Source: Mangrovicoccus sp. (GTDB lineage Bacteria > Pseudomonadota > Alphaproteobacteria > Rhodobacterales > Rhodobacteraceae). From it: a stretch of DNA of 64,000 nt. This document shows, piece after piece, positions 1 to 64,000 of the stretch; the stretch's first letter is position 1; each line of letters begins with the position of its first letter. The notes below the pieces were generated by a model that saw only the letters and a program-made list of their open reading frames with translations, was not told the DNA's origin and did no database searches. The DNA lies in NCBI GenBank assembly GCA_025800345.1, contig JAOXSB010000326.1:1-64000 (forward strand), read 5' to 3'. Made by a program: the position numbers and the translations under genes.

Positions 1-1470
1 CTGCGCCAACAAGCGCTTTCCATGGTCAATGCATTGGGCTCGGGGGTGTTGGAAACCCGCGCTATGCTCGCCTTTATTCCGCGGATTTGCGAGGCCTTGC
101 GGGGCGAGCCGTTGATGCTGCCCAATATCGCCACCTGGTGGTGCGGCCAGCCCAGTGAACGGGCCCATGTGAAAGCGAATACCGCGCGGATGATGATTGG
201 CCCGGCCCTGTCCACCCGGCTGCCCTTTGATGCTGAGGCCGCCACTGTGCTGGGCGGGCAGTTTCGCGCGCAATCAGAGGCATCGGTCAATGATTGGATC
301 GATGCGGAAGGCGGCGCTTTGGTGGGGCAAGAGGCGGTGCGTCTGTCCACCACCCCCGCCTTGGTCGATGGGCGTTTACAGCCCAGGCCCATGAGTTTGC
401 GGATCTTTGCCGCCCGCACCGAACGCGGCTGGACCTTTATGCCCGGCGGGTATGCTCGGATCGGGCGCAGCGAAGACCCCACGGCGATTGCACTGCAACA
501 GGGCGGCTCGGTCTCTGATGTTTGGGTGATCCGGGACCGCCCGGCCCAAGGGGCGACCATCTCGGATGCGCGGGTGGCACCGCGCAGGCGCGGAGATTTG
601 ACCGTTTTGCCCAGCCGGGCGGCGGATAATCTATATTGGCTGGGCCGGTATATTGAGCGCGCCGAGGGCACCATGCGCTTGCTGCGCGCGCGCCATGCGC
701 GGCTGAGCGAAAGCGCCGATCCCAAAGCGCCGCTTCTGCGCGAGATTGACGTGGCACTGGCGCGGTTGCGCGCCGAAGATGAGGCCGCGATCCCCGAAGG
801 CTTGCTCGATATGCTTAGCGCAGCGGTCAATAGCGCCGCGCAAGTGCGTGATCGGTTTAGCGAAGATGGGTGGGTGGCGCTGACCGATCTGCAAAATGCC
901 GCGCTGAAGGCTGCCGATGAGCTCAAGGGCGCAGGACCCGCTGATGAGGATGCGATTGCCCGCGGATTGGGCCAGCTTTTGCGGCAAGTCACGGGCTTTT
1001 CCGGTCTGGTGCAGGACAATATGTATCGCTTTACAGGCTGGCGATTTTTGTCCTTCGGGCGGGCATTGGAACGCGCGTCGGGTACGATCTCGGTGTTGGC
1101 GCAGTTTACCGAGGATGATGCCCCGGAAGGGGCGCTTGATCTGGCGGTGGAATATGCCGATAGCGCCATGACCCATCGCCGTCGCTATACGATCACCAGC
1201 AATCGCGACACGGTGATTGATCTGGTGGCGCTGGACGGGCGCAATCCCCGGTCGGTCCTATATCAGTTGGACCGTATGCGGGCGTTGGCAGGGCATTTGC
1301 CCGGCGCCGAAGATCGTGGCCAATTATCCCCATTTTACAAAGCGGTGATCCGAGCGCAGACAGATCTCGAACTCTCGGACGCGGCGGCGCTTGATCCAGA
1401 GGCCCTGTGGACCCTGCGCGGCAGCTTGGCGCAGATCTCTGATTTGCTCTCTACGGTGTATTTACGCTGA
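1..1470 (+). CDS. Circularly permuted ATP-grasp / alpha-E fusion protein, C-terminal part (5' end outside window)
   Basis: The reading frame is already open at base 1, so the gene begins upstream of the window; 489 codons are visible. Residues up to about 190 look like the end of a circularly permuted type 2 ATP-grasp domain (for example GWTFMPGGYARIG). From about residue 205 the sequence LPSRAADNLYWLGRYIERAE marks the start of an all-helical alpha-E domain that runs to the stop. Such proteins are thought to be peptide-ligase-like enzymes and usually sit beside a transglutaminase-like protease. No transglutaminase gene follows here; motA comes next, 78 bases on. The substrate is unknown. Family assignment is firm; the role is inferred only from family context. 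Confidence 0.8.
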   Translation: MRQQALSMVNALGSGVLETRAMLAFIPRICEALRGEPLMLPNIATWWCGQPSERAHVKANTARMMIGPALSTRLPFDAEAATVLGGQFRAQSEASVNDWIDAEGGALVGQEAVRLSTTPALVDGRLQPRPMSLRIFAARTERGWTFMPGGYARIGRSEDPTAIALQQGGSVSDVWVIRDRPAQGATISDARVAPRRRGDLTVLPSRAADNLYWLGRYIERAEGTMRLLRARHARLSESADPKAPLLREIDVALARLRAEDEAAIPEGLLDMLSAAVNSAAQVRDRFSEDGWVALTDLQNAALKAADELKGAGPADEDAIARGLGQLLRQVTGFSGLVQDNMYRFTGWRFLSFGRALERASGTISVLAQFTEDDAPEGALDLAVEYADSAMTHRRRYTITSNRDTVIDLVALDGRNPRSVLYQLDRMRALAGHLPGAEDRGQLSPFYKAVIRAQTDLELSDAAALDPEALWTLRGSLAQISDLLSTVYLR

Positions 1471-1548
1471 AAACCTGCCCAAACGCATCGGTTCTTTAAC
1501 CAATCGCTGTCACTTTCCCAGCCGTTACCGGGTTCGGAGAGTCGCGAA

Positions 1549-2418
1549 ATGTTCGGGATTATTGGGATTGCTGTGGTGTTCGGCATGGTGTTCGGCGGCT
1601 ATTTGCTGGCTGGCGGCAAAATGTCGATCATCATTAAAGCCTTACCGTTTGAGATGATGATGATCGGCGGCGCGGCTGTGGGGGCATTCATCATTTCCAA
1701 TGATTTCGCCTCGGTGAAACATTCCCTGAGTGATGTGGGCAAAGTCTTCAAAGGCCCGAAATGGAAATCTGCCGATTACCGCGATCTGTTATGCCTGCTG
1801 TTTGAATTGATCCGCCTGGCCCGGCAAAATCCTGTGGCGCTGGAAGAACATATCGACAGCCCCAATGATTCTGAGATTTTTCAGCGCTATGCGAAGATCT
1901 TGAAGGATAAAGAAGCGATTGCGCTGATCTGTGACACGCTGCGTTCAGCCTCGATGAATTTCAATGATCCGCATCAGGTCGAAGAGGTGTTGGAAAAGCG
2001 CATGGAAGCCTCGCATCACCATGCGATGCATTCCAGCCATGCGTTGCAAATGATGGCGGATGGTTTGCCCGCATTGGGGATTGTCGCTGCGGTTTTGGGG
2101 GTGATCAAAACCATGGGCAGCGTGAACCAACCGCCAGAAGTGCTTGGGAAATTGATCGGTAGCGCGCTTGTGGGAACTTTCTTGGGGGTGTTCTTAGCCT
2201 ATGGGGTGGTGGGCCCATTTGCGGCGCGAATCAAAACCGTCACTGAAGAGGATGATCATTTCTATCAGTTGATCCGCGAAGTTCTGGTGGCCAATCTGCA
2301 CAATCACGCCACCAATATTTGCATCGAAGTTGGGCGGCAAAACACGCCTTCGCATCACCGCCCGAGCTTTGCCGATCTTGAAGAAGCCCTGCGCGAAGCC
2401 AAGCAGAACGCCGCATGA
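1549..2418 (+). CDS. motA: Flagellar motor stator protein MotA
   Basis: At 289 residues this matches the usual MotA length. MotA is the inner-membrane stator subunit that, with MotB, conducts ions and drives flagellar rotation. Four hydrophobic segments are visible at about residues 2-21, 34-50, 170-190 and 203-224, with a large cytoplasmic loop between the second and third. The two functionally important prolines are present (P174 in DGLPALGIVAAVLGV and P223 in the last segment). The loop carries charged residues (R89, R92, E99/E100) where MotA contacts the rotor protein FliG. The next gene overlaps by 4 bases (ATGA), so the two are translationally coupled. No motB is present in this window, although it is often adjacent in other bacteria. 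Confidence 0.93.
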   Translation: MFGIIGIAVVFGMVFGGYLLAGGKMSIIIKALPFEMMMIGGAAVGAFIISNDFASVKHSLSDVGKVFKGPKWKSADYRDLLCLLFELIRLARQNPVALEEHIDSPNDSEIFQRYAKILKDKEAIALICDTLRSASMNFNDPHQVEEVLEKRMEASHHHAMHSSHALQMMADGLPALGIVAAVLGVIKTMGSVNQPPEVLGKLIGSALVGTFLGVFLAYGVVGPFAARIKTVTEEDDHFYQLIREVLVANLHNHATNICIEVGRQNTPSHHRPSFADLEEALREAKQNAA

Positions 2419-4598
2419 TCCGGGTAGTGGTGATCTGTTTCGCGCTGCTTTGGCCAGGGCTTTTGCGGGCGCAAGATTATGAAATACGCTCGGGCGAGCA
2501 TGATGGGTTCTCGCGCTTGGTCATCTATATGGGCACGCCGCAAGACTGGGAGTTGATCGCAAAGCCTGGCGGGTACAAGCTGCGCCTTAGCGGCTCAGAT
2601 CGCGGTTTTGCCACGGGTAAAGTGTTTGATTTCATTCCAAAGCGGCGGTTAACCGCGCTGAGCAGCGCGCCCGGGGAACTGACCCTTTCCACCGCTTGTG
2701 ATTGTCCAGCCCAAGCTTTTTTGGTGCGCCCTGATATCTTGGTGATTGATATTCATTCCAAGGTGCCTGGCCCGCTTGGGGATGTGGCGGATCTGCGCCA
2801 AGTGATGCCCTATGCACCGGTTGCTGAAGAGAGCCCTTCCAAGACCCAAGGGCGCCCAGGGCAGGGCCTAATCGCAGCAGAGCCTGGCGATCAGCCGATC
2901 CCGCAAGGGCCATTGCCCAGCCAAGCCCGGCGGCCGATCGATCCGATGGCATTGACCCGCTTTCAGGATTGGCCCGGGCAGGGCGGGCAGACGCAGCGCG
3001 CCGTGCAGCTCTTGGGGTTTGCAGGGGTGCAGCCTTCTGCTGGGTCTCGGATCGACGCGAGGGAACTGGTTGAAGGCATCGCTGCGGCGGCCTCTCAAGG
3101 TCTGGTGTCACTGGCTGGGCCCGATACTTTGTCCGTCGGAGATGCTTTGCGGGCCGCGCCGGAGCGTGGTTTTGCCCATCAGCAATTATCCGTCAGAGAT
3201 GGTTTTTTGCGCGACCCAGACCGGGCGGCGTTGGCAGAGGAACGGCGCAATTGCCGTCCGGCAGATCTGTTCACGGTGGATGAATGGGGGGATGCAGAGC
3301 AGCCGCCCAGTGAGCTATTGCAAGGGTTTCGCGCCAAAGGGCCTTGGCAATCGCTCGGAACGGATGCGGTGGAGGGCGCGGTTCAATTGGCCCGCGCCTA
3401 TATTTACTTGGGCTTTGGCAGCGAAGCGGCAGATGTTCTGCGCACTTATCGTATCCCCGAGGCGCAAGAAGAGGTGTTGATGCCGCTTGCCAAGATCGTG
3501 GAAAACCCCGGACAGCTGGAGCCGAACCCCTTTGCGGATCAATTGGCCTGTGACACCGGGGCAGCGCTTTGGGGATTTGTTGCCAGCCCGCTTGCTTTGC
3601 CAACAGATGAGCTGCTCGCCACAAAGACGATTTTGCGCAGTTTTGCGGCGCTTCCCCCATGGCTCAAAACCCAGCTCGGGGGGGTGGCCATGGCAAATTT
3701 TGAAGCCATTGATGATCTGGTTTCAGCCGAAGCGATCCGTGACGCCGTATATCGCGCGCGGGTTGCGCAGTATCAAACCAGCCTGCCGCAAGCCGTGCCC
3801 GGTGAAGAAGCGGTCATTCCCCCGGTGCCCGAGTTGCAAGGCGAGGAAGGATCTGATCGCGCCGCGCGGATGGCCGATCTAGCGCAAAGTCTAAAGGCGC
3901 AAGAGGCAAGCCCCAGCCCAGAGGAACGCGAAGAGATTGCCGCGCTTATTTTTGAAACCCGCGGCAGTTCAGAAAGCATTGCGCTGCTTGAGGCCTATAT
4001 CCACGCGGCCGGTGATGCCCAGGCCATCCTTGATGGGGAGCAAATCCTGGGCCAGCTTTCCCGCTCGCGCTTTGTCGCATCCTATCCCATTCTAGCGCAT
4101 CGAGATGCTTTGCTGCGCGCGGCGGCGCAGCAGCCGTCTCACGATGTGTTCCTGGGGCTTCTTTCCCGCAGCGAGAAACAATTTCGAAAAGAGCCGCCTG
4201 ATCTAGAGACCCTGGAGGTGATACTGCGCCGTTTGCAAGATATGGGCTTGCCGCGCAGCGCCGCCGCTTTGGCAGAGCATGCGCCGCCCGATACGCGCCT
4301 TGCGGTGCAAACCCTGCCTGCGCCCTCCGAGGATGGGCCAGGGCAAAGCAATTCCGCCCAAACAGATGGGCAGGCAGGACAGGTCAATCTACCCGCAGTG
4401 CCGGTGGCAGGGGCCGTTTTCGGGGCAAATACCCTGGCCTCAGAGCAGGCGAGCGCGCTGCGCGCGTTGCTGCGCGCGGATGCGGAGAATGCGGGCGGGG
4501 AAGATCCGGAACAGCGTCCCATGGAGCCGTTGAAAGTGTTGCAAAATACCGATGATGCACTGGAATTGTTGCGTGGGTTGAGCCTGAGCGCGCCTTGA
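2415..4598 (+). CDS. Large exported protein of unknown function coupled to motA
   Basis: This 727-residue protein starts inside the motA stop codon (4-base overlap), so it is probably made together with MotA. Residues 1-19 ([20 protein letters not shown]) form a clear signal peptide with a cleavage site after LRA, which places the mature protein in the periplasm. The rest is rich in Ala, Gln, Pro and Leu helices, with TPR-like alternation around residues 300-350 and 500-620 and low-complexity linkers near 140-170 and 635-690. No family or catalytic motif is recognised. It occupies the position motB often has but has no OmpA-like peptidoglycan-binding domain and no membrane segment after the signal peptide. 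A periplasmic motor-associated role, by analogy with rhizobial MotC, is a guess from position only. Confidence 0.75.
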
Positions 4599-4668
4599 AG
4601 CGCGCCCAGAAGAGCCCCGCCAGCAAGGCATTTCTACCGGGCTTCAAAGATATATCTGTTGGGGAAAA

Positions 4669-4758
4669 TGGCGGAGAGACAGGGATTCGAACCCTGGAGA
4701 CGGTTACCCGCCTACACGCGTTCCAGGCGTGCGCCTTCGACCACTCGGCCACCTCTCC
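4669..4758 (-). tRNA. tRNA-Ser (anticodon GGA)
   Basis: On the minus strand the 90-base sequence folds as a class II tRNA. The acceptor stem pairs GGAGAGG with TCTCTCC, followed by a G discriminator and an encoded CCA end. The anticodon stem CACGC/GCGTG encloses loop CTGGAAC with anticodon GGA, which reads UCC (and UCU) serine codons. A long variable arm and a TTCGAAT T-loop are present. It lies between two converging coding regions. Confidence 0.96.
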
Positions 4759-4811
4759 GTGAGGAGCACGCATAGACAAACTGTTCAGGGGGTGCAAGGC
4801 GATAGGTGCAG

Positions 4812-7322
4812 TTAGCGCCCATCTCCGCCATCGGCATCTCCCGCGCTGCCATCGCCAGTTCCATCCACATCCGCTTCATCGCGATAGACTTGCGCCGGGC
4901 GGCTCTCAAACGGGGTTTTGGCAGCCTCATGCACGGGTTTTGCAGGGTCTGCGAGATCGCGCAGAACCTCGGCATTGCGCAGCCATATATCGCGCTGCGC
5001 GAAGGGAATTTCGATTCCCTCTTCGGCGAGACGGCGCGCGATTTCATGGTTCAACTCTGAACGCGCAGAGAGCGAGAAATTCACGTCTCGTAGAATCGCT
5101 CGGATTTCGAATTCCAAGGCGTCGGCGCCGAAGGCCATGAACAAAATACCAGGCGGCGGGGAGAGCAGCACCAGCGGATGGGCTTCGGCCACTTCGCGTA
5201 AAATACGCTCTACTTTTGCTGGATCGCTGCCATAGGCAACGCCCACTTGAAGGATAATCCGCCCCACCATATTGCCATGGGTCCAATTGGTAACAGTGCC
5301 GGAAATCAGATCGGAATTGGGCACGATCAGATCAGTGCGGTCAAAGGTTTCGATCCGCGTGGCGCGCACGGAGATATCCCGCACATAGCCTTGTTGGCCG
5401 TTCACATCGATCCAATCGCCTTTGGAAATAGGGCGCTCGATCAGCAAGATGATCCCTGAGACGAAATTCGACACGATGGTTTGCAGGCCAAAACCGATCC
5501 CTACGGAAAGGGCACCGGCAACGATCGCCAGTGAGGAAAGATTCATCCCCGTGCTGCGGATCGCGATCACGGCCGCCAGGAAAATGCCAATATAGCCGAC
5601 GCCGGCGACAATGGCGGTGCGGGCGCCAATATCAAAGCGGGTTTTGGGTAGAATCGAGACCCTTAGGGCGGCTTGCAACAGCCGGGTGGTGCCATAAAGC
5701 ACAGCAAATATTGCGAGAAAGGTCACGATATCGGCAGGCGCGATTTTGACCCCACCCATGGAAAAACCTTCGCGGAACCCGGCCCAGATCTCGGTGAGAT
5801 CGGCAACCCGGGCGCCCCAGATCAAGGCCAATACAGGCAAAAGCGCGCCATAAACCGCGATGCCGATATAGGTGGGGGCCAGATCGCTGTGATCCGGCGG
5901 GCGCCGTTTCATGGCGGTGTAAAGTTCGGTGAGCCAATTGCCAAAAAACGCGGCCAGGCCCAGCACAAAAACCGAAAAACACACAGGCATGATGGTGGCG
6001 GCGGCAACGCCACTATAGCCCAGGGCCGCGGCTGCGGGGGCTAGAATACCCGTGACCATCCCAATACGCGCCAAAATGTCGAGCAAGCGCAGGGCGAAAG
6101 AAGCTTCCTCTTCCTCCTCTTCGGCCGCTTGAGGCTGCGCCAGCAAAAACATCTGTGAGAAACGATACACCAAAAAGCCCAGCACCACGAAAAAGGGGAA
6201 TAGCCAAAAGGCTTGGGTGTTGTCGGTGACCTCAATCAGGCTCAGGAACATTTCTGCGCCCATGGCCAGGGCCAGCACATAGACCGCGAGAAAACCGGTG
6301 CGGCGGGCGCGGGTTTGCTGTGGGCGGCTTAGGGCGACAAAGCTTGGGTCTTCTTCACCGGCGGGAAAAAGGCGGCCAATAAAGGCAACCCCGATGATCA
6401 AATAAAGCCCGCCATGGCGCAGCGCGAGCAAAAGCGCATCCCCTGAGGGGCCCACAAGATTAGACAGGCTTGCGGCATAAAGCAGGATCGCCAGGCCAAC
6501 CCAGGGCAAGCCCACTTCGACCAATATCACCAGGGCCTGCAGCGGAAAACTGATCGCCGGAGGGGCAACATTGCGGGCAGCGCGGCGCAGCCCCGCGGTC
6601 CAGACTCGCCCGCGTATCAGCAAGAATGCTCCCAAAAGAAGCAAGACAGACACCAGGGGCAGGTTGCGCAAGAACACTTCGCGGGCATCGGCTGCCCGCA
6701 GCAAACCGAGCGTTTCGATGGGAATGGCCGTGACATGCCCGTCGAGTTCGACAATGGGAGCGGACCAATTGAGCGGGTTCAGCGGGATGGGGCCGCGGGC
6801 GAAGACCACAGCGGCCTTGCGTTGGCGCAGCACCGCGTCCAGTTCGCGCACCAGCCCATCCGCATGGGCAAAGGCTTCGGCGGCGCGAATATTGGGTTCT
6901 TCAAGATCTGCGAGATGCTGTGTCAGTTCCACGCGACGCTCATGCGCCCAAACGCTGTTCTCGCCTGGGGAAGGGGCGGGGTCAGCTTCCGCCTCCGCTG
7001 CTTCGGCCGTCTCTTCAGGGGCAGGGGCCTCGCTTTGTTCGCTGGGTGTTGCGCCCAAAGCCTCAAGCTGGCGTTCGACCGTGCCGATGCGCAGTGAACG
7101 GTATTCTTGCGCGTCCATAAAGGTTTCGCGCCATGTGGCGACTTCGCCGCGCAGCCGTTCCATCGTTTGGTCCGGCGCACGATCATAATTGATCACCCGT
7201 TCCACCCGCGCGGCCAGGCTTTCCCATTCCTTGTAATCAATTCTTGGGTTTGATTGGGCGATGAGCGCGCCTGCCCAAAGGAGCGTTGCGATCACCCCGA
7301 TGAGCCATAGGCGCCAGTTCAC
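4812..7322 (-). CDS. Mechanosensitive channel, MscS family, with DUF3772-type N-terminus
   Basis: This is a large MscS-type protein (836 residues from the chosen start). The N-terminus has a signal/anchor segment (WRLWLIGVIATLLWAGALIA), then a periplasmic coiled-coil-like region of about 170 residues as in DUF3772 proteins. Roughly ten membrane segments follow, and the C-terminal third is the MscS pore and beta domain (SVGIGFGLQTIVSNFVSGI and IERPISKGDWIDVNG). It should act as an inner-membrane tension-gated channel protecting against osmotic downshock. I chose the GTG at 7322 because GAGGA lies just upstream and it starts immediately after the cysK stop; a longer frame from 7373 would overlap cysK. 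It is probably the last gene of a trgB-cysK-channel run. Confidence 0.9.
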   Translation of the reverse strand: MNWRLWLIGVIATLLWAGALIAQSNPRIDYKEWESLAARVERVINYDRAPDQTMERLRGEVATWRETFMDAQEYRSLRIGTVERQLEALGATPSEQSEAPAPEETAEAAEAEADPAPSPGENSVWAHERRVELTQHLADLEEPNIRAAEAFAHADGLVRELDAVLRQRKAAVVFARGPIPLNPLNWSAPIVELDGHVTAIPIETLGLLRAADAREVFLRNLPLVSVLLLLGAFLLIRGRVWTAGLRRAARNVAPPAISFPLQALVILVEVGLPWVGLAILLYAASLSNLVGPSGDALLLALRHGGLYLIIGVAFIGRLFPAGEEDPSFVALSRPQQTRARRTGFLAVYVLALAMGAEMFLSLIEVTDNTQAFWLFPFFVVLGFLVYRFSQMFLLAQPQAAEEEEEEASFALRLLDILARIGMVTGILAPAAAALGYSGVAAATIMPVCFSVFVLGLAAFFGNWLTELYTAMKRRPPDHSDLAPTYIGIAVYGALLPVLALIWGARVADLTEIWAGFREGFSMGGVKIAPADIVTFLAIFAVLYGTTRLLQAALRVSILPKTRFDIGARTAIVAGVGYIGIFLAAVIAIRSTGMNLSSLAIVAGALSVGIGFGLQTIVSNFVSGIILLIERPISKGDWIDVNGQQGYVRDISVRATRIETFDRTDLIVPNSDLISGTVTNWTHGNMVGRIILQVGVAYGSDPAKVERILREVAEAHPLVLLSPPPGILFMAFGADALEFEIRAILRDVNFSLSARSELNHEIARRLAEEGIEIPFAQRDIWLRNAEVLRDLADPAKPVHEAAKTPFESRPAQVYRDEADVDGTGDGSAGDADGGDGR

Positions 7323-7324
7323 GC

Positions 7325-8356
7325 TTAATCCTCGAACACTGTTGGGATTTCGCGAGGCTCTGAGGCGAGCCAATCGGGGCAGGGCAGGTTTTTGGCCCGC
7401 AGGAATTCCGGGTTAAAGATCTTAGATTGATAGCGGGTGCCGTAATCACACAAGATCGTCACGATGGTATGACCTGGGCCCAGATCTTTGGCCAAGCGCA
7501 CCGCCCCGGCCACATTGATCCCAGAAGAGCCGCCCAAAACCAGCCCTTCGTCCTTGAGCAGATCAAAGATCAGAGGCAGGGCTTCGTCATCGGAAATGCG
7601 ATAGGCTTTGTCTGGGGTTAGACCATCAAGATTTGCGGTGACGCGGCCTTGGCCGATGCCTTCGGTGATGGAATCGCCCTCGGCTTTCAACGCGCCTTCG
7701 GCGTAAAGACCGTAAAGCGCCGAGCCGCCAGGATCGGCCAACCCGATGGTCACGCCTTTTGGCTGTAGGGCCATGGCCACCCCGGCCAGTGTGCCCCCAG
7801 AGCCCACGGCGCAGATAAAGCCATCAACCTTGCCGCCGGTCTCTTCCCAAATCTCTGGGCCGGTGGTTTCCAAATGCGCTTGGCGATTGGCCGTGTTGTC
7901 AAATTGATTGGCCCAGATCACCCCATTGGGTTCGCTCTCGGCCAATTTCGCCGCCAAACGTTCCGAATAGCGCACATAGTTATTGGGGTTGCGATAAGGG
8001 GCGGCGGGCACTTGCACCAATTCGGCCCCGGCCAAGCGGATCATATCCTTTTTCTCTTGGCTTTGGGTTTCTGGGATCACGATCACGGTTTTAAAGCCCA
8101 TGGAGGCCCCGACCAGCGCCAGACCGATCCCGGTATTGCCCGCGGTGCCTTCGACAATGGTGCCGCCAGGGCGCAGAGCCCCCCGCGCGATTGCGTCTTT
8201 GATGATATAGAGCGCCGCGCGATCTTTGACCGATTGGCCGGGATTGAGAAATTCCGCTTTGCCCAAGATCTCGCAGCCGGTTTCCTCGCTGACCTTATTG
8301 AGGCGGATCAGGGGGGTATGGCCGATGGCGTCGGCGAGATCACTGTAAATGGCCAT
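7325..8356 (-). CDS. cysK: Cysteine synthase (O-acetylserine sulfhydrylase)
   Basis: This is a PLP-dependent fold-type II enzyme of 343 residues that makes L-cysteine from O-acetylserine and sulfide in the cytoplasm. Visible motifs are the PLP lysine K44 in GQSVKDRA, the substrate loop TAGNTG at 71-76, the phosphate-binding GSGGT at 185-189, and GSSGIN at 276-281. The start at 8356 is preceded by GAGGA at good spacing and begins at the family-typical MAIYSDLADAIGHTPL; a 31-residue upstream extension is unlikely. It lies directly downstream of trgB, an arrangement recalled from the tellurite-resistance locus of Rhodobacter sphaeroides. It could be one of several cysteine synthases in the cell. 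Confidence 0.92.
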   Translation of the reverse strand: MAIYSDLADAIGHTPLIRLNKVSEETGCEILGKAEFLNPGQSVKDRAALYIIKDAIARGALRPGGTIVEGTAGNTGIGLALVGASMGFKTVIVIPETQSQEKKDMIRLAGAELVQVPAAPYRNPNNYVRYSERLAAKLAESEPNGVIWANQFDNTANRQAHLETTGPEIWEETGGKVDGFICAVGSGGTLAGVAMALQPKGVTIGLADPGGSALYGLYAEGALKAEGDSITEGIGQGRVTANLDGLTPDKAYRISDDEALPLIFDLLKDEGLVLGGSSGINVAGAVRLAKDLGPGHTIVTILCDYGTRYQSKIFNPEFLRAKNLPCPDWLASEPREIPTVFED

Positions 8357-8409
8357 TGCGGGTCCTCGTTGTTCGCTTTGTACTGTCTTAGGCAGCGCCA
8401 GAGACGGTT

Positions 8410-9492
8410 TCAACCAGCCAAAATCTTGGCACGGTTGAGAGAAAGCCAATATGCGCTGATCATAAGCGGTCCATGGGGGATTTCACCAGAGGCTATCCGC
8501 GCCATCAAATCTTCACGGGGCAGGATCAAAGCGCGAATATCTTCGCCTTCTTCCGCGACCCCATGCATGCCTTCGGCCCCATCGGGCAGATCAGCGATGC
8601 CTATATAGGAGGTAAGATATTCGGAAAACGCCCCGGCAGAGGGGTAATAGCCCGCGATTTTATGCAGCGCTGACAGGGTCAGCCCGGCCTCTTCAAGGGT
8701 TTCCTTATGGGCGGTTTGCTCGGGCGTATCCCCTGGTTCGATCCTGCCTGCCACCGGCTCCATCAGCCAGGGGTGATCATCGCCCCTGGCCAGGGGCCCT
8801 GCGCGGAATTGTTCCACCACCATCACCCGGTCTCGTATTGGGTCATAAGGCATGACCGTGACGGCATCGGCGGCAACAAATACCGCCCGGCGCAACAGAT
8901 CGCTTTCGCCCCCGGCATAGGTTTTGTGGCGCAGGAAAAACTCTTGCACCGCGAAATATTCCACATAGGGCTGTTTGATCTGCTCAAAGGCAATATCGGC
9001 TTGGGAAAACCCGCTGTGATCGGGACGGGTTTCGACTTGGGCCATGGCCCGGCTATGGGCGCGCGACAGCACCATCGCAAGCCGGTCGCGGATCTCTGCT
9101 GTGGAAAACACCCCTTGCAGGGCAAAGCAATCGCCCATGGCCAAGGCCCAAACCGGGGCCATGCGGCGGGTCCAATGGGCGGCGTCAACCGGGTCTGTGC
9201 CCTCGCTGGCGGGCAGGGCCACTGTTTGGCCATTGATCTGGCCCGAGACGAAGGACAGCCCGCCAATGGCGAATAAAAACCCCAGCTTTTCGCGCTGTTG
9301 ATCCGTCAGGGCAAAGCTTTCGCCGCTGACTGTGCCGCCTTGGTGGTTCGCCAAGCCGGGTAACCCATGGGTGCCCGCTTGGGCCAGACTATAGCCTGGC
9401 AGGCGCACCGCCTCGCGTGAGGCGGCGTCGAGCCCCAAAACAGCGATGATCTTGGGCTCACAGAGCAAGGCAGGCAAAAACAGTCGCGACAT
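8410..9492 (-). CDS. trgB: TrgB-like protein with C-terminal Nudix hydrolase domain
   Basis: This 360-residue protein has two halves. Residues 1-170 resemble a gamma-glutamylcyclotransferase-like/TrgB N-domain (LAMGDCFALQGVFS). Residues about 200-340 form a Nudix domain of the ADP-ribose pyrophosphatase type. The Nudix box lies at 249-271 and keeps the metal-binding core ETLEEAG (E264, E267, E268). It deviates at two consensus positions, with D255 in place of E and K263 in place of R. It should hydrolyse a nucleoside diphosphate derivative; the true substrate is unknown. TrgB was described as a tellurite-resistance determinant in Rhodobacter sphaeroides, also next to cysK. trgA is not adjacent here. 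The gene name rests on family memory plus context. Confidence 0.8.
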   Translation of the reverse strand: MSRLFLPALLCEPKIIAVLGLDAASREAVRLPGYSLAQAGTHGLPGLANHQGGTVSGESFALTDQQREKLGFLFAIGGLSFVSGQINGQTVALPASEGTDPVDAAHWTRRMAPVWALAMGDCFALQGVFSTAEIRDRLAMVLSRAHSRAMAQVETRPDHSGFSQADIAFEQIKQPYVEYFAVQEFFLRHKTYAGGESDLLRRAVFVAADAVTVMPYDPIRDRVMVVEQFRAGPLARGDDHPWLMEPVAGRIEPGDTPEQTAHKETLEEAGLTLSALHKIAGYYPSAGAFSEYLTSYIGIADLPDGAEGMHGVAEEGEDIRALILPREDLMARIASGEIPHGPLMISAYWLSLNRAKILAG

Positions 9493-9555
9493 GACGGACT
9501 CACTGGCTAAGCAAACATCTTTGGCCTAACCCGCCGCGCGAAGCCGGGTCCAGTG

Positions 9556-10779
9556 CTATTGCCGGGCCAGGGGCTGCGGGCTTTGCACTGTGATATGAAC
9601 CACATCGCAAACGCCCGATTGAAAGGCAGAGGCGCAAGAGGTCAGGTAATAATCCCACATCCGGCGAAAGCGATCATCAAAACCCTGATCGGCCACATCA
9701 TCCCAGCGTTCGGTGAAACTGTCATGCCAGCGCCGCAGGGTTTGGCTGTAGCTCTCGCCAAATTCAAACAAGCTGCCCACGGCCAGGCCCGCTTTTTCCA
9801 CTTCACTGCGCAGCACGCTGGGGCTTGGCAACATACCGCCGGGAAAGATGAATTTCTGGATGAAATCCACGCTTTTGCGATAGCTGGCAAAGCGTTTGTC
9901 TTCCACGGTGATGATTTGCAGCGCCGCTTGCGCACCGGGTTTCAACCGCTCGCGCAGCGCCCGGAAATAGACCGGCCAATAGCGCTCGCCCACCGCTTCG
10001 AACATCTCGATCGAGACCGCCCCATCATAGAGCCCGGTTTCATCGCGGTAATCTTGCAGTTTGATCTCCACCTGATCGCTCAGACCCGCGGCAGTGATCC
10101 GCGCCACCGCATAATCATATTGCTCTTGGCTGATGGTCAGTCCGGTGACGCGCAGCCCGCGTTCTTTGGCAGCATATTCCGCAAACCCGCCCCAGCCGCA
10201 GCCGATCTCGAGGATATGATCCCCCGGTTTGGCGCCAATTGCGTCAATCAGCCGGGCATATTTGGCCAGCTGGGCCGTTTCGGTGCTTTCTTGGCCGGTT
10301 TGAAACAGGGCCGAGGAATAGGTCATCGTATTATCCAGCCAGAGCCGGTAGAAATCATTGCCCAGATCATAGTGATGGCTGATGTTCTTGCGGGCTTGGC
10401 GTTTGGAATTGGACAGAAAGCGAAAGCGCAGACGCTCATAGAACCGCACCAAGCCCATGCCGGGATAGCCATCCAGCATGGCATCGCTGGCCTCATGTAC
10501 CAGATCCATAAAGGCTTGCAGATCCGGGGTGGACCATGCGCCATCCATATAAGCCTCGGAAAAGCCCAGATCCCCATCGCGGATAAGCCGCGCAAACAGG
10601 TCTGGATCATGCACAGTGACTTCGGCCACCGGGCCGGGCGCAGGCCCCTCAGCGCGGAAATGACGGCCATCGGGCAAGATCAGATCAAGCCGCCCTTTGG
10701 GCAGGTTTTTGGCCTGGGCAAAGACTGTGCTGAAATAGCGTGGCAGGTTTGCTTGGCCTGCGGTGTCCGTCAAAATCAT
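9556..10779 (-). CDS. cfa: Cyclopropane-fatty-acyl-phospholipid synthase family methyltransferase
   Basis: This 407-residue protein matches the CFA synthase family, which transfers a methylene group from S-adenosylmethionine to double bonds of membrane phospholipid acyl chains. The SAM-binding loop is LEIGCGWGG at 190-198. Upstream lie the family signatures HHYDLGNDFY at 135-144 and MTYS at 152-155. The N-terminal 120 residues form the smaller lipid-binding domain. It is transcribed in the same direction as trgB and phrB but separated by short gaps, so operon membership is uncertain. A related fatty-acid methyltransferase activity cannot be excluded from sequence alone. Confidence 0.88.
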   Translation of the reverse strand: MILTDTAGQANLPRYFSTVFAQAKNLPKGRLDLILPDGRHFRAEGPAPGPVAEVTVHDPDLFARLIRDGDLGFSEAYMDGAWSTPDLQAFMDLVHEASDAMLDGYPGMGLVRFYERLRFRFLSNSKRQARKNISHHYDLGNDFYRLWLDNTMTYSSALFQTGQESTETAQLAKYARLIDAIGAKPGDHILEIGCGWGGFAEYAAKERGLRVTGLTISQEQYDYAVARITAAGLSDQVEIKLQDYRDETGLYDGAVSIEMFEAVGERYWPVYFRALRERLKPGAQAALQIITVEDKRFASYRKSVDFIQKFIFPGGMLPSPSVLRSEVEKAGLAVGSLFEFGESYSQTLRRWHDSFTERWDDVADQGFDDRFRRMWDYYLTSCASAFQSGVCDVVHITVQSPQPLARQ

Positions 10780-10856
10780 AAAAGCGCCCCTTTGCTGTCC
10801 TGCCGCAAAAACTTAAGCCGCCGTTAACAAAAGGCAAAATCAATTCCGCAAAGGCA

Positions 10857-12293
10857 CTAAGATTTTAACTTCCAAGCTTCATAGGCGGCGAGGGCGCGTT
10901 TGCGTCCGTCTGCGGCGCTGACGATGGGGGCGGGATAGGGATCTGTTGGGCCCAGGCCCCAGCTTTTGGGGATCGCCTCAAAATAGCTGAGCGCTTCGGG
11001 GCTGGGCCGACCATAAAGCTCGGCGATCCAGCGGCGGCGATAGCGCTGATCGCGATCGAATTTCTCCGCTTGGGTTTCAGGATTGAACACCCGGAAATAC
11101 GGGGCGGCATCGGGGCCGGACCCGGCGCACCATTGCCAGCCCATAGCGTTGCAGGCGGGATCCCAATCGATCAGGCATTCCTCAAACCAGCGCAGGCCAA
11201 TGCGCCAATCACAGAGCAAATGTTTGGTTAGATAAGAGCCAACGATCATCCGGCCCCGATTATGCATGCGCCCGGTGACATAGAGCTCGCGCATGGCCGC
11301 ATCCACAAAGGGCACGCCCGTGCGCCCTTGTTTCCAGGCCAGCACATGGGGGTGGGTCTCATCGCTGTTCCAGGCAAAACCATCCCATTCCTCGCGCCAA
11401 TTGCGGGTCAGGATATGGGGGCTGTGATGGGTCAGGTGATAGGCAAAATCGCGCCACATAAGCTGGCGTAAAAACGCCTCGGCGCCGACATCATGGCGTT
11501 GCCGCGCGGCTTGGGCTCGATGCCAGCATTGCAACGGGCTGATCTCGCCCAAGCTGAGATTCTCGCTCAGCTGTGAGGTGCCATTCAAGGCGGGCAGATC
11601 GCGCCGGACCGGATAATCTTGAACCCGGTGATCTAAGAAATCTTGCAATTGCTTGGCCGCATTGGCCTCGCCGATCTGCGCATATGGGGCCACAATCTCT
11701 GCCCCGCGCTGCATCGCTTCCCCTGGCTGGCACTGGGCCAAAGGAATGCTGCCCGGCCAACATTGCGGCGCGGCAAGACGTTCAGGCGCAGGCAGGGCCG
11801 GGGGCAATTCCGTGCCGCGTAGGGCTTTCCACATGGGCGTGAAGACTTTGTAGAAGCCGCCGGATTTGGTCTGCACCTGCCAGGGCTCGAACAGCACATG
11901 GCCAGGAAAGCTGCGCGCTTCAACCCCGCTGGCTTTTAGGGCGGTTTTCACCGCGGCGTCGCGGGCCTGGGCTGCGGGCTCATAGGCGCGGGACCAATAG
12001 ACCGCCCGGGCCTTGGTTTCCTGCAAGAGCGGTTGCAATGCGCCAAGCGCGCCATCTGGCCCCAAGGCTTTGCGCAGGATCAAGCGGCTGCCTTGGGATT
12101 CTAGCCGGGCGGCGAAACTCTCAATCGCTTTGCCCAAGCGCCAGCAGGGCGCGGCCCCCAAAGCCTGGATGTGATCATCCCATAAAAACACCGGGATAAT
12201 CGGCGCGCCGCTTTGCGCCGCTTCCCATAAACAGGGGTTGTCCGCGAGGCGAAAATCCCGGCGGCCCCACCAGATGATCGGGCTGTTTTCCAT
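10857..12293 (-). CDS. phrB: Deoxyribodipyrimidine photolyase (cryptochrome/photolyase family)
   Basis: This is a full-length 478-residue photolyase. Residues 1-130 are the Rossmann-like antenna domain (IIWWGRRDFRLADNPCL at the N-terminus). The C-terminal half is the FAD-binding helical domain, with WRDFAYHLT, the MHNRGRMIVGSYLTKHLL block, and GWQWCAGSGPDAAPYFRVFN. It uses blue light and reduced FAD to split cyclobutane pyrimidine dimers in DNA. Its Shine-Dalgarno AAAGGA is followed by 8 bases and ATG, but that sequence is part of an 11-bp inverted repeat just upstream, so translation could be structure-controlled. A cryptochrome role is possible, but the sequence looks like a normal class I CPD photolyase. 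Confidence 0.93.
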   Translation of the reverse strand: MENSPIIWWGRRDFRLADNPCLWEAAQSGAPIIPVFLWDDHIQALGAAPCWRLGKAIESFAARLESQGSRLILRKALGPDGALGALQPLLQETKARAVYWSRAYEPAAQARDAAVKTALKASGVEARSFPGHVLFEPWQVQTKSGGFYKVFTPMWKALRGTELPPALPAPERLAAPQCWPGSIPLAQCQPGEAMQRGAEIVAPYAQIGEANAAKQLQDFLDHRVQDYPVRRDLPALNGTSQLSENLSLGEISPLQCWHRAQAARQRHDVGAEAFLRQLMWRDFAYHLTHHSPHILTRNWREEWDGFAWNSDETHPHVLAWKQGRTGVPFVDAAMRELYVTGRMHNRGRMIVGSYLTKHLLCDWRIGLRWFEECLIDWDPACNAMGWQWCAGSGPDAAPYFRVFNPETQAEKFDRDQRYRRRWIAELYGRPSPEALSYFEAIPKSWGLGPTDPYPAPIVSAADGRKRALAAYEAWKLKS

Positions 12294-12302
12294 TGCGAAA
12301 AT

Positions 12303-12351
12303 CCTTTGGCCGCCAAGGTCAGATCTGGGGATCTAGCCCCGCGGCCAAAGG
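12303..12351 (-). promoter_or_regulatory. Nested inverted repeat covering the phrB ribosome-binding site
   Basis: CCTTTGGCCGC (12303-12313) is perfectly complementary to GCGGCCAAAGG (12341-12351), giving an 11-bp stem. A second stem AGATC/GATCT (12321-12325 with 12330-12334) sits in the loop. On the minus strand the 3' arm contains most of the phrB Shine-Dalgarno AAAGGA and is followed by ATTTT. It may be the terminator of acuI, whose stop is 7 bases before the structure, a translational control element of phrB, or both. Confidence 0.6.
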
Positions 12352-12358
12352 GTCAAGC

Positions 12359-13351
12359 TTAGGCGTTCAGATCCACCACAACCCGGCCTTTGATCTGACC
12401 GGCTAGGATATCCGCGCCCAGTTTGGGCAGATCTTCTAGCGTCGCTGGCACCACCATGGCCTCTAGCTTGTCCATGGGCAGATCCGTGGCGATGCGCTGC
12501 CAAGCGCGCAGACGGTTGTCATAGGGCTGCATCACCGAATCGATGCCCAGCAGGTTCACCCCGCGCAGCAAGAACGGGATCACCGTCGCGGGCAAAGCAG
12601 CCCCACCCGCCAGGCCCACAGCCGCCACAGAGCCACCATATTTCATCTGTCCTAGAACGCGGGCGAGCATGTCGCCCCCCACCGCATCGACACAGCCGGC
12701 CCAGGTTTCGGTCTCCAGCGGGCGCTTGACGGTTTCATTGATCTCCGCGCGGGGCACGATTTGCTGCACCCCGAGATCTTTGAGGTAATCAGCGGTTTCC
12801 GGGCGACCGGTGACGCCAGCCACCTCATAGCCCAAATGCGCTAGGATTGCGCTGGCCACAGAGCCCACACCGCCCGCGGCGCCGGTAACCAGTACTGGCC
12901 CGCGATCAGGGGCAAGCCCGTGATCTTGCAACGCCATTACCGCCAGCATCGCGGTAAAGCCCGCTGTGCCCACGGCCATGGCTTGGCGCGCGGTGACGCC
13001 GTCGGGCAGGGGCACCAGCCAATCGGCCTTTACCCGGGCTTTTTGCCCATAACCGCCCCAATGAACCTCGCCCACACGCCAACCGGTAAGCACCACCTGA
13101 TCGCCGGGTTTGTAGCGGCTATCCTCGGAAGCCGAGACCGTGCCCGCGAAATCAATCCCCGGTACATGGGGGTAATTGCGCACCAGCCCGCCGCCCTTGG
13201 GGCTTAGGCAGAGCCCATCTTTGTAATTCACCGTGGAATAGGCCACATCAATGGTGACATCGCCCGCGGGCAAATCGGCGTCATTGAGCTGCTCTATCGA
13301 TGCGTTTGCCAGGCCATCCTCGCCCTGGCGCATGATCAGTGCTTTGAACAT
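12359..13351 (-). CDS. acuI: AcuI/YhdH-type NADPH-dependent acryloyl-CoA reductase (MDR superfamily)
   Basis: This is a 330-residue medium-chain dehydrogenase/reductase without the zinc ligands of alcohol dehydrogenases. The NADPH-binding loop is LVTGAAGGVGSVA at 154-166. The N-terminus (MFKALIMRQ) and the VNYKDGLCLSPKGG block at 41-54 are typical of the YhdH/AcuI subfamily. AcuI reduces toxic acryloyl-CoA to propionyl-CoA, a step in dimethylsulfoniopropionate and 3-hydroxypropionate metabolism in marine alphaproteobacteria. No DMSP lyase or demethylase gene is adjacent, so here it may be a general detoxification enzyme. Subfamily assignment is good; the physiological substrate is inferred. 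Confidence 0.85.
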   Translation of the reverse strand: MFKALIMRQGEDGLANASIEQLNDADLPAGDVTIDVAYSTVNYKDGLCLSPKGGGLVRNYPHVPGIDFAGTVSASEDSRYKPGDQVVLTGWRVGEVHWGGYGQKARVKADWLVPLPDGVTARQAMAVGTAGFTAMLAVMALQDHGLAPDRGPVLVTGAAGGVGSVASAILAHLGYEVAGVTGRPETADYLKDLGVQQIVPRAEINETVKRPLETETWAGCVDAVGGDMLARVLGQMKYGGSVAAVGLAGGAALPATVIPFLLRGVNLLGIDSVMQPYDNRLRAWQRIATDLPMDKLEAMVVPATLEDLPKLGADILAGQIKGRVVVDLNA

Positions 13352-13444
13352 AGTGTCTCTCCCCTCCCAGTTGCGCCTTGTGTGACGGGTTCACCTGAGC
13401 TTGTGAAGAGAGATCGCCGGTCGGGGCGCGCAAAGCAGCTATGC

Positions 13445-14014
13445 CTAATCTTCATCTGGGGCGGTGGCTCCCCAAAGATCAGCGGCTTGCACCCAGCCGC
13501 GATGATTGCCCGCGCTGACCTTGCACCAGTTGGGTTTGCAGCTGCTGATGCGCAGAACCACATCCCGCTCTGCCCGGGCCACCACCAGCGATTCGAAATT
13601 TGGCTGGCGGCGCAATTCGGTCATATCCGAAGAGACCACTGCGGTGGGGCTGCTAGACAGCATCGCGTAATGCACCCAGCCGCCCAACCCCTCGCGATCG
13701 CGCACCTGACGCCAATGGCCATGTTCGGCGATGACCATCAAGGGCAGGCCGCGATGGTGAAATACCCAATCCACCCGATGGGTCAGGGACGGGCCCCGGC
13801 GCACATTGGCCTCGCCTGCTTTCATTGAGACGAATCTTGGCAACGGTTGGTTGGTCTCGGGGCCCAATTGCTGAGCAGGGGCAGCGGCAAGCATCATGAT
13901 CAGAGCAAAAACCCCCATACCCAGCCGTTGAACGCCGCGCTTTAGCACGCGAATGCGCGATGGGGCCGGGTTTGGCCGGTGTGAGGGGTCAGTTTTCTTG
14001 CGGCGCGCGGGCAT
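13445..14014 (-). CDS. Secreted or membrane-anchored bacterial SH3 domain protein
   Basis: From the start at 14014 the protein has 189 residues. A basic N-terminal stretch of about 30 residues is followed by a hydrophobic segment (LGMGVFALIMMLAAAPAQQ), indicating export or anchoring. The mature part contains an SH3b-like region (MKAGEANVRRGPSLTHRVDWVF, then GWVHYAML) and a second repeat ending SAGNHRGWVQAADLWG. Such domains bind cell-wall peptides. GGAGG lies 11 bases before the chosen ATG; a longer frame up to 14260 would run over the divergent dehydrogenase gene and is rejected. The exact role is unknown. Confidence 0.78.
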   Translation of the reverse strand: MPARRKKTDPSHRPNPAPSRIRVLKRGVQRLGMGVFALIMMLAAAPAQQLGPETNQPLPRFVSMKAGEANVRRGPSLTHRVDWVFHHRGLPLMVIAEHGHWRQVRDREGLGGWVHYAMLSSSPTAVVSSDMTELRRQPNFESLVVARAERDVVLRISSCKPNWCKVSAGNHRGWVQAADLWGATAPDED

Positions 14015-14090
14015 GACTGCTTGTGCCTCCGGTTTGTTTTCGACAATTTGCCAATTGGAACGCTCTGAAGAAATGAGAAGGATTGTTCGC

Positions 14091-15077
14091 ATGTCCGCTG
14101 ACCGCTTAAGTGTTGTTGTTACGCGACGGTTGCCTGAACCGGTAGAGAAGCGGTTAAGCGATTTGTTTGATGTCAAATTGCGTACCGATGATAGCCCAAT
14201 GTCCCGCGAAGAACTGACCGATGCTTTGCGCAATGCCAATGTGGTGGTGCCCACGGTCACCGATCAGATCGATGCCGGCATGTTGGCCCAAGCAGGGCCG
14301 GATATGCGCTTGATCGCCAGCTATGGTTCGGGTGTGGATCATATTGATGTGGCCTCTGCGCGCCAGCGGGGGATTTCGGTCTCTAACACGCCTGGGGTCG
14401 TGACCGAAGACACAGCCGATATGGCGATGGCGCTGATTTTGAGCGTCACCCGCCGTATTCCCGAAGGCTTGGCTTTGATGCAAGCAGGGGATTGGGCCGG
14501 TTGGGCGCCCACGGCGCTGCTGGGTGGCCGGGTTGGTGGCCGCCGCCTTGGCATTTTGGGCATGGGCCGAATCGGTCAAGCGGTGGCGCGCCGGGCCAAA
14601 GCCTTTGGCATGCAGATCCATTACCATAACCGCCGCCGGGTGGCCGCGGATATCGAGACCGAATTGGGCGCGACCTATTGGGAAGATCTCGATGATATGG
14701 TCCGCCGGGTGGATATTTTGTCGGTGAACTGCCCGTCCACCCCTGAAACCTTCCATCTGATCAATGCCCGCCGCTTGCGCTTGATGAAACCCTCTTCGGT
14801 GATCGTGAACACCGCGCGCGGGGAAGTGGTGGATGAAAATGCTTTGGCACGGATGCTGCGCACTGGTGAATTGGCCGGGGCCGGGCTGGATGTGTTTGAG
14901 CATGGCACGGAAGTGAACAAAGACTTCCGCGAATTGCCCAATGTGGTGTTGCTGCCCCATATGTCTTCGGCCACGGAAGAAGGCCGGATCGAGATGGGTG
15001 AAAAGGTCATCATCAATATCAAAACCTTCGCCGATGGGCATCGCCCGCCAGATCTGGTGGTGCCAGGGGTGATGTAA
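14091..15077 (+). CDS. D-2-hydroxyacid dehydrogenase (glyoxylate/hydroxypyruvate reductase-like)
   Basis: This 328-residue NAD(P)-dependent enzyme has the Rossmann loop GMGRIG at 157-162, the catalytic arginine R243 in NTARGE, and the catalytic histidine H290 in LLPHMSSAT. It most resembles D-glycerate dehydrogenase/glyoxylate reductase, which reduces glyoxylate or hydroxypyruvate. The start at 14091 has AGAAGGA eight bases upstream; an earlier frame start would overlap the divergent SH3 gene. The following membrane-protein gene begins 4 bases after this stop, so the pair is probably co-transcribed. Substrate specificity cannot be read from the sequence. Confidence 0.87.
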   Translation: MSADRLSVVVTRRLPEPVEKRLSDLFDVKLRTDDSPMSREELTDALRNANVVVPTVTDQIDAGMLAQAGPDMRLIASYGSGVDHIDVASARQRGISVSNTPGVVTEDTADMAMALILSVTRRIPEGLALMQAGDWAGWAPTALLGGRVGGRRLGILGMGRIGQAVARRAKAFGMQIHYHNRRRVAADIETELGATYWEDLDDMVRRVDILSVNCPSTPETFHLINARRLRLMKPSSVIVNTARGEVVDENALARMLRTGELAGAGLDVFEHGTEVNKDFRELPNVVLLPHMSSATEEGRIEMGEKVIINIKTFADGHRPPDLVVPGVM

Positions 15078-15081
15078 TCCC

Positions 15082-15933
15082 ATGGCGGGCCGCTGGCGTC
15101 ATTGGCCGCTGATCGCCGCGCTGTTTTGTGCGGTGCTGATCTGGCAGCCGATTTTTACCGCCAATGCGGCCCGTTATAACGATGAGGTGCTCTCAAGCGC
15201 CATCCGCGTTTACGCGGTGCTGCGGGGCATCAATGCGGTGCTTTCCGTGGCGAAAGAAACCGAAGTGGGCGTGCAGCTTGTGGGCACGGTCACCACCCAG
15301 CCCGCGATGATCCTGGATCCGGTGGATGAAACCGTGGCGCGGGTCTCTGATGCGGTTTTTGCTTTGGCCGCGGCCTCGGGCGTGTTGAAAATCGCTTTCG
15401 CGCCCATGGCCCAGCTTGGGGCCGGGATCGCCCTGCTGGGGTTTGTGCTGCTTTATCTGCCAGTGCTTGGGATTCGCGGGCTTCCCGCCGGGTTCGGGCG
15501 CGGGCTGGCGCTGTTTGGGCTGATCCTCTCTTTGGCATTGCCTTTGGGCTATGGGCCGGGCGGCAGGCTGGGGCATTTTTGGACCGAGAGCGCCCGGGAA
15601 GAGGCCCAGGCCCAATTGGATGGCTCAGCCCATGAGATCACCGCTGCAGTGAGCGAGGCTCAGCAACAGGTGGAGCGCCAGAAGGGGGGCGAGGCGGACC
15701 CAAAGGATGCCTCGAGCATTGCCGGTATTCTTGATCGCTTGCGCGACACCCGCGATGCGGCGGGGCAGGCGGTGTCTGACGCGGTGCCAGAGATTGCTGA
15801 TGTGCAGCAGCGGGGCGGCGAGATTTTTGAAGCCTCGCTCACCCTTGTGGCGATATTCGTGTTTCGCCTGATTGTGCTGCCGCTGATCTTGCTTTGGGCG
15901 CTGGGCATATTGGCCCGGCGGATCCTGGCTTAG
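15082..15933 (+). CDS. Membrane protein of unknown function
   Basis: This 283-residue protein has a hydrophobic N-terminal segment at about 7-28 ([16 protein letters not shown]), two central membrane helices at about 108-130 and 138-158, and one near the C-terminus at about 250-278. Between residues 170 and 240 is a hydrophilic, Gln/Glu/Ala-rich stretch likely to form a coiled coil. No known domain is recognised. It follows the hydroxyacid dehydrogenase by 4 bases. Its end overlaps the convergent panB stop by 4 bases, leaving no room for a separate terminator. Confidence 0.75.
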
Positions 15934-16757
15934 CGATAGACCTGATCTTCGGTGGGGAAGCTGCGATCGCGCACATCTTCAGCGTAATCGCTGACAGCTT
16001 GTTCGATCATCGGTCCAAGCTGGCCATAGACTTTGACGAATTTCGGGGTCCAGGGATTTAGGCCCAACATATCTTCCAGCACTAGGATCTGCCCGTCGCA
16101 ATCGGCGCTGGCTCCGATCCCGATGGTGGGGATGTCGATCTGTTTGGTGATACGCGCGGCCAGTGGCTCTACCATGCCTTCCAGCACCACGGCAAAAGCG
16201 CCGGCTTCGGCCACGGCTTTGGCATCGGCCTCATGCAGGGGCCAGCTGTCTTCATCGCGGCCTTGGGTTTTGAACCCGCCCATCACATGGGAGCTTTGCG
16301 GGGTCAGGCCGATATGAGCCATGACCGGCACGCCGCGTTCGGTCAGAAACCGGATGGTTTCGGCCATGCGCGCGCCGCCTTCGAGCTTGACCGCGCCGCA
16401 GCCGGTTTCCTTCATGATCCGCGCGGCATTGCGAAAGGCGATATTGGGGCTTTCTTCATAGGTGCCAAAGGGCATATCCACCACGATCAGCGCCCGCTGG
16501 GTGCCCCGCACCACGGCTTTGCCATGCATGATCATCAGATCCAGCGGCACGCCCACAGTGGTTTCCATCCCATGCATGACCATGCCGAGACTGTCGCCCA
16601 CCAGGATGAAATCCGCATGCCGGTCCACAATCGCGGCGGTATGGGCGTGATATGAGGTGAGCGAGACAATGGGCGTGTCACCTTTGCGCCGGGCGATTTC
16701 GGGCACGGTGATGCGCCGCACGGATTTTGGGGTTTCGGGGGATGGTTGCGTGCTCAT
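15930..16757 (-). CDS. panB: 3-methyl-2-oxobutanoate hydroxymethyltransferase
   Basis: PanB makes ketopantoate from 2-oxoisovalerate and methylene-tetrahydrofolate, the first committed step of pantothenate and CoA synthesis. The 275 residues include the metal ligands D55 (VGDSLGM), D94 (VVDMPFG) and E126 (KLEGG) and the catalytic base E193 (VLEGM), matching the E. coli layout with a 10-12 residue N-terminal extension. It lies 19 bases downstream of panC in the same direction, so the two form a small operon. Confidence 0.97.
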
Positions 16758-16776
16758 AAAGGTCTCCCTCAGCGGA

Positions 16777-17628
16777 TCACTTGGGCGAGATCACCCGTTG
16801 GTCGATCAGTAAGATAGGGTCAAAGCGTACCGCAAGCAGGATCACTGCGGGGCGGTCCAGCGGGCCGGAAAGATCGCCCAAGCTGCTGGCATCTTGAAGA
16901 TCGACGCTTTCCACCTGGGCCAAAGGCTCGGCGCTGATGCGCGCGGTGATGCCATCGCGCAGCGCTTCTGCGGTGATCTGTGGATCCGCGTGCAGGGCCT
17001 CTTGCGCCCAGGCCATGGCCTGGCTGAGCACCGGGGCGCTCGCGCGTTGCTCTGGGCTCAGGCGCACATTGCGCGAGGACATGGCCAGGCCATCGGGTTC
17101 GCGCTGGGTCGGCACGCCCGTGATCGCAACCGGCATATCCAAATCGCGGGTCACGGTGCGGATCACTTGCAGCTGTTGGTAATCTTTCTCGCCAAAAAAC
17201 GCCTGATCAGGCTGCACGATATTGAAAAGCTTGGTGACCACCGTGGCCACGCCCCGGAAATGGCCGGGGCGCACTTTGCCCAGCAGGCGATGGGCCAGAT
17301 CCGTGGTTTCCACGATGGTTTGGGCCTGGGGGTGATACATCTCGGAGGTTTGGGGCAGAAACACCCCATCCACCCCTTCAGCGCGGAGCATTTCCAGATC
17401 ACGCTCTGCATCGCGCGGGTAGTTTTCCAGATCTTCAGCCTCGCCAAATTGGGTCGGGTTCACGAAGATCGAGACGATGAGTTTGTCGCAGGCGGCGCGG
17501 GCGGCGCGCACCAAGGCCATATGCCCCGCATGTAGATAGCCCATGGTGGGCACCAGAGCGAGGCTGCCCGCAGATTTTAGACCGGGCAGGGCGGCGCGCA
17601 TCTCTGCTTTGCTGGTATAGATCTCCAT
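16777..17628 (-). CDS. panC: Pantothenate synthetase
   Basis: PanC joins pantoate and beta-alanine using ATP. The 283-residue protein shows the nucleotidyltransferase HxGH motif at H33-H36 ([12 protein letters not shown]), [17 protein letters not shown] at about 57-73, [10 protein letters not shown], and the [12 protein letters not shown] loop that replaces KMSKS. It precedes panB. A 71-base palindromic repeat lies in the 110-base gap between fabI and this gene, in the same orientation as panC, so it forms part of the panC upstream region. Confidence 0.97.
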
Positions 17629-17657
17629 GACCGGGCCTTTCGCTTGCGCCAGGGGGA

Positions 17658-17728
17658 GGGGGCTCCCGCCCGGATTTTGGCCCTATCGGGCCGCATCCCG
17701 TTGGGCCCGGCAGCGCTGCGCGCTGCGG
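17658..17728 (-). repeat. Dispersed palindromic intergenic element, copy A
   Basis: Read on the minus strand this 71-base segment closely matches 53623-53690. The shared blocks are CTGCCGGGCCCAAC, GGATGCG/GGGATGCG and GGGCGGGAGCCCCC. Two internal stems differ in sequence from copy B but remain paired: GCAGCGC/GCGCTGC (17710-17716 with 17720-17726) and GGCCC/GGGCC (17679-17683 with 17688-17692). A third short stem is GGGC/GCCC. It lies between fabI and panC. Confidence 0.8.
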
Positions 17729-17738
17729 AGCCGCATGT

Positions 17739-18527
17739 TCAGAGGTTCTCCGGCTGGGGCATGCCCAATACATGATAGCCGCCATCCACAGTGATGATCT
17801 CGCCGGTGGTGCAAGCGCCATATTGCGAGGCCAGATAGACCGCAGTGCCGCCCACCGCTTCGAGGGTGGCATTGGCCCGCAAAGGGGCATTGGCCTCGGT
17901 GGCGCGATAGGTCTTGCGCGCCCCGCCAATGGCCGCCCCCGCCAGGGTTTTCATGGGGCCCGGCGAGATCGCATTGACCCGGATGCCTTGCGGGCCGAGA
18001 TCATTGGCCAGATAGCGCACAGAGCTTTCCAGCGCCGCTTTGGCCACGCCCATCACATTATAGAAGGGCGTCACCTTATTGGAGCCTTGATAGGTCATGG
18101 TCAAAATGGTGCCGCCTTCGGTCATCATCGGCGCGGCGCGGCGGGCCAGATCGATCAGCGAGTAGCAGGAGATGTTCAGCGAATTGGCGAAATTATCTCG
18201 GCTGGTATTGATGATCCGGCCCGTCAATTCGTTCTTATCGGAATAAGCAATGGCGTGGATCAGAAAATCCAACCGGTCCCAGCGGGCCCCGAGTTGCTCA
18301 AAACAGGTATCCAGGCTGGCATCGTCAGTGACATCCACATCCAGCACAAAATCCGAGCCCAGGCTTTCTGCCAAAGGCTTGACCCGTTTGCCAAAAGCGT
18401 CCCCTTGATAGGTAAAGGCCAGCTCTGCGCCTTCGGCCGCCATGGCTTTGGCAATGCCCCATGCGATCGAGCGATCATTGGCGACACCCATCACCAGACC
18501 GCGTTTCCCTTTCATCAAATCAGACAT
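17739..18527 (-). CDS. fabI: Enoyl-[acyl-carrier-protein] reductase (NADH), FabI
   Basis: FabI catalyses the last reduction of each fatty-acid elongation round. The 262-residue short-chain dehydrogenase has the FabI-type cofactor loop GVANDRSIAWGI at 14-25 and the catalytic set Y146, Y156 and K163 in the Y-x6-Y-x6-K spacing. It is the third gene of fabA-fabB-fabI, starting 5 bases after the fabB stop. The C-terminus (GGYHVLGMPQ) is complete. Confidence 0.96.
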   Translation of the reverse strand: MSDLMKGKRGLVMGVANDRSIAWGIAKAMAAEGAELAFTYQGDAFGKRVKPLAESLGSDFVLDVDVTDDASLDTCFEQLGARWDRLDFLIHAIAYSDKNELTGRIINTSRDNFANSLNISCYSLIDLARRAAPMMTEGGTILTMTYQGSNKVTPFYNVMGVAKAALESSVRYLANDLGPQGIRVNAISPGPMKTLAGAAIGGARKTYRATEANAPLRANATLEAVGGTAVYLASQYGACTTGEIITVDGGYHVLGMPQPENL

Positions 18528-18532
18528 CTTAG

Positions 18533-19759
18533 TTACCCGTCGTAACGGCTCATAACGAGCGATGCATTGGTCCCGCCAAAGCCAAAGCTGTTGGAGAGGA
18601 TGGAATCAATTTCGGCACCCTCACGGGTCTCCGTCAAAATCTCGCCCGGTTGAATGCCGGGATCCAGCTCGGTCACATTGGCCGAGCCTTGCAGGAACCC
18701 GCCCTGCATCATCAGCAAGCAATAGATCGCTTCCAGCGCGCCGGTGGCCCCTTGGGAATGGCCTGCCAGCGATTTCGACGAGGAAATCGGCGGCACATTG
18801 CCTTCGCCAAAGACCCGGCGGATGGCTTCGACCTCGATCACATCGCCCACCGGGGTGGAGGTGCCATGGGCATTCACATAGCTGACTTTGCGTTCGCCCA
18901 GCGTTGCCAGGGCCTGTTTCATGGCCCGCTCGCCGCCTTCGCCGGAGGGGGCGACCATATCGGCCCCATCGGATGTGGCACCATAGCCGGTGACCTCGGC
19001 ATAGATCTTAGCGCCGCGGGCTTTGGCATGTTCGAGCTCTTCCAGAACCACCATGCCGCCGCCGCCAGAGATCACAAACCCGTCGCGGGTGGCATCAAAG
19101 GGGCGCGAGGCGGTTTCTGGCGCATCATTATATTTGCTCGACATGGCGCCCATGGCGTCAAACAAGCACGAGAGCGTCCAATCGACCTCTTCACCGCCGC
19201 CGGCAAAGACCACATCTTGTTTGCCCCATTGGATCTGTTCCACCGCATTGCCGATGCAATGCAGCGAGGTGGAGCAAGCCGAGGTGATGGAGTAATTGAT
19301 GCCTTTGATCTTGAACGGCGTGGCCAAACAGGCCGACACGGTCGAAGACATGCAGCGCGTGACCATGAAGGGCCCCATGCGCTTGGGCGCGCCCTTGTCG
19401 CGCACCACATCAAAAGCGGTTAGGAAATTCGAGGTGGAGGGACCGCCCGAGCCTGCGATCAGGCCCGTGCGTTCATTGCTGACCTCAGATTCGCTTAGCC
19501 CCGCATCCTCAATGGCCTGTTGCATGGCCAGATAGGCATAAGCGGCGGTCGGGCCCATGAAGCGCAATTGGCGCTTATCGATGGCTTCGGCCAGATCAAT
19601 CTGGGGAATGCCCGCAACCTGGCTGCGAAAGCCCAGTTCCGCATAACGCTCTTCCCGGCGAATGCCGGACCGGCCCAGGCGCAAGCTTTCGCTCACGTCC
19701 CCTGCGGTGACGCCCAGGGGAGAGACGACCCCCAGGCCTGTGATCACGACACGGCGCAT
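18533..19759 (-). CDS. fabB: 3-oxoacyl-[acyl-carrier-protein] synthase I
   Basis: This 408-residue condensing enzyme has the active-site cysteine C162 in [12 protein letters not shown], the histidine of [11 protein letters not shown], and the lysine/histidine pair in [15 protein letters not shown]. With FabA it extends unsaturated acyl chains in the anaerobic unsaturated fatty-acid pathway. Its place between fabA and fabI, and the FabB-like [12 protein letters not shown] block, distinguish it from the FabF encoded at 24822. It lies 25 bases downstream of fabA. Confidence 0.95.
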
Positions 19760-19784
19760 GGCGTATCCTTCCCCTTTGGGTTGA

Positions 19785-20291
19785 TCAGTCGCTGAACAGC
19801 CCGACCTTCATATTTTCAGTAACATAGATTTCTTCGCCATCGGCAAGCATCCGGCCATTGGCAATGCCCATTTTCAGCTTGCGGTCGATGACCCGCGTGA
19901 AATCTACGTGATAGGTGACCAATTTGGTCTCAGGTGTGACCATGCCGGTGAATTTCACCTCGCCCACCCCAAGCGCCCGTCCACGGCCCAACATGCCGCG
20001 CCAGCCCAGGTTAAACCCGGTCAATTGCCATAGGGCGTCCAGGCCCAGACAGCCCGGCATCACCGGATCGCCCGGAAAATGGCAGGCGAAGAACCACAAA
20101 TCAGGCGTGATATCGAACTCGGCCACCACATGGCCTTTGCCATGTTCCCCGCCATCAGCGGAGATGTCGGTGACGCGATCCATCATCAACATAGGAGGTT
20201 CGGGCAATTGCGGGTTGCCAGGGCCAAAAAGCTCTCCCCGGGCACATTTGAGCAGTCCCTCCCGGTCGAACTGCGTGGGAAAATCGGCCAT
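19785..20291 (-). CDS. fabA: 3-hydroxydecanoyl-ACP dehydratase/isomerase
   Basis: FabA dehydrates 3-hydroxydecanoyl-ACP and isomerises the product to cis-3-decenoyl-ACP, introducing the double bond of unsaturated fatty acids. The 168-residue hot-dog protein has the active-site pair H71 ([10 protein letters not shown]) and D85 (LGLDALWQL), one residue off E. coli H70/D84. AAGGAAAGG precedes the ATG. It is the first gene of fabA-fabB-fabI and is divergent from irr, with about 150 bases between them. Confidence 0.97.
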
Positions 20292-20331
20292 TCAGCCTTT
20301 CCTTATCTCTTGTCATCTTGCAGCCGTGACC

Positions 20332-20360
20332 CTGTAACACCCTCCTCTCACCAGAGGCAA
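20332..20360 (-). promoter_or_regulatory. Candidate sigma70-type promoter of fabA-fabB-fabI
   Basis: On the minus strand TTGCCT (20355-20360) and TTACAG (20332-20337) are separated by 17 bases and lie about 40 bases before the fabA start. The match to -35/-10 consensus is moderate. Confidence 0.4.
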
Positions 20361-20392
20361 GAGCAGCCCTAACCCTTCATGAGAAACAAGAA

Positions 20393-20422
20393 TTGCACTT
20401 GCGAGGCATTTCTATTTATAAT
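20393..20422 (+). promoter_or_regulatory. Candidate sigma70-type promoter of irr
   Basis: TTGCAC (20393-20398) and a perfect TATAAT (20417-20422) are 18 bases apart, about 20 bases before the irr start. GCATT (20406-20410) and AATGC (20420-20424) form an inverted repeat overlapping the -10 box, which could be an operator. The surrounding AT-rich patch stands out in an otherwise GC-rich sequence. Confidence 0.55.
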
Positions 20423-20443
20423 GCTTCCAAGGAGCATATGCGC

Positions 20444-20866
20444 ATGGATATTTCGACAGAGAAGACGACGCGGGCGACACAGTGGTTGAGCAAGGGCGGG
20501 CTGCGCCCTACCCGGCAACGCGCGCTGTTGGCAGACCTGTTGGTGGGCGATGGCAAAAACCGCCATGTGACCGCTGAAAGCCTTTATGCGCTGACCATGG
20601 AGCAGGGTGAAAAGGTCGCGTTAGCAACGGTTTATAACACCTTGCGGGCCTTTTGCGATGCTGGCCTTATGAGAGAGATCACGGTGGATGGGACAAAATC
20701 CTATTTCGACACCCGCACCGATGACCACCCGCATTTCTTTTGGGAAGATGCGCTGCATCTGACTGATGCCCCAGCGGATGAGCTGGAAATCGCGCGCTTG
20801 CCGAAGCTGCCCGAAGGGGCGGAATTGGCCTCGGTCGATGTTGTGATCCGGCTGCGTAAAAGCTAA
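20444..20866 (+). CDS. irr: Iron response regulator Irr (Fur family)
   Basis: Irr is the alphaproteobacterial Fur-family regulator that senses iron through heme status and controls heme and iron genes. The 140-residue protein has the winged-helix part (GGLRPTRQRALLADLL, then VALATVYNTLRAFCDAGL) and the HPHF metal/heme-type histidines at about 88-91 (DDHPHFFWEDA). It lacks the CxxC zinc motifs of true Fur. I chose the ATG at 20444 because AAGGAG lies 9 bases upstream; an in-frame ATG at 20438 is too close to it. It is divergent from fabA, an arrangement seen in related genomes. Confidence 0.9.
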   Translation: MDISTEKTTRATQWLSKGGLRPTRQRALLADLLVGDGKNRHVTAESLYALTMEQGEKVALATVYNTLRAFCDAGLMREITVDGTKSYFDTRTDDHPHFFWEDALHLTDAPADELEIARLPKLPEGAELASVDVVIRLRKS

Positions 20867-20944
20867 CCCAAGCCCGTTGGGTGACTGAAAAGGGCCTGGC
20901 CGCTGTGCCGGGCCTTTGTTGTGATCGCGAGGCGGTGAAGCCAA

Positions 20945-21493
20945 ATGGGGCTGGCGGGTTTCCTTTTGTATCTTGGGACCAATTTGGACAATGCGCTGGT
21001 ATTGATTGCCTGCGCGGCGGGTCAGCAGCGTGCCCGGGGCAGGGCGGCCGCGGCTCTGATTTTGGCCGGGCTGGTGGTTCTGGCCGCGTCGCTGGCGCTG
21101 TCCGAGGCGCTGGATGATTTCGCGGCCATGCCCCTGAACCTATTGGGGCTGGTGCCTTTGGCGCTTGGGCTGCGTGCTTTGCGGCAAGGCCATGAAGATG
21201 ACGGGGCCGCAAGCGCGGGCTTTTGGGCCATGACCGGGCTGGCGCTTTCTAACTCCAGCGACACATTGGCCACTTTGGTGTCTTTCCTGGCCGAGCGGCC
21301 CGATGCGGTGCGCTGGCCGGTCTCGCTCGGCTATGTGGCGGGGCTGGGCGCATTGGCGCTTGGGATCGGGCTGTTGTTGGACCGGGTGGCGCGCTGGCCT
21401 TGGCTGGCGAAATGGGCGGCGCGGATCGGGCCGCTGATCATGATCGGCTTTGGCCTTTACATCCTGCTGAACACGCCAGGCGATAAGCTTTAA
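20945..21493 (+). CDS. CadD/LysE-like small integral membrane transporter
   Basis: This 182-residue protein is almost entirely hydrophobic, with about five to six membrane segments. The N-terminal signature [15 protein letters not shown] and a second, inverted-repeat-like [16 protein letters not shown] resemble the paired asparagine/aspartate motifs of cadmium-resistance (CadD) transporters in the LysE superfamily. This suggests export of a cation or small molecule; the substrate is unknown. It begins 78 bases after irr in the same direction, so metal-related co-regulation is possible but not shown. The family assignment is moderate. Confidence 0.6.
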
Positions 21494-21573
21494 GCAACTC
21501 GCGCCACCATTGCCGCGCGGTCCGGCTTGGTGTAGGGCGGGCGAAATCCCCACGTTTGAATATGCAGGGCCCC

Positions 21574-22899
21574 ATGGCGGACGCGAAAAAGCTCTATATC
21601 AAGACCTATGGCTGTCAGATGAATGTCTATGACAGCGAGCGCATGGCCGAGGCCTTGGCGACGTCGGGCTATGAGCAGACCCAAACCGCAGAAGACGCGG
21701 ATATGATCTTGCTCAACACCTGCCATATTCGCGAGAAAGCCGCCGAAAAGATTTATTCGGAACTGGGCCGGTTCAAACCGCTCAAAGCGGCCAAGCCCGA
21801 TCTGCGCATCGGTGTGGCGGGCTGTGTCGCCCAGGCCGAAGGGGCCGAGATCACTGCGCGCCAGCCCATGGTGGATCTGGTGGTGGGGCCGCAAGCCTAT
21901 CACCGCTTGCCGGAAATGCTGGCCAAGGCGGAAACCGGCAAACGGGTGATCGACACGGATTTCCCCGAAGAGGATAAATTTGCCCGGCTCAAAGGCCGCC
22001 CGGCCAAACGCGGCGCGCCTGCGGCGTTTCTGACCGTGCAAGAAGGCTGCGATAAATTCTGCGCGTTTTGTGTGGTGCCCTATACCCGTGGGGCCGAGGT
22101 TAGCCGCCCCGTGGCGCAGATCTTTGACGAGGCCCGCGCCCTGATTGAACGCGGGGTGTGTGAAATCACTTTGCTCGGTCAGAATGTGAACGCTTATCAC
22201 GGCGCGGCCCAAGGCGGGGCCTGGGGCTTGGCGCAACTGATCCGGGAATTGGCCGCGCTCGATGGGCTAGAGCGTCTCCGCTATACCACGTCCCATCCCA
22301 ATGACATGCAAGATGATTTGATCGCAGCCCATGGGGATTGCCCCGAGCTGATGCCTTATCTGCATCTTCCGGTGCAATCGGGCAGCGATCGCATCCTTAA
22401 GGCGATGAACCGCAAACACACGGCGGCGGAATATGTGGCGCTGATCGAACGGATTCGCGCAGCCCGCCCGGATATCCTGCTGTCGGGGGATTTCATCGTC
22501 GGCTTCCCCGGCGAGACCGAGGCGGATTTCGAGGATACCTTGGCTCTGGTAGAAACCATTGGTTACGGTCAGGCCTATTCCTTTAAATATTCGGCCCGTC
22601 CTGGCACGCCGGCGGCTGAAAAGCCCGAGATTGACCCGGCACTGGCCGATGAACGTTTGCAAAAGCTGCAAGCGCTGTTGAATGCGCAGCAAACCGCGGC
22701 GCAAGAGGCGATGGTTGGCCGCGAAACTACCGTTTTGTTTGAGAAAAAGGGCCGCGAGCCTGGGCAGTTGATCGGCAAATCCGAGCATCTTCAAGCGGTA
22801 TTTGCCGAGGCACCCGAGCAGCTTTTGGGCCAGATCGCCAAAGTGCGTGTGCTGGCGGCTGCGCCGAATTCCTTGCGCGCGGAATTACTGCCCGCCTGA
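21574..22899 (+). CDS. miaB: tRNA-2-methylthio-N6-dimethylallyladenosine synthase
   Basis: MiaB is a radical-SAM methylthiotransferase that modifies A37 of tRNAs reading UNN codons. The N-terminal domain holds cysteines C14, C50 and C84 for one [4Fe-4S] cluster. The radical-SAM motif C159-x3-C163-x2-C166 ([12 protein letters not shown]) binds the second. A TRAM RNA-binding domain closes the C-terminus ([15 protein letters not shown]). I chose the ATG at 21574 because [17 protein letters not shown] fits the family start; an ATG at 21562 or a TTG at 21556 in the same frame would add 4 or 6 residues, and none has a strong Shine-Dalgarno. Confidence 0.95.
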
Positions 22900-22925
22900 T
22901 CTTAGGAACGGATGCACGCAAAAAC

Positions 22926-22957
22926 AAAACGGCCCGCCGAAAGGCAGGCCGTTTTTT
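22926..22957. terminator. Bidirectional terminator between miaB and tig
   Basis: The sequence aaaacggcc-cgcc-gaaa-ggcaggccgttttt forms a long GC stem with a GAAA loop and one bulged base. The plus strand ends in a T-run and the left flank is A-rich, so it can terminate both converging genes. Confidence 0.9.
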
Positions 22958-22986
22958 AATGCGTGCTGATGCCCGAGGGCAGAGGC

Positions 22987-24348
22987 TTACGCCTCTGCGG
23001 TCTCGGCTTTTTCGGCAACTTCGTCTTCCAACGCGGCCACAGCGGCTTCCAGCTCTTCTTTGGTGACCTCGGTTTCCGTCAGCTCTGCCAGCTCACAGAT
23101 ATAGTCGATCACTTTTTCCTCAAACAGCGGCGCGCGCAGCTGCTGCTGCATCTGCGGGTTCTGCTGCACGAATTCAAAGAATTGACGCTCTTGGCCCGGG
23201 TATTGGCGCGCTTGCTCCATGACCGCTTGGGTCATTTCCGCGTCGCTTACCTCAACCTCGGCCTTCTGGCCCAGCTCGGCCAGCAGCAGGCCCAAACGCA
23301 CCCGGCGCTCTGCCAGGGTGGTGTGTTCCTCGGTGGCTTCGATTTCCGGGTGGTCATGCCCCTCAACATCGGGGTTTTCTTCATGCCAGAGCTGATGCGC
23401 GATTTGCTTGGCTTCAGCATCCAGCAGCGAAGGGGGCAGCTCGAACTTGACCGTCTCATCGAGAATGTCGAGCAGCTTGCGCTTCATCACCTGACGAGCA
23501 GCGCCAGCATATTCCGCTTCGATCCGCTCAGAGATTTGGCCTTTTAGCGTGGCCAGATCTTCAACGCCGAATTGCTTGGCCATCTCATCATCAATGGCGG
23601 TCTCGGCAGGGGCTTTGACCTCTTTGATGGCGCAGGCGAATTCCGCGTCCTTACCGGCCAGATGCTCTGCGCCATATTCCTCAGGGAAGGTGACCTTCAC
23701 GGTCAGATCGCTGCCGGCGGTTGCGCCCACCAGCTGTTCTTCAAAGCCGGGGATGAATTGGCCCGAGCCCAGTTCCAGCGGGAAATCTTCGGCGGCGCCG
23801 CCTTCGAATTCTTCGCCATCCACAGAGCCTTTGAAGTCAAAGACAACTTGGTCGCCATTTTCAGCCGCCGCACCTTCTTCGCGGGGCTCAAAGTTTTTGG
23901 CGGATTTGGCGAGATTGGCCAGGGCGGCATCGACTGCGCTGTCATCGGCTTTGGCGACGAGTTTTTCCAGCGCGATGCCTTTCAGATCCACTTCGGGGAT
24001 CTCGGGCAGGGCTTCATAGGTCATGGAGACCTCGACATCATCGCCTTCTTTCCAATCCTCATTGGTCATTTTGACCTCGGGCTGGAGCGCAGGGCGATCG
24101 CCGCTATCTTCGAAATGCTTGTTCATGGCGCCATCGATGCTTTCTTGCATCGCTTCGCCCATGAGGCGTGGGCCGAACTGCTTTTTCAGCAGGGCCATAG
24201 GGACTTTGCCTTTGCGAAAGCCCTTCATCTCAATCTCGGGCTGGGCTTCGACCAGCTTTTCGTTGACCTTTTCTTCGATCTCAGCGGCGGTCAGCGTGAT
24301 TTGATAGCCGCGCTTGAGGCCTTCGTTCAGAGTCTCAGTGACCTGCAT
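22987..24348 (-). CDS. tig: Trigger factor chaperone
   Basis: Trigger factor is the ribosome-bound chaperone and peptidyl-prolyl isomerase that meets nascent chains. The 453-residue length is standard. The N-terminal ribosome-binding domain includes [16 protein letters not shown] at about 44-59 (the signature loop is GFRKGKVP). The FKBP-type domain follows (about 150-245, with [15 protein letters not shown]). The helical C-terminal chaperone domain runs to the end with an acidic tail. AGGAG lies just before the ATG. A convergent miaB terminator ends the transcript. Confidence 0.96.
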
Positions 24349-24406
24349 GGGGGCTCCTATTGGGGGTTGGGCCGCGGAGGCGCGGGCGTTTCACAGTTTG
24401 GCGCGC

Positions 24407-24435
24407 GGTGTATGTGGGCGCGCGGCGTGATGCAA
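24407..24435 (-). promoter_or_regulatory. Candidate promoter of tig
   Basis: On the minus strand TTGCAT (24430-24435) and TACACC (24407-24412) are 17 bases apart, about 60 bases before the tig start. The rest of the 219-base gap up to tRNA-Leu shows nothing else recognisable. Confidence 0.35.
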
Positions 24436-24567
24436 GGGGCTCAGCGCGTCAAGATATGGCGATCGGCATGGATTGGCACGATATCCCCGAGATAATGCGC
24501 AAATGCCGGGCGCGTTGAGCCCGTGACGGGCGATTTGCAGTGGCAAGAGCAGTTGCATGAAGTGTTG

Positions 24568-24652
24568 TGGTGCGGGTGGAGGGACTTGAACCCCCACGCC
24601 TTGCGGCGCCAGAACCTAAATCTGGTGCGTCTACCAATTTCGCCACACCCGC
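24568..24652 (-). tRNA. tRNA-Leu (anticodon UAG)
   Basis: The 85-base minus-strand sequence folds as a class II tRNA. The acceptor GCGGGTG pairs with CACCCGC, followed by A discriminator and encoded CCA. The anticodon stem CCAGA/TCTGG encloses TTTAGGT with anticodon TAG. The variable arm GGCGCCGCAAGGCGT and T-loop GTTCAAGTC are present. It reads CUA-family leucine codons. Confidence 0.96.
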
Positions 24653-24821
24653 ACATCCCGGCTCTCACCGGGTGGAGCGCCGTTTAGCAAAGGGTTTCGC
24701 CAGTGGCGAGGGGGAAAATCACCTTTTTGGCCCAAATGTGTCTAACGCTTGCCCCTCCTGGCCCATGCAAGCTATCAGGCGATGGCAGTAAGCAGATGAT
24801 ACCAAGAAAAAGGGGCAGGTC

Positions 24822-26084
24822 ATGCGTCGTGTCGTCGTCACCGGCTTGGGGGTAGTGAGCCCCTTGGCCAATGGGGTGGAGCAAACCTGGACACGGCTGT
24901 TGGATGGACAATCCGGCGCCGGCACGATCACCCGTTTTGATGCAGGGCATCTGGCGACAGATTATGCGTGCGAAGTGCCTTTGGGCGATGGCAGCGAGGG
25001 GACATTCAATCCCGATAGCGTGATGCCTGCCAAAGAGCGCCGCAAAGTGGATGATTTCATTCTCTTTGGCATGGCCGCAGCCGATGAGGCGGTGCGCGAT
25101 GCAGGCTGGATGCCCGAGGATGAAGAGGCCAAGCTGCGCACTGGCGTGATGATCGGCTCGGGCATTGGTGGGCTCTCCACCATTGCGGAGACCGCCTATA
25201 CTTTGCGCGACAAAGGCCCGCGCCGGGTCTCGCCATTCTTTATTCCAGGCTCGCTGATCAACCTGGTCTCGGGGCAAGTGTCTATTCGTTATGGGTTTAA
25301 AGGGCCGAACCACGCTCCTGTGACCGCCTGTTCCACCGGGGCTCATGCCATTGGCGATGCGGCCCGGCTGATTCAATGGGGCGACGCGGATGTGATGATT
25401 GCGGGCGGGGCCGAGGCGTCGATTTGCGAGATCGGCATTGCGGGCTTTAACGCCTGTAAAGCGCTTTCCACCAAACGCAGCGATAGCCCAGAAACCGCCA
25501 GCCGCCCCTATGACGCTGATCGCGATGGATTCGTGATGGGCGAGGGGGCCGGGATCGTCGTGTTGGAAGAATACGAACATGCCGTGGCGCGGGGCGCGAA
25601 AATCTATGCCGAAGTCCTGGGCTATGGTCTTTCAGGCGACGCTTATCATATCACCGCGCCCTCCGAGGATGGCGATGGCGCGACGCGCTCCATGAGCGCC
25701 GCTGTGCAACGGGCGGGAATCACCCCCGATCAGATCGATTACATCAACGCCCATGGCACCTCGACCATGGCCGATACGATCGAACTTGGGGCGGTGGAGC
25801 GGTTGCTGGGCGATGCGGCGGGCAAAGCCACCATGTCGTCGACCAAATCCTCTATCGGCCATCTTCTGGGCGCGGCGGGCGCGGTGGAAGCGATCTTTAG
25901 TGTGCTGGCCCTGCGCGATCAGGTGGCCCCGCCCACCATCAATTTGGACACGCCTGCGGTGGAGACAGCACTGGATCTGGCGGCCAATGGCAAACGCGAG
26001 CGCGAGATCAAAATCGCGCTGTCCAACTCCTTTGGCTTTGGCGGCACCAATGCGTCGCTGGTTCTGGGGCGGGTTGACGGCTGA
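24822..26084 (+). CDS. fabF: 3-oxoacyl-[acyl-carrier-protein] synthase II
   Basis: FabF elongates acyl-ACP with malonyl-ACP, notably palmitoleate to cis-vaccenate, the main fatty acid in this group. The 420-residue enzyme has C170 in VTACSTGAHAIG, the histidine of NAHGTSTMADT, and SSIGHLLGAAGAVE with the second histidine. AGGGGCAGGTC precedes the ATG. The mltG start overlaps the fabF stop by one base (TGATG), so the two are translationally coupled. acpP and fabG, frequent partners, are not in this window. Confidence 0.95.
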   Translation: MRRVVVTGLGVVSPLANGVEQTWTRLLDGQSGAGTITRFDAGHLATDYACEVPLGDGSEGTFNPDSVMPAKERRKVDDFILFGMAAADEAVRDAGWMPEDEEAKLRTGVMIGSGIGGLSTIAETAYTLRDKGPRRVSPFFIPGSLINLVSGQVSIRYGFKGPNHAPVTACSTGAHAIGDAARLIQWGDADVMIAGGAEASICEIGIAGFNACKALSTKRSDSPETASRPYDADRDGFVMGEGAGIVVLEEYEHAVARGAKIYAEVLGYGLSGDAYHITAPSEDGDGATRSMSAAVQRAGITPDQIDYINAHGTSTMADTIELGAVERLLGDAAGKATMSSTKSSIGHLLGAAGAVEAIFSVLALRDQVAPPTINLDTPAVETALDLAANGKREREIKIALSNSFGFGGTNASLVLGRVDG

Positions 26085-27235
26085 TGTGGCGCGCGCTGGC
26101 CTCGAACACGATCAGCTTGCTGATCGTGGGGCTGATCGCCTTGGGCGTTGTCATCGCTTGGGGGCAGGCGCGCTATGGCGCGCCGCAAGACACAGCCGAG
26201 GCGGTCTGCGTAAGCGTGCCGCGCGGCGGCACCATGGGCGCTGTGTCCGAAAGCCTTGTGGATCTTGGGGCTATCGATAGCGCCATGATTTTCCGCCTGG
26301 GCGCGGATTACAGCGGCCGGGCCGGGGATCTCAAAGCGGGTAATTTCCTGGTGCCTGCTGGGGCTTCCATGGCCGAGATTGTCGAAACTGTAACCGGCGA
26401 TGGGCGCAGCACCTGCGGGCGCGAGCTGAATTATCGCATCGGGGTGAATGCCCTAGAGCTAGAACTGCGCGAGTTGGATCCGGCCACAGGCGGGATGGTT
26501 GAACTGGCCAGTTTCGCGCCAGGCGAAGCAGCACCGGCAAGCTATGCGGCCTTTCTTGAGGATGGTTTTGCCCGCTTCCGGGTGACCATGGTCGAAGGGG
26601 CCACAAGCTGGCAGGTGACCGAAGGCTTGCGCAAGGCCGATTTCCTGGCGGGCAACATCGCTGATGTGCCCCCCGAAGGGGTTTTGGCACCGGGCAGCTA
26701 TGAGGTGGCCCAAGGCACAGAGCGCGCGGCGGTGTTGCAGGCCATGAATGAAGCCCAAGAAGCCACTTTGGCCGCTGCTTGGGCCGGGCGCGCGGCGGAT
26801 CTGCCCCTCAACAGCCCGTTTGAAGCGCTCACCCTCGCCTCGATCATCGAAAAAGAAACGGGCCTTGCGGAAGAGCGCGGCGCGGTGGCGTCGGTCTTTG
26901 TCAATCGCTTGAACCGAGGCATGCGCCTGCAAACAGACCCGACGGTGATTTATGGGGTGACCGAGGGCAAAGGCGTGCTGGGCCGAGGGCTGCGGCGCAG
27001 CGAATTGCGTCGGGCCACGCCTTACAACACCTATGTGATTGAAGGTCTGCCGCCCACGCCCATTGCCAATCCTGGGGCGGCGGCCATCCAAGCGGCTCTG
27101 AACCCCGAAGACACCGATTATATCTTCTTTGTGGCTGATGGCACGGGCGGGCATGCGTTTGCGGAAACCCTTGATGAGCATAACGCCAATGTGCGCCGTT
27201 GGCGCGAGATCGAGCGCGCGCGCGCCAATCAATAA
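26084..27235 (+). CDS. mltG: Endolytic transglycosylase MltG (YceG-like)
   Basis: MltG cleaves nascent peptidoglycan strands at the inner membrane and sets their length. The 383-residue protein has one N-terminal membrane anchor at about 9-27, a LysM-like region after it (VPRGGTMGAVSESL), and the catalytic domain with glutamate E256 in LASIIEKETG, followed by VNRLNRGMRLQTDPTVIYG and the TPYNTYVIEGLPPTPI block. It is coupled to fabF, an arrangement common in alphaproteobacteria. A strong hairpin terminator follows 23 bases after the stop. Confidence 0.94.
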   Translation: MWRALASNTISLLIVGLIALGVVIAWGQARYGAPQDTAEAVCVSVPRGGTMGAVSESLVDLGAIDSAMIFRLGADYSGRAGDLKAGNFLVPAGASMAEIVETVTGDGRSTCGRELNYRIGVNALELELRELDPATGGMVELASFAPGEAAPASYAAFLEDGFARFRVTMVEGATSWQVTEGLRKADFLAGNIADVPPEGVLAPGSYEVAQGTERAAVLQAMNEAQEATLAAAWAGRAADLPLNSPFEALTLASIIEKETGLAEERGAVASVFVNRLNRGMRLQTDPTVIYGVTEGKGVLGRGLRRSELRRATPYNTYVIEGLPPTPIANPGAAAIQAALNPEDTDYIFFVADGTGGHAFAETLDEHNANVRRWREIERARANQ

Positions 27236-27258
27236 GCGCGCAAGGGCATCGACATGAA

Positions 27259-27290
27259 AAACGCCGGGCTTTGGCCCGGCGTTTGCTTTT
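27259..27290. terminator. Terminator between mltG and pyrE
   Basis: AAACGCCGGGC (27259-27269) pairs with GCCCGGCGTTT (27274-27284) over 11 bp with loop TTTG, followed by GCTTTT on the plus strand. The A-run on the left side means it could also serve the converging pyrE transcript. Confidence 0.88.
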
Positions 27291-27309
27291 GATCCAGCCC
27301 TTGGTCGGG

Positions 27310-27990
27310 TCAGTCTTTTTTATGGGCTTCTTGCCAGCCGCGCGGATCGGCTAGGAAGGCGGCCACCCCATCTAGGGTTGCCGCATCAAAGCTGCCTTGG
27401 GCGCGGGCTTCGGCCAGCACATCATGCCAGGTGCATAGCGCATGTAGTTTCACCCCATGATCGCCAAGGGTTTTTTCCGTCTCGGGGAAGATCCCATAGG
27501 AAAAGATCACTGCGGTGTGCCCGCAAGAGGCGCCGGTTTCGCGAATCGCATCCACAAAGCTCAGCTTAGAGCCGCCATCGGTGGTCAGATCTTCCACCAG
27601 CAGCACCCGGTCGCCTTCGCCCATCACCCCTTCGATTCGGGCGTTGCGGCCATAGCCTTTGGGTTTCTTGCGCACATAGGTCATAGGCAGGGATAGCCGT
27701 TCGGCCATCAGCGCAGAAAACGGAATGCCCGCGGTCTCGCCCCCGGCCACATTGTCAAACGCTTCCATACCCGCATCGCGCAGCACAGTGGCCGCGAGAA
27801 AATCCATCAACATGGAACGGATGCGCGGAAAGGAGATCAGCTTGCGGCAATCGATATAGGTGGGCGAGGGTAGCCCCGAGGCCAGGGTGAATGGCTCGGC
27901 CGCGTTGAAATGCACTGCTTCGATTTCCAGCAAGGCACGGGCGGTCAGCCGGGCGATTTCCTCGGCGGGGGGAAAAGTGGCGGGAATCAT
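27310..27990 (-). CDS. pyrE: Orotate phosphoribosyltransferase
   Basis: PyrE converts orotate and PRPP to OMP in pyrimidine synthesis. The 226-residue protein has the PRPP-binding motif [13 protein letters not shown] at about 130-142, preceded by [11 protein letters not shown] with the catalytic lysines. It carries a C-terminal stretch slightly longer than E. coli PyrE. It starts 23 bases after the pyrC stop in the same direction, so pyrC-pyrE form an operon covering two non-adjacent steps of the pathway. Confidence 0.95.
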
Positions 27991-28013
27991 CTTATTGTCC
28001 TTGTCTCAACAGC

Positions 28014-29057
28014 TCAGTCCTCGACCCGCCAATGCAGCGGGAAGCCTGGATCAAACAGGGTGATCGGGCCTTTTTTGCATTTGATCTTGGCAGGGTAATC
28101 CACTGCTTTGCCCTTGGTCAGGGTGATGGTGTCTTCATTTGGCTCCAGCTTGTAAAAAGCCGGGCCATGGAGCGAGGCAAAGCCTTCGAGCTTGTCCAGG
28201 GCCCCGGCTTTTTCAAAGACTTCAGCCAGGCAAGACATGGTGTTGGTGGCGCTGAACACCCCGGCGCAGCCGCAAGCGCTTTCTTTGGCCTCATCCACAT
28301 GAGGCGCGCTGTCGGTGCCAAGGAAGAACCGCTGATCGCCCGAGGTTGCGGCTTTGACCAGCGCATCGCGATGGGTGGCGCGCTTGGCCACGGGCAAGCA
28401 ATAGTAATGGGGTTTGATCCCGCCCACCAAGATATGGTTGCGATCAATGATCAGGTGATGGGTGGTGATGGTGCCGCCCATCATGCCTTCGGGCTGCTCT
28501 TGCACATAAGCCACGCCCTCGGCGGTGGTGATATGTTCCAGCACCACCCGCAGTTTCGGGATCTCGCGGCGGATCGGGTCCAGCACGGTTTCGATAAAGA
28601 CTTTCTCGCGGTCGAAAATATCCACCTCGTCATGGGTGACTTCCCCATGCACACAAAGTGGCAGGCCGATACTGGCCATGGTTTCCAGCACCCGGCGCAC
28701 TTTCGAGAAATCCCGCACGCCCGAGGCAGAATTGGTGGTCGCCCCTGCCGGGTACAGCTTGACCGCTCGGATCAAGCCCATTTCCGCGGCGGCCCGCAAA
28801 TTCAGTGGATCGGTATCCTCGGTCAGATACAGCGTCATGATCGGCCGGAATTTCGACCCATCGGGTTTGGCCGCCAAAATGCGGTCGCGATACTCTGCGG
28901 CATCGGCAGCGGTGACCACGGGCGGTACCAGATTGGGCATCACCAGGGCGCGACCGAAATGACGCGCGGTTTCGGGCAGAACGGCTTTCATCACCGCGCC
29001 GTCGCGCAGGTGCAAATGCCAATCATCGGGGCGGCGGATCGTGAGCGTATCAGTCAT
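28014..29057 (-). CDS. pyrC: Dihydroorotase
   Basis: PyrC cyclises carbamoyl-aspartate to dihydroorotate. At 347 residues from the chosen start it is a class II (E. coli-type) enzyme: metal ligands H14 and H16 in [10 protein letters not shown], the likely carbamylated lysine in [13 protein letters not shown], further histidines in CVHGEVT and EHITTAEG, and the catalytic aspartate in [10 protein letters not shown] chose the ATG at 29057 because [17 protein letters not shown] matches the family; an in-frame ATG at 29069 and a TTG at 29075 exist and would add 4-6 residues. It forms an operon with pyrE. Confidence 0.94.
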
Positions 29058-29207
29058 ACCCTCGCCCATAGCCAAAGCCGGGCCTGAGGGCTAGGCCAGC
29101 ATGGCATGGAAAGGGTGATTAAATTTTGAGCAAACAGCATTATGCCTAAGCGTTAAGCGGTGGCGGGGGAAAGCTGCGAATTGCCTCAAGCCCCTGGGAT
29201 GGGTCAG

Positions 29208-30086
29208 ATGGCGAGGATGAATAAGCCGATCACAGCTCCCGACCGCGATGCGAATGCGGTATCCGCAAAACCTGCCTATCAACGGGCGCGGGGGCGCGCT
29301 TCCGTCGGTTTTGACCTCAAAGGCGGGCGCACGCGGCTCAGCCAATTGGCTCAGATGGGCGCGGCCAAAGCGATGCTGCCACGGGTGCATAGCGCCGATC
29401 CTGAATTGGTTTTCCTCAACACCGCTGGCGGTCTGACCGCCGGGGACCGGCTGGAATATGAGATCACGCTGGGCGCGGGCACCCGGGCCAGTGCGGTGAC
29501 GCAAACCGCCGAGCGGGCCTATCGCAGCTTGCCAGATTTACCGCCTGCCCGATTGGACGTGTCCATTACTGTGGGGGCAGGGGGGCATCTGTCTTGGCTG
29601 CCTCAGGAAACCATTCTGTTCGATCACGCGGCGCTGGATCGGCGCACCCAGATCGATCTGGCCGAGGATGCCAGTTGTTTGGCCTGTGAAACCGTGGTGC
29701 TGGGCCGGGCGGCCATGGGCGAAACCGTTAGCGATCTGAGCTTTCGCGATTGGCGGGAAATCCGCCGGGCGGGCAAGCCGATCTATCTTGATCCTTTGAC
29801 GCTTTCGGGCCGTGATCTTGACCTTGCGGCGCATCCGGCGGTTTTGGGCGGCGCGCGGGCGATGAGCAGCTTGATCTATTGCGCCCCTGAGGCGGAAGAC
29901 CGTCTTGATCCGTTGCGCCAGCTGCTCGAAAGTGCCGGCGCAGACATTGAGGTGGCGGCATCGGCTTGGGATGGCCGTTTGGTGCTGCGGGCGATGGCCG
30001 GGGATGCGGCTCCGCTGCGGCATATGCTTGGGGCGGCGATACAGTATCTGAGCGGAGCAGCGCTTCCTCGGGTCTGGCAAATGTGA
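29208..30086 (+). CDS. ureD: Urease accessory protein UreD
   Basis: UreD is part of the UreD-UreF-UreG chaperone complex that loads nickel into apo-urease. The protein (292 residues from the start used) carries the family blocks QRARGRASVGF, VFLNTAGGLTAGDRLEYEI, TQTAERAYRS, WLPQETILFD and SLIYCAPEAEDRLDPLR. The start is uncertain: ATGs at 29208 and 29217 are both possible, with GGATGGG upstream of the first. It is followed 21 bases later by ureA. UreE, UreF and UreG are not encoded in this window. Confidence 0.92.
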   Translation: MARMNKPITAPDRDANAVSAKPAYQRARGRASVGFDLKGGRTRLSQLAQMGAAKAMLPRVHSADPELVFLNTAGGLTAGDRLEYEITLGAGTRASAVTQTAERAYRSLPDLPPARLDVSITVGAGGHLSWLPQETILFDHAALDRRTQIDLAEDASCLACETVVLGRAAMGETVSDLSFRDWREIRRAGKPIYLDPLTLSGRDLDLAAHPAVLGGARAMSSLIYCAPEAEDRLDPLRQLLESAGADIEVAASAWDGRLVLRAMAGDAAPLRHMLGAAIQYLSGAALPRVWQM

Positions 30087-30107
30087 CGAAATGGGACGGC
30101 AAGGCGA

Positions 30108-30410
30108 ATGAACCTTACACCACGGGAAAAAGACAAACTGCTGATCAGCATGGCGGCCATGGTGGCCCGGGCACGGCTGGAGCGGGGGGTGAAGCTGAAC
30201 CATCCTGAAGCCATCGCTTTGATCACCGATTATGTGGTCGAAGGCGCGCGCGATGGGCGCTCTGTTGCCGATCTGATGGAGGCCGGAGCCCATGTGGTCA
30301 GCGCCGAGAATTGCATGACCGGCGTGCCGGAAATGATCCATGATGTGCAGGTCGAGGCAACTTTTCCTGACGGCACCAAATTGGTGACCGTGCATCACCC
30401 GATCCGCTGA
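30108..30410 (+). CDS. ureA: Urease subunit gamma
   Basis: UreA is the 100-residue structural gamma subunit of urease, which hydrolyses urea to ammonia and carbamate. The start [20 protein letters not shown], the [20 protein letters not shown] block and the end [15 protein letters not shown] are canonical and full length. It sits between ureD and ureB in the standard order. Subunit function requires UreC, which is missing downstream. Confidence 0.97.
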
Positions 30411-30443
30411 GGTCGCGGCTAAGATTTTGAAGGAGCAAGCGCG

Positions 30444-30749
30444 ATGATCCCAGGCGAGATTTTCACCCAAGAGGGCGATCTGGTGCTGAATGAAGGGGCC
30501 GAGGTGACCGAACTCACCGTGGCCAATACCGGCGACCGGCCGGTGCAAGTGGGCAGTCATTACCATTTTGCTGAAACCAATAGCGCGCTGGAGTTTGACC
30601 GCGATGCGGCGCGTGGCAAGCGTTTGGACATCGCAGCAGGGACCGCTGTGCGGTTTGAGCCTGGCCAATCGCGAAAAGTAAGCTTGGTGCCCCTCGGCGG
30701 TAAGCGAACTGTTTACGGTTTTAACCAACAAGTTATGGGACCGTTATAA
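30444..30749 (+). CDS. ureB: Urease subunit beta
   Basis: UreB is the 101-residue beta subunit. It begins MIPGEIF and contains the [13 protein letters not shown] block and [17 protein letters not shown], ending [12 protein letters not shown], so it is complete rather than truncated. AAGGAGCAAGCGCG leads into the ATG. In almost all urease operons ureC follows at once; here the next gene, 56 bases on, is an unrelated phasin-like protein. The operon therefore ends without the catalytic subunit. Confidence 0.96.
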
Positions 30750-30805
30750 AAGCGTGACGCTGACGCGGTTGTTGAAACTTCCTTTCAGAGGGTGGGACCA
30801 CCGAG

Positions 30806-31507
30806 ATGATTAAAGTGACGAACATGATGACCCCGGTCGATTTCTGGCGCACCGGTTGTGAGCTTTGGTTTCGCACCGCAGAGGCGCAATTGAATGCCTC
30901 GCTGGCGATGATGAGCATGATGGGTGGTGTGAATAGCTGGGAATTGGCGTTGCAATCTGGGCGCGCCTTCCAAAATGCTGCGCTTGGCAGCACCGCCAAA
31001 GCTCCGACGAAGCCTGCGGCAAAAACAGCTGCAAAACCTGCGGCCCGCAAAGCGCCGAGCAAAGCCAAAGCCGCGAGCAAACCGGCTCTGCGCTCGGTCG
31101 AAGGCGGCGCTGCGGCAACCCCAGCACCTGCGCGCAAATCCACACGAACGACGGCCCGTAAAGCCCCGGCCAAAACGGCGGCGGAATCCACCAGCCCGGC
31201 GGAAAAACCCGCTGTGGCAAAAACCGCGGCACCAAAACCTGCTGCGCCCAAAACTGCGGCTCCGAAAACCCCTGCGCGGAAAACCACCACGCGCAAGGCG
31301 GCTCCGAAAACCGCAAGCACCACCGAAGCGGCCCCGAAAACAGAGGCGAAACCGGCCAGCAAACCGGCAGCGCCAGCGCGCAAACCTCGGGCGAAAGCGG
31401 CGGCAAAACCGGCTGAGACTGCAGCCGCAAAACCGGCCACGCGCCGTCGCCGGGCCCCGGCAAAGCCAGCGCCAATGCCAGAAGCGCCCAAGCCGACGGA
31501 CTCTTAA
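30806..31507 (+). CDS. Short phasin-like N-domain with long histone-H1-like Lys/Ala/Pro tail
   Basis: This 233-residue protein has two parts. Residues 1-62 form an amphipathic helical region (TPVDFWRTGCELWFRTAEAQ) similar to the protein encoded at 31648. Residues about 65-233 are almost entirely Ala, Lys, Pro, Thr and Arg with repeated AAKPAA/APKTA-type units, very basic, as in histone-H1-like or PhaF-type tails. PhaF proteins combine a granule-binding phasin domain with a DNA-binding tail, so a role at PHB granules or the nucleoid is plausible; phaA and phaB are in this window, but phaC is not. The family name is not certain, and homologues in this group are often annotated 'antifreeze protein'. 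Confidence 0.65.
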   Translation: MIKVTNMMTPVDFWRTGCELWFRTAEAQLNASLAMMSMMGGVNSWELALQSGRAFQNAALGSTAKAPTKPAAKTAAKPAARKAPSKAKAASKPALRSVEGGAAATPAPARKSTRTTARKAPAKTAAESTSPAEKPAVAKTAAPKPAAPKTAAPKTPARKTTTRKAAPKTASTTEAAPKTEAKPASKPAAPARKPRAKAAAKPAETAAAKPATRRRRAPAKPAPMPEAPKPTDS

Positions 31508-31508
31508 T

Positions 31509-31590
31509 CAGCAAAAAACCGGGCAGAGATGACGCGGGTGTTATCTCTGCCACAGGCCGGGCGGCCTCAAGATCAAAAGCCTTTTTGCTG
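31509..31590 (+). other. Nested inverted-repeat structure between two paralogous genes
   Basis: CAGCAAAAA (31509-31517) pairs with TTTTTGCTG (31582-31590). Inside lie GGCAGAGAT/ATCTCTGCC (31522-31530 with 31543-31551) and GGCC/GGCC (31555-31558 with 31563-31566). It begins two bases after the stop of the upstream gene. It could be a terminator (T-run at 31582), an mRNA-stabilising element or a small RNA. Confidence 0.55.
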
Positions 31591-31647
31591 AGTCACACAT
31601 TCGAGTAAGATGATCTTAGGGGAGGCCGAACTCTCATAAGGATATTA

Positions 31648-31986
31648 ATGGTGCCACGAAACCCGTTTCTCGAAAATATCGCCGGACCCATGGATACTTA
31701 TAAGCTCGGTCTTGAGATGATGCATTTGGCTGCTGAAACTCAAACCGTCATGACGATGCGTTTGCTGGGCATGTCTGGGTTGTGGAATGTGAAACCCACT
31801 GAAAACACCCGCATGGTTGCAGAAAAACCTGCGGCCTTTGCGCAATCTGCGACAGCTGCCATGACCTCGGCCATGAAGGGCGAGCGCCCTGATCAGGTGA
31901 TGGCCGCAGCGGTTGCGCCTTTGCGCAAGAAAACCAAATCCAATGCGGTACGTTTGGCCAAGCGCGGCCCCGGCTTGCCGCGCTGA
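31648..31986 (+). CDS. Short phasin-like protein, paralogue of the preceding gene
   Basis: This 112-residue protein aligns with the N-terminal part of the gene at 30806 through P-D-x4-G-x-E and AE-x-Q followed by a Met-rich helix and a tryptophan (GLEMMHLAAETQTVMTMRLLG). It lacks the long basic tail but ends with a short basic patch (RKKTKSNAVRLAKRGPG). AAGGAT precedes the ATG at good spacing. Such small helical proteins in roseobacters are variously called phasin-like or 'antifreeze'. A lipid-granule surface role is an inference. A tight hairpin and a terminator follow. Confidence 0.65.
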   Translation: MVPRNPFLENIAGPMDTYKLGLEMMHLAAETQTVMTMRLLGMSGLWNVKPTENTRMVAEKPAAFAQSATAAMTSAMKGERPDQVMAAAVAPLRKKTKSNAVRLAKRGPGLPR

Positions 31987-32000
31987 TCGAAACCTTTCTG

Positions 32001-32064
32001 GGGCGGGTAAACCCGCCCTTGCTGACAGGCTGAAAGATGGAAAAGCCCCGTCTGGGGGCTTTGC
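32001..32064 (+). terminator. Two hairpins ending the phasin-like gene
   Basis: GGGCGGGT/ACCCGCCC (32001-32008 with 32011-32018) is a perfect stem 14 bases after the stop. A second hairpin AAAGCCCC/GGGGCTTT (32042-32049 with 32055-32062, loop GTCTG) has A- and T-flanks typical of a rho-independent terminator. Confidence 0.75.
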
Positions 32065-32168
32065 TATGTTTGTGATCTGAGGTTTTGCAGGATTTTCGCT
32101 GGAAAACCGGTTCCCACTTTTTGCGATGCGCTCTAGGGTCCGCCAGGTTTCAAATGGCGGGGGGTCCC

Positions 32169-33323
32169 ATGAGCCAGCCCAAGCGCAGCATTTTCGAAGA
32201 GGTCGATGACCGCGCGGCAAGCAGTCAAAGCCAGGTGCAAAGCGGCGGTCTGATCGATCGCGGCTTGGAAAAAGGCCGTGGGGCCACGCGGTTTTGGCTG
32301 ATGCTGCTTTTTGTTTTGGTCGCCGCGATGATCTTGGTGGGCGGGCTCACGCGCCTGACCGATAGCGGGCTGTCGATCACCGAATGGCGACCGGTCACTG
32401 GCGCGCTGCCCCCCAGCTCCGAGGCCGCTTGGGCTGAAGAGTTCGAGAAATACAAACAAATCCCGGAATATGCCCTGCAAAATGAAGGCATGAGCCTGGC
32501 GGAATTCAAAACCATTTATTGGTGGGAATGGGGGCATCGCCAGCTTGGCCGGGTGGTCGGACTGGTCTGGGCCCTTGGCCTGGGTGGTTTGCTGCTGGCA
32601 CGTAAAATCCCCCAAGGCTGGTTGCCGCGCTTGCTGATGCTGGGCGCGCTTGGCGGGCTGCAAGGGGCGATTGGTTGGTGGATGGTCTCATCAGGCCTGC
32701 AAGGGGAGATGCTGGATGTGGCCTCTTATCGCCTCGCGGTGCATTTGGGGCTGGCTTTTGCGATTTTGGGGCTGATCACCTGGTATATTCTGCGACTTAG
32801 TCGCAGCGAGGCGGATTTGCTAACCGCCCGCCGGGGCCGCAATGGCAAGCTTTTTGGCATGGGCACTGGGTTGATGCATTTGGCCATGGTGCAGATCCTG
32901 CTGGGCGCATTGGTGGCCGGGATTGATGCCGGGCGCAGCTATACCGATTGGCCGCTCATGGGCGGCGCGATCTTGCCGCCGGATCCGCTTTCGCTCAGCC
33001 CAGTATGGCGCAATTTCTTCGAAGATGCGGGGCTGGTGCAATTCATGCATCGGGTCACGGGCTATTTGCTGTTTCTCTATGGGATGGTGGTGTGGAACCG
33101 GGCGCGCAAATCCGGGCTGCCGCCAGTGCGCCGGGGTTTTGATTGGATGGCGGTGATGCTCTTTGGGCAATTGGTGCTGGGCATTGGCACTGTGCTTTAT
33201 GCCGCTCCGCTGCATCTGGCGATCATGCACCAGCTTGGGGCGATTGTGCTTTGGGTGCTGATCTTGCGGGCGCGTTTCTTGGCGCAATACCCCACCGGCA
33301 GCGCCATCGGAGCCACATCATGA
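32169..33323 (+). CDS. ctaA: Heme A synthase (COX15/CtaA family)
   Basis: This membrane enzyme oxidises heme O to heme A for aa3-type cytochrome oxidase. The 384-residue protein has about eight membrane segments and the family blocks VGGLTRLTDSGLSITEWRP, WWEWGHRQLGRVVG (heme-ligand histidine), GAIGWWMVSSGL, VAGIDAGRSYTDWPLMGG and FMHRVTGYLL. The chosen ATG at 32169 follows GGCGGGGGGT; an in-frame upstream start would add 28 untypical residues. The next gene overlaps by 4 bases (ATGA). Confidence 0.95.
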   Translation: MSQPKRSIFEEVDDRAASSQSQVQSGGLIDRGLEKGRGATRFWLMLLFVLVAAMILVGGLTRLTDSGLSITEWRPVTGALPPSSEAAWAEEFEKYKQIPEYALQNEGMSLAEFKTIYWWEWGHRQLGRVVGLVWALGLGGLLLARKIPQGWLPRLLMLGALGGLQGAIGWWMVSSGLQGEMLDVASYRLAVHLGLAFAILGLITWYILRLSRSEADLLTARRGRNGKLFGMGTGLMHLAMVQILLGALVAGIDAGRSYTDWPLMGGAILPPDPLSLSPVWRNFFEDAGLVQFMHRVTGYLLFLYGMVVWNRARKSGLPPVRRGFDWMAVMLFGQLVLGIGTVLYAAPLHLAIMHQLGAIVLWVLILRARFLAQYPTGSAIGATS

Positions 33324-34795
33324 GCGCGCTGGGCGATTTGTTGGCCTTTCAGCGCGACACCAGCGCTTTGGGGCAGATCGCCGGGCGTTTGGGCTGGGAT
33401 CAGGAAACCATGATGCCCGAAGGGGCGTCTGCCCAACGGGCCGAGGAAATGGCCGCGCTGGAATCCGTGCTGCACGCGCGCCGCTCGGACCCGCGTATCG
33501 GGGAGTGGCTGGCGCAGATCGAGACCCCGACCGACCCAATTGCGGCGGCGCATCTGCGCGAGATCACCCGCAGCTATGAGCGCGCGGTGAAAATCCCGGC
33601 GCGGCTGGCTGCCGAACTCGCCCGCGTGACCTCGATCGCCCAGGGCGAATGGGCGGCGGCCCGGGCGGCGGATGATTTTGCAGCATTTGTACCGCGCCTC
33701 AGCGAGATCGTAGCCCTGAAACGCGAAGAGGCGGCGGCGCTGGCCGAAGAAGGCTCTGCCTATGACGCTTTGCTGCAAGATTATGAGCCAGGGGCCAGCG
33801 CGGCCGAGCTTGAGGCGATGTTTGGCGCGTTGCGCCCGCGCCTGGTGGCTCTGCGGGCCGCTATTTTGGACGCGCCCCAACCGGCGCTGCCGGAGCTGGG
33901 CCAGTTTGACGAGGCCGCGCAGCTCGCTTTGGCCCAAGAATTGGCCCAGGTGTTTGGCTATGACCTAAATCGCGGGCGCATCGACACGGCGGTGCATCCG
34001 TTTTCCTCGGGCTCGGGGGCTGATGTGCGCATCACCACCCGCACCGATCCTGCCGATCCGTTCAACTGCCTCTATTCAACGCTGCATGAGGTGGGCCATG
34101 CGGTCTATGAGCAAAATGTCGATCCCGATCTGGGCTTGAGCATTTTGGGTCAGGGCGCCTCTATGGGGGTGCATGAAAGCCAAAGCCGCCTGTTTGAAAA
34201 TCAGCTTGGCCGCTCGCGCGCGTTTTGCAGCTGGCTGCATGGGCGGATGCAAGCCCGGTTCGGCGCGGCCTTGCCCGGCGGGGCAGAGGATTTCTATCGC
34301 CTGATCAACCAAGTGCATCCTGGCTGCATCCGCACTGAAGCCGATGAGTTGCATTACAATTTGCATGTGCTCATGCGCTTTGATCTGGAGCGGGCCTTGA
34401 TCGCGGGTGATTTGGCGGTGGCCGATCTAGATGGAGCCTGGAACGAGCGGTTTGCCAGCGATTTCGGGGTGCAGGTGCCACGGTCTTCGTTGGGCTGTTT
34501 GCAGGATGTGCATTGGTCCGTAGGGCTCTTTGGCTATTTCCCCACCTATACGATCGGCAATCTCTATGCGGGCTGTCTGTTTGCCGCCTTGCAGCAAGAT
34601 TTGCCAGATTTGGATGGGGAATTGGCCCAGGGCAATCCAGGCCCGGCTTTGGCCTGGCTGCGCGAGAAGGTGCAATGCCATGGGGCCGCGCAAGAGCCGC
34701 GCGCCTTGATCGAGGCCGCCACGGGCATGCCCCCATCGGCCGAGCCGCTATTGGCCTATCTGGAGGCGAAATTCTCTGATCTCTACGGGCTGTGA
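33320..34795 (+). CDS. Carboxypeptidase, M32 (Taq) family
   Basis: This 491-residue zinc metallocarboxypeptidase has the HExxH motif at 256-260 (STLHEVGHAVYEQN), followed by MGVHESQSRLFEN, which supplies the third ligand glutamate, and the family blocks GWDQETMMPEGA, HPFSSGSGADVRIT, and IRTEADELHYNLH. It removes C-terminal residues of peptides in the cytoplasm. Its start overlaps the ctaA stop, so the two are co-translated, though no functional link is obvious. Confidence 0.95.
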   Translation: MSALGDLLAFQRDTSALGQIAGRLGWDQETMMPEGASAQRAEEMAALESVLHARRSDPRIGEWLAQIETPTDPIAAAHLREITRSYERAVKIPARLAAELARVTSIAQGEWAAARAADDFAAFVPRLSEIVALKREEAAALAEEGSAYDALLQDYEPGASAAELEAMFGALRPRLVALRAAILDAPQPALPELGQFDEAAQLALAQELAQVFGYDLNRGRIDTAVHPFSSGSGADVRITTRTDPADPFNCLYSTLHEVGHAVYEQNVDPDLGLSILGQGASMGVHESQSRLFENQLGRSRAFCSWLHGRMQARFGAALPGGAEDFYRLINQVHPGCIRTEADELHYNLHVLMRFDLERALIAGDLAVADLDGAWNERFASDFGVQVPRSSLGCLQDVHWSVGLFGYFPTYTIGNLYAGCLFAALQQDLPDLDGELAQGNPGPALAWLREKVQCHGAAQEPRALIEAATGMPPSAEPLLAYLEAKFSDLYGL

Positions 34796-34818
34796 GCCGC
34801 TGGCGCTGAACCCCAGGC

Positions 34819-35148
34819 TCAGCCCAGCAGGGCGAGCCCGCCATAAAGCGTGGCCAGCCCGGCCAGCACGGCCCAAAGGATGTTGCCGGTCCAGAAGCCA
34901 ACGCCAAGGGTGGCCAGGGCGGCGCTGATCCGGGCGGGCTCAAGGCTGCCGCCCGTGGCTTCGGGAAAAAGGACCAGCGGCGCCACCAGACCGGGCAGCA
35001 CCGCAACTGGCGTGTAGCGCAGCAACCGGGTGATCAGCGGCGGCAAAGGGCGATCCCCGATCAGCCCCAAAAACGAGAGCCGGATCAGATAAGTGCCCAG
35101 CCCCAGCAGCAGGATGATCCCCCAGATCTCGCCAGTAGAATAGCTCAT
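34819..35148 (-). CDS. azlD: Branched-chain amino acid exporter small subunit, AzlD-like
   Basis: This 109-residue protein has three to four membrane segments (IILLLGLGTYLIRLSFLGL, TPVAVLPGLVAPLVLF, FWTGNILWAVLAGLATLYGG) and matches the AzlD small partner of AzlC. It overlaps azlC by 4 bases, so the two are coupled. Together they should form an inner-membrane exporter of branched-chain amino acids or related compounds; the substrate is not proven by sequence. Confidence 0.9.
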   Translation of the reverse strand: MSYSTGEIWGIILLLGLGTYLIRLSFLGLIGDRPLPPLITRLLRYTPVAVLPGLVAPLVLFPEATGGSLEPARISAALATLGVGFWTGNILWAVLAGLATLYGGLALLG

Positions 35149-35852
35149 GCCCGTTTCTCCATGGCAATTTCAACAGCGGCCCCCACAGCCATCGCGCAAA
35201 CCGCCGCCACCAAAAGCCCCGTGCCATAGGGCATCCAAGCCAGCGCCAGGGCCAGCAGCACCGATGTGGTGGCGGCGGCCACATGGGCGGCGGTTTTCAG
35301 GGCCGGGGCGATCAGCGCCAAAAAGGTGATGGGAATCGCGAAATCAAGGGCAAAGCTATCGGGGATCGCTTCGCCAAGGACCGCACCCACCCAGGTCATG
35401 CCATACCAGCTTGGGGCCGTGACCATCATGGTTCCCGCGAAATATGCCATCTTTTCCCCAAGCGGGCGCTCGGGGTTTTTCTCATATTCCAGATGCGCCA
35501 GGGCATAGGATTGATCGACCAAGAAATAGGCCAGAATGCCCCGCTGCCAGAACGGGGCCGCGCCCAGATAGGGCACCAGCGAGGCGGAATACATGGCCAT
35601 GCGCAGATTCACCGCCAGCGCAGTGACCAAGATCACCAGGATCGGCGCGTTTTCCTGCATCAAGGAAATGGCGGTGATTTGCGAGGCCCCGGCGATCACC
35701 AGCACGGTAAACCCCATCACCTCGGCCAGGTTCAGCCCGGCTTCCGTGCCGATCACCCCAAAGAGCAAGCCAAAAGGCCCGACCACCAAAACAAAGGGCA
35801 GCCCGTCACGCATTCCACGCAGAAACATTGATTTGCCACTGGTTCTTGCCAT
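35145..35852 (-). CDS. azlC: Branched-chain amino acid exporter large subunit, AzlC-like
   Basis: This 235-residue membrane protein of the AzlC family has a characteristic N-terminus (FLRGMRDGLPFVLVVGPFGLLFG) followed by GFTVLVIAGASQITAISLM and about six membrane segments. It forms the larger half of the AzlCD exporter. Its start is only 29 bases from the divergent fdhD start, so the two promoters must overlap or lie within coding sequence. Confidence 0.92.
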   Translation of the reverse strand: MARTSGKSMFLRGMRDGLPFVLVVGPFGLLFGVIGTEAGLNLAEVMGFTVLVIAGASQITAISLMQENAPILVILVTALAVNLRMAMYSASLVPYLGAAPFWQRGILAYFLVDQSYALAHLEYEKNPERPLGEKMAYFAGTMMVTAPSWYGMTWVGAVLGEAIPDSFALDFAIPITFLALIAPALKTAAHVAAATTSVLLALALAWMPYGTGLLVAAVCAMAVGAAVEIAMEKRA

Positions 35853-35881
35853 GCCGCGCCCCTAATCTTTGCCTGTCAGAT

Positions 35882-36790
35882 ATGACAGCGGAACAGGGGG
35901 CGCAATTGGCACAGCTAAAGGATATCAGCGGCTATCTTCTTGCGCCCGCGCCCGAGAAAACCGGGCTGACCCGAGCGCTAAGCGGGCAAGATGAAAACGG
36001 CCTGCCGGTGGAAATTGCGGTGGTCGAGGAACGGCCGCTGACGATTTACCTCAACAGCCGCGAGATCGTCACCGCCATGACCATCGGCGACTACCCAGAA
36101 TATCTCGCGCTGGGATTTCTGCGCAATCAGGGCATGTTGCGCGATGAAGATCAGGTCACGGGCGTTGAGTATGATGATGATCTGCAAGTGGTGGTGGTGC
36201 GCACAGCGCAGCAAACCGATCATGAAGAAAAGCTGAAAAAGAAAACCCGCACCTCGGGCTGCGCTGTGGGCACAGTGTTTGGCGATATGATGGATGGGCT
36301 CGAAGGGCTCGAACTGCCCGCGGCGCAGGTGAAGCTTTCCGATCTTTACGGGCTGTCTAACCGGATCAATCGCACCCCAAGCCTGTATCTGGAGGCCGGG
36401 GCGATCCATGGCACGGTGCTGTGCCAAGGGGGCCAGCCTTTGGTCTATATGGAAGATGTGGGCCGCCATAATGCGGTGGATAAAATCGCGGGCTGGATGT
36501 TTTCCGAAAATGTCCCGGCAGGGGATAAGATCCTTTACACCACCGGGCGGCTGACCTCGGAGATGGTGATCAAAACCGCGTTGATGGGTGTTCCGGTTCT
36601 GGTGTCCCGTTCGGGCTTTACCGCTTGGGGGGTGGATATCGCCCGGCAAGTGGGGCTGACCGTGATCGGGCGGCTGCGCGGCCAGCGCTTTGTCTGCCTA
36701 TCCGGCGAGGGGCGTTTGCTGCGGGATATTGATCCAGGCCAGGCCCCCGAGGAAGATCCCAAAACCCGCCGAAAAGGAGCGCGCGCATGA
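35882..36790 (+). CDS. fdhD: Formate dehydrogenase accessory sulfurtransferase FdhD
   Basis: FdhD passes sulfur from IscS to the molybdenum cofactor of formate dehydrogenase. The 302-residue protein keeps the signature TRTSGCAVGTVFGD, with C127 as the likely persulfide carrier. The second cysteine of the CxxC found in E. coli FdhD is replaced by glycine. Other blocks (MEDVGRHNAVDKI, YTTGRLTSEMVIK, SRSGFTAWG) are intact. It starts an array in which every gene overlaps the next by 4 bases (fdhD-mobA-mobB-moeA). No formate dehydrogenase structural genes are in the window. Confidence 0.93.
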   Translation: MTAEQGAQLAQLKDISGYLLAPAPEKTGLTRALSGQDENGLPVEIAVVEERPLTIYLNSREIVTAMTIGDYPEYLALGFLRNQGMLRDEDQVTGVEYDDDLQVVVVRTAQQTDHEEKLKKKTRTSGCAVGTVFGDMMDGLEGLELPAAQVKLSDLYGLSNRINRTPSLYLEAGAIHGTVLCQGGQPLVYMEDVGRHNAVDKIAGWMFSENVPAGDKILYTTGRLTSEMVIKTALMGVPVLVSRSGFTAWGVDIARQVGLTVIGRLRGQRFVCLSGEGRLLRDIDPGQAPEEDPKTRRKGARA

Positions 36791-37392
36791 TCCCTGGGGT
36801 GATTTTAGCAGGTGGCCAGGCCCGGCGCATGGGCGGGGGCGATAAAGGCGCGCTGATCCTTGGCGGGATGACCCTGTTTGATCGGGTGATTGACCGGATT
36901 GGGCCGCAATGTGGGCGCTTGGCGATCAATGCCAATGGCGATCCGGCGCGGTTTGCCGAATATGCGTTGCCCGTTCTGAGCGATAGCGTGCCGGAGTATC
37001 CAGGGCCTTTGGCCGGGGTTTTGGCCGGGCTTGATTGGGCCGCCGAGCTTGGGGCCAGCCATATCGTGACCGTGGCCGCTGATACGCCGTTTTTCCCGCC
37101 TGATTTGGTGGTGCGGCTCCAGCGCGCTGCCGATAAGGCCAATACTCCCATCGCTTTGGCGGCCACCCATGAAGGCGGGCGGATGATGCGCCAGCCCACC
37201 TTTGGGTTTTGGCCCGTGGCGCTGCGCGCGGATCTGCGGGCGGCATTGGAACAGGGGCTGCGCAAAGTGGTGCTATGGACTGATAAACACGGGGCAGCCA
37301 GCGCGCTTTTTGCGGAAGAGGCGTTTTTCAACATCAACACTCCGGAAGATCTGGCCGAAGCCGAGCTGCGCCTGACTGAAGAGGCCCTATGA
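36787..37392 (+). CDS. mobA: Molybdenum cofactor guanylyltransferase
   Basis: MobA attaches GMP from GTP to molybdopterin, forming the bis-MGD cofactor of DMSO-reductase-family enzymes. The 201-residue protein begins with the nucleotidyltransferase motif GVILAGGQARRMGGGDKG and contains PLAGVLAGLDWA, VAADTPFFPPDL and a C-terminal NINTPEDLAEAE. It overlaps fdhD and mobB by 4 bases each (ATGA), indicating coupled translation. Confidence 0.95.
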   Translation: MIPGVILAGGQARRMGGGDKGALILGGMTLFDRVIDRIGPQCGRLAINANGDPARFAEYALPVLSDSVPEYPGPLAGVLAGLDWAAELGASHIVTVAADTPFFPPDLVVRLQRAADKANTPIALAATHEGGRMMRQPTFGFWPVALRADLRAALEQGLRKVVLWTDKHGAASALFAEEAFFNINTPEDLAEAELRLTEEAL

Positions 37393-37883
37393 GGCTGTTT
37401 GGGGTCACTGGCTGGAAGAATGCGGGGAAAACCGGGCTGATGGAGCGTTTGGTGATCGAGATCACCGGGCGCGGCATCTCCGTTTCAACGCTGAAACATG
37501 CGCATCACAGTTTCGATGTGGATCATCCGGGCAAGGATAGCCATCGCCATCGCAGCGCGGGCGCGACCGAGGTTTTGCTGGCCTCGCGCAATCGCTGGGC
37601 CTTGATGCATGAGCTGCGCGATGCGCCCGAACCCAGCCTGACTGAGCTGTTGCCGAAACTGGCTCCGGTCGATCTGATCTTGATCGAAGGCTATAAGCGC
37701 GACCGCCATCCCAAGATCGAAGCGTGGCGCGCCGAAACCGGCCATCCGCTGATCGCGCCGGGGGATGATACGATCCGCGCTGTGGCCTCTGATCAGCCTT
37801 TGCCCGATCTCAATCTGCCTAATTTCGATCTCGATGACACCGTCGCGATTGCCGATTTCATTCTGGGCGAGGTGGGGCTGTGA
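37389..37883 (+). CDS. mobB: Molybdopterin-guanine dinucleotide biosynthesis adapter MobB
   Basis: MobB is a small GTP-binding protein that helps MobA in MGD synthesis. The 164-residue protein begins MRLFGVTGWKNAGKTGLMERL with a Walker A motif (GWKNAGKT) and contains STLKHAHHSFDVDHPGKDS and LILIEGYKRD, both typical of the family. Its start and stop overlap mobA and the moeA fusion by 4 bases. Confidence 0.95.
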   Translation: MRLFGVTGWKNAGKTGLMERLVIEITGRGISVSTLKHAHHSFDVDHPGKDSHRHRSAGATEVLLASRNRWALMHELRDAPEPSLTELLPKLAPVDLILIEGYKRDRHPKIEAWRAETGHPLIAPGDDTIRAVASDQPLPDLNLPNFDLDDTVAIADFILGEVGL

Positions 37884-40021
37884 GCCGATTTGACCGTTTC
37901 ATCATTGTGGATTGGTCCGGTGGCAATGATCGCGGCCCGCGCCCGTGCCGCGATGCGATTTGGACAGCCACCGCCGAGGGGGGCGATGTTGCGGTCCCGA
38001 TATATCACCGCAATCGCGCGGTGGCCGAGGCCTGGCTGGCGGCACAATGCGATGCCGCGCAAGATGCCGGAGAGCGGTTGCTTTTGGGCTTTGACTTTCC
38101 CTTTGGCTATCCGGCGGGGTTTGCCGAAAGGCTCACGGGCAAGCCCGAGGCCCTGGCGGTGTGGGAGTATCTTGCGGCCCAAATTGAGGATGCGCCCAAG
38201 AGCAATAACCGCTTTGATTTGGCGGCGCGCATCAATCGGCAGTTTGACGGGCCTGGCCCGTTTTGGGGCAATGCATTGGGGCGCGATATTGCCGGGCTTG
38301 CACGGGGCAAACCCTCTGAGCGGATGGCGCAAGCGGGCCTGCGGGAATGGCGCGCAGTGGAAGAGATCACCCCAGGGGCATTTTCCTGCTGGCAATTGGC
38401 GGGCGCGGGCGCTGTGGGCTCTCAATGCTTGATGGGGCTGCCGGTTCTGGCGCGGCTGCGGGCGCAATTCGGGGCTGCCGCGTGGCCATTTGAGCCCTGG
38501 GACGGGGCGGGGATTGTGCTGACCGAGGTGTTTCCTTCGTTACTGGCCGCGGAGGTCAAAGCTGCCCAGGCGCAGGAACCGCAGGCGATTCGCGATGCGT
38601 TGCAAGTGCGGCTGCTGGCGGGCGCGCTGCAAGAGGCGCAATCCCAAGGACGGCTGACCGAGATGCTTGATGGGGTGCCGCTGGGCGCGGCGCGCCGGGA
38701 AGAGGGCTGGATTTTAGGCGTTGGGCAAGAGGCGGCTCTGCGGGCCGCGGCTCGGCCGGATTTGCGCCCGCCCCAGTTGAAAAACGATTGTTTCGCCCTG
38801 CCGCCAGGGGTGGATTGGACGCCAGTGGATCAAGCTTTGGCGCATTTGCGCGCGGCGCTGCATCCGGTCACAGGAATTGAAACATGCCCCACGGCCCAGG
38901 CGGCGGGCCGGGTCTTGGCCAAGGATGCCATTGCTCTGCGCGCCAACCCGCCCGGGGCCAATTCTGCGGTGGATGGGTACGGTTTTGCAGCCAGCGCTAT
39001 TGGCCAATCAGGGCCGCAGGTTTTGCCGCTGGTGGATGGGCGCGCTGCCGCAGGCGCGCCTTTGGGCGACGTTGTTCCCCATGGTCAAGCGGTGCGCATT
39101 CTCACCGGCGCGCTCTTGCCCGAGGGCGTGGATACGGTGGTTTTGGAAGAGGACTGCGCCCTAAGCGCCGATGCGGTGGGGTTTGAGGCCCCGGTCAAGC
39201 CTGGAGCCAATGCGCGCAAAGCAGGCGAGGATGTGGCCGCAGGGGCTTTGGCCTTGAAAGCAGGGCGGCGGTTGCAGCCGCAAGATCTGGCCCTGGCCTC
39301 GGCCCTTGGCCTTGGTGAACTGGCCACCCATGCGCCGCTGCGGGTTGGGGTGATTTCAACCGGGGATGAGCTGGCCGCGCCGGGCAGCACGCTGGATCCG
39401 GCACGCACTTATGATGCCAACCGCCCAATGTTGCTGGCCCTGGCCGCCGCGTGGGGGCATCAGCCAGTGGATCTTGGCCATGTGCCTGATGATCGCGATG
39501 CTTTGCGCGCCGCTTTTGATCACGCAGCCACTGAAACTGATGTGATTTTGAGCTCGGGCGGGGCCTCGGCAGGGGATGAGGATCACGTCTCGGCGCTGTT
39601 GCAATCGGAAGGGGCGATGCAAAGCTGGCGCATTGCCATCAAACCGGGGCGGCCTTTGGCTTTGGCGCTGTGGCAAGGCGTGCCGGTCTTTGGTTTGCCG
39701 GGCAACCCGGTGGCGGCCTTTGTCTGTGCATTGATTTTCGCCCATCCGGCGATGGCGCGTTTGGCCGGGGCGGATTGGCCTGAACCCCAAGCCTATGGGC
39801 TGCCAGCGGCTTTTGAGAAACGCAAAAAACCGGGGCGTCGGGAATATCTGCGCGCGCGGGTGAATGGGGCAGGGCAGGTCGAAGTGTTCGCCTCAGAGGG
39901 GTCGGGGCGCATTTCTGGCCTGGTTTGGGCCGATGGGTTGGTGGAATTGCCCGATGAAGCGATGCATATTCGACCGGGGGATATGGTGCGCTATCTTCCC
40001 AATAGCAGTTTTGGATTCTGA
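37880..40021 (+). CDS. moeA: MoeA molybdopterin molybdenumtransferase fused to an N-terminal domain of unknown function
   Basis: The 713-residue protein is about 300 residues longer than MoeA. Residues about 310-713 are a full MoeA: PGANSAVDGYGF, ILTGALLPEGVDTVVLEED, GVISTGDELAAPG, SGGASAGDEDH and GLPGNPVAAFVCALIF. It inserts molybdate into molybdopterin. Residues 1-300 are a separate domain with FIIVDWSGG at 8-14 (D11), LLLGFDFPFGYP at about 67-78 (D72) and VLTEVFPS at about 213-220 (E216). That arrangement of acidic residues recalls RNase-H-fold DUF429-type proteins, but the domain is not firmly recognised. There is no stop or frame break between the two parts, and the gene is coupled to mobB. 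Confidence 0.88.
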   Translation: MSRFDRFIIVDWSGGNDRGPRPCRDAIWTATAEGGDVAVPIYHRNRAVAEAWLAAQCDAAQDAGERLLLGFDFPFGYPAGFAERLTGKPEALAVWEYLAAQIEDAPKSNNRFDLAARINRQFDGPGPFWGNALGRDIAGLARGKPSERMAQAGLREWRAVEEITPGAFSCWQLAGAGAVGSQCLMGLPVLARLRAQFGAAAWPFEPWDGAGIVLTEVFPSLLAAEVKAAQAQEPQAIRDALQVRLLAGALQEAQSQGRLTEMLDGVPLGAARREEGWILGVGQEAALRAAARPDLRPPQLKNDCFALPPGVDWTPVDQALAHLRAALHPVTGIETCPTAQAAGRVLAKDAIALRANPPGANSAVDGYGFAASAIGQSGPQVLPLVDGRAAAGAPLGDVVPHGQAVRILTGALLPEGVDTVVLEEDCALSADAVGFEAPVKPGANARKAGEDVAAGALALKAGRRLQPQDLALASALGLGELATHAPLRVGVISTGDELAAPGSTLDPARTYDANRPMLLALAAAWGHQPVDLGHVPDDRDALRAAFDHAATETDVILSSGGASAGDEDHVSALLQSEGAMQSWRIAIKPGRPLALALWQGVPVFGLPGNPVAAFVCALIFAHPAMARLAGADWPEPQAYGLPAAFEKRKKPGRREYLRARVNGAGQVEVFASEGSGRISGLVWADGLVELPDEAMHIRPGDMVRYLPNSSFGF

Positions 40022-40033
40022 CGGATTGATTTG

Positions 40034-40624
40034 ATGCATTTGCAGCGTGGGCTCAAAGAGAGCGACCGTGCCGCCGCCGCCGCGCTGTTTTGGGACGCGT
40101 TTGACAGCAAGCTTGGGGTATTGCTGGGACCGTCCGAGCGCGGCGAGCGGTTTTTGGCACGGGGGATTGATCTAAATTATGCGGTTGTGGCGCGGGGCCA
40201 CGATGGGCGCTTGCTCGGGCTTTGTGGCCTCAAAACCCATTCCGATGGGTTCATCGGCGGCGATTTCGGGGATTTATGCGCTTGCTACGGGTTTTTATCA
40301 GCGCTTTGGCGCTATCCGATGTTGATCACGCTAGATCGCGCGCCAGAGCCGCAGCAATTGCTTCTCGATGGGATTTGCGTGCGCCAGGCCGCGCGCGGGC
40401 AGGGGGTGGGCGCTGCGCTGATCGCAGAGGTTATCACCTTGGCGCGCGAGCAGGGGTTTACCTCCATACGCCTTGAGGTGATTGACCAAAATCCGCGGGC
40501 GAGGGCGCTGTATGAACGATTGGGCTTTGAGCTGACCCAATGGGAAGATCTTGGCCCATTTAAGCGGCTTTTTGGATTTCGCCGCGTGGCAACCATGCTT
40601 TATGAGATCCCGCTTGCGCCTTAG
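40034..40624 (+). CDS. GNAT-family N-acetyltransferase
   Basis: This 196-residue protein has the acetyl-CoA-binding motif A in ICVRQAARGQGVGAALIAEV at about 117-136 and the C-terminal NPRARALYERLGFE. The substrate is unknown. It starts 12 bases after the moeA stop. A TTG immediately before the ATG could add one residue. It may be co-transcribed with the molybdenum-cofactor genes, but no functional link is apparent. Confidence 0.85.
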   Translation: MHLQRGLKESDRAAAAALFWDAFDSKLGVLLGPSERGERFLARGIDLNYAVVARGHDGRLLGLCGLKTHSDGFIGGDFGDLCACYGFLSALWRYPMLITLDRAPEPQQLLLDGICVRQAARGQGVGAALIAEVITLAREQGFTSIRLEVIDQNPRARALYERLGFELTQWEDLGPFKRLFGFRRVATMLYEIPLAP

Positions 40625-40639
40625 GTGGCGGCTGAGGGA

Positions 40640-41503
40640 TCACTCAAACACATTGGCCACCCGGCCCAGCAGGATAAAGGCGCGCGCGGTGCGCGTGTCG
40701 GTCAACTCGACAATCTGCGTATCGCTCGCATCGGGTTCAATTTCGGTCAGGGTTTTGTCAAACCGGCGCAAGAAATGATGGACTGTGTCGCGAAACACCG
40801 CATCCTCGCGCAACCGATTGCCGATCAAAGACAGGCCGGCGCGGTCATGAATGCTGGCCAAAGCGCTGATCGGCCCGCCCCGTTCCCCTTGGGCAAAGCG
40901 CCGCCACAACTCGGGTTTGGCCCGATCCGGGGGCAGATCATCCATATAAAGCCCCTCTTGGGATAACAGCGTCAGCACATCCTGGGCCGCTTGCACCAAT
41001 TGACTGGTCTTGTGGTCGCGCAGGCTGCGCCGCAGGGCGTGAAAGCCTTCGGTGTCGTCGGGGGTTTCGGGAAATTGCAGCGCCCGGATCAGCACATCCA
41101 CAGGCAAAGGTGGGGGCGTCGCCCCGGAATCGGGCAAGAGCGAGAGCTGAGTTTCGCTGGTTTGCGCAGGCGGCGCGCTGTTGAGCCGATTGGCCCCAAG
41201 CGAGGGCAAGGTGGGAATCGGCTCTGGGGCGCTGTCTTCGAGCCGTTCGGTCTCGACCGGGGCGCTTGGGGGCGGCGCAACGGGCGCTGGGGCTGGGCGC
41301 GGCGGCTCTGCCATTGGCGGCGCGCTACGGGCCGGGGGCGTGATGCGCGGCTCGTCCGAGGCGCGGCTTTGCAGCGCTCGCAGCGCGGCCATATCCCGTT
41401 TGAGCGTCTGGGCATCATCCGAAAGCTCTCGCAGGCGCAAAACCAGATAGACCACAAGGGCGGTCAGCCCCAATAGCAGCAAAAGGAGTAGCAGATCGAG
41501 CAT
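40640..41503 (-). CDS. Membrane-anchored protein of unknown function with proline-rich linker
   Basis: This 287-residue protein starts with a very hydrophobic helix (MLDLLLLLLLLGLTALVVYL), then a short coiled-coil stretch, a proline/alanine-rich linker at about 55-140, and a conserved-looking helical domain from about 145 to the end (FHALRRSLRDHKTSQLVQAAQDVLTLL). It is probably an inner-membrane protein with a cytoplasmic C-terminal domain. No known domain is recognised. It lies 51 bases downstream of greA in the same direction. Confidence 0.72.
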   Translation of the reverse strand: MLDLLLLLLLLGLTALVVYLVLRLRELSDDAQTLKRDMAALRALQSRASDEPRITPPARSAPPMAEPPRPAPAPVAPPPSAPVETERLEDSAPEPIPTLPSLGANRLNSAPPAQTSETQLSLLPDSGATPPPLPVDVLIRALQFPETPDDTEGFHALRRSLRDHKTSQLVQAAQDVLTLLSQEGLYMDDLPPDRAKPELWRRFAQGERGGPISALASIHDRAGLSLIGNRLREDAVFRDTVHHFLRRFDKTLTEIEPDASDTQIVELTDTRTARAFILLGRVANVFE

Positions 41504-41554
41504 GGCGTGCTCCGCTCTGGGCCGCCTGTGCGGACGGCTTGGGACTGGGTTGGC

Positions 41555-42025
41555 TTAGATGAAATCCACCGCGAGAACTTCGTAACTGCGCTCGCCGCCG
41601 GGGGTTTTGACCTCGATACTGTCGCCCACCTCTTTGCCGATCAAGGCGCGTGCCAGGGGCGATTTGATGTTGAGGCGACCTTTTTCCAGATCGGCTTCGG
41701 GCTCGCCCACGATCTGATAGGTTTTCTCTTCATCGGTGTCTTCATCCACCAATTGCACCGTGGCACCGAATTTGATCGCACCGGAAAGCGATGCGGGGTC
41801 GATCACTTCGGCCCGTGACAAGACGGCTTCAACCTCTTTGATCCGGCCCTCAATAAAGCTCTGTTTTTCACGAGCGGCGTGATATTCGGCATTTTCCGAC
41901 AAGTCGCCATGTTCGCGCGCCTCAGCAATCGCTGCAATCACGGCGGGGCGCTCGACCGATTTCAACGTTCTGAGTTCTTCATCGAGCGCGGTATGGCCCG
42001 CGCGGGTCATCGGGATCTTTTCCAT
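41555..42025 (-). CDS. greA: Transcription elongation factor GreA
   Basis: GreA rescues backtracked RNA polymerase by stimulating transcript cleavage. The 156-residue protein has the N-terminal antiparallel coiled coil with the tip acidic residues ([21 protein letters not shown] contains the conserved loop), and a C-terminal FKBP-like domain ending [13 protein letters not shown]. Length and motifs are standard. The 251-base gap to the divergent ETF-QO gene holds its promoter region, but no clear promoter could be chosen. Confidence 0.96.
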
Positions 42026-42276
42026 GGGTACTCGTCGCTCAGGTTGCGCGTGGCGCGGTGAAATCCCCGTCGCCAGAAGCGGCTATTCATCACAAGACTT
42101 GAGCAAAGGCCAGAGCGCTTTGCAAGCGCCGCAACGGAAAAACCGGTATCGGCCCTAGCTGCGGCATTTATACGTAGGGTAGCAATTGACCCATTCCAAC
42201 CCGGTCAGCTAGGTGCTCTGTCACAATATCTATAGGGCACAGCTACTACACTATCGCCATGCGCAGGGAGTGACGG

Positions 42277-43929
42277 ATGAGTGACGTCGAACGGGAGTCG
42301 ATGGAATATGACGTGGTCATTGTTGGGGCAGGCCCCGCAGGACTATCGGCAGCCATCCGTCTGAAACAAATCAACCCGGAGATTTCCGTGGTTGTTCTGG
42401 AGAAAGGCTCCGAAGTCGGCGCCCATATCCTGTCTGGTGCGGTTCTGGACACTGCGGGGCTTGATAAGCTGATCCCCGATTGGAAAGACCAGGGTGCGCC
42501 GATCACCGTGCCGGTGAAAGAAGACAATTTCCTCATGCTGGGCGAGGCCGGTCATGTCCGCCTGCCGAATGTGATGATGCCGCCGCTGATGAACAATCAT
42601 GGCGCCTATATCGTCTCCATGGGCAATGTGTGCCGCTGGATGGCGGAAAAAGCCGAAGAGCTTGAAGTAGAGATTTTCCCAGGCATGGCCTGTTCCGAAC
42701 TGGTCTATGGGGAAAATGGTGCGCTTGAAGGCGTGGTTGCCGGTGAGTTCGGTCTTGAAGCCGACGGCACCCCAGGGCCGGGCTATGAGCCTGGGATGAT
42801 CCTGAAGGGCAAATATGTGTTCTTGTCCGAAGGCGTGCGCGGCTCGCTCTCCAAGCAAGTGATCGAGAAATATTCTCTGGACGCTGGCAAAGAACCCCAG
42901 AAATACGGGGTGGGCATGAAAGAGATCTGGGAGATCGACCCAGAAAAGCACAAAGAAGGCACCGTGACCCACACCATGGGCTGGCCTTTGGGCAAAAACG
43001 CGGGCGGCGGCTCCTTCATCTACCACCTGGATAACAACCAGGTTTATGTGGGTTTCGTGGTTCACCTGAACTATGCCAACCCGCATCTGTATCCTTACAT
43101 GGAATTCCAGCGCTTCAAGCATCACCCGGTGGTGGCTGAACTGCTCAAAGGCGGCAAGCGCGTGGCCTATGGCGCGCGGGCCATTTCTGAGGGCGGCTGG
43201 CAGTCGATCCCGCAAGTGGCCTTCCCTGGTGGGGCGCTTCTGGGCTGTTCCGCAGGTCTGGTGAATGTGCCGCGGATCAAGGGCAACCATAACGCGATGC
43301 TTTCGGGCATCCATGCCGCCGAAGCCGCGGCCGAGGCACTGGCCGCGGAGCGTTCGGGTGACACGCTGAGCGCCTATGAGACCGCCCTGCGCGAAGGCCC
43401 GATCGCCAAAGATCTGAAGCCTGTGCGCAATGTGAAGCCGCTTTGGTCGAAATATGGTCTGCTGGCCTCGCTGGGTCTGGGTGGGTTCGATATGTGGGTG
43501 GGCAATCTCACTGGCTGGAACCCGCTGGGCACGCTGAAACATGGTAAGACCGATGCGGCCTCTACCGAACCAGCGGCGAAGCATAAAGAGATCGACTATC
43601 CCAAGCCCGATGGGGTGCTGAGCTTTGATCGTCTGACCAATGTCAGCTTCGCGATGACCAATCACGAAGAAAGCCAGCCTTCGCATCTTCAGCTTAAGGA
43701 TGCGAATATCCCGCTGTCCACCAACCTGCCGAAATTCGCAGGCCCTTCGCAGCGCTATTGCCCTGCGGGTGTGTATGAATTTGTTGAGGCAGAGGGGGAA
43801 GAGCCGCGCTTTGTGATCAACTTCCAAAACTGCGTTCACTGTAAGACCTGCGATATTAAGGACCCGAGCCAAAATATCGTTTGGACCACGCCGCAAGGGG
43901 GCGATGGGCCAAATTATCCGAATATGTGA
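42277..43929 (+). CDS. Electron transfer flavoprotein-ubiquinone oxidoreductase
   Basis: ETF-QO passes electrons from ETF (fed by acyl-CoA and other dehydrogenases) to ubiquinone at the inner membrane. The 550-residue protein has the FAD loop VVIVGAGPAGLSAA at about 13-26 and a C-terminal [4Fe-4S] site with C495 (YCPAGVYEF), C519, C522 and C525 (NCVHCKTCDIKDP). The first 10 residues are not conserved, so the ATG at 42301 is another possible start. etfA and etfB are not adjacent. It is divergent from greA. Confidence 0.95.
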   Translation: MSDVERESMEYDVVIVGAGPAGLSAAIRLKQINPEISVVVLEKGSEVGAHILSGAVLDTAGLDKLIPDWKDQGAPITVPVKEDNFLMLGEAGHVRLPNVMMPPLMNNHGAYIVSMGNVCRWMAEKAEELEVEIFPGMACSELVYGENGALEGVVAGEFGLEADGTPGPGYEPGMILKGKYVFLSEGVRGSLSKQVIEKYSLDAGKEPQKYGVGMKEIWEIDPEKHKEGTVTHTMGWPLGKNAGGGSFIYHLDNNQVYVGFVVHLNYANPHLYPYMEFQRFKHHPVVAELLKGGKRVAYGARAISEGGWQSIPQVAFPGGALLGCSAGLVNVPRIKGNHNAMLSGIHAAEAAAEALAAERSGDTLSAYETALREGPIAKDLKPVRNVKPLWSKYGLLASLGLGGFDMWVGNLTGWNPLGTLKHGKTDAASTEPAAKHKEIDYPKPDGVLSFDRLTNVSFAMTNHEESQPSHLQLKDANIPLSTNLPKFAGPSQRYCPAGVYEFVEAEGEEPRFVINFQNCVHCKTCDIKDPSQNIVWTTPQGGDGPNYPNM

Positions 43930-43941
43930 TCGGAATTTAGG

Positions 43942-43993
43942 GTTCCCGGGCCGCAAAAGGCACGCTGCTGCGATTGCCTCTGGGCCTGGGAAC
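43942..43993 (+). terminator. Long stem-loop after the ETF-QO gene
   Basis: GTTCCCGGGCC (43942-43952) pairs with GGCCTGGGAAC (43983-43993) over 11 positions with one G-U, and the loop contains a further GGCA/TGCC pair. It starts 13 bases after the stop but lacks a good T-run, so it may be a weak terminator or a stabilising structure. Confidence 0.45.
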
Positions 43994-44032
43994 ACCTAGT
44001 CTTTCTAGCAGACCTGCTGGAAAGGACCCCTT

Positions 44033-45733
44033 GTGCGCCTGACATCCATGCTTGCGGCGACAGCGCTCGCCTCTGTGATCTCGCTTCTATCGCCTCCGGT
44101 GATGGCGGGAAATAACTCCGGTGCCTATCTGGCTGGGCGACAGGCAGGGGTCGAGAATGATTTTGCCGCGGCCGCGGAATATTTCACCCGCGCGCTGGCC
44201 CTAGATGCTGCCAATACAACATTGATGGAAAATGTGATCCTGGCCAATCTTGGCATGGGCTGGGTGGATCGTGCGGTGCCCGTGGCGCGGCGGCTGACGC
44301 AAGAGGCCGGGCGCAGCCAGATGGCGCAATTGGTGCTGCTGGTCGAACAGATCGAACGCGAATCTCATGCAGATATCCTGGCCGATTATGAAGAAGGGCT
44401 GGAAGTCGGCCCGCTCGTGGATGGGCTGATGCGCGCTTGGGCGGCGATGGGGGCAGGGGATACCACTGCGGCCCTGGCGCAATTCGATGCGGTGGCCCAA
44501 GAGGATGGGATGCAGTCCTTTGGCCTCTATCACAAAGGTCTCGCCCTTGCCATGGCCGGGGATTACGAGGGCGCGGATGCGCTGTTTTCTGGCGAGGCTG
44601 CGGGCAATCTGGCGCTGCCCCGTCGCGGGATTTTGGCTCATATCCAAGTGCTCAGCCAGCTTGAGCGCAATGACGATGCTTTGGATCTGATGGAGCAGAC
44701 CTTTGGCGTCGCGCCGCCGCCGATCATGGGAGATTTGGTAAAACAGCTCAAAGCGGGCGCGCCAGTGCCCTATGATGTGGTGACCTCTGCGCGCCAGGGC
44801 ATGGGCGAGGTGTTTTTCTCGGTCGCCGGCGCGCTTTATGGAGAGGCCAACCATAGCTATACGCTGATTTACAGCCGTATTGCGCAATATCTCGATCCCG
44901 CGAATGTGGATGCGATCTTGCTGAGCGCGACGCTGCTGGAAGATCTCGAGCAATATGATCTGGCCACGCGCACCTATGACCAGGTGGCCGCCGATAGCCC
45001 CGCTTTTGTAGCGGCTGAATTGGGCCGGGCCGATGCGTTGCTGGCGGCTGAGCGCGATGAGGCGGCGATTGAAGTGCTGGCGCAATTGGCCAAGCAGCAT
45101 CCCGAGATGTTCAATGCGCAGCTGGCTTTGGGCGACACGTTGCGCCGCCTGGAACGGTTTGAAGAGGCCGTGGCCCCTTATGATCGGGCCATCGGGTTGA
45201 TCGCCGCGCCAGAGCCGCGCCATTGGCGGGTGTTTTTCTCGCGGGGGATCGCCCTAGAGCGCACGGATCGTTGGCAAGAGGCTGAGAAGGATTTTCGCAA
45301 AGCCTTGGAGCTAGAGCCCGACCAGCCCCAAGTTCTCAACTATCTTGGCTATTCCTTGGTGGAGCTCCAGATCAAGCTCGACGAAGCGCTGGAGATGATC
45401 GAGACGGCGGTCGCCGGACGGCCCAATGATGGCTATATCACCGACAGTCTTGGCTGGGTGCTGTACCGTATGGGCCGTTATGACGAGGCGGTGACCCATA
45501 TGGAGCGGGCTGCCGAGCTGATGCCCGTGGACCCGATCATCAATGATCATTTGGGCGATGTATATTGGGCCGTGGGGCGGCAGCTAGAGGCGCAGTTTCA
45601 ATGGCGTCGGGCGCTGTCTTTTGACCCTGAACCCGAAGAGGCAGAGCGCATTCGCCGCAAGCTCGAACTTGGGTTGGATGTGGTGCTAGAAGAAGAGGGC
45701 GCAGATCCCATTGCCGTTGCCGACGAAGGTTAA
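44033..45733 (+). CDS. Exported tetratricopeptide-repeat protein
   Basis: This 566-residue protein has a signal peptide at 1-26 (MLAATALASVISLLSPPVMA) and then consecutive TPR units throughout, clearest at 45-75, 300-420 and 430-540 (for example EKDFRKALELEPDQPQVLNYLGYSLVE, quoted in part as LELEPDQPQVLNYLGY). It starts at GTG with AAAGGA upstream. TPR arrays bind partner proteins; homologues in this group are periplasmic or outer-membrane-associated and of unknown function. Its last 23 bases overlap the start of ispE. Confidence 0.85.
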   Translation: MRLTSMLAATALASVISLLSPPVMAGNNSGAYLAGRQAGVENDFAAAAEYFTRALALDAANTTLMENVILANLGMGWVDRAVPVARRLTQEAGRSQMAQLVLLVEQIERESHADILADYEEGLEVGPLVDGLMRAWAAMGAGDTTAALAQFDAVAQEDGMQSFGLYHKGLALAMAGDYEGADALFSGEAAGNLALPRRGILAHIQVLSQLERNDDALDLMEQTFGVAPPPIMGDLVKQLKAGAPVPYDVVTSARQGMGEVFFSVAGALYGEANHSYTLIYSRIAQYLDPANVDAILLSATLLEDLEQYDLATRTYDQVAADSPAFVAAELGRADALLAAERDEAAIEVLAQLAKQHPEMFNAQLALGDTLRRLERFEEAVAPYDRAIGLIAAPEPRHWRVFFSRGIALERTDRWQEAEKDFRKALELEPDQPQVLNYLGYSLVELQIKLDEALEMIETAVAGRPNDGYITDSLGWVLYRMGRYDEAVTHMERAAELMPVDPIINDHLGDVYWAVGRQLEAQFQWRRALSFDPEPEEAERIRRKLELGLDVVLEEEGADPIAVADEG

Positions 45734-46559
45734 GGAAACCGCGCCCGCTAAAATCAATCTCAGCTTACATGTCACCGGTCGCCGCAGTGATGGCTATCAT
45801 CTGCTCGACAGTCTGGTGGTGTTTGCCGATTGCAAAGAGCGTTTGCAGGCCGAGATGCGCCCAGGGCCAAGCCGTTTGCAGGTGGCGGGGCCGCGCGCTG
45901 CGGGCGTGCCCTGCGACGGCAGTAATTTGATCCTGCGGGCCGCGGCATTGTTCGAGCCTGATCCTGGGATTGCCTTTGATCTCTATAAAACCTTGCCTGC
46001 GGCGGCGGGAATCGGTGGCGGGTCGTCGGATGCGGCGGCGGCGCTGCGCGCGGTGCAAAGGCTCGGTGGGGCCGCGCTGCCCCCGATGGCGCAGATCACT
46101 GCGCTTGGGGCGGATATTCCCGTTTGTTTAAGCCATCAGCCACAGCGTATGCGGGGGGTGGGCGAGCAGCTGGAACCGATCGCAGATCTGCCTGATTGCG
46201 CGGTTTTGCTGGTTAATCCGGGGGTGGATGTGCCCACAGGCGCGGTTTTTCGGTCAATGGCCTGTCGTGAGAACCCTGCAATGGTGGAGCTTTTGCCAAG
46301 TTGGCGGGATTTTACGGAATTTGCCGCTTGGCTTGCGAAGCAGCGCAACGATATGGAGGCAGCTGCTTTGGGCCTGGCCCCTCAAATCGCAGATGTTCTG
46401 GCGGCGCTGCGGGCACAGCCCGGATGCGCCTTGGCGCGTATGTCCGGGTCTGGCGCCACATGTTTTGGGCTGTTCGCGGATCTGGCCTCGGCCGAAGCTG
46501 CAGCCCAGGGCCTGAGCGGGCAGGGCTGGTGGGTCAGCGCCGCGCCGCTGCTTAGCTGA
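45711..46559 (+). CDS. ispE: 4-diphosphocytidyl-2-C-methyl-D-erythritol kinase
   Basis: IspE phosphorylates CDP-methylerythritol in the MEP isoprenoid pathway. The 282-residue GHMP kinase has the conserved K14 (APAKINLSLHVTG) and the ATP loop PAAAGIGGGSSDAAA at 96-110, followed by LGADIPVCL with the catalytic aspartate. No ATG or GTG is available near the conserved start; TTG at 45711 or 45717 must be used, inside the 3' end of the TPR gene. It is therefore probably translated by coupling. It converges on the polyprenyl synthase gene with an 8-base overlap. Confidence 0.92.
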   Translation: MPLPTKVKETAPAKINLSLHVTGRRSDGYHLLDSLVVFADCKERLQAEMRPGPSRLQVAGPRAAGVPCDGSNLILRAAALFEPDPGIAFDLYKTLPAAAGIGGGSSDAAAALRAVQRLGGAALPPMAQITALGADIPVCLSHQPQRMRGVGEQLEPIADLPDCAVLLVNPGVDVPTGAVFRSMACRENPAMVELLPSWRDFTEFAAWLAKQRNDMEAAALGLAPQIADVLAALRAQPGCALARMSGSGATCFGLFADLASAEAAAQGLSGQGWWVSAAPLLS

Positions 46560-47553
46560 TGCGGGCCACCACGTAATCGGCCAGATCGGTGAGCATCTCG
46601 CGCAGATCCGAGGCGGGCACCGCGTTCAGAGCGGTTTTCGCCCGCGCCGCCCATGCCAGAGCTTCGATGCGCGTGGCTTCTAGCGCCCCATGGCTGTGCA
46701 GCAGATCCAAAGCCTGTTCGAGATCCCCGTCTCGCTGATCACCTTTTTCGATCACACGGGTCCAAAAGGCGCGTTCTTCATCATTGGCGGCTGCCACGGC
46801 TTTGATCACGGGCAGGGTCAATTTCCGCTCGCGGAAATCATCGCCGATGCTTTTGCCGGTGGCTGCGCTTGATCCGCCATAATCCAGCAGATCATCCACG
46901 ATCTGAAAGGCGATGCCCAACGCATCCCCATAATCAAAAAGGGCTTTGATCTGGGTCTCTGGCGCGCCGGCAATCACCCCGCCTGCCTCTGTGGCCGCAG
47001 AAAACAGCGCTGCGGTTTTGCCGCGAATGACCTTGAGATAGATCTCTTCATTGGTGGCCAGGTTCTGAGCCACGGAAAGCTGCAAGACTTCGCCTTCGGC
47101 AATAGTGGCCGACGCGTTGGCCAGAATATCCAGCACCCGCAGGGATCCGGTTTCCACCATCAATTGGAAAGACCGAGCGAAGAGGTAATCGCCCACCAGC
47201 ACCGAGGATTTGTTATCCCAGAGCAGATTCGCCGTGGGGCGACCCCGCCGTTTGGCGCTTTCATCCACCACATCATCATGCAGCAGGGTCGCCGTATGGA
47301 TAAATTCCACCGTGGCCGCAAGACGGATGTGATGATCGCCCTCATAGCCGCAGATGCGCGCTGCGGCCAAGGTTAGCATAGGGCGCAAACGTTTGCCCCC
47401 AGCTTCCACAAGATGCGCGGTCACTTCGGGAATGCGCGGCGCGTGTTCCGAGGCCATGCGGGCCCGGATCAACTCATTTACCGCCGCCATTTCCTGCGAC
47501 AGCGCCTCGCTGAGGCGTTCATGCGGTTTGACCGAGGCGGTATCCAATCCCAT
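46552..47553 (-). CDS. ispB: Long-chain polyprenyl diphosphate synthase (ubiquinone side chain)
   Basis: This 333-residue trans-prenyltransferase has the two aspartate-rich motifs LLHDDVVDES (D93, D94, D97) and IVDDLLDYGG (D220, D221, D224), plus GGKRLRPML near residue 52. It condenses isopentenyl diphosphate units to make the ubiquinone side chain; chain length (octa-, nona- or deca-) cannot be set from sequence. It ends inside the convergent ispE 3' end, placing two isoprenoid genes tail to tail. Confidence 0.93.
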   Translation of the reverse strand: MGLDTASVKPHERLSEALSQEMAAVNELIRARMASEHAPRIPEVTAHLVEAGGKRLRPMLTLAAARICGYEGDHHIRLAATVEFIHTATLLHDDVVDESAKRRGRPTANLLWDNKSSVLVGDYLFARSFQLMVETGSLRVLDILANASATIAEGEVLQLSVAQNLATNEEIYLKVIRGKTAALFSAATEAGGVIAGAPETQIKALFDYGDALGIAFQIVDDLLDYGGSSAATGKSIGDDFRERKLTLPVIKAVAAANDEERAFWTRVIEKGDQRDGDLEQALDLLHSHGALEATRIEALAWAARAKTALNAVPASDLREMLTDLADYVVARIS

Positions 47554-47608
47554 GAAGATTCCGTGTTCTGGCTCGACAAGCGTTACCGCCTGCTCTTAGG
47601 TCACTGTT

Positions 47609-47824
47609 ATGAGAGAGCTTTTACGCACCAATAACCCGGCGGATTTCGCCTTTGCCTGCGCGCTCCTTCAAGGGGAGGATATAGAGTGCTTTCCGCTGGA
47701 CGTCCACATGAGTGCGGTCGAGGGCAGCTTGGGGATATTGCCGCGCCGCTTGATGGTTCGGCAGCAGGATTTGTTCCGGGCACGGGCGATCTTGACCGAT
47801 AATGGTTTGAGCGTGAGCCCGTGA
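47609..47824 (+). CDS. DUF2007 family small protein
   Basis: This 71-residue protein has the DUF2007 pattern (RTNNPADFAFACALLQGEDIE, then VRQQDLFRARAIL), a small fold resembling the PII-like 'putative signal-transducing' family. Its function is unknown. The stop overlaps the methyltransferase start region (GTGATG), so the two are coupled, a common arrangement in this group. Confidence 0.85.
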   Translation: MRELLRTNNPADFAFACALLQGEDIECFPLDVHMSAVEGSLGILPRRLMVRQQDLFRARAILTDNGLSVSP

Positions 47825-48612
47825 TGCATAGCCAGGCGAATCTGACCGAGGATTATTTCTTGGGCGGGCGCTTGCGCCTGTTGCAGCCGGGCCAAGGTTA
47901 CCGGGCTGGGGTTGATCCGGTTCTCCTGGCTGCCGCCGTGCCTGCGCAGCCAGGCGAGCGGGTGCTTGATCTTGGCTGCGGCGTCGGGGCGGTGGCGCTG
48001 TGCTTGGGTGCGCGGGTGCGCGGCCTCAGGCTCTTTGGCGTGGATCTGCTGCCTGAAAACGTGGATTTGGCCCGGCGAAACGCGCAGGCCAATGATTTGC
48101 CCATGGAGGTGGTTCAAGGGGATGTGGGGGCGCTGCCTGCGGCGCTGCGCCAGCAAAGCTTTGATCATGTGGTTTCCAACCCGCCTTACTTTCGCCGCAC
48201 AGCGGGGCCTGCTTCTGACGGCGTGCATCGGGACACGGCCATGGGGGAGGGGCTGGCGCTTTCGGAATGGATCGAGGCCGGTATTCGCAGAGTGAACCCT
48301 AAGGGGCGGCTGAGCTTGATCATGTCCGCCGAACGTTTGCCCGAGATCCTTGCCGCCTTTGAAAATCGGTTGGGGGATGTGATGGTGCTGCCTTTGGCCG
48401 CGCGGGTCGGGCGCGATGCGGGCCGGGTGATCGTCACCGGGCGCAAAGGCGCGCGCGCGCCGTTTCGCTTGCTGGCACCGCTGGTTTTGCATGTGGGCGA
48501 TCACCATGATGGAGACCGCGAGGATTACACCGCGCAAACCCGCGCTATTCTGCGCGATGGGGCGGCATTGTCCTTAGTTGACCGCGCGCCACGCGACAAA
48601 TCGCGTAAGTGA
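47821..48612 (+). CDS. TrmN6-like N6-adenine methyltransferase
   Basis: This 263-residue SAM-dependent methyltransferase has the loop VLDLGCGVGAVALCLG and the catalytic NPPY in VSNPPYFRR, both typical of the YfiC/TrmN6 family that methylates A37 of tRNA-Val. The start may be the GTG at 47821 or the ATG at 47824. The C-terminal portion (GRVIVTGRKGARAPFRLL) completes the family pattern. The exact target base is inferred from family. Confidence 0.85.
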   Translation: MMHSQANLTEDYFLGGRLRLLQPGQGYRAGVDPVLLAAAVPAQPGERVLDLGCGVGAVALCLGARVRGLRLFGVDLLPENVDLARRNAQANDLPMEVVQGDVGALPAALRQQSFDHVVSNPPYFRRTAGPASDGVHRDTAMGEGLALSEWIEAGIRRVNPKGRLSLIMSAERLPEILAAFENRLGDVMVLPLAARVGRDAGRVIVTGRKGARAPFRLLAPLVLHVGDHHDGDREDYTAQTRAILRDGAALSLVDRAPRDKSRK

Positions 48613-48697
48613 TTGCTTAAGATTGCTTCAAAACACGTGACACGACTCGCATCTCGTGCTGCAATGAACAGGTTGACTCACTTGAAAGGAGACCCAA

Positions 48698-48868
48698 ATG
48701 AGCATGACGTCGCATCTTGAAGAACTCCGCAAGAAGCACGCAGTCCTCTCCAAACAAGTCGAAGATGCAGAACGCTGTCCAAGTACCGACGCGCTCGCCA
48801 TCTCTGGGATGAAGAAACAAAAGCTGTTCCTAAAAGAACAGATCACGCGGCTTGCGCCGCACGGGTAA
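48698..48868 (+). CDS. DUF465 (YdcH-like) small helical protein
   Basis: A short gene of 56 codons beginning MSMTSHLEELRKKHAVLSKQ and ending FLKEQITRLAPHG. AAAGGAGACCCAA leads into the ATG at good spacing. Composition is charged and helical, with the HLEELRKKHAVLSKQVEDAE and KKQKLFLKEQI pattern of DUF465 coiled-coil proteins. The function of the family is not known. It stands alone after the methyltransferase, with an 85-base upstream gap. Confidence 0.85.
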   Translation: MSMTSHLEELRKKHAVLSKQVEDAERCPSTDALAISGMKKQKLFLKEQITRLAPHG

Positions 48869-49097
48869 TCCCAGCCCATTGGCGTCGCGCAGCTGTAACC
48901 AGCGCGGCGCCCGCTCCTGTCAATTCCATGATCGCTGGCAGCTTGTGGTTTAGATCCGCAAATCCTTGATCCGCAATTCCTCAAAGCCGCCGCATCTCAA
49001 AAGATCCAAAGCGCGTCGATGGATCGAAATTAATCTCTAAAATCTTGGCAAAACCTTAACGGGCCATTCGCTATGGGCCTGGTTTTTGCTGTGTTCA

Positions 49098-49130
49098 AAG
49101 AAAACGGGCCGGTCGCAATGACCGGCCCGT
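49098..49130 (-). terminator. Terminator of the phaA-phaB operon
   Basis: On the minus strand ACGGGCCGGTC pairs with GACCGGCCCGT (49120-49130 with 49104-49114) over 11 bp around a 5-base loop, followed by TTTCTTTG. It lies 27 bases after the phaB stop. The rest of the 288-base gap (48869-49156) shows no recognisable gene. Confidence 0.88.
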
Positions 49131-49156
49131 AAAAGCGATCTCGCTAAACCTGAGGC

Positions 49157-49882
49157 TTAGACGAAGAACTGAGCACCATTGGCCGACAGGGTGGAGCCGT
49201 TGATAAAGCCCGAGTCGTCAGAGGCCAGGAAGGCCACGCAGCGCGCGATTTCTTCTGGCTCACCCAAACGGCCCGCGGGGATCTGCGGGATGATTTTCTC
49301 ATTGAGCACTTTTTCCGGGATCGCGCGGACCATTTCGGTGCCGATATAGCCAGGGCAGATCGCGTTGGCGGTGATGCCTTTGGCTGCGCCTTCTTGGGCC
49401 AGGGATTTGACGATGCCCAGATCACCGGCTTTGGTGGCGGCATAGTTGGTCTGACCGAACTGACCTTTTTGACCATTGATCGAAGAGATCACGATCACCC
49501 GGCCAAAGCCACGCTCGCGCATGCCGGGCCACACCGGATGCACGGTGTTGAAGACACCGGTGAGGTTGGTGTCGACGACCTCTTTCCAAGCTTCCGGGGT
49601 CATTTTGTGGAAAGGCGCGTCACGGGTGATGCCCGCATTGGCCACAACCACATCAATCGGGCCAAGCTCGGCTTCGACCTTGGCGATGCCCTCTTTCGAG
49701 GAATCGTAATCCGCCACATTCCATTTATAGGTTTTGATCCCGGTCTCGGCGGTGAAAGCGGCGGCTTTTTCGTCATTGCCTGCATAGGTCGCGGCTACGG
49801 TGTAGCCCTCTGCCTGCAGTTTTTTGGAAATAGCTTCGCCGATACCGCGCGACCCACCGGTCACCAGTGCAACACGTCCCAT
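49157..49882 (-). CDS. phaB: Acetoacetyl-CoA reductase
   Basis: PhaB reduces acetoacetyl-CoA to (R)-3-hydroxybutyryl-CoA with NADPH for polyhydroxybutyrate synthesis. The 241-residue short-chain dehydrogenase has GGSRGIG at 9-15, ANAGITRDAPFHKMTPEAW at about 81-99, S133/S134, Y147 and K151 (NYAATK). It follows phaA by 91 bases in the same direction. The polymerase gene phaC is not in the window. Confidence 0.95.
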   Translation of the reverse strand: MGRVALVTGGSRGIGEAISKKLQAEGYTVAATYAGNDEKAAAFTAETGIKTYKWNVADYDSSKEGIAKVEAELGPIDVVVANAGITRDAPFHKMTPEAWKEVVDTNLTGVFNTVHPVWPGMRERGFGRVIVISSINGQKGQFGQTNYAATKAGDLGIVKSLAQEGAAKGITANAICPGYIGTEMVRAIPEKVLNEKIIPQIPAGRLGEPEEIARCVAFLASDDSGFINGSTLSANGAQFFV

Positions 49883-49936
49883 ATTGGTTCTCCCCCAGGG
49901 TATTGTCTTTTGGGCTCATTATGCCCGGTCATAGAT

Positions 49937-49960
49937 GGGGTGCTGTGGTGTCAGCACCCC
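49937..49960 (-). promoter_or_regulatory. Strong hairpin in the phaA-phaB intercistronic gap
   Basis: GGGGTGCTG pairs with CAGCACCCC (49937-49945 with 49952-49960) over 9 bp with a 6-base loop, 13 bases after the phaA stop. There is no T-run beside it. It may stabilise the phaA message or attenuate read-through into phaB. Confidence 0.55.
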
Positions 49961-49973
49961 CAAAGTCAGTCGC

Positions 49974-51149
49974 TTACGGGCGCTCGACGCAGAGCGCGAC
50001 ACCCATGCCGCCGCCGATGCACAGCGTGGCCAGGCCTTTTTTGGCGTCGCGGCGCTGCATTTCAAACAGCAGCGTGTTGAACACACGGCAGCCCGAAGCC
50101 CCGATCGGGTGACCGATGGCGATGGCGCCGCCATTCACATTCACCTTTTCAGGATCCCAGCCCATGTCTTTGTTCACAGCGCAGGCCTGAGCGGCAAAGG
50201 CCTCATTGGCTTCGATCAGATCAAGATCTTCCGCCGACCAACCGGCTTTATCCAGAGCTTTGCGCGAGGCATAGATCGGACCCACGCCCATAATGCTCGG
50301 ATCCAGGCCAGCCGTGGCATAGGACACGATGCGCGCCAAAGGCTCGATGCCGCGCTTTTCGGCCTCGTCAGCTTTCATCAGCAGCACGCCAGCGGCGCCG
50401 TCATTGATGCCCGACGCATTCGCAGCGGTCACAGTGCCGTCTTTGGTGAAGGCGGGGCGCAGTTTTTGCATCGCCTCCATGGTGGCCCCATGGCGGATAT
50501 ATTCGTCGCTATCCACAACGATATCGCCTTTGCGGGTTTTCACCGTGAAGGGCACGATCTCGTCGGCGAATTTGCCAGCCTTTTGCGCGGCTTCGGCCTT
50601 GTTTTGCGAGGCCACAGCGAACTCATCCTGCATTTCGCGGGTGATCTGCCATTGTTCGGCCACGTTTTCAGCGGTTTGGCCCATGTGATAGCCGTTAAAC
50701 GCATCCCACAGACCGTCTTTGATCATGGTGTCGATATATTTCATATCGCCCATTTTCTGACCGGCACGCAGCGCTGCAGCATGGGGGCTGAGCGACATGC
50801 TTTCTTGACCGCCTGCGGCCACGATGCTGGCATCGCCCAGCATGATATGCTGCGCCCCAAGGGCAACAGCGCGCAGGCCCGAGCCACAAACTTGGTTGAT
50901 GCTCCAAGCGGCGCTTTCTTGCGAAAGGCCAGCATTGATATGGGCTTGGCGGGCGGGGTTTTGACCCTGACCAGCGGTCAGAACCTGACCGAGGATGGTT
51001 TCCGAAACATCGGCTTTGTCGATGCCCGCGCGCTCCACCAGTGCTTCGAGCACTGCAGCGCCCAGATCATGCGCCGGAGTTTTGGCGAAGGATCCCAAAA
51101 AGCTGCCCACCGCGGTGCGGCCTGCAGATGCGATAACGACATCGGTCAT
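49974..51149 (-). CDS. phaA: Acetyl-CoA C-acetyltransferase
   Basis: PhaA condenses two acetyl-CoA to acetoacetyl-CoA, the first step of PHB synthesis. The 391-residue thiolase has the acyl-accepting C88 ([11 protein letters not shown]), the histidine of [10 protein letters not shown] and the second cysteine in [11 protein letters not shown]. The start at 51149 has AGAGGA six bases upstream; a longer frame from 51215 is rejected. It is followed by phaB. Confidence 0.96.
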
Positions 51150-51243
51150 GTGGTGTCCTCTCCCGATTTTATCCACGCGTAGGGCGAAGATGGTCATTTT
51201 CCTGCAAAAAACCACGCCTCGCGATCCATGAAAGCCGTAATCA

Positions 51244-51262
51244 TTGCCCCGGCTTGGGGCAA
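51244..51262 (-). terminator. Candidate hairpin after the EAL gene
   Basis: TTGCCCC (51244-51250) pairs with GGGGCAA (51256-51262) over 7 bp. It lies about 100 bases downstream of the EAL stop and 95 upstream of phaA. No T-run follows, so it may be only a weak terminator. Confidence 0.35.
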
Positions 51263-51363
51263 CAGACAGGGTGTCTCAGCCAATAGATGTGACGCGGGGG
51301 CATAGCTGCATTGCGCTTGTGACCTAACGGCAGATCAGCGCAAGGCGTAGAAGTAAAATAGAA

Positions 51364-52182
51364 TCAGGCGCTTGCAGCCTGTTGTGTGGCATGGCCGAGC
51401 ATCGGTGCTTGGGCCAGGCGCGGGCGGCCGTAAAGATAGCCTTGCAAACAATCTACGCCCAGATCGGTCAAAAAAGCCGCATCTTCCGGGCTGCTCACAT
51501 GTTCGGCGACGCAGAGCATATCAAAATGGGTGGCGAGATCGTTGATGGCACGCATGATCGCTGCTTTGTCTTTGTCGCGAGCGATGTTCGTCGCATAGGT
51601 GCCATCGACCTTTAGGATATCAAAGCGGAACGCCCGCAAATGCCCCAAACTGGTTTGGCCGGCGCCGAAATCGTCCAAGGCAAAGCTGATCCCATGGGCG
51701 CGCCAACGGGCCATCGCCTTGCCTGTGGCTACGGGCCGGATCATCGCCGCTTGCTCGGTGATCTCGAGTATCAGTCTTTCTGCCTGACATTGGTCATTTT
51801 GTACGAGTTGCTGCAAAATGCGTGAGTAGGGGCTGTGAAAGAGGCTCTCGGGGCTCAGATTGATGGAAAGTCTCAGCCCCGGATCCTGTGCCAGCAGGGC
51901 GATGCCGCAGCGCAAAGCAGCGCAGTCAAGCTCTTGCATTAGAGGTGTTCCCGAGACCGCATCAATAAAGCACGCGGCCGGAACAACCCGTCCTTGTGGG
52001 GTCATTATGCGGATCAGGCCTTCATAAAACCCCACATGGTGATCCCCATTCTGGCTGCGCGTGCTCACCACCGGTTGTAGGCTTAACCCTATGCGATCCT
52101 CGGCAATTGCCGCGACCACAGCCGCGCGGATTTGTTCCGGCGAGCAGTCAGATTGAAAAGCGTCGGCCTGGATGCGGGGCAT
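51364..52182 (-). CDS. Stand-alone EAL-domain cyclic-di-GMP phosphodiesterase
   Basis: This 272-residue protein is essentially one EAL domain with no GGDEF, PAS or membrane part. Catalytic positions are present: E54 in FYEGLIR (EGL replacing EAL), N in LSINLSPE, E in LEITEQ, DD in LDDFGAGQT, K in ILKVDG, E in VAEHVSS, and Q in LQGYLYGRP. It should hydrolyse cyclic-di-GMP, affecting motility or surface behaviour. I chose the ATG at 52182, with AAAGGA seven bases upstream. The loop AEHVSS differs from the usual AEGVE, so activity should be tested. Confidence 0.85.
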   Translation of the reverse strand: MPRIQADAFQSDCSPEQIRAAVVAAIAEDRIGLSLQPVVSTRSQNGDHHVGFYEGLIRIMTPQGRVVPAACFIDAVSGTPLMQELDCAALRCGIALLAQDPGLRLSINLSPESLFHSPYSRILQQLVQNDQCQAERLILEITEQAAMIRPVATGKAMARWRAHGISFALDDFGAGQTSLGHLRAFRFDILKVDGTYATNIARDKDKAAIMRAINDLATHFDMLCVAEHVSSPEDAAFLTDLGVDCLQGYLYGRPRLAQAPMLGHATQQAASA

Positions 52183-52280
52183 GGGGCGGTCCTTTCCATA
52201 TCGGGTGATCATATATGTCTGGCATTTTCTTACGATACGCTTAAAATGTTCGTTAATTGTTCCGATCTGCCGGAGGCCCC

Positions 52281-52868
52281 ATGACCGCTCAAACCCGTTG
52301 CCCCTGGTGTGGAGACGATCCGCTTTATGTGGCCTATCATGATGAGGAATGGGGCGTGCCGGAATATGATGGGCGCGCGCTTTGGGAAAAGCTCATCCTT
52401 GATGGCTTTCAGGCTGGACTGTCCTGGTACACGATATTGAAAAAACGCGAGAATTTTCGCGCCGCTTTTGAAGGGTTTCAGCCCGAGAAGATCGCGCATT
52501 GGGGCGAGGCCGAGATTGACCGGCTCCTGGCGGATCCGGGCATCGTGCGCCACCGGGGCAAAATCACCGCCACTATCAGCAATGCTCAAGCCTATCTAAA
52601 GCTTGAGGAAACCCAAGGGTTCGCGGCATTTTGTTGGAGCTATGTAGATGGAAAACCGCTGCAAAATCACTTTGCCAGCCTGGCAGATATTCCCGGCGCC
52701 AGCCCCTTGGCTCATCAAATGTCAAAGGATCTGAAGAAGGCTGGGTTTAAGTTTTGCGGTCCCACCATCACCTATGCTTGGATGCAGGCCTGTGGTTTGG
52801 TCAATGATCATCTGATCACCTGTCCGCGCCATAAATCTGTGGCAGCGCTCGGGAAAACCGGCATTTAG
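52281..52868 (+). CDS. tag: DNA-3-methyladenine glycosylase I
   Basis: Tag removes 3-methyladenine from alkylated DNA. The 195-residue protein has the zinc-type residues C7 (TRCPWCG), H20 (VAYHDEEWG) and the C-terminal H-x3-C (NDHLITCPRH), plus the family block LILDGFQAGLSWYTILKKRE. CGGAGG lies just upstream of the ATG. It is an isolated repair gene preceding the lyxose isomerase by 34 bases; a functional link is unlikely. Confidence 0.95.
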   Translation: MTAQTRCPWCGDDPLYVAYHDEEWGVPEYDGRALWEKLILDGFQAGLSWYTILKKRENFRAAFEGFQPEKIAHWGEAEIDRLLADPGIVRHRGKITATISNAQAYLKLEETQGFAAFCWSYVDGKPLQNHFASLADIPGASPLAHQMSKDLKKAGFKFCGPTITYAWMQACGLVNDHLITCPRHKSVAALGKTGI

Positions 52869-52902
52869 CGGGCGCATCCTGTGTATATTCTGGGGGAGAG
52901 GC

Positions 52903-53595
52903 ATGAAACGTTCCGAGATCAATCGCATCATGGAAGAGGCGGATGGGTTCATCCGCTCCTTTGGACATGTTTTGCCGCCCTTTGCTTATTGGAGCCCTGA
53001 TCAGATGCGCGCCCGGCAGGATCAAGCGCGGGGCATTATCGATGGGCGCTTGGGCTGGGATATCACCGATTATGGTGGCGGGGATTTTGCCGCTTTGGGG
53101 CTGTTTCTTTTCACCACCCGCAATGGCCGTTTGCAAGATCTGCGCCAGGGCGGAGGCATGTGCTATGCGGAAAAGATCATGATCTCGCGGCGCGATCAGA
53201 TCAGCCCGATGCATACCCATGTGATCAAAGTCGAAGACATCATCAATCGCGGTGGCGCGCGTTTGGCGGTGCAGCTTTATGGCTCCGACCCTCAGGGAGG
53301 CTTTGATGAAACTGCCGGGGGGCAGGTCTGGCGCGATGGGCGGGATTATCGCTTTGCCCCGGGCGAAGTGCTGCTGCTGGATCCGGGGGAAAGCGTCACG
53401 TTGCGGCCTGGCGACTGGCATAAGTTCTGGGGTGAAGGGGGGGATGTGCTCATTGGCGAGGTCTCCACGGTCAATGATGATCTCACGGATAATATCTTTC
53501 ACCCGCCCCTGGGCCGGTTCGCGCAAATCCAAGAGGATTGCGACCCGCGCCATTTGCTGGTGAGCGATTATCCAGTTTGGCTAAACGCGGGGTAA
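52903..53595 (+). CDS. D-lyxose ketol-isomerase family protein (cupin fold)
   Basis: This 230-residue protein matches the D-lyxose/D-mannose isomerase (YdaE) family, with the metal-binding cupin block SPMHTHVIKVEDIINRGG (two histidines and a glutamate), the second metal histidine in PGDWHKFWGEGG, and GGMCYAEKIMISRRDQ. It would interconvert D-lyxose with D-xylulose, or D-mannose with D-fructose. No sugar transporter or kinase gene is nearby, so the natural substrate is uncertain. Confidence 0.88.
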   Translation: MKRSEINRIMEEADGFIRSFGHVLPPFAYWSPDQMRARQDQARGIIDGRLGWDITDYGGGDFAALGLFLFTTRNGRLQDLRQGGGMCYAEKIMISRRDQISPMHTHVIKVEDIINRGGARLAVQLYGSDPQGGFDETAGGQVWRDGRDYRFAPGEVLLLDPGESVTLRPGDWHKFWGEGGDVLIGEVSTVNDDLTDNIFHPPLGRFAQIQEDCDPRHLLVSDYPVWLNAG

Positions 53596-53622
53596 CGCGC
53601 GCCGCGCTGGCAAGATCCGCGA

Positions 53623-53690
53623 CCGCAGGCAAAGCCTGCCGGGCCCAACCGGATGCGCCCCGCAAGGGGCAAATCTGGGCGGGAGCCCCC
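53623..53690 (+). repeat. Dispersed palindromic intergenic element, copy B
   Basis: This 68-base segment matches copy A at 17658-17728. Its hairpins are GCAGGC/GCCTGC (53625-53630 with 53634-53639), GCCCC/GGGGC with a GCAA loop (53657-53661 with 53666-53670) and GGGC/GCCC (53677-53680 with 53685-53688). It lies between the lyxose isomerase stop and the metallo-hydrolase start, in the same orientation as the downstream gene, as in copy A. Confidence 0.8.
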
Positions 53691-53731
53691 CTTTGCGCCT
53701 TGATCTGCCGCGACATCCCTGCGCTGGATCA

Positions 53732-53751
53732 GTATTCATTAATGTGAATAC
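53732..53751 (+). promoter_or_regulatory. Perfect palindrome matching the SqrR/BigR operator pattern
   Basis: GTATTCA (53732-53738) and TGAATAC (53745-53751) are perfect inverted arms around 6 bases. The inner bases read ATTC-N8-GAAT, which as I recall is the motif bound by the persulfide-responsive ArsR-family repressor SqrR of Rhodobacter. It is 8 bases before GGGAGG and 22 bases before the start of the metallo-hydrolase gene, so a bound protein could block transcription of it. Confidence 0.65.
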
Positions 53752-53773
53752 GTTGTGGCGGGAGGATCACATC

Positions 53774-54736
53774 ATGACCAAAGCCATTCTTTGCGCTGCG
53801 TTTGGGGCGCTTAGCTGTTTTGCTGCGGGCGGGGGCGTTGCCAGCGAAGATATTGCGGATCAATATCCCCAAAGCCTGCTCTATTCCAAACCTGTGGAAG
53901 TCATCCCAGGTGTCTTCTCGGCCATCGGCGCCACTGCGCCGCCCACCTATGAAAATGCCGGGCATAATAACAATCTCAGTTTCATTCTCACGGATGCAGG
54001 TGTGGTCGTGGTCAATAGCGGGGCCAGCTATGGGTTGGCCGAAGCGGTTCATGAGGAAATCCGCGCCCAGACCGATGCCCCGGTGGTTCTGGTGATCAAT
54101 GAGAATGGCCAAGGCCATGCGATGCTGGGCAATTCTTATTGGGCCGCCCAAGGGGTGGAGATCCTCGCCCATGAGGATGCGGCCCATGAATTTGCCGAGC
54201 GCGGGGATTTTGCCCTGCAATCGGCGCGCAGCATTCAAAAGGAACGGGCGGAAAAAACCACGCTCGCGGCCCCGAGCCGCGTTTTTACCGGCCGCGAAGA
54301 GATTACGTTGGGCGGCACCCGTATCGAAGTGCTTGATCTTGGCCCGGCCCATAGCCCTGGTGATATTTCCGTCTGGTTGCCGGATCAGCGCTTGGTGATC
54401 GCCGGGGATTTGGCCTTTCACGAACGTATGCTGCCGATCTTTCCAGAAACCGATACCGATGCTTGGATTGAAACCTGGGATAGCGGTTTTGAACCTTTGG
54501 GCGCGCTTTATGTGATCCCGGGCCATGGTCATCCCACCAATATGGATCAGGTGCGGCGCTACACCCGCGATTATCTGGTGGATCTGCGCGGCAAAATCGC
54601 CGCCCATCTGGAAGAGGGTGGTGATTTGGTCAGTGCTGCTTATGTGGATCAAAGCGCGTGGCGCGGGCTGGATACATTCGATGAATTGGCCACGAAAAAT
54701 GCCGGGCGCGTCTTTGAAGAAATGGAATGGGAATAG
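53774..54736 (+). CDS. Exported metallo-beta-lactamase-fold hydrolase with degenerate first metal motif
   Basis: This 320-residue protein has a signal peptide at about 1-24 (AILCAAFGALSCFAAGGGVA) and an MBL-fold domain. The usual HxHxDH motif is replaced by N109-E-N-G-Q-G (VINENGQGHAMLGN, with H115 nearby). The second-site residues look intact: the histidine of LGPAHSPGD, the aspartate of IAGDLAFHER and the histidine of IPGHGHPT. It resembles periplasmic MBL proteins associated with quinoprotein or sulfur metabolism (SoxH-like). The start has GGAGG upstream. The palindrome before it suggests persulfide/sulfide regulation. Substrate unknown. Confidence 0.8.
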   Translation: MTKAILCAAFGALSCFAAGGGVASEDIADQYPQSLLYSKPVEVIPGVFSAIGATAPPTYENAGHNNNLSFILTDAGVVVVNSGASYGLAEAVHEEIRAQTDAPVVLVINENGQGHAMLGNSYWAAQGVEILAHEDAAHEFAERGDFALQSARSIQKERAEKTTLAAPSRVFTGREEITLGGTRIEVLDLGPAHSPGDISVWLPDQRLVIAGDLAFHERMLPIFPETDTDAWIETWDSGFEPLGALYVIPGHGHPTNMDQVRRYTRDYLVDLRGKIAAHLEEGGDLVSAAYVDQSAWRGLDTFDELATKNAGRVFEEMEWE

Positions 54737-54771
54737 GCCCGCTGCGGCGCGCCATTTGGACCGCGAGCCCA

Positions 54772-55245
54772 ATGAATAAAGACAAAGTGACATCTTGGTT
54801 GAAATGGCTCGATTTGCCGCCGATTTGGCTCGCGGTGTTTTTGGCCCTGGCTTGGGTGCAAGCGCATCGGCTGCCGGTACCGCTGCCCGGCAATGGGATC
54901 ACCGATTTGCTCGGCGGGCTTTTGGTCGGGGGCGGCGTCGTGCTTATGGCGATGGCGGTGATGCAAATGCGCCAGGCCCGCACCACAGTGATTCCCCATC
55001 AAACGCCTCAAACATTGGTCGATGGCGGGATTTTCTCGCGCAGCCGAAACCCGATCTATTTGGGTGATGTGATGGTTTTGGCGGGGCTTATGCTGTTTTG
55101 GGAGGCCTGGCCCGCGCTGATCTTGGTGCCGTTATTTATCTGGCTGATCACAGATCGTTTTATTTTGCCCGAAGAGGAGCGCTTGCAAGAGACCTTTGGT
55201 TCGCGCTTTGATGCCTATGCGGCAAAGACGCGGAGATGGTTGTAA
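54772..55245 (+). CDS. Isoprenylcysteine carboxyl methyltransferase-like membrane protein
   Basis: From the ATG at 54772 this is a 157-residue membrane protein with four to five hydrophobic segments and the ICMT/PEMT-type signature RNPIYLGDVMVLAGLMLFW followed by EEERLQETFGSRFDAY. Bacterial members probably methylate small lipids or other acceptors. An earlier ATG at 54727 in the same frame would overlap the metallo-hydrolase stop and add 15 residues; neither start has a strong Shine-Dalgarno. Close spacing suggests co-transcription with the hydrolase. Confidence 0.75.
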   Translation: MNKDKVTSWLKWLDLPPIWLAVFLALAWVQAHRLPVPLPGNGITDLLGGLLVGGGVVLMAMAVMQMRQARTTVIPHQTPQTLVDGGIFSRSRNPIYLGDVMVLAGLMLFWEAWPALILVPLFIWLITDRFILPEEERLQETFGSRFDAYAAKTRRWL

Positions 55246-55388
55246 ATCAGGCGGTTCGGGCTAAGGGGACGGGACGTTCCTTTTGATCGACCATTCTATA
55301 ACTTGCGCCACGGGGGCTGCTTGGGTACGGAAATTGCGCCTGCCGGGGATGAAACGCCCATTGGGTCGTTAAAGAGGGGACATATCAC

Positions 55389-56960
55389 GTGAAGATCGGG
55401 GTACCTACCGAGCTGTTCGAGGGGGAGCGCAGAGTCGCTCTGACCCCTGACAGCGCCAAACAGCTAGCCAAGCTGGGCTACGAGACCGCCGTGCAATCGG
55501 GCGCGGGGTTGGGGGCTGGCATTACTGATGCAGCCTATGCCGAAGCTGGCGTAGAAGTCTTGCCCGATGCGGCTGCCGTGTTCGAGGCGGCCGATGTGAT
55601 CGCCAAAGTGCGTCCGCCGGAAGACAGCGAAATTGAGTTGCTGAACAAGGATAAAACCTTGATCAGCTTCTTCTATCCAGCAGCCAATGAAGAGCTGATG
55701 GAATCGGCCCGGGCCACCGGCGCCAATGTTATCGCCATGGATATGGTGCCGCGGATCTCGCGCGCTCAGAAAATGGACGCTTTGTCCTCCATGGCCAATA
55801 TCGCCGGTTATCGCGCGGTGATCGAGGCGGGTAATAATTTCGGCCGCTTCTTCACCGGTCAGGTGACCGCAGCGGGCAAAGTGCCCCCGGCGAAAGTTCT
55901 GGTTGTGGGCGCCGGTGTGGCCGGTCTGGCCGCGATCGGGACCTCCACCAGCCTGGGCGCGATCACCTTGGCCTTCGATGTGCGTCCCGAAGTGGCCGAG
56001 CAGATCGAATCCATGGGTGCCGAATTCGTTTATCTCGATTTCGACGAAGAGCAGACCGATGGCGCTGCCACCGGCGGCTATGCAGCGCCTTCGAGCCCGG
56101 AATTCCGCGAAGCACAGCTTGCCAAATTCCGCGAATTGGCCCCTGAGGTCGATATCGTCATCACCACCGCGCTGATCCCGAACCGGGATGCGCCGGTGCT
56201 CTGGACCAAAGATATGGTCGAGCTGATGAAGCCCGGCTCGGTGATCGTCGATCTTGCGGCTGAGCGCGGCGGCAATTGTGAGCTGACCGTCAAAGACGAA
56301 AAGATCGTTACCGATAACGATGTGACCATCGTTGGTTACACGGATTTCCCAAGCCGTATGGCCGCGCAGTCTTCGGCGCTCTATTCGACCAATATCCGCC
56401 ATATGATGACCGACCTGACCCCTGAGAAAGACGGTCAGATCAATCACAATATGGAAGATGATGTGATCCGTGGCGCGACCATCGCCCATGAGGGCGAGAT
56501 CACCTTCCCGCCGCCGCCGCCAAAAATTCAGGCGATTGCTGCGCAGAAGAAAGAAGCGCCTAAGGAACTGACGCCCGAAGAGATCCGCGAGCAAGAAGCC
56601 GCGGCCTTTAAGGCGCAGACCCGTCAGCAATTCACCCTGCTGGGTGCGATGGCGGTGCTGATCCTTGGCGTGGGCCTGGTGGCACCGGCCAGCTTCATGC
56701 AGCATTTCATCGTTTTCGTTCTGGCCGTGTTCGTTGGTTTCCAGGTGATCTGGAACGTGGCGCACAGCCTGCACACGCCGCTGATGGCTGTGACCAACGC
56801 GATCTCCTCGATCATCATTCTGGGGGCGCTGATGCAAATCGGATCGAGCTCCTTCTTGGTGATCCTTCTGGCGGCGCTGTCGGTCTTCATGGCCGGGATC
56901 AATATCTTCGGCGGCTTCCTTGTCACGCGGCGTATGCTCGCGATGTTCCAGAAATCGTAA
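55389..56960 (+). CDS. pntA: NAD(P) transhydrogenase subunit alpha
   Basis: PntA binds NAD(H) and, with PntB, couples proton entry to NADPH formation in the inner membrane. The 523-residue protein contains the alanine-dehydrogenase-like domain (residues 1-380, with VLVVGAGVAGLAAI at about 171-184 and the start MKIGVPTELFEGERRVALTP). Four membrane helices follow at about 420-520. It starts at GTG with GAGGGG nine bases upstream. pntB begins 15 bases after the stop. Unlike Rhodospirillum, PntA is a single protein here. Confidence 0.96.
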   Translation: MKIGVPTELFEGERRVALTPDSAKQLAKLGYETAVQSGAGLGAGITDAAYAEAGVEVLPDAAAVFEAADVIAKVRPPEDSEIELLNKDKTLISFFYPAANEELMESARATGANVIAMDMVPRISRAQKMDALSSMANIAGYRAVIEAGNNFGRFFTGQVTAAGKVPPAKVLVVGAGVAGLAAIGTSTSLGAITLAFDVRPEVAEQIESMGAEFVYLDFDEEQTDGAATGGYAAPSSPEFREAQLAKFRELAPEVDIVITTALIPNRDAPVLWTKDMVELMKPGSVIVDLAAERGGNCELTVKDEKIVTDNDVTIVGYTDFPSRMAAQSSALYSTNIRHMMTDLTPEKDGQINHNMEDDVIRGATIAHEGEITFPPPPPKIQAIAAQKKEAPKELTPEEIREQEAAAFKAQTRQQFTLLGAMAVLILGVGLVAPASFMQHFIVFVLAVFVGFQVIWNVAHSLHTPLMAVTNAISSIIILGALMQIGSSSFLVILLAALSVFMAGINIFGGFLVTRRMLAMFQKS

Positions 56961-56975
56961 CCAGGGGTAGGGATT

Positions 56976-58535
56976 ATGGAATTTGGTTTCACGACGGCGG
57001 CCTATGTGGTCGCGGCGGTCCTTTTCATCCTCTCCCTTGGCGGTTTGTCGGGACAGGAAAGCGCGAAACGCGCGGTATGGTATGGCATTGTCGGCATGGC
57101 GCTGGCGGTGTTCGCAACTCTGGTGGGGCCGGGCTCTGGCCTGTGGCTGCTGTCGCTGCTTCTCATCGCCGCTGGCGGTGTGATCGGCACCGTGGTTGCC
57201 CAGCGGGTGCAAATGACCGAGATGCCCCAGCTTGTGGCAGCGATGCACAGCTTGGTGGGTCTGGCCGCAGTTTTTGTGGGCTTTAATGCGCATTTCGAAC
57301 TGGTCAATGTGCTGGCGCTGAAAGGCTCCATCATCGAAGCTGCACGGGCTGTGGCGCTGGAGGCCGGCACGACGTTCGATCATACCATCTGGCCGCCCGT
57401 TCTGACCCCGCAAGGCCTGGCCAGTGAGATGGCTTTGGTGGAAGGTCTGAAGGAATACAAAAGCCTTGATGGCTTTGCCGCCCTTCTTGCCAAGAAAACC
57501 GGTGTTGAGATCGCGATCCTGCGGGTCGAGCTTTTCCTGGGGATCTTCATCGGTGCTGTGACCTTTACCGGCTCTGTCATCGCTTATGGCAAATTGGCGG
57601 GTAAAGTGACCTCTACGGCCACGAAATTGCCTGGCGGTCACATGCTGAACGCTGGCGCGGCAGCGCTCTCGGTGATCTGCTTGATCTGGTACTTTAACAC
57701 CGGTGGGTTCTTCCCGGTTCTGGTGATGACGCTTTGCGCGCTCTTCATCGGCTATCACCTGATCATGGGCATTGGCGGCGCGGATATGCCGGTGGTTGTC
57801 TCCATGCTGAACAGCTATTCCGGCTGGGCGGCAGCGGCGATCGGCTTCTCCCTGGGCAATGACTTGCTCATTGTTGTGGGGGCTCTGGTGGGCTCCTCTG
57901 GTGCGATCTTGTCCTACATCATGTGTAAGGCCATGAACCGGTCCTTCGTGAGCGTGATCTTGGGCGGCTTCGGCGGCACCACCGGTCCTGCGATGGAAGT
58001 GGAAGGCGAGCAAATCGCCATCGATTCCGACGGTGTGGCCACCGCTCTGGAAGAAGCGGACAGCGTCATCATCGTGCCCGGTTACGGCATGGCTGTGGCC
58101 CAGGCCCAGCAATCGGTGAGCGAGCTGACCAAGCGTTTGCGCGGCAAGGGCAAGGATGTGCGGTTCGCGATCCACCCCGTTGCGGGTCGTCTGCCTGGCC
58201 ATATGAACGTGCTGCTGGCTGAGGCGAAAGTGCCTTACGATATCGTGCTGGAGATGGAAGAGATCAATGACGACTTCCCGGAAACGGATGTGGTCATCGT
58301 GATCGGCTCCAACGACATTGTGAACCCGGCCGCACAAGAAGACCCCAACAGCCCGATCGCCGGCATGCCGGTGCTGGAAGTCTGGAAAGCGAAGCAGGTC
58401 TTCGTTTCCAAACGGGGTCAGGGCACCGGTTACTCGGGCATCGAAAACCCGCTCTTCTACAAAGAGAATACCCGGATGTTCTATGGCGATGCGAAGAAGT
58501 CTCTCGACGAGCTTTTGACCAAAATCACCGCCTAA
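56976..58535 (+). CDS. pntB: NAD(P) transhydrogenase subunit beta
   Basis: PntB provides the NADP(H)-binding domain and most of the membrane part of the transhydrogenase. The 519-residue protein has about nine membrane segments up to residue 270 and the C-terminal NADP domain with [15 protein letters not shown] at about 366-380 and [18 protein letters not shown]. Spacing of 15 bases from pntA and a strong terminator after the stop mark a two-gene operon. Confidence 0.97.
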
Positions 58536-58556
58536 TCCGGTTTATGACAGATCACA

Positions 58557-58586
58557 GAAAGGCCCCCGATTTCGGGGGCCTTTTTC
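58557..58586 (+). terminator. Terminator of pntA-pntB
   Basis: AAAGGCCCCCGA pairs with TCGGGGGCCTTT around a TT loop, followed by TTC, 22 bases after the pntB stop. This is a classic rho-independent structure. Confidence 0.93.
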
Positions 58587-58668
58587 GTTGTACAGCCTGT
58601 GCCTGCTTGCATAGGGTTGCGCTCATTGAACCTGATAAGCAGGCAGTTTTAATTCGGCGGAGATTGAT

Positions 58669-59691
58669 ATGGGTGGTTTCAATAGTATGCTTTTTGCCGC
58701 TGGGCTGTCGCTCTTTGCTATGGAAAGCGCCTTGGCCGACGCAGCCAAACATGTGGATCTGACCAAGTTTAACCGCGCCGAAACCGATACCTATCTGACC
58801 CGCATGGTCGAGCAAGGTGCCTTTGCGCAATTCATCCATGAACGCGATTTCATCGCCATCGACGCGCAAGATGTGATCCGCTCTAACCGGGACACGCTTT
58901 ACTCTTTTGCTGTGTTCGATCTGAGCGCGCCGGTGACCATTACACTGCCTGAAGGCGGCGGGCGCTATCAGTCTTTGCACGCGATCAATCAAGATCATTA
59001 CACGCCGGTGGTGGAGTATGGGCCGGGCAGCTTTGAGTTCACACAGCAAAGCGTGGGCAGCCGCTATCTATTCGTGCTCATGCGGACCTTTGTGGAGCCG
59101 GGCAATGCCGAAGACATTGCAGCCGGTCAGGCGCTGCAAGATGGGATCACAATCACCCAGGCCGATCCGGGCAGTTTTGAAGTACCCAATTGGGACAAAA
59201 CGGGGCTCGACCGGACCAGAGATTTGCTGATCCAGTTGAACGCAGATTACCGAGGCACCAGCGAGGGTACTTTTGGGGCCAAGGATGAGGTCGACCCGCT
59301 GCGCCATGTGATGGGCACGGCCATCGGCTGGGCCGGGCTTCCCCCACAGGCCGCGATATATGAATCCATCTTTCCCGCGCAAAATGACGGCAAGGTGCCC
59401 CATGGGGTCACGGTCTCTGATGTGCCGGTGGGCGCGTTTTGGTCGGTGACGGTCTATAATGCCGAAGGCTTCATGGTGGAGAACGAAGCGGGGATCTATT
59501 CGCTGAATAATCTCAGCGCCGAGGCGGATGAAACCGGGGTCGTGACCATTCATTTCGGCGGCTGCGAAGATGGGCGCATCAATTGCATCCCCGTGCCAGA
59601 AAACTGGAATTACACCCTGCGTATGTACCAGCCCGGACCCGAGATCCTTGATGGCTCTTGGGTCTTCCCCGAGGCGCAGCCGGTGGAGTGA
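58669..59691 (+). CDS. Exported DUF1254/DUF1214 family protein
   Basis: This 340-residue protein has a likely signal peptide (MLFAAGLSLFAMESALA) and the DUF1254 then DUF1214 pattern: VIRSNRDTLYSFAVFDL at about 68-84, GRYQSLHAINQDHY at about 100-113, and the C-terminal VPVGAFWSVTVYNAEGF and CIPVPENWNYTLRMY. The function of this family is unknown; members are often found as stand-alone periplasmic proteins. GGAG precedes the ATG. It is separated from pntB by a terminator. Confidence 0.88.
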   Translation: MGGFNSMLFAAGLSLFAMESALADAAKHVDLTKFNRAETDTYLTRMVEQGAFAQFIHERDFIAIDAQDVIRSNRDTLYSFAVFDLSAPVTITLPEGGGRYQSLHAINQDHYTPVVEYGPGSFEFTQQSVGSRYLFVLMRTFVEPGNAEDIAAGQALQDGITITQADPGSFEVPNWDKTGLDRTRDLLIQLNADYRGTSEGTFGAKDEVDPLRHVMGTAIGWAGLPPQAAIYESIFPAQNDGKVPHGVTVSDVPVGAFWSVTVYNAEGFMVENEAGIYSLNNLSAEADETGVVTIHFGGCEDGRINCIPVPENWNYTLRMYQPGPEILDGSWVFPEAQPVE

Positions 59692-59733
59692 TTTCTCTTT
59701 TGGGCTGATAGATGTTCGGAGGGATCTGAGCAG

Positions 59734-60099
59734 ATGGAAGAAACTGACTACCGGGAAATATCTCAGCAATATGCCCAGGGCGCTATCCGTGGGGTAATTC
59801 TAGTGAATGGTGGGGCAGCGCTTGCGGTGCTCAGCCAGCTCGCCTCGCTTTCCCAATTCATTGCAAATTGGGTGCTTGGGGGCGCGTTTTTACTATTTGT
59901 GGTGGGCGTTACTTCTGGATTGCTTTGCTGGATGGCTGCGTTTGTGTCTACACGGCATGTCGATCGTACCCTGAGAGGGCAGGATAAAGACTATCGAACG
60001 GCTGACCGCTGGATGTTCTATGGTGAAGCGTTACTAGCCTTTTCCATTATTTGTTTCTTAGTTGGCTCATGTGCTCTGGCAGTTACTTTCATGTGTTGA
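59734..60099 (+). CDS. Small membrane protein of unknown function
   Basis: This 121-residue protein has a first helix at about 20-36 (GVILVNGGAALAVLSQL), a second at about 46-70 (LGGAFLLFVVGVTSGLLCWM) and a third at about 95-120 (ALLAFSIICFLVGSCALAV), with a charged loop between the second and third. No family is recognised. Its base use is more AT-rich towards the end than its neighbours, which may mean recent acquisition. GGAGGGATCTGAGCAG precedes the ATG. Confidence 0.7.
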   Translation: MEETDYREISQQYAQGAIRGVILVNGGAALAVLSQLASLSQFIANWVLGGAFLLFVVGVTSGLLCWMAAFVSTRHVDRTLRGQDKDYRTADRWMFYGEALLAFSIICFLVGSCALAVTFMC

Positions 60100-60162
60100 G
60101 AATTAGCATTATCCGACTGCTGCGTGAATTCAGTAGCTAGATTAGACTATTTCGGGGCGGGC

Positions 60163-61218
60163 ATGTCAGAGATGGCGCAAAAAAACAGCCGGTTGCTTGG
60201 GCTCGATCTGGCCCGCTACCTAGCCTTTATCGGCATGGTGATTGTCAATTTTAAAATCGCCATGGGCGCCGAAGAGGGCAATGGGTTGCTCAGCCATCTG
60301 ACCGGGGCGCTTGAGGGGCGCGCTGCGGCCAGTTTTGTGGTGCTGGCCGGGATCGGGCTTGGCCTGGCCGGGCAAAAGGGCCTGGATCAAACCATTGGCG
60401 TAACGATCAAGCGGGCGCTGTTTTTGCTGGTGCTTGGTTTGCTCAATATGACGATCTTTGACGCGGATATCCTGCATTACTACGCGGTCTATTTCCTCTT
60501 TGGGGTGCTGCTTTTGCCTTTGGGTAATCGCGCGCTGATAGCGTGGATCATTGGCCTGAACCTGGCCTTTGTGGTGATGATCTTAAGCCTGGACTACGAT
60601 GCTGGTTGGGATTGGAGCGATTACACCTATCGCGGATTTTGGACGCCTGTGGGGTTTTTGCGCAATCTCTTCTTCAATGGCTGGCACCCGGTTATTCCTT
60701 GGCTGGGGTTTTTGCTGTTCGGGATTGTGCTCAGCCGTTGGCCTTTGGTGGCGCGCGGGCGGCAAATCGCGTTGATGCTGGGCGGGCTGGCGGCGCTATT
60801 TCTGGCTGAGGCGTTGTCGGGGGCGCTGGTCCCGATCTTTGCTGCCGAAGATCCTGAATTGGTCGATCTTGTCACCACGCAGCCGGTTCCGCCCATGCCG
60901 CTATATACCCTGGCGGGGCTTGGCGCGGCGAGCTTTCTGGTGGGCGCCTGTTTGTTGCTGGCCGGGCCGCTGCAGCGCATAGGAGTTTTGCAATATCTTG
61001 TGCCTGCGGGGCGGCAGACCCTGACCCTTTACATCGCTCATATCTTGATTGGCATGGGGGTGCTTGAGGCGTTCGGCCTGCTTGGCGGGCAAAGCGTCGG
61101 GGCTGCTTTGTTGGCCGCAGGGGTCTTTTGCGCAGCTGCGACGCTTTATGCGGTGCTTTGGGCAAGGCGTTTCAAACGCGGCCCTATCGAAGCGGTGATG
61201 CGCCGCCTCGCAGGTTAG
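60163..61218 (+). CDS. DUF418/DUF1624-like multi-pass membrane protein
   Basis: From the ATG at 60163 this is a 351-residue protein with about nine to ten membrane helices. The N-terminus RLLGLDLARYLAFIGMVIVN is typical of the acyltransferase-like DUF418/DUF1624 families, whose members resemble heparan-alpha-glucosaminide N-acetyltransferase. The C-terminus has RQTLTLYIAHILIGMGVLE, also characteristic. Acyl transfer to an envelope glycan is a family-level inference. An in-frame GTG at 60124 would add 13 residues. Confidence 0.78.
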   Translation: MSEMAQKNSRLLGLDLARYLAFIGMVIVNFKIAMGAEEGNGLLSHLTGALEGRAAASFVVLAGIGLGLAGQKGLDQTIGVTIKRALFLLVLGLLNMTIFDADILHYYAVYFLFGVLLLPLGNRALIAWIIGLNLAFVVMILSLDYDAGWDWSDYTYRGFWTPVGFLRNLFFNGWHPVIPWLGFLLFGIVLSRWPLVARGRQIALMLGGLAALFLAEALSGALVPIFAAEDPELVDLVTTQPVPPMPLYTLAGLGAASFLVGACLLLAGPLQRIGVLQYLVPAGRQTLTLYIAHILIGMGVLEAFGLLGGQSVGAALLAAGVFCAAATLYAVLWARRFKRGPIEAVMRRLAG

Positions 61219-61293
61219 CTGCGTTATTTTTAAGCGATCCACTACTGGAGCCATCTTGAGGCTTTGCGGAGGCTTAGCGCCCGGATAGACTTG

Positions 61294-61309
61294 CCGAGAA
61301 TAATCTCGG
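61294..61309 (+). promoter_or_regulatory. Hairpin next to the Shine-Dalgarno of the DUF3300 gene
   Basis: CCGAGA/TCTCGG (61294-61299 with 61304-61309, loop ATAA) is a perfect 6-bp stem whose 3' arm touches GGGAGGGG (61308-61315), the ribosome-binding site before the GTG at 61322. It could modulate ribosome access. Confidence 0.4.
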
Positions 61310-61321
61310 GAGGGGTTTGTT

Positions 61322-62776
61322 GTGAGATTTGAGTTCAGAATTTGGATATTGGCGGCGGCATTGGCATTAGGGCCGGTTGCGGCGCTCAGCCCGTCAGTGG
61401 GACTGGCGCAAGAGGCCGCTTCTGAGGAGGCTTCCGCTGATGCCAGTGCCGAGACCGCTGAGGCCAGCGATGATGGTTTGCTGACCGAGGCGGAGCTGGA
61501 AAACCTCGTGGCGCCTGTGGCGCTTTATCCCGACACGCTGCTGATCCAGATCTTGGTTGCCGCGACCGAGCCTTTGGAAGTGATCAAGGCGGATAACTTC
61601 CTGGACGATCACGCTGGTGAAGAGCCCGAAGCGCTCAAACCCGAGATTGACGCTATGGGCTGGGATCCATCTGTGGCGGTGTTGGCCCAGGCCTTTCCCT
61701 CGGTGATCGCAGATATGGCGACCCATGTGGAATGGACCGAAACCATGGGCGCAGCAATGTTGGCGCAAAGCGATGATGTGATGAACGCGGTGCAGGTGAT
61801 GCGCGATCAAGCGGTCAATAGCGGCGCGCTGGTCAGCGGCGAGCAGATGACTGTGGTCACCGATGAAGAAGACAATGTGGTGGTCACCCCTACGGATCCC
61901 GAAGTGGTCTATGTGCCCGAATATGACCCCGATGTGGTCTATGCCCAAAGCCCTGATAATGGCACAGCCACCGGGTCAACTGTTGGGGATGCGGTTCTGG
62001 CTGGGGCGGTCGGCTTTGGCACCTTCGCCTTGCTCGATGCGATTTTCGACAATGATGATGATTGGAACAATTACTGGGGCTGCCGCAATTGTGGCGGTTG
62101 GGGCGGGGCCCCGATCATCCGCAGCCCCAATGTCGATATTGATGTAGATAAAGACATCAATATTGCCGGGGGCGATAAGAATATCAGCTTGAAAAACCGC
62201 GAAGGGGTTGAGGGCTGGAAACCAGACCCAAAACGCTCTGACGAGGCGAAGGCCAAGCTGCAAGATCGCCGGGAAGGGCTGGGCGATGGGGGCGGAGCCG
62301 GAAGCGGCAAGCTGCCCGTGCAAAAACCCGCCGGGCGCAGCGATGATTTGCGGGCCAAATTGAGCGAGCGCAGCGGCGCGGCTGATATCAGCGATGGGAA
62401 AAAACTGCCCAATATCGACCGGGCTGGGGCAAAGCTTTCTTCCGAGGATCGTGCAGCGGCGCTGCGCAAAACCGCAGGGGGCGCTGCGGCGGCCGGCGGG
62501 GCTGGTGCCTTGGCAGGTAAAGCCAGCGGGGCCAAGGCCAAGGCTGCTGCCAATCCTGGGGCGGTGAAAAAGGCCGCTGCCGGTAAGAAACCAGCGGTCA
62601 AACAAGCAGCCGCTTCCAAAAAGGCGGCGGGCGGGATCAAGAAACCTGCGGCCATCAAGAAGCCGAGCGGTGGGGGAAAAGCGCTGAAAAAATCCGGCTC
62701 GGCGAGCAAGATCAAAGCCGCGGGTGCGCGCGGCAAAGTCAGCCGCGGTGGTGGCGGCAAGTTGAAACGGCGCTAA
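61322..62776 (+). CDS. Exported DUF3300 protein with histone-like basic tail
   Basis: This 484-residue protein has a signal peptide at about 1-29 and an acidic linker (EEASADASAETAEASDDG). The DUF3300 domain covers about 50-210, with LVAPVALYPDTLLIQILVAA and VVYVPEYDPDVVYAQ. A short hydrophobic stretch at about 220-240 is followed by an Asp/Asn/Trp/Cys-rich segment (DNDDDWNNYWGCRNCGGWG). The last 130 residues are strongly basic and Ala/Lys-rich. The start is GTG with GGGAGGGG. It is paired with DUF2950, 5 bases later. Function unknown; an envelope role is inferred from the signal peptide. Confidence 0.85.
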   Translation: MRFEFRIWILAAALALGPVAALSPSVGLAQEAASEEASADASAETAEASDDGLLTEAELENLVAPVALYPDTLLIQILVAATEPLEVIKADNFLDDHAGEEPEALKPEIDAMGWDPSVAVLAQAFPSVIADMATHVEWTETMGAAMLAQSDDVMNAVQVMRDQAVNSGALVSGEQMTVVTDEEDNVVVTPTDPEVVYVPEYDPDVVYAQSPDNGTATGSTVGDAVLAGAVGFGTFALLDAIFDNDDDWNNYWGCRNCGGWGGAPIIRSPNVDIDVDKDINIAGGDKNISLKNREGVEGWKPDPKRSDEAKAKLQDRREGLGDGGGAGSGKLPVQKPAGRSDDLRAKLSERSGAADISDGKKLPNIDRAGAKLSSEDRAAALRKTAGGAAAAGGAGALAGKASGAKAKAAANPGAVKKAAAGKKPAVKQAAASKKAAGGIKKPAAIKKPSGGGKALKKSGSASKIKAAGARGKVSRGGGGKLKRR

Positions 62777-62781
62777 GAGGG

Positions 62782-63717
62782 ATGAGCAACATGACAATAT
62801 TCAACAGCCTTTCCTTGCGCCGCAGCTTGAGCGCTGTGCTGCTATCGGCCACAGCGATTGGGGCGGCTCAGGCCGAGAGTTATGACGCGCCCGAAGCGGC
62901 GATTGACGCCTTGGCGAGCGCACTTGGCGCAGGTGAGCCATCCCAGATCGTCGCGGTTTTGGGCGAGGGCTCGGAAGATCTGATCCCGGAGGATCCGCAG
63001 CTATTCGCGCTGGAACGTTTGGGCATGGCGGAGCTTTTTGCCGAGGGCTATCGCTTCGCGCCCCGTGATGAAGGCGGGGTGGAGTTGCTGCTGGGCGCTG
63101 AAGGCTGGCCCTTCCCGATCCCTTTGATGGAAGGCGATGGCGGTTGGCAGTTTGATCTTGAGGCCGGGCGCGAGGAAATTCTGGACCGCGAGATCGGGCT
63201 CAATGAATTGGAAACCATCGCCTTGATGGATCTTTATGTGGATTTGCAAGCGCAGTTCCGCCTGAGCGATCCGAATGAGGATGGGGTGATGGAATTTGCC
63301 TCTGCGATCATATCCAGCGCCGAGACCCGTGATGGGTTGTTTTGGCCTGGGGATGGCAGCCTGGTTGGCGAAGCGCTGGCCCGGGCCTCGGCCTATGGGT
63401 TCAGTGATGGCGCGGCCGAGCACCCGCCAGAGCCTCATTTCGGTTACCTGTTCCGGGTCTTGCAAGGTCAGGGCGAAGATGCACCGGGCGGGCGGCTCGA
63501 TTATATGGTCAATGGCCATATGTTGGCAGGCCATGCCCTGCTGGCGGTGCCCGCGATCTATGGCGAGACGGGCATCCACAGCTTTATGGTGGCGGAAAAC
63601 GGGCTGATCCTAGAGGCCGATCTGGGCGAGGATACTGTCGAAATCACGGCCGGATTAGAGCGCTATGATCCCAGCGAGGCTTGGCAACCGGTGGGGGATC
63701 TGCCGCCGCTGCAATAA
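62782..63717 (+). CDS. Exported DUF2950 family protein
   Basis: This 311-residue protein begins with a signal peptide (about 1-30, ending AIGAAQA) and carries the DUF2950 pattern: YDAPEAAIDALASAL near the N-terminus, an acidic middle, and the conserved HFGYLFRVLQGQGEDAPGG and FMVAENGLILEADLG toward the C-terminus. It follows the DUF3300 gene by 5 bases, and these two families are often paired. Function unknown. A terminator follows. Confidence 0.88.
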   Translation: MSNMTIFNSLSLRRSLSAVLLSATAIGAAQAESYDAPEAAIDALASALGAGEPSQIVAVLGEGSEDLIPEDPQLFALERLGMAELFAEGYRFAPRDEGGVELLLGAEGWPFPIPLMEGDGGWQFDLEAGREEILDREIGLNELETIALMDLYVDLQAQFRLSDPNEDGVMEFASAIISSAETRDGLFWPGDGSLVGEALARASAYGFSDGAAEHPPEPHFGYLFRVLQGQGEDAPGGRLDYMVNGHMLAGHALLAVPAIYGETGIHSFMVAENGLILEADLGEDTVEITAGLERYDPSEAWQPVGDLPPLQ

Positions 63718-63731
63718 GCGAAATCTCTATC

Positions 63732-63768
63732 AGCGCCTCCCCATTGATTTCTTTGGGGAGGCGCTTTG
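63732..63768 (+). terminator. Terminator after the DUF3300-DUF2950 pair
   Basis: AGCGCCTCCCC (63732-63742) pairs with GGGGAGGCGCT (63755-63765) over 11 bp with a 12-base loop, followed by TTGCT. It lies 15 bases after the stop. Confidence 0.8.
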
Positions 63769-63806
63769 CTGCCAGAGGCGCAGGAATTGGCTTTGCGTTT
63801 GCTGCC

Positions 63807-64000
63807 TTATTTCGCCTGCATTTTGCTGACCATTTTTAGCACCGTGCGTCGAGGCAGCAGCGGTGTGATCCAATTCAGCATAAAACGCAGCTTGGGATCA
63901 TTGATCGTCAAGAGCTTGCCTTGCATCATCGCGTCATAGCCATGTTTGGCCACGGCTTCGGGGGTGGCCCCGTTGGTGGCAAGGGCGGTGCCCTCCATAT
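63807..64000 (-). CDS. C-terminal part of a short-chain dehydrogenase-like protein (5' end outside window)
   Basis: The frame on the minus strand is open from the window edge to the TAA at 63807-63809. The visible 64 residues (EAVAKHGYDAMMQGKLLTIND, then LPRRTVLKMVSKMQAK) resemble the C-terminal end of an SDR family oxidoreductase of the YqjQ/DltE type. No catalytic motif is visible, so the call is tentative. It converges with the DUF2950 gene. Confidence 0.6.
   Translation of the reverse strand, partial: MEGTALATNGATPEAVAKHGYDAMMQGKLLTINDPKLRFMLNWITPLLPRRTVLKMVSKMQAK

Follow-up and report, generated by a model that had tools for sequence, protein, structure and literature searches.

The soxH locus

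The window, the 64-kb stretch of DNA that was analysed, contained a perfect palindrome upstream of two plus-strand genes. The features considered were:

53732 to 53751, no strand: proposed SoxR operator, perfect inverted repeat GTATTCA-N6-TGAATAC (GTATTCATTAATGTGAATAC), assigned from its conserved sequence class and position and as the top match of a matrix trained on soxX promoters
53734 to 53749, no strand: core ATTC-N8-GAAT (ATTCATTAATGTGAAT), equal to the reported Rhodobacter capsulatus SqrR site (PMC9774250)
53760 to 53766, plus strand: likely soxH ribosome-binding site GGGAGGA, from sequence
53774 to 54736, plus strand: soxH, exported MBL-fold protein of 320 aa (P0001), assigned from a 68% identical P. 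pantotrophus orthologue and a structure model; SoxH-related NCBIfam models scored below their cut-offs
54772 to 55245, plus strand: PEMT/ICMT-type integral-membrane methyltransferase of 157 aa (P0002; PF04191, PF04140)

Both 7-base arms, separated by TTAATG, were exactly inverted, and 22 bases lay between the palindrome and the soxH ATG at 53774, confirming the preliminary description and placing the repeat in a promoter-proximal position. A scan for sigma-70 promoters around the palindrome found nothing useful. Just upstream, at 52903-53595, was a D-lyxose/D-mannose isomerase-type gene (PF07385), apparently a separate unit.

The ATTC-N8-GAAT core occurred once in the window, against 1.21 matches expected from window shuffles, and the window held 11 perfect inverted repeats with 7-base arms and a 6-base spacer. 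With roughly 1.2 core matches expected in a window at random and 11 similar palindromes present, the evidence from this single sequence was weak. The genome-wide count was discarded as sole evidence, since the 31 core matches in 3.38 Mb were uninformative, the majority lying within predicted genes.

Identification of the hydrolase as SoxH

A 68% identical orthologue was found on plasmid pPAN3 of P. pantotrophus as the final gene of the sox cluster. The gene order there, placed by tblastn as the record is unannotated in that region, was soxT-soxR-soxS-soxV-soxX-soxY-soxA-soxB-soxC-soxD-soxF-MBL1-MBL. The window hydrolase is identified as SoxH by this identity and by the position of its orthologue at the end of the cluster. 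We take the Paracoccus order to be soxEFGH and the first MBL gene of the tandem to be soxG. In Sulfitobacter, where some species have soxH outside the sox cluster, the soxF-soxH interval has been described (PMC11034169).

The N-terminus of the window protein resembled an export signal. An AlphaFold2 model (pLDDT 82) had an MBL fold, with best Foldseek matches to 8d2z (chlorothalonil dehalogenase) and 6uxu, followed by beta-lactamases such as CphA. The canonical binuclear MBL motif HxHxDH was absent, and E110-N-G-Q-G-H115 stood in its place. ENxQGH was invariant in all 81 SoxH sequences, and P. pantotrophus SoxH likewise has ENGQGH. The later motifs kept an invariant His, Asp and His; SoxG retained HxHxDH. 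From these motifs, the SoxH branch is possibly mono-metal or non-hydrolytic. To our knowledge, no clear role for SoxH has been established.

The preliminary description had suggested a sulfide/persulfide regulon to which the hydrolase and the following methyltransferase-like gene might belong. With the hydrolase identified as SoxH, the regulon would be that of thiosulfate and sulfane-sulfur oxidation; the methyltransferase is tied to it through the operon only.

Conservation of the palindrome at soxH operons

Eighty soxH orthologues were fetched, almost all from Rhodobacterales, and upstream regions were searched to a depth of 250 bases. An exact ATTC-N8-GAAT dyad stood at the operon head of 60 of the 80, and in none of 378 control windows drawn from the same loci. 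Of these 60 sites, 34 immediately preceded soxH itself and 26 stood ahead of soxG where the two genes formed a soxG-soxH tandem; where soxH had no site directly upstream, it was often the second of two MBL genes, with the site just before the first. The consensus resembled A(T/C/A)ATTCA...TGAAT(A/G/T)T. The 8-base spacer was found in 34 of 80 upstream regions, while every other spacer from 2 to 15 was found in 0-2. Twenty orthologues were without an exact site, several of them having near-misses.

A functionless chance palindrome would fit the core match expected in a window of this size and the 11 palindromes of like geometry here. Position, conservation (60/80 versus 0/378) and spacer specificity place the repeat above chance, and this explanation is close to negligible.

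The same dyad at sox promoters

The palindrome was not confined to random sites in relatives, where it headed soxH operons and also marked soxX promoters. Among 29 Rhodobacterales sox clusters, taken as the regions fetched around soxR in relatives, 27 contained the exact dyad between soxV and soxX, beside soxR, usually as AAATTC-N8-GAATTT. Some clusters had a further dyad before soxB or soxC. An earlier indication that the motif was unrelated to the regulator came from 1.5-kb flanks, which lacked the soxX operators, and was overturned with 8-kb flanks.

With a scoring matrix trained solely on 12 soxX sites, 51 of the 80 soxH operon heads scored above 14 bits, compared with 2 of the 376 controls. 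In the 64-kb window the matrix ranked the palindrome first at 18.4 bits, the next match scoring 12.5. No other single argument was as strong, since the matrix was trained and tested on different promoters.

The genome's own soxX promoter was without an exact dyad and carried GCATTCAAGAATAAAGATTT (ATTC-N8-AGAT), a degenerate form shared by the sister genome; the ATTC-N8-AGAT form also occurred at soxS-soxV of one relative. Limimaricola had no exact dyad at soxX or soxH. P. pantotrophus gave only weak or degenerate matches; the intergenic regions between soxS and soxV and before soxX held two of its three best. Motif strength therefore differs by lineage.

Dyads were also seen at other genes. 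In one genome (G016) a SulP-type permease gene and a gene for a DUF442-sulfide:quinone oxidoreductase (SQR) fusion each had an exact dyad upstream (L212 1229-1244 and 3031-3046). In three genomes a dyad lay in the divergent promoter of a 5-aminolevulinate synthase and an M20-type peptidase (L220 1249, L238 1216, L242 1277). SQR was rejected as a general target, the site being close upstream in only two of eight SQR fusions.

The candidate regulator

The genome search turned up one ArsR protein of the persulfide-sensor type, encoded on a contig other than that of the window (G000:C76:19476-19844) and the only SqrR/SoxR-type protein among five ArsR-family (PF01022) matches. Its best PDB matches were R. 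capsulatus SqrR structures (6o8l-6o8o, E 8e-36). SqrR has cysteines C9, C41 and C107 (PMC10044876); in the alignment both sensor cysteines, matching C41 and C107, were kept. The recognition helix was nearly that of R. capsulatus SqrR, with the segment RQAAVSQQLARLR conserved.

Contig C76 carried a complete sox cluster, soxR-soxS-soxV-soxXYA-soxBCD with a YeeE/soxT-like gene. The regulator was named SoxR because of the soxS-soxR-soxT order within this complete cluster. Its score against the NCBIfam BigR equivalog NF040642 was 95.1 bits, short of the cut-off of 155. Of the SqrR/BigR operator first proposed, the persulfide-sensor type of site is thus kept, with the sox-cluster SoxR as the likely protein. 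The soxV-soxS intergenic region of the same contig also contained a long inverted repeat, ATTACATAT-N10-ATATGTAAT (L025 3747-3780), unlike the N8 dyad.

A SoxR/SqrR-type protein was present in all 40 genomes tested first. Two genomes that bore the MBL gene and had no SoxR/SqrR-type match were also without the site, in a tiny sample that included one small and probably partial MAG. In the 80 hydrolase loci, tblastn listed no SoxR hit, and a profile search detected no SoxR/SqrR gene close to the hydrolase; the latter carries little weight because mis-oriented translations had entered the profile.

Many relatives encoded a second SqrR-type paralogue, which could bind the same site. The dyad might thus be an ArsR-family persulfide operator whose main occupant is a SqrR/BigR-type paralogue, with sulfide detoxification as the trigger instead of thiosulfate oxidation; exact dyads close upstream of the DUF442-SQR fusion gene in two genomes agree with this. 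The low share of SQR fusions with a site (two of eight) speaks against it, as do the single SqrR/SoxR-type match in this genome and in its sister (G002) and the absence of an exact dyad within 8 kb at 10 paralogue loci outside sox clusters, whereas the soxR loci have one. A paralogue as main occupant is accordingly judged quite unlikely.

Binding by SoxR is itself a prediction, and several families use short AT-rich dyads, so that a transcription factor of another family could control both the sox and soxH promoters. Since the motif equals the site deduced for R. capsulatus SqrR (in agreement with the preliminary description), adjoins soxR, and is matched by a SoxR with the SqrR recognition segment, a factor from another family is very improbable.

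The methyltransferase gene and two locus architectures

The operator occurred in two settings, detached soxH-PEMT pairs and soxG-soxH tandems inside sox clusters. In the first architecture the operator was directly upstream of soxH (34 loci); 24 of these had PEMT downstream and two had sox-type neighbours. In the second it preceded soxG-soxH (26 loci); none had PEMT and 21 had sox-type neighbours. The tandem-locus neighbours DUF302, 5-aminolevulinate synthase, YeeE and flavocytochrome matched the Sulfitobacter soxF-soxH interval (PMC11034169). Viewed from the methyltransferase, PEMT was downstream of soxH in 25 fetched loci; in 24 the operator immediately preceded soxH, and no operator-bearing soxG-soxH tandem was among the 25.

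Where soxH is detached, a PEMT/ICMT-type methyltransferase generally comes next and the operator is retained. In the window the methyltransferase gene is probably co-transcribed with soxH. MddA acts on thiols (PMC12904073), and the methyltransferase encoded in the window might do the same. A distinct SoxR-controlled Rhodobacterales module, in which the PEMT/ICMT-like enzyme would handle a sulfur compound (e.g., by S-methylation of sulfide or thiols) during the sulfane-sulfur response, is a speculative and on balance unlikely extension.

Proposed regulation

The palindrome is best explained as a SoxR operator through which SoxR would silence the detached soxH and the membrane methyltransferase gene as long as reduced sulfur is absent, a reading to which we assign a probability of roughly 0.83. 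From comparative sequence evidence we infer DNA binding, repression, persulfide release and co-transcription as follows. SoxR, an ArsR-family dimer encoded on the other contig, would bind the ATTC-N8-GAAT site, which lies shortly before the ribosome-binding site, and would block transcription of soxH and the following gene. Thiosulfate or sulfide would raise sulfane sulfur, which would bridge the two conserved cysteines of SoxR; the bridged protein would leave the DNA, and the detached operon would be induced along with soxXYZABCD. The SoxR of Hyphomicrobium is a repressor of sox genes whose response to sulfane sulfur goes through two cysteines (PMC10451225).

The analysis yields a precise candidate DNA motif for the sox regulon of Rhodobacterales, which takes the form AAATTC-N8-GAATTT at soxX; at soxG/soxH it is ATTC-N8-GAAT. 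On this reading, soxH outside the sox cluster would keep SoxR-type control and the membrane methyltransferase would join the candidate regulon. The regulation of SoxH and its altered metal-binding motif offer leads to its role.

Comparison with known systems

The proposed system resembles the SoxR operators of the Paracoccus, Pseudaminobacter and Hyphomicrobium sox clusters in its ArsR-family repressor, sox targets and promoter-proximal repeats. It differs in having a clean ATTC-N8-GAAT dyad, here a predicted site. In Paracoccus, SoxH is encoded in the sox cluster, whereas here soxH stands with a membrane methyltransferase gene on a contig other than that of the cluster.

R. capsulatus SqrR shares the core dyad and the same two cysteines, and is the closest regulator of solved structure; the regulator here differs in its soxS-soxR-soxT setting within a complete sox cluster. 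This SoxR is a sibling of SqrR. BigR/blh of Xylella and Agrobacterium and E. coli YgaV likewise involve ArsR persulfide sensors. The BigR system also has an MBL-fold target, Blh, a sulfur transferase/persulfide dioxygenase, but SoxH belongs to a different MBL branch and the regulator here falls below the BigR cut-off (95 against 155 bits). The mechanism of SoxR is already known, while its use at a separated soxH-methyltransferase pair appears to be undescribed.
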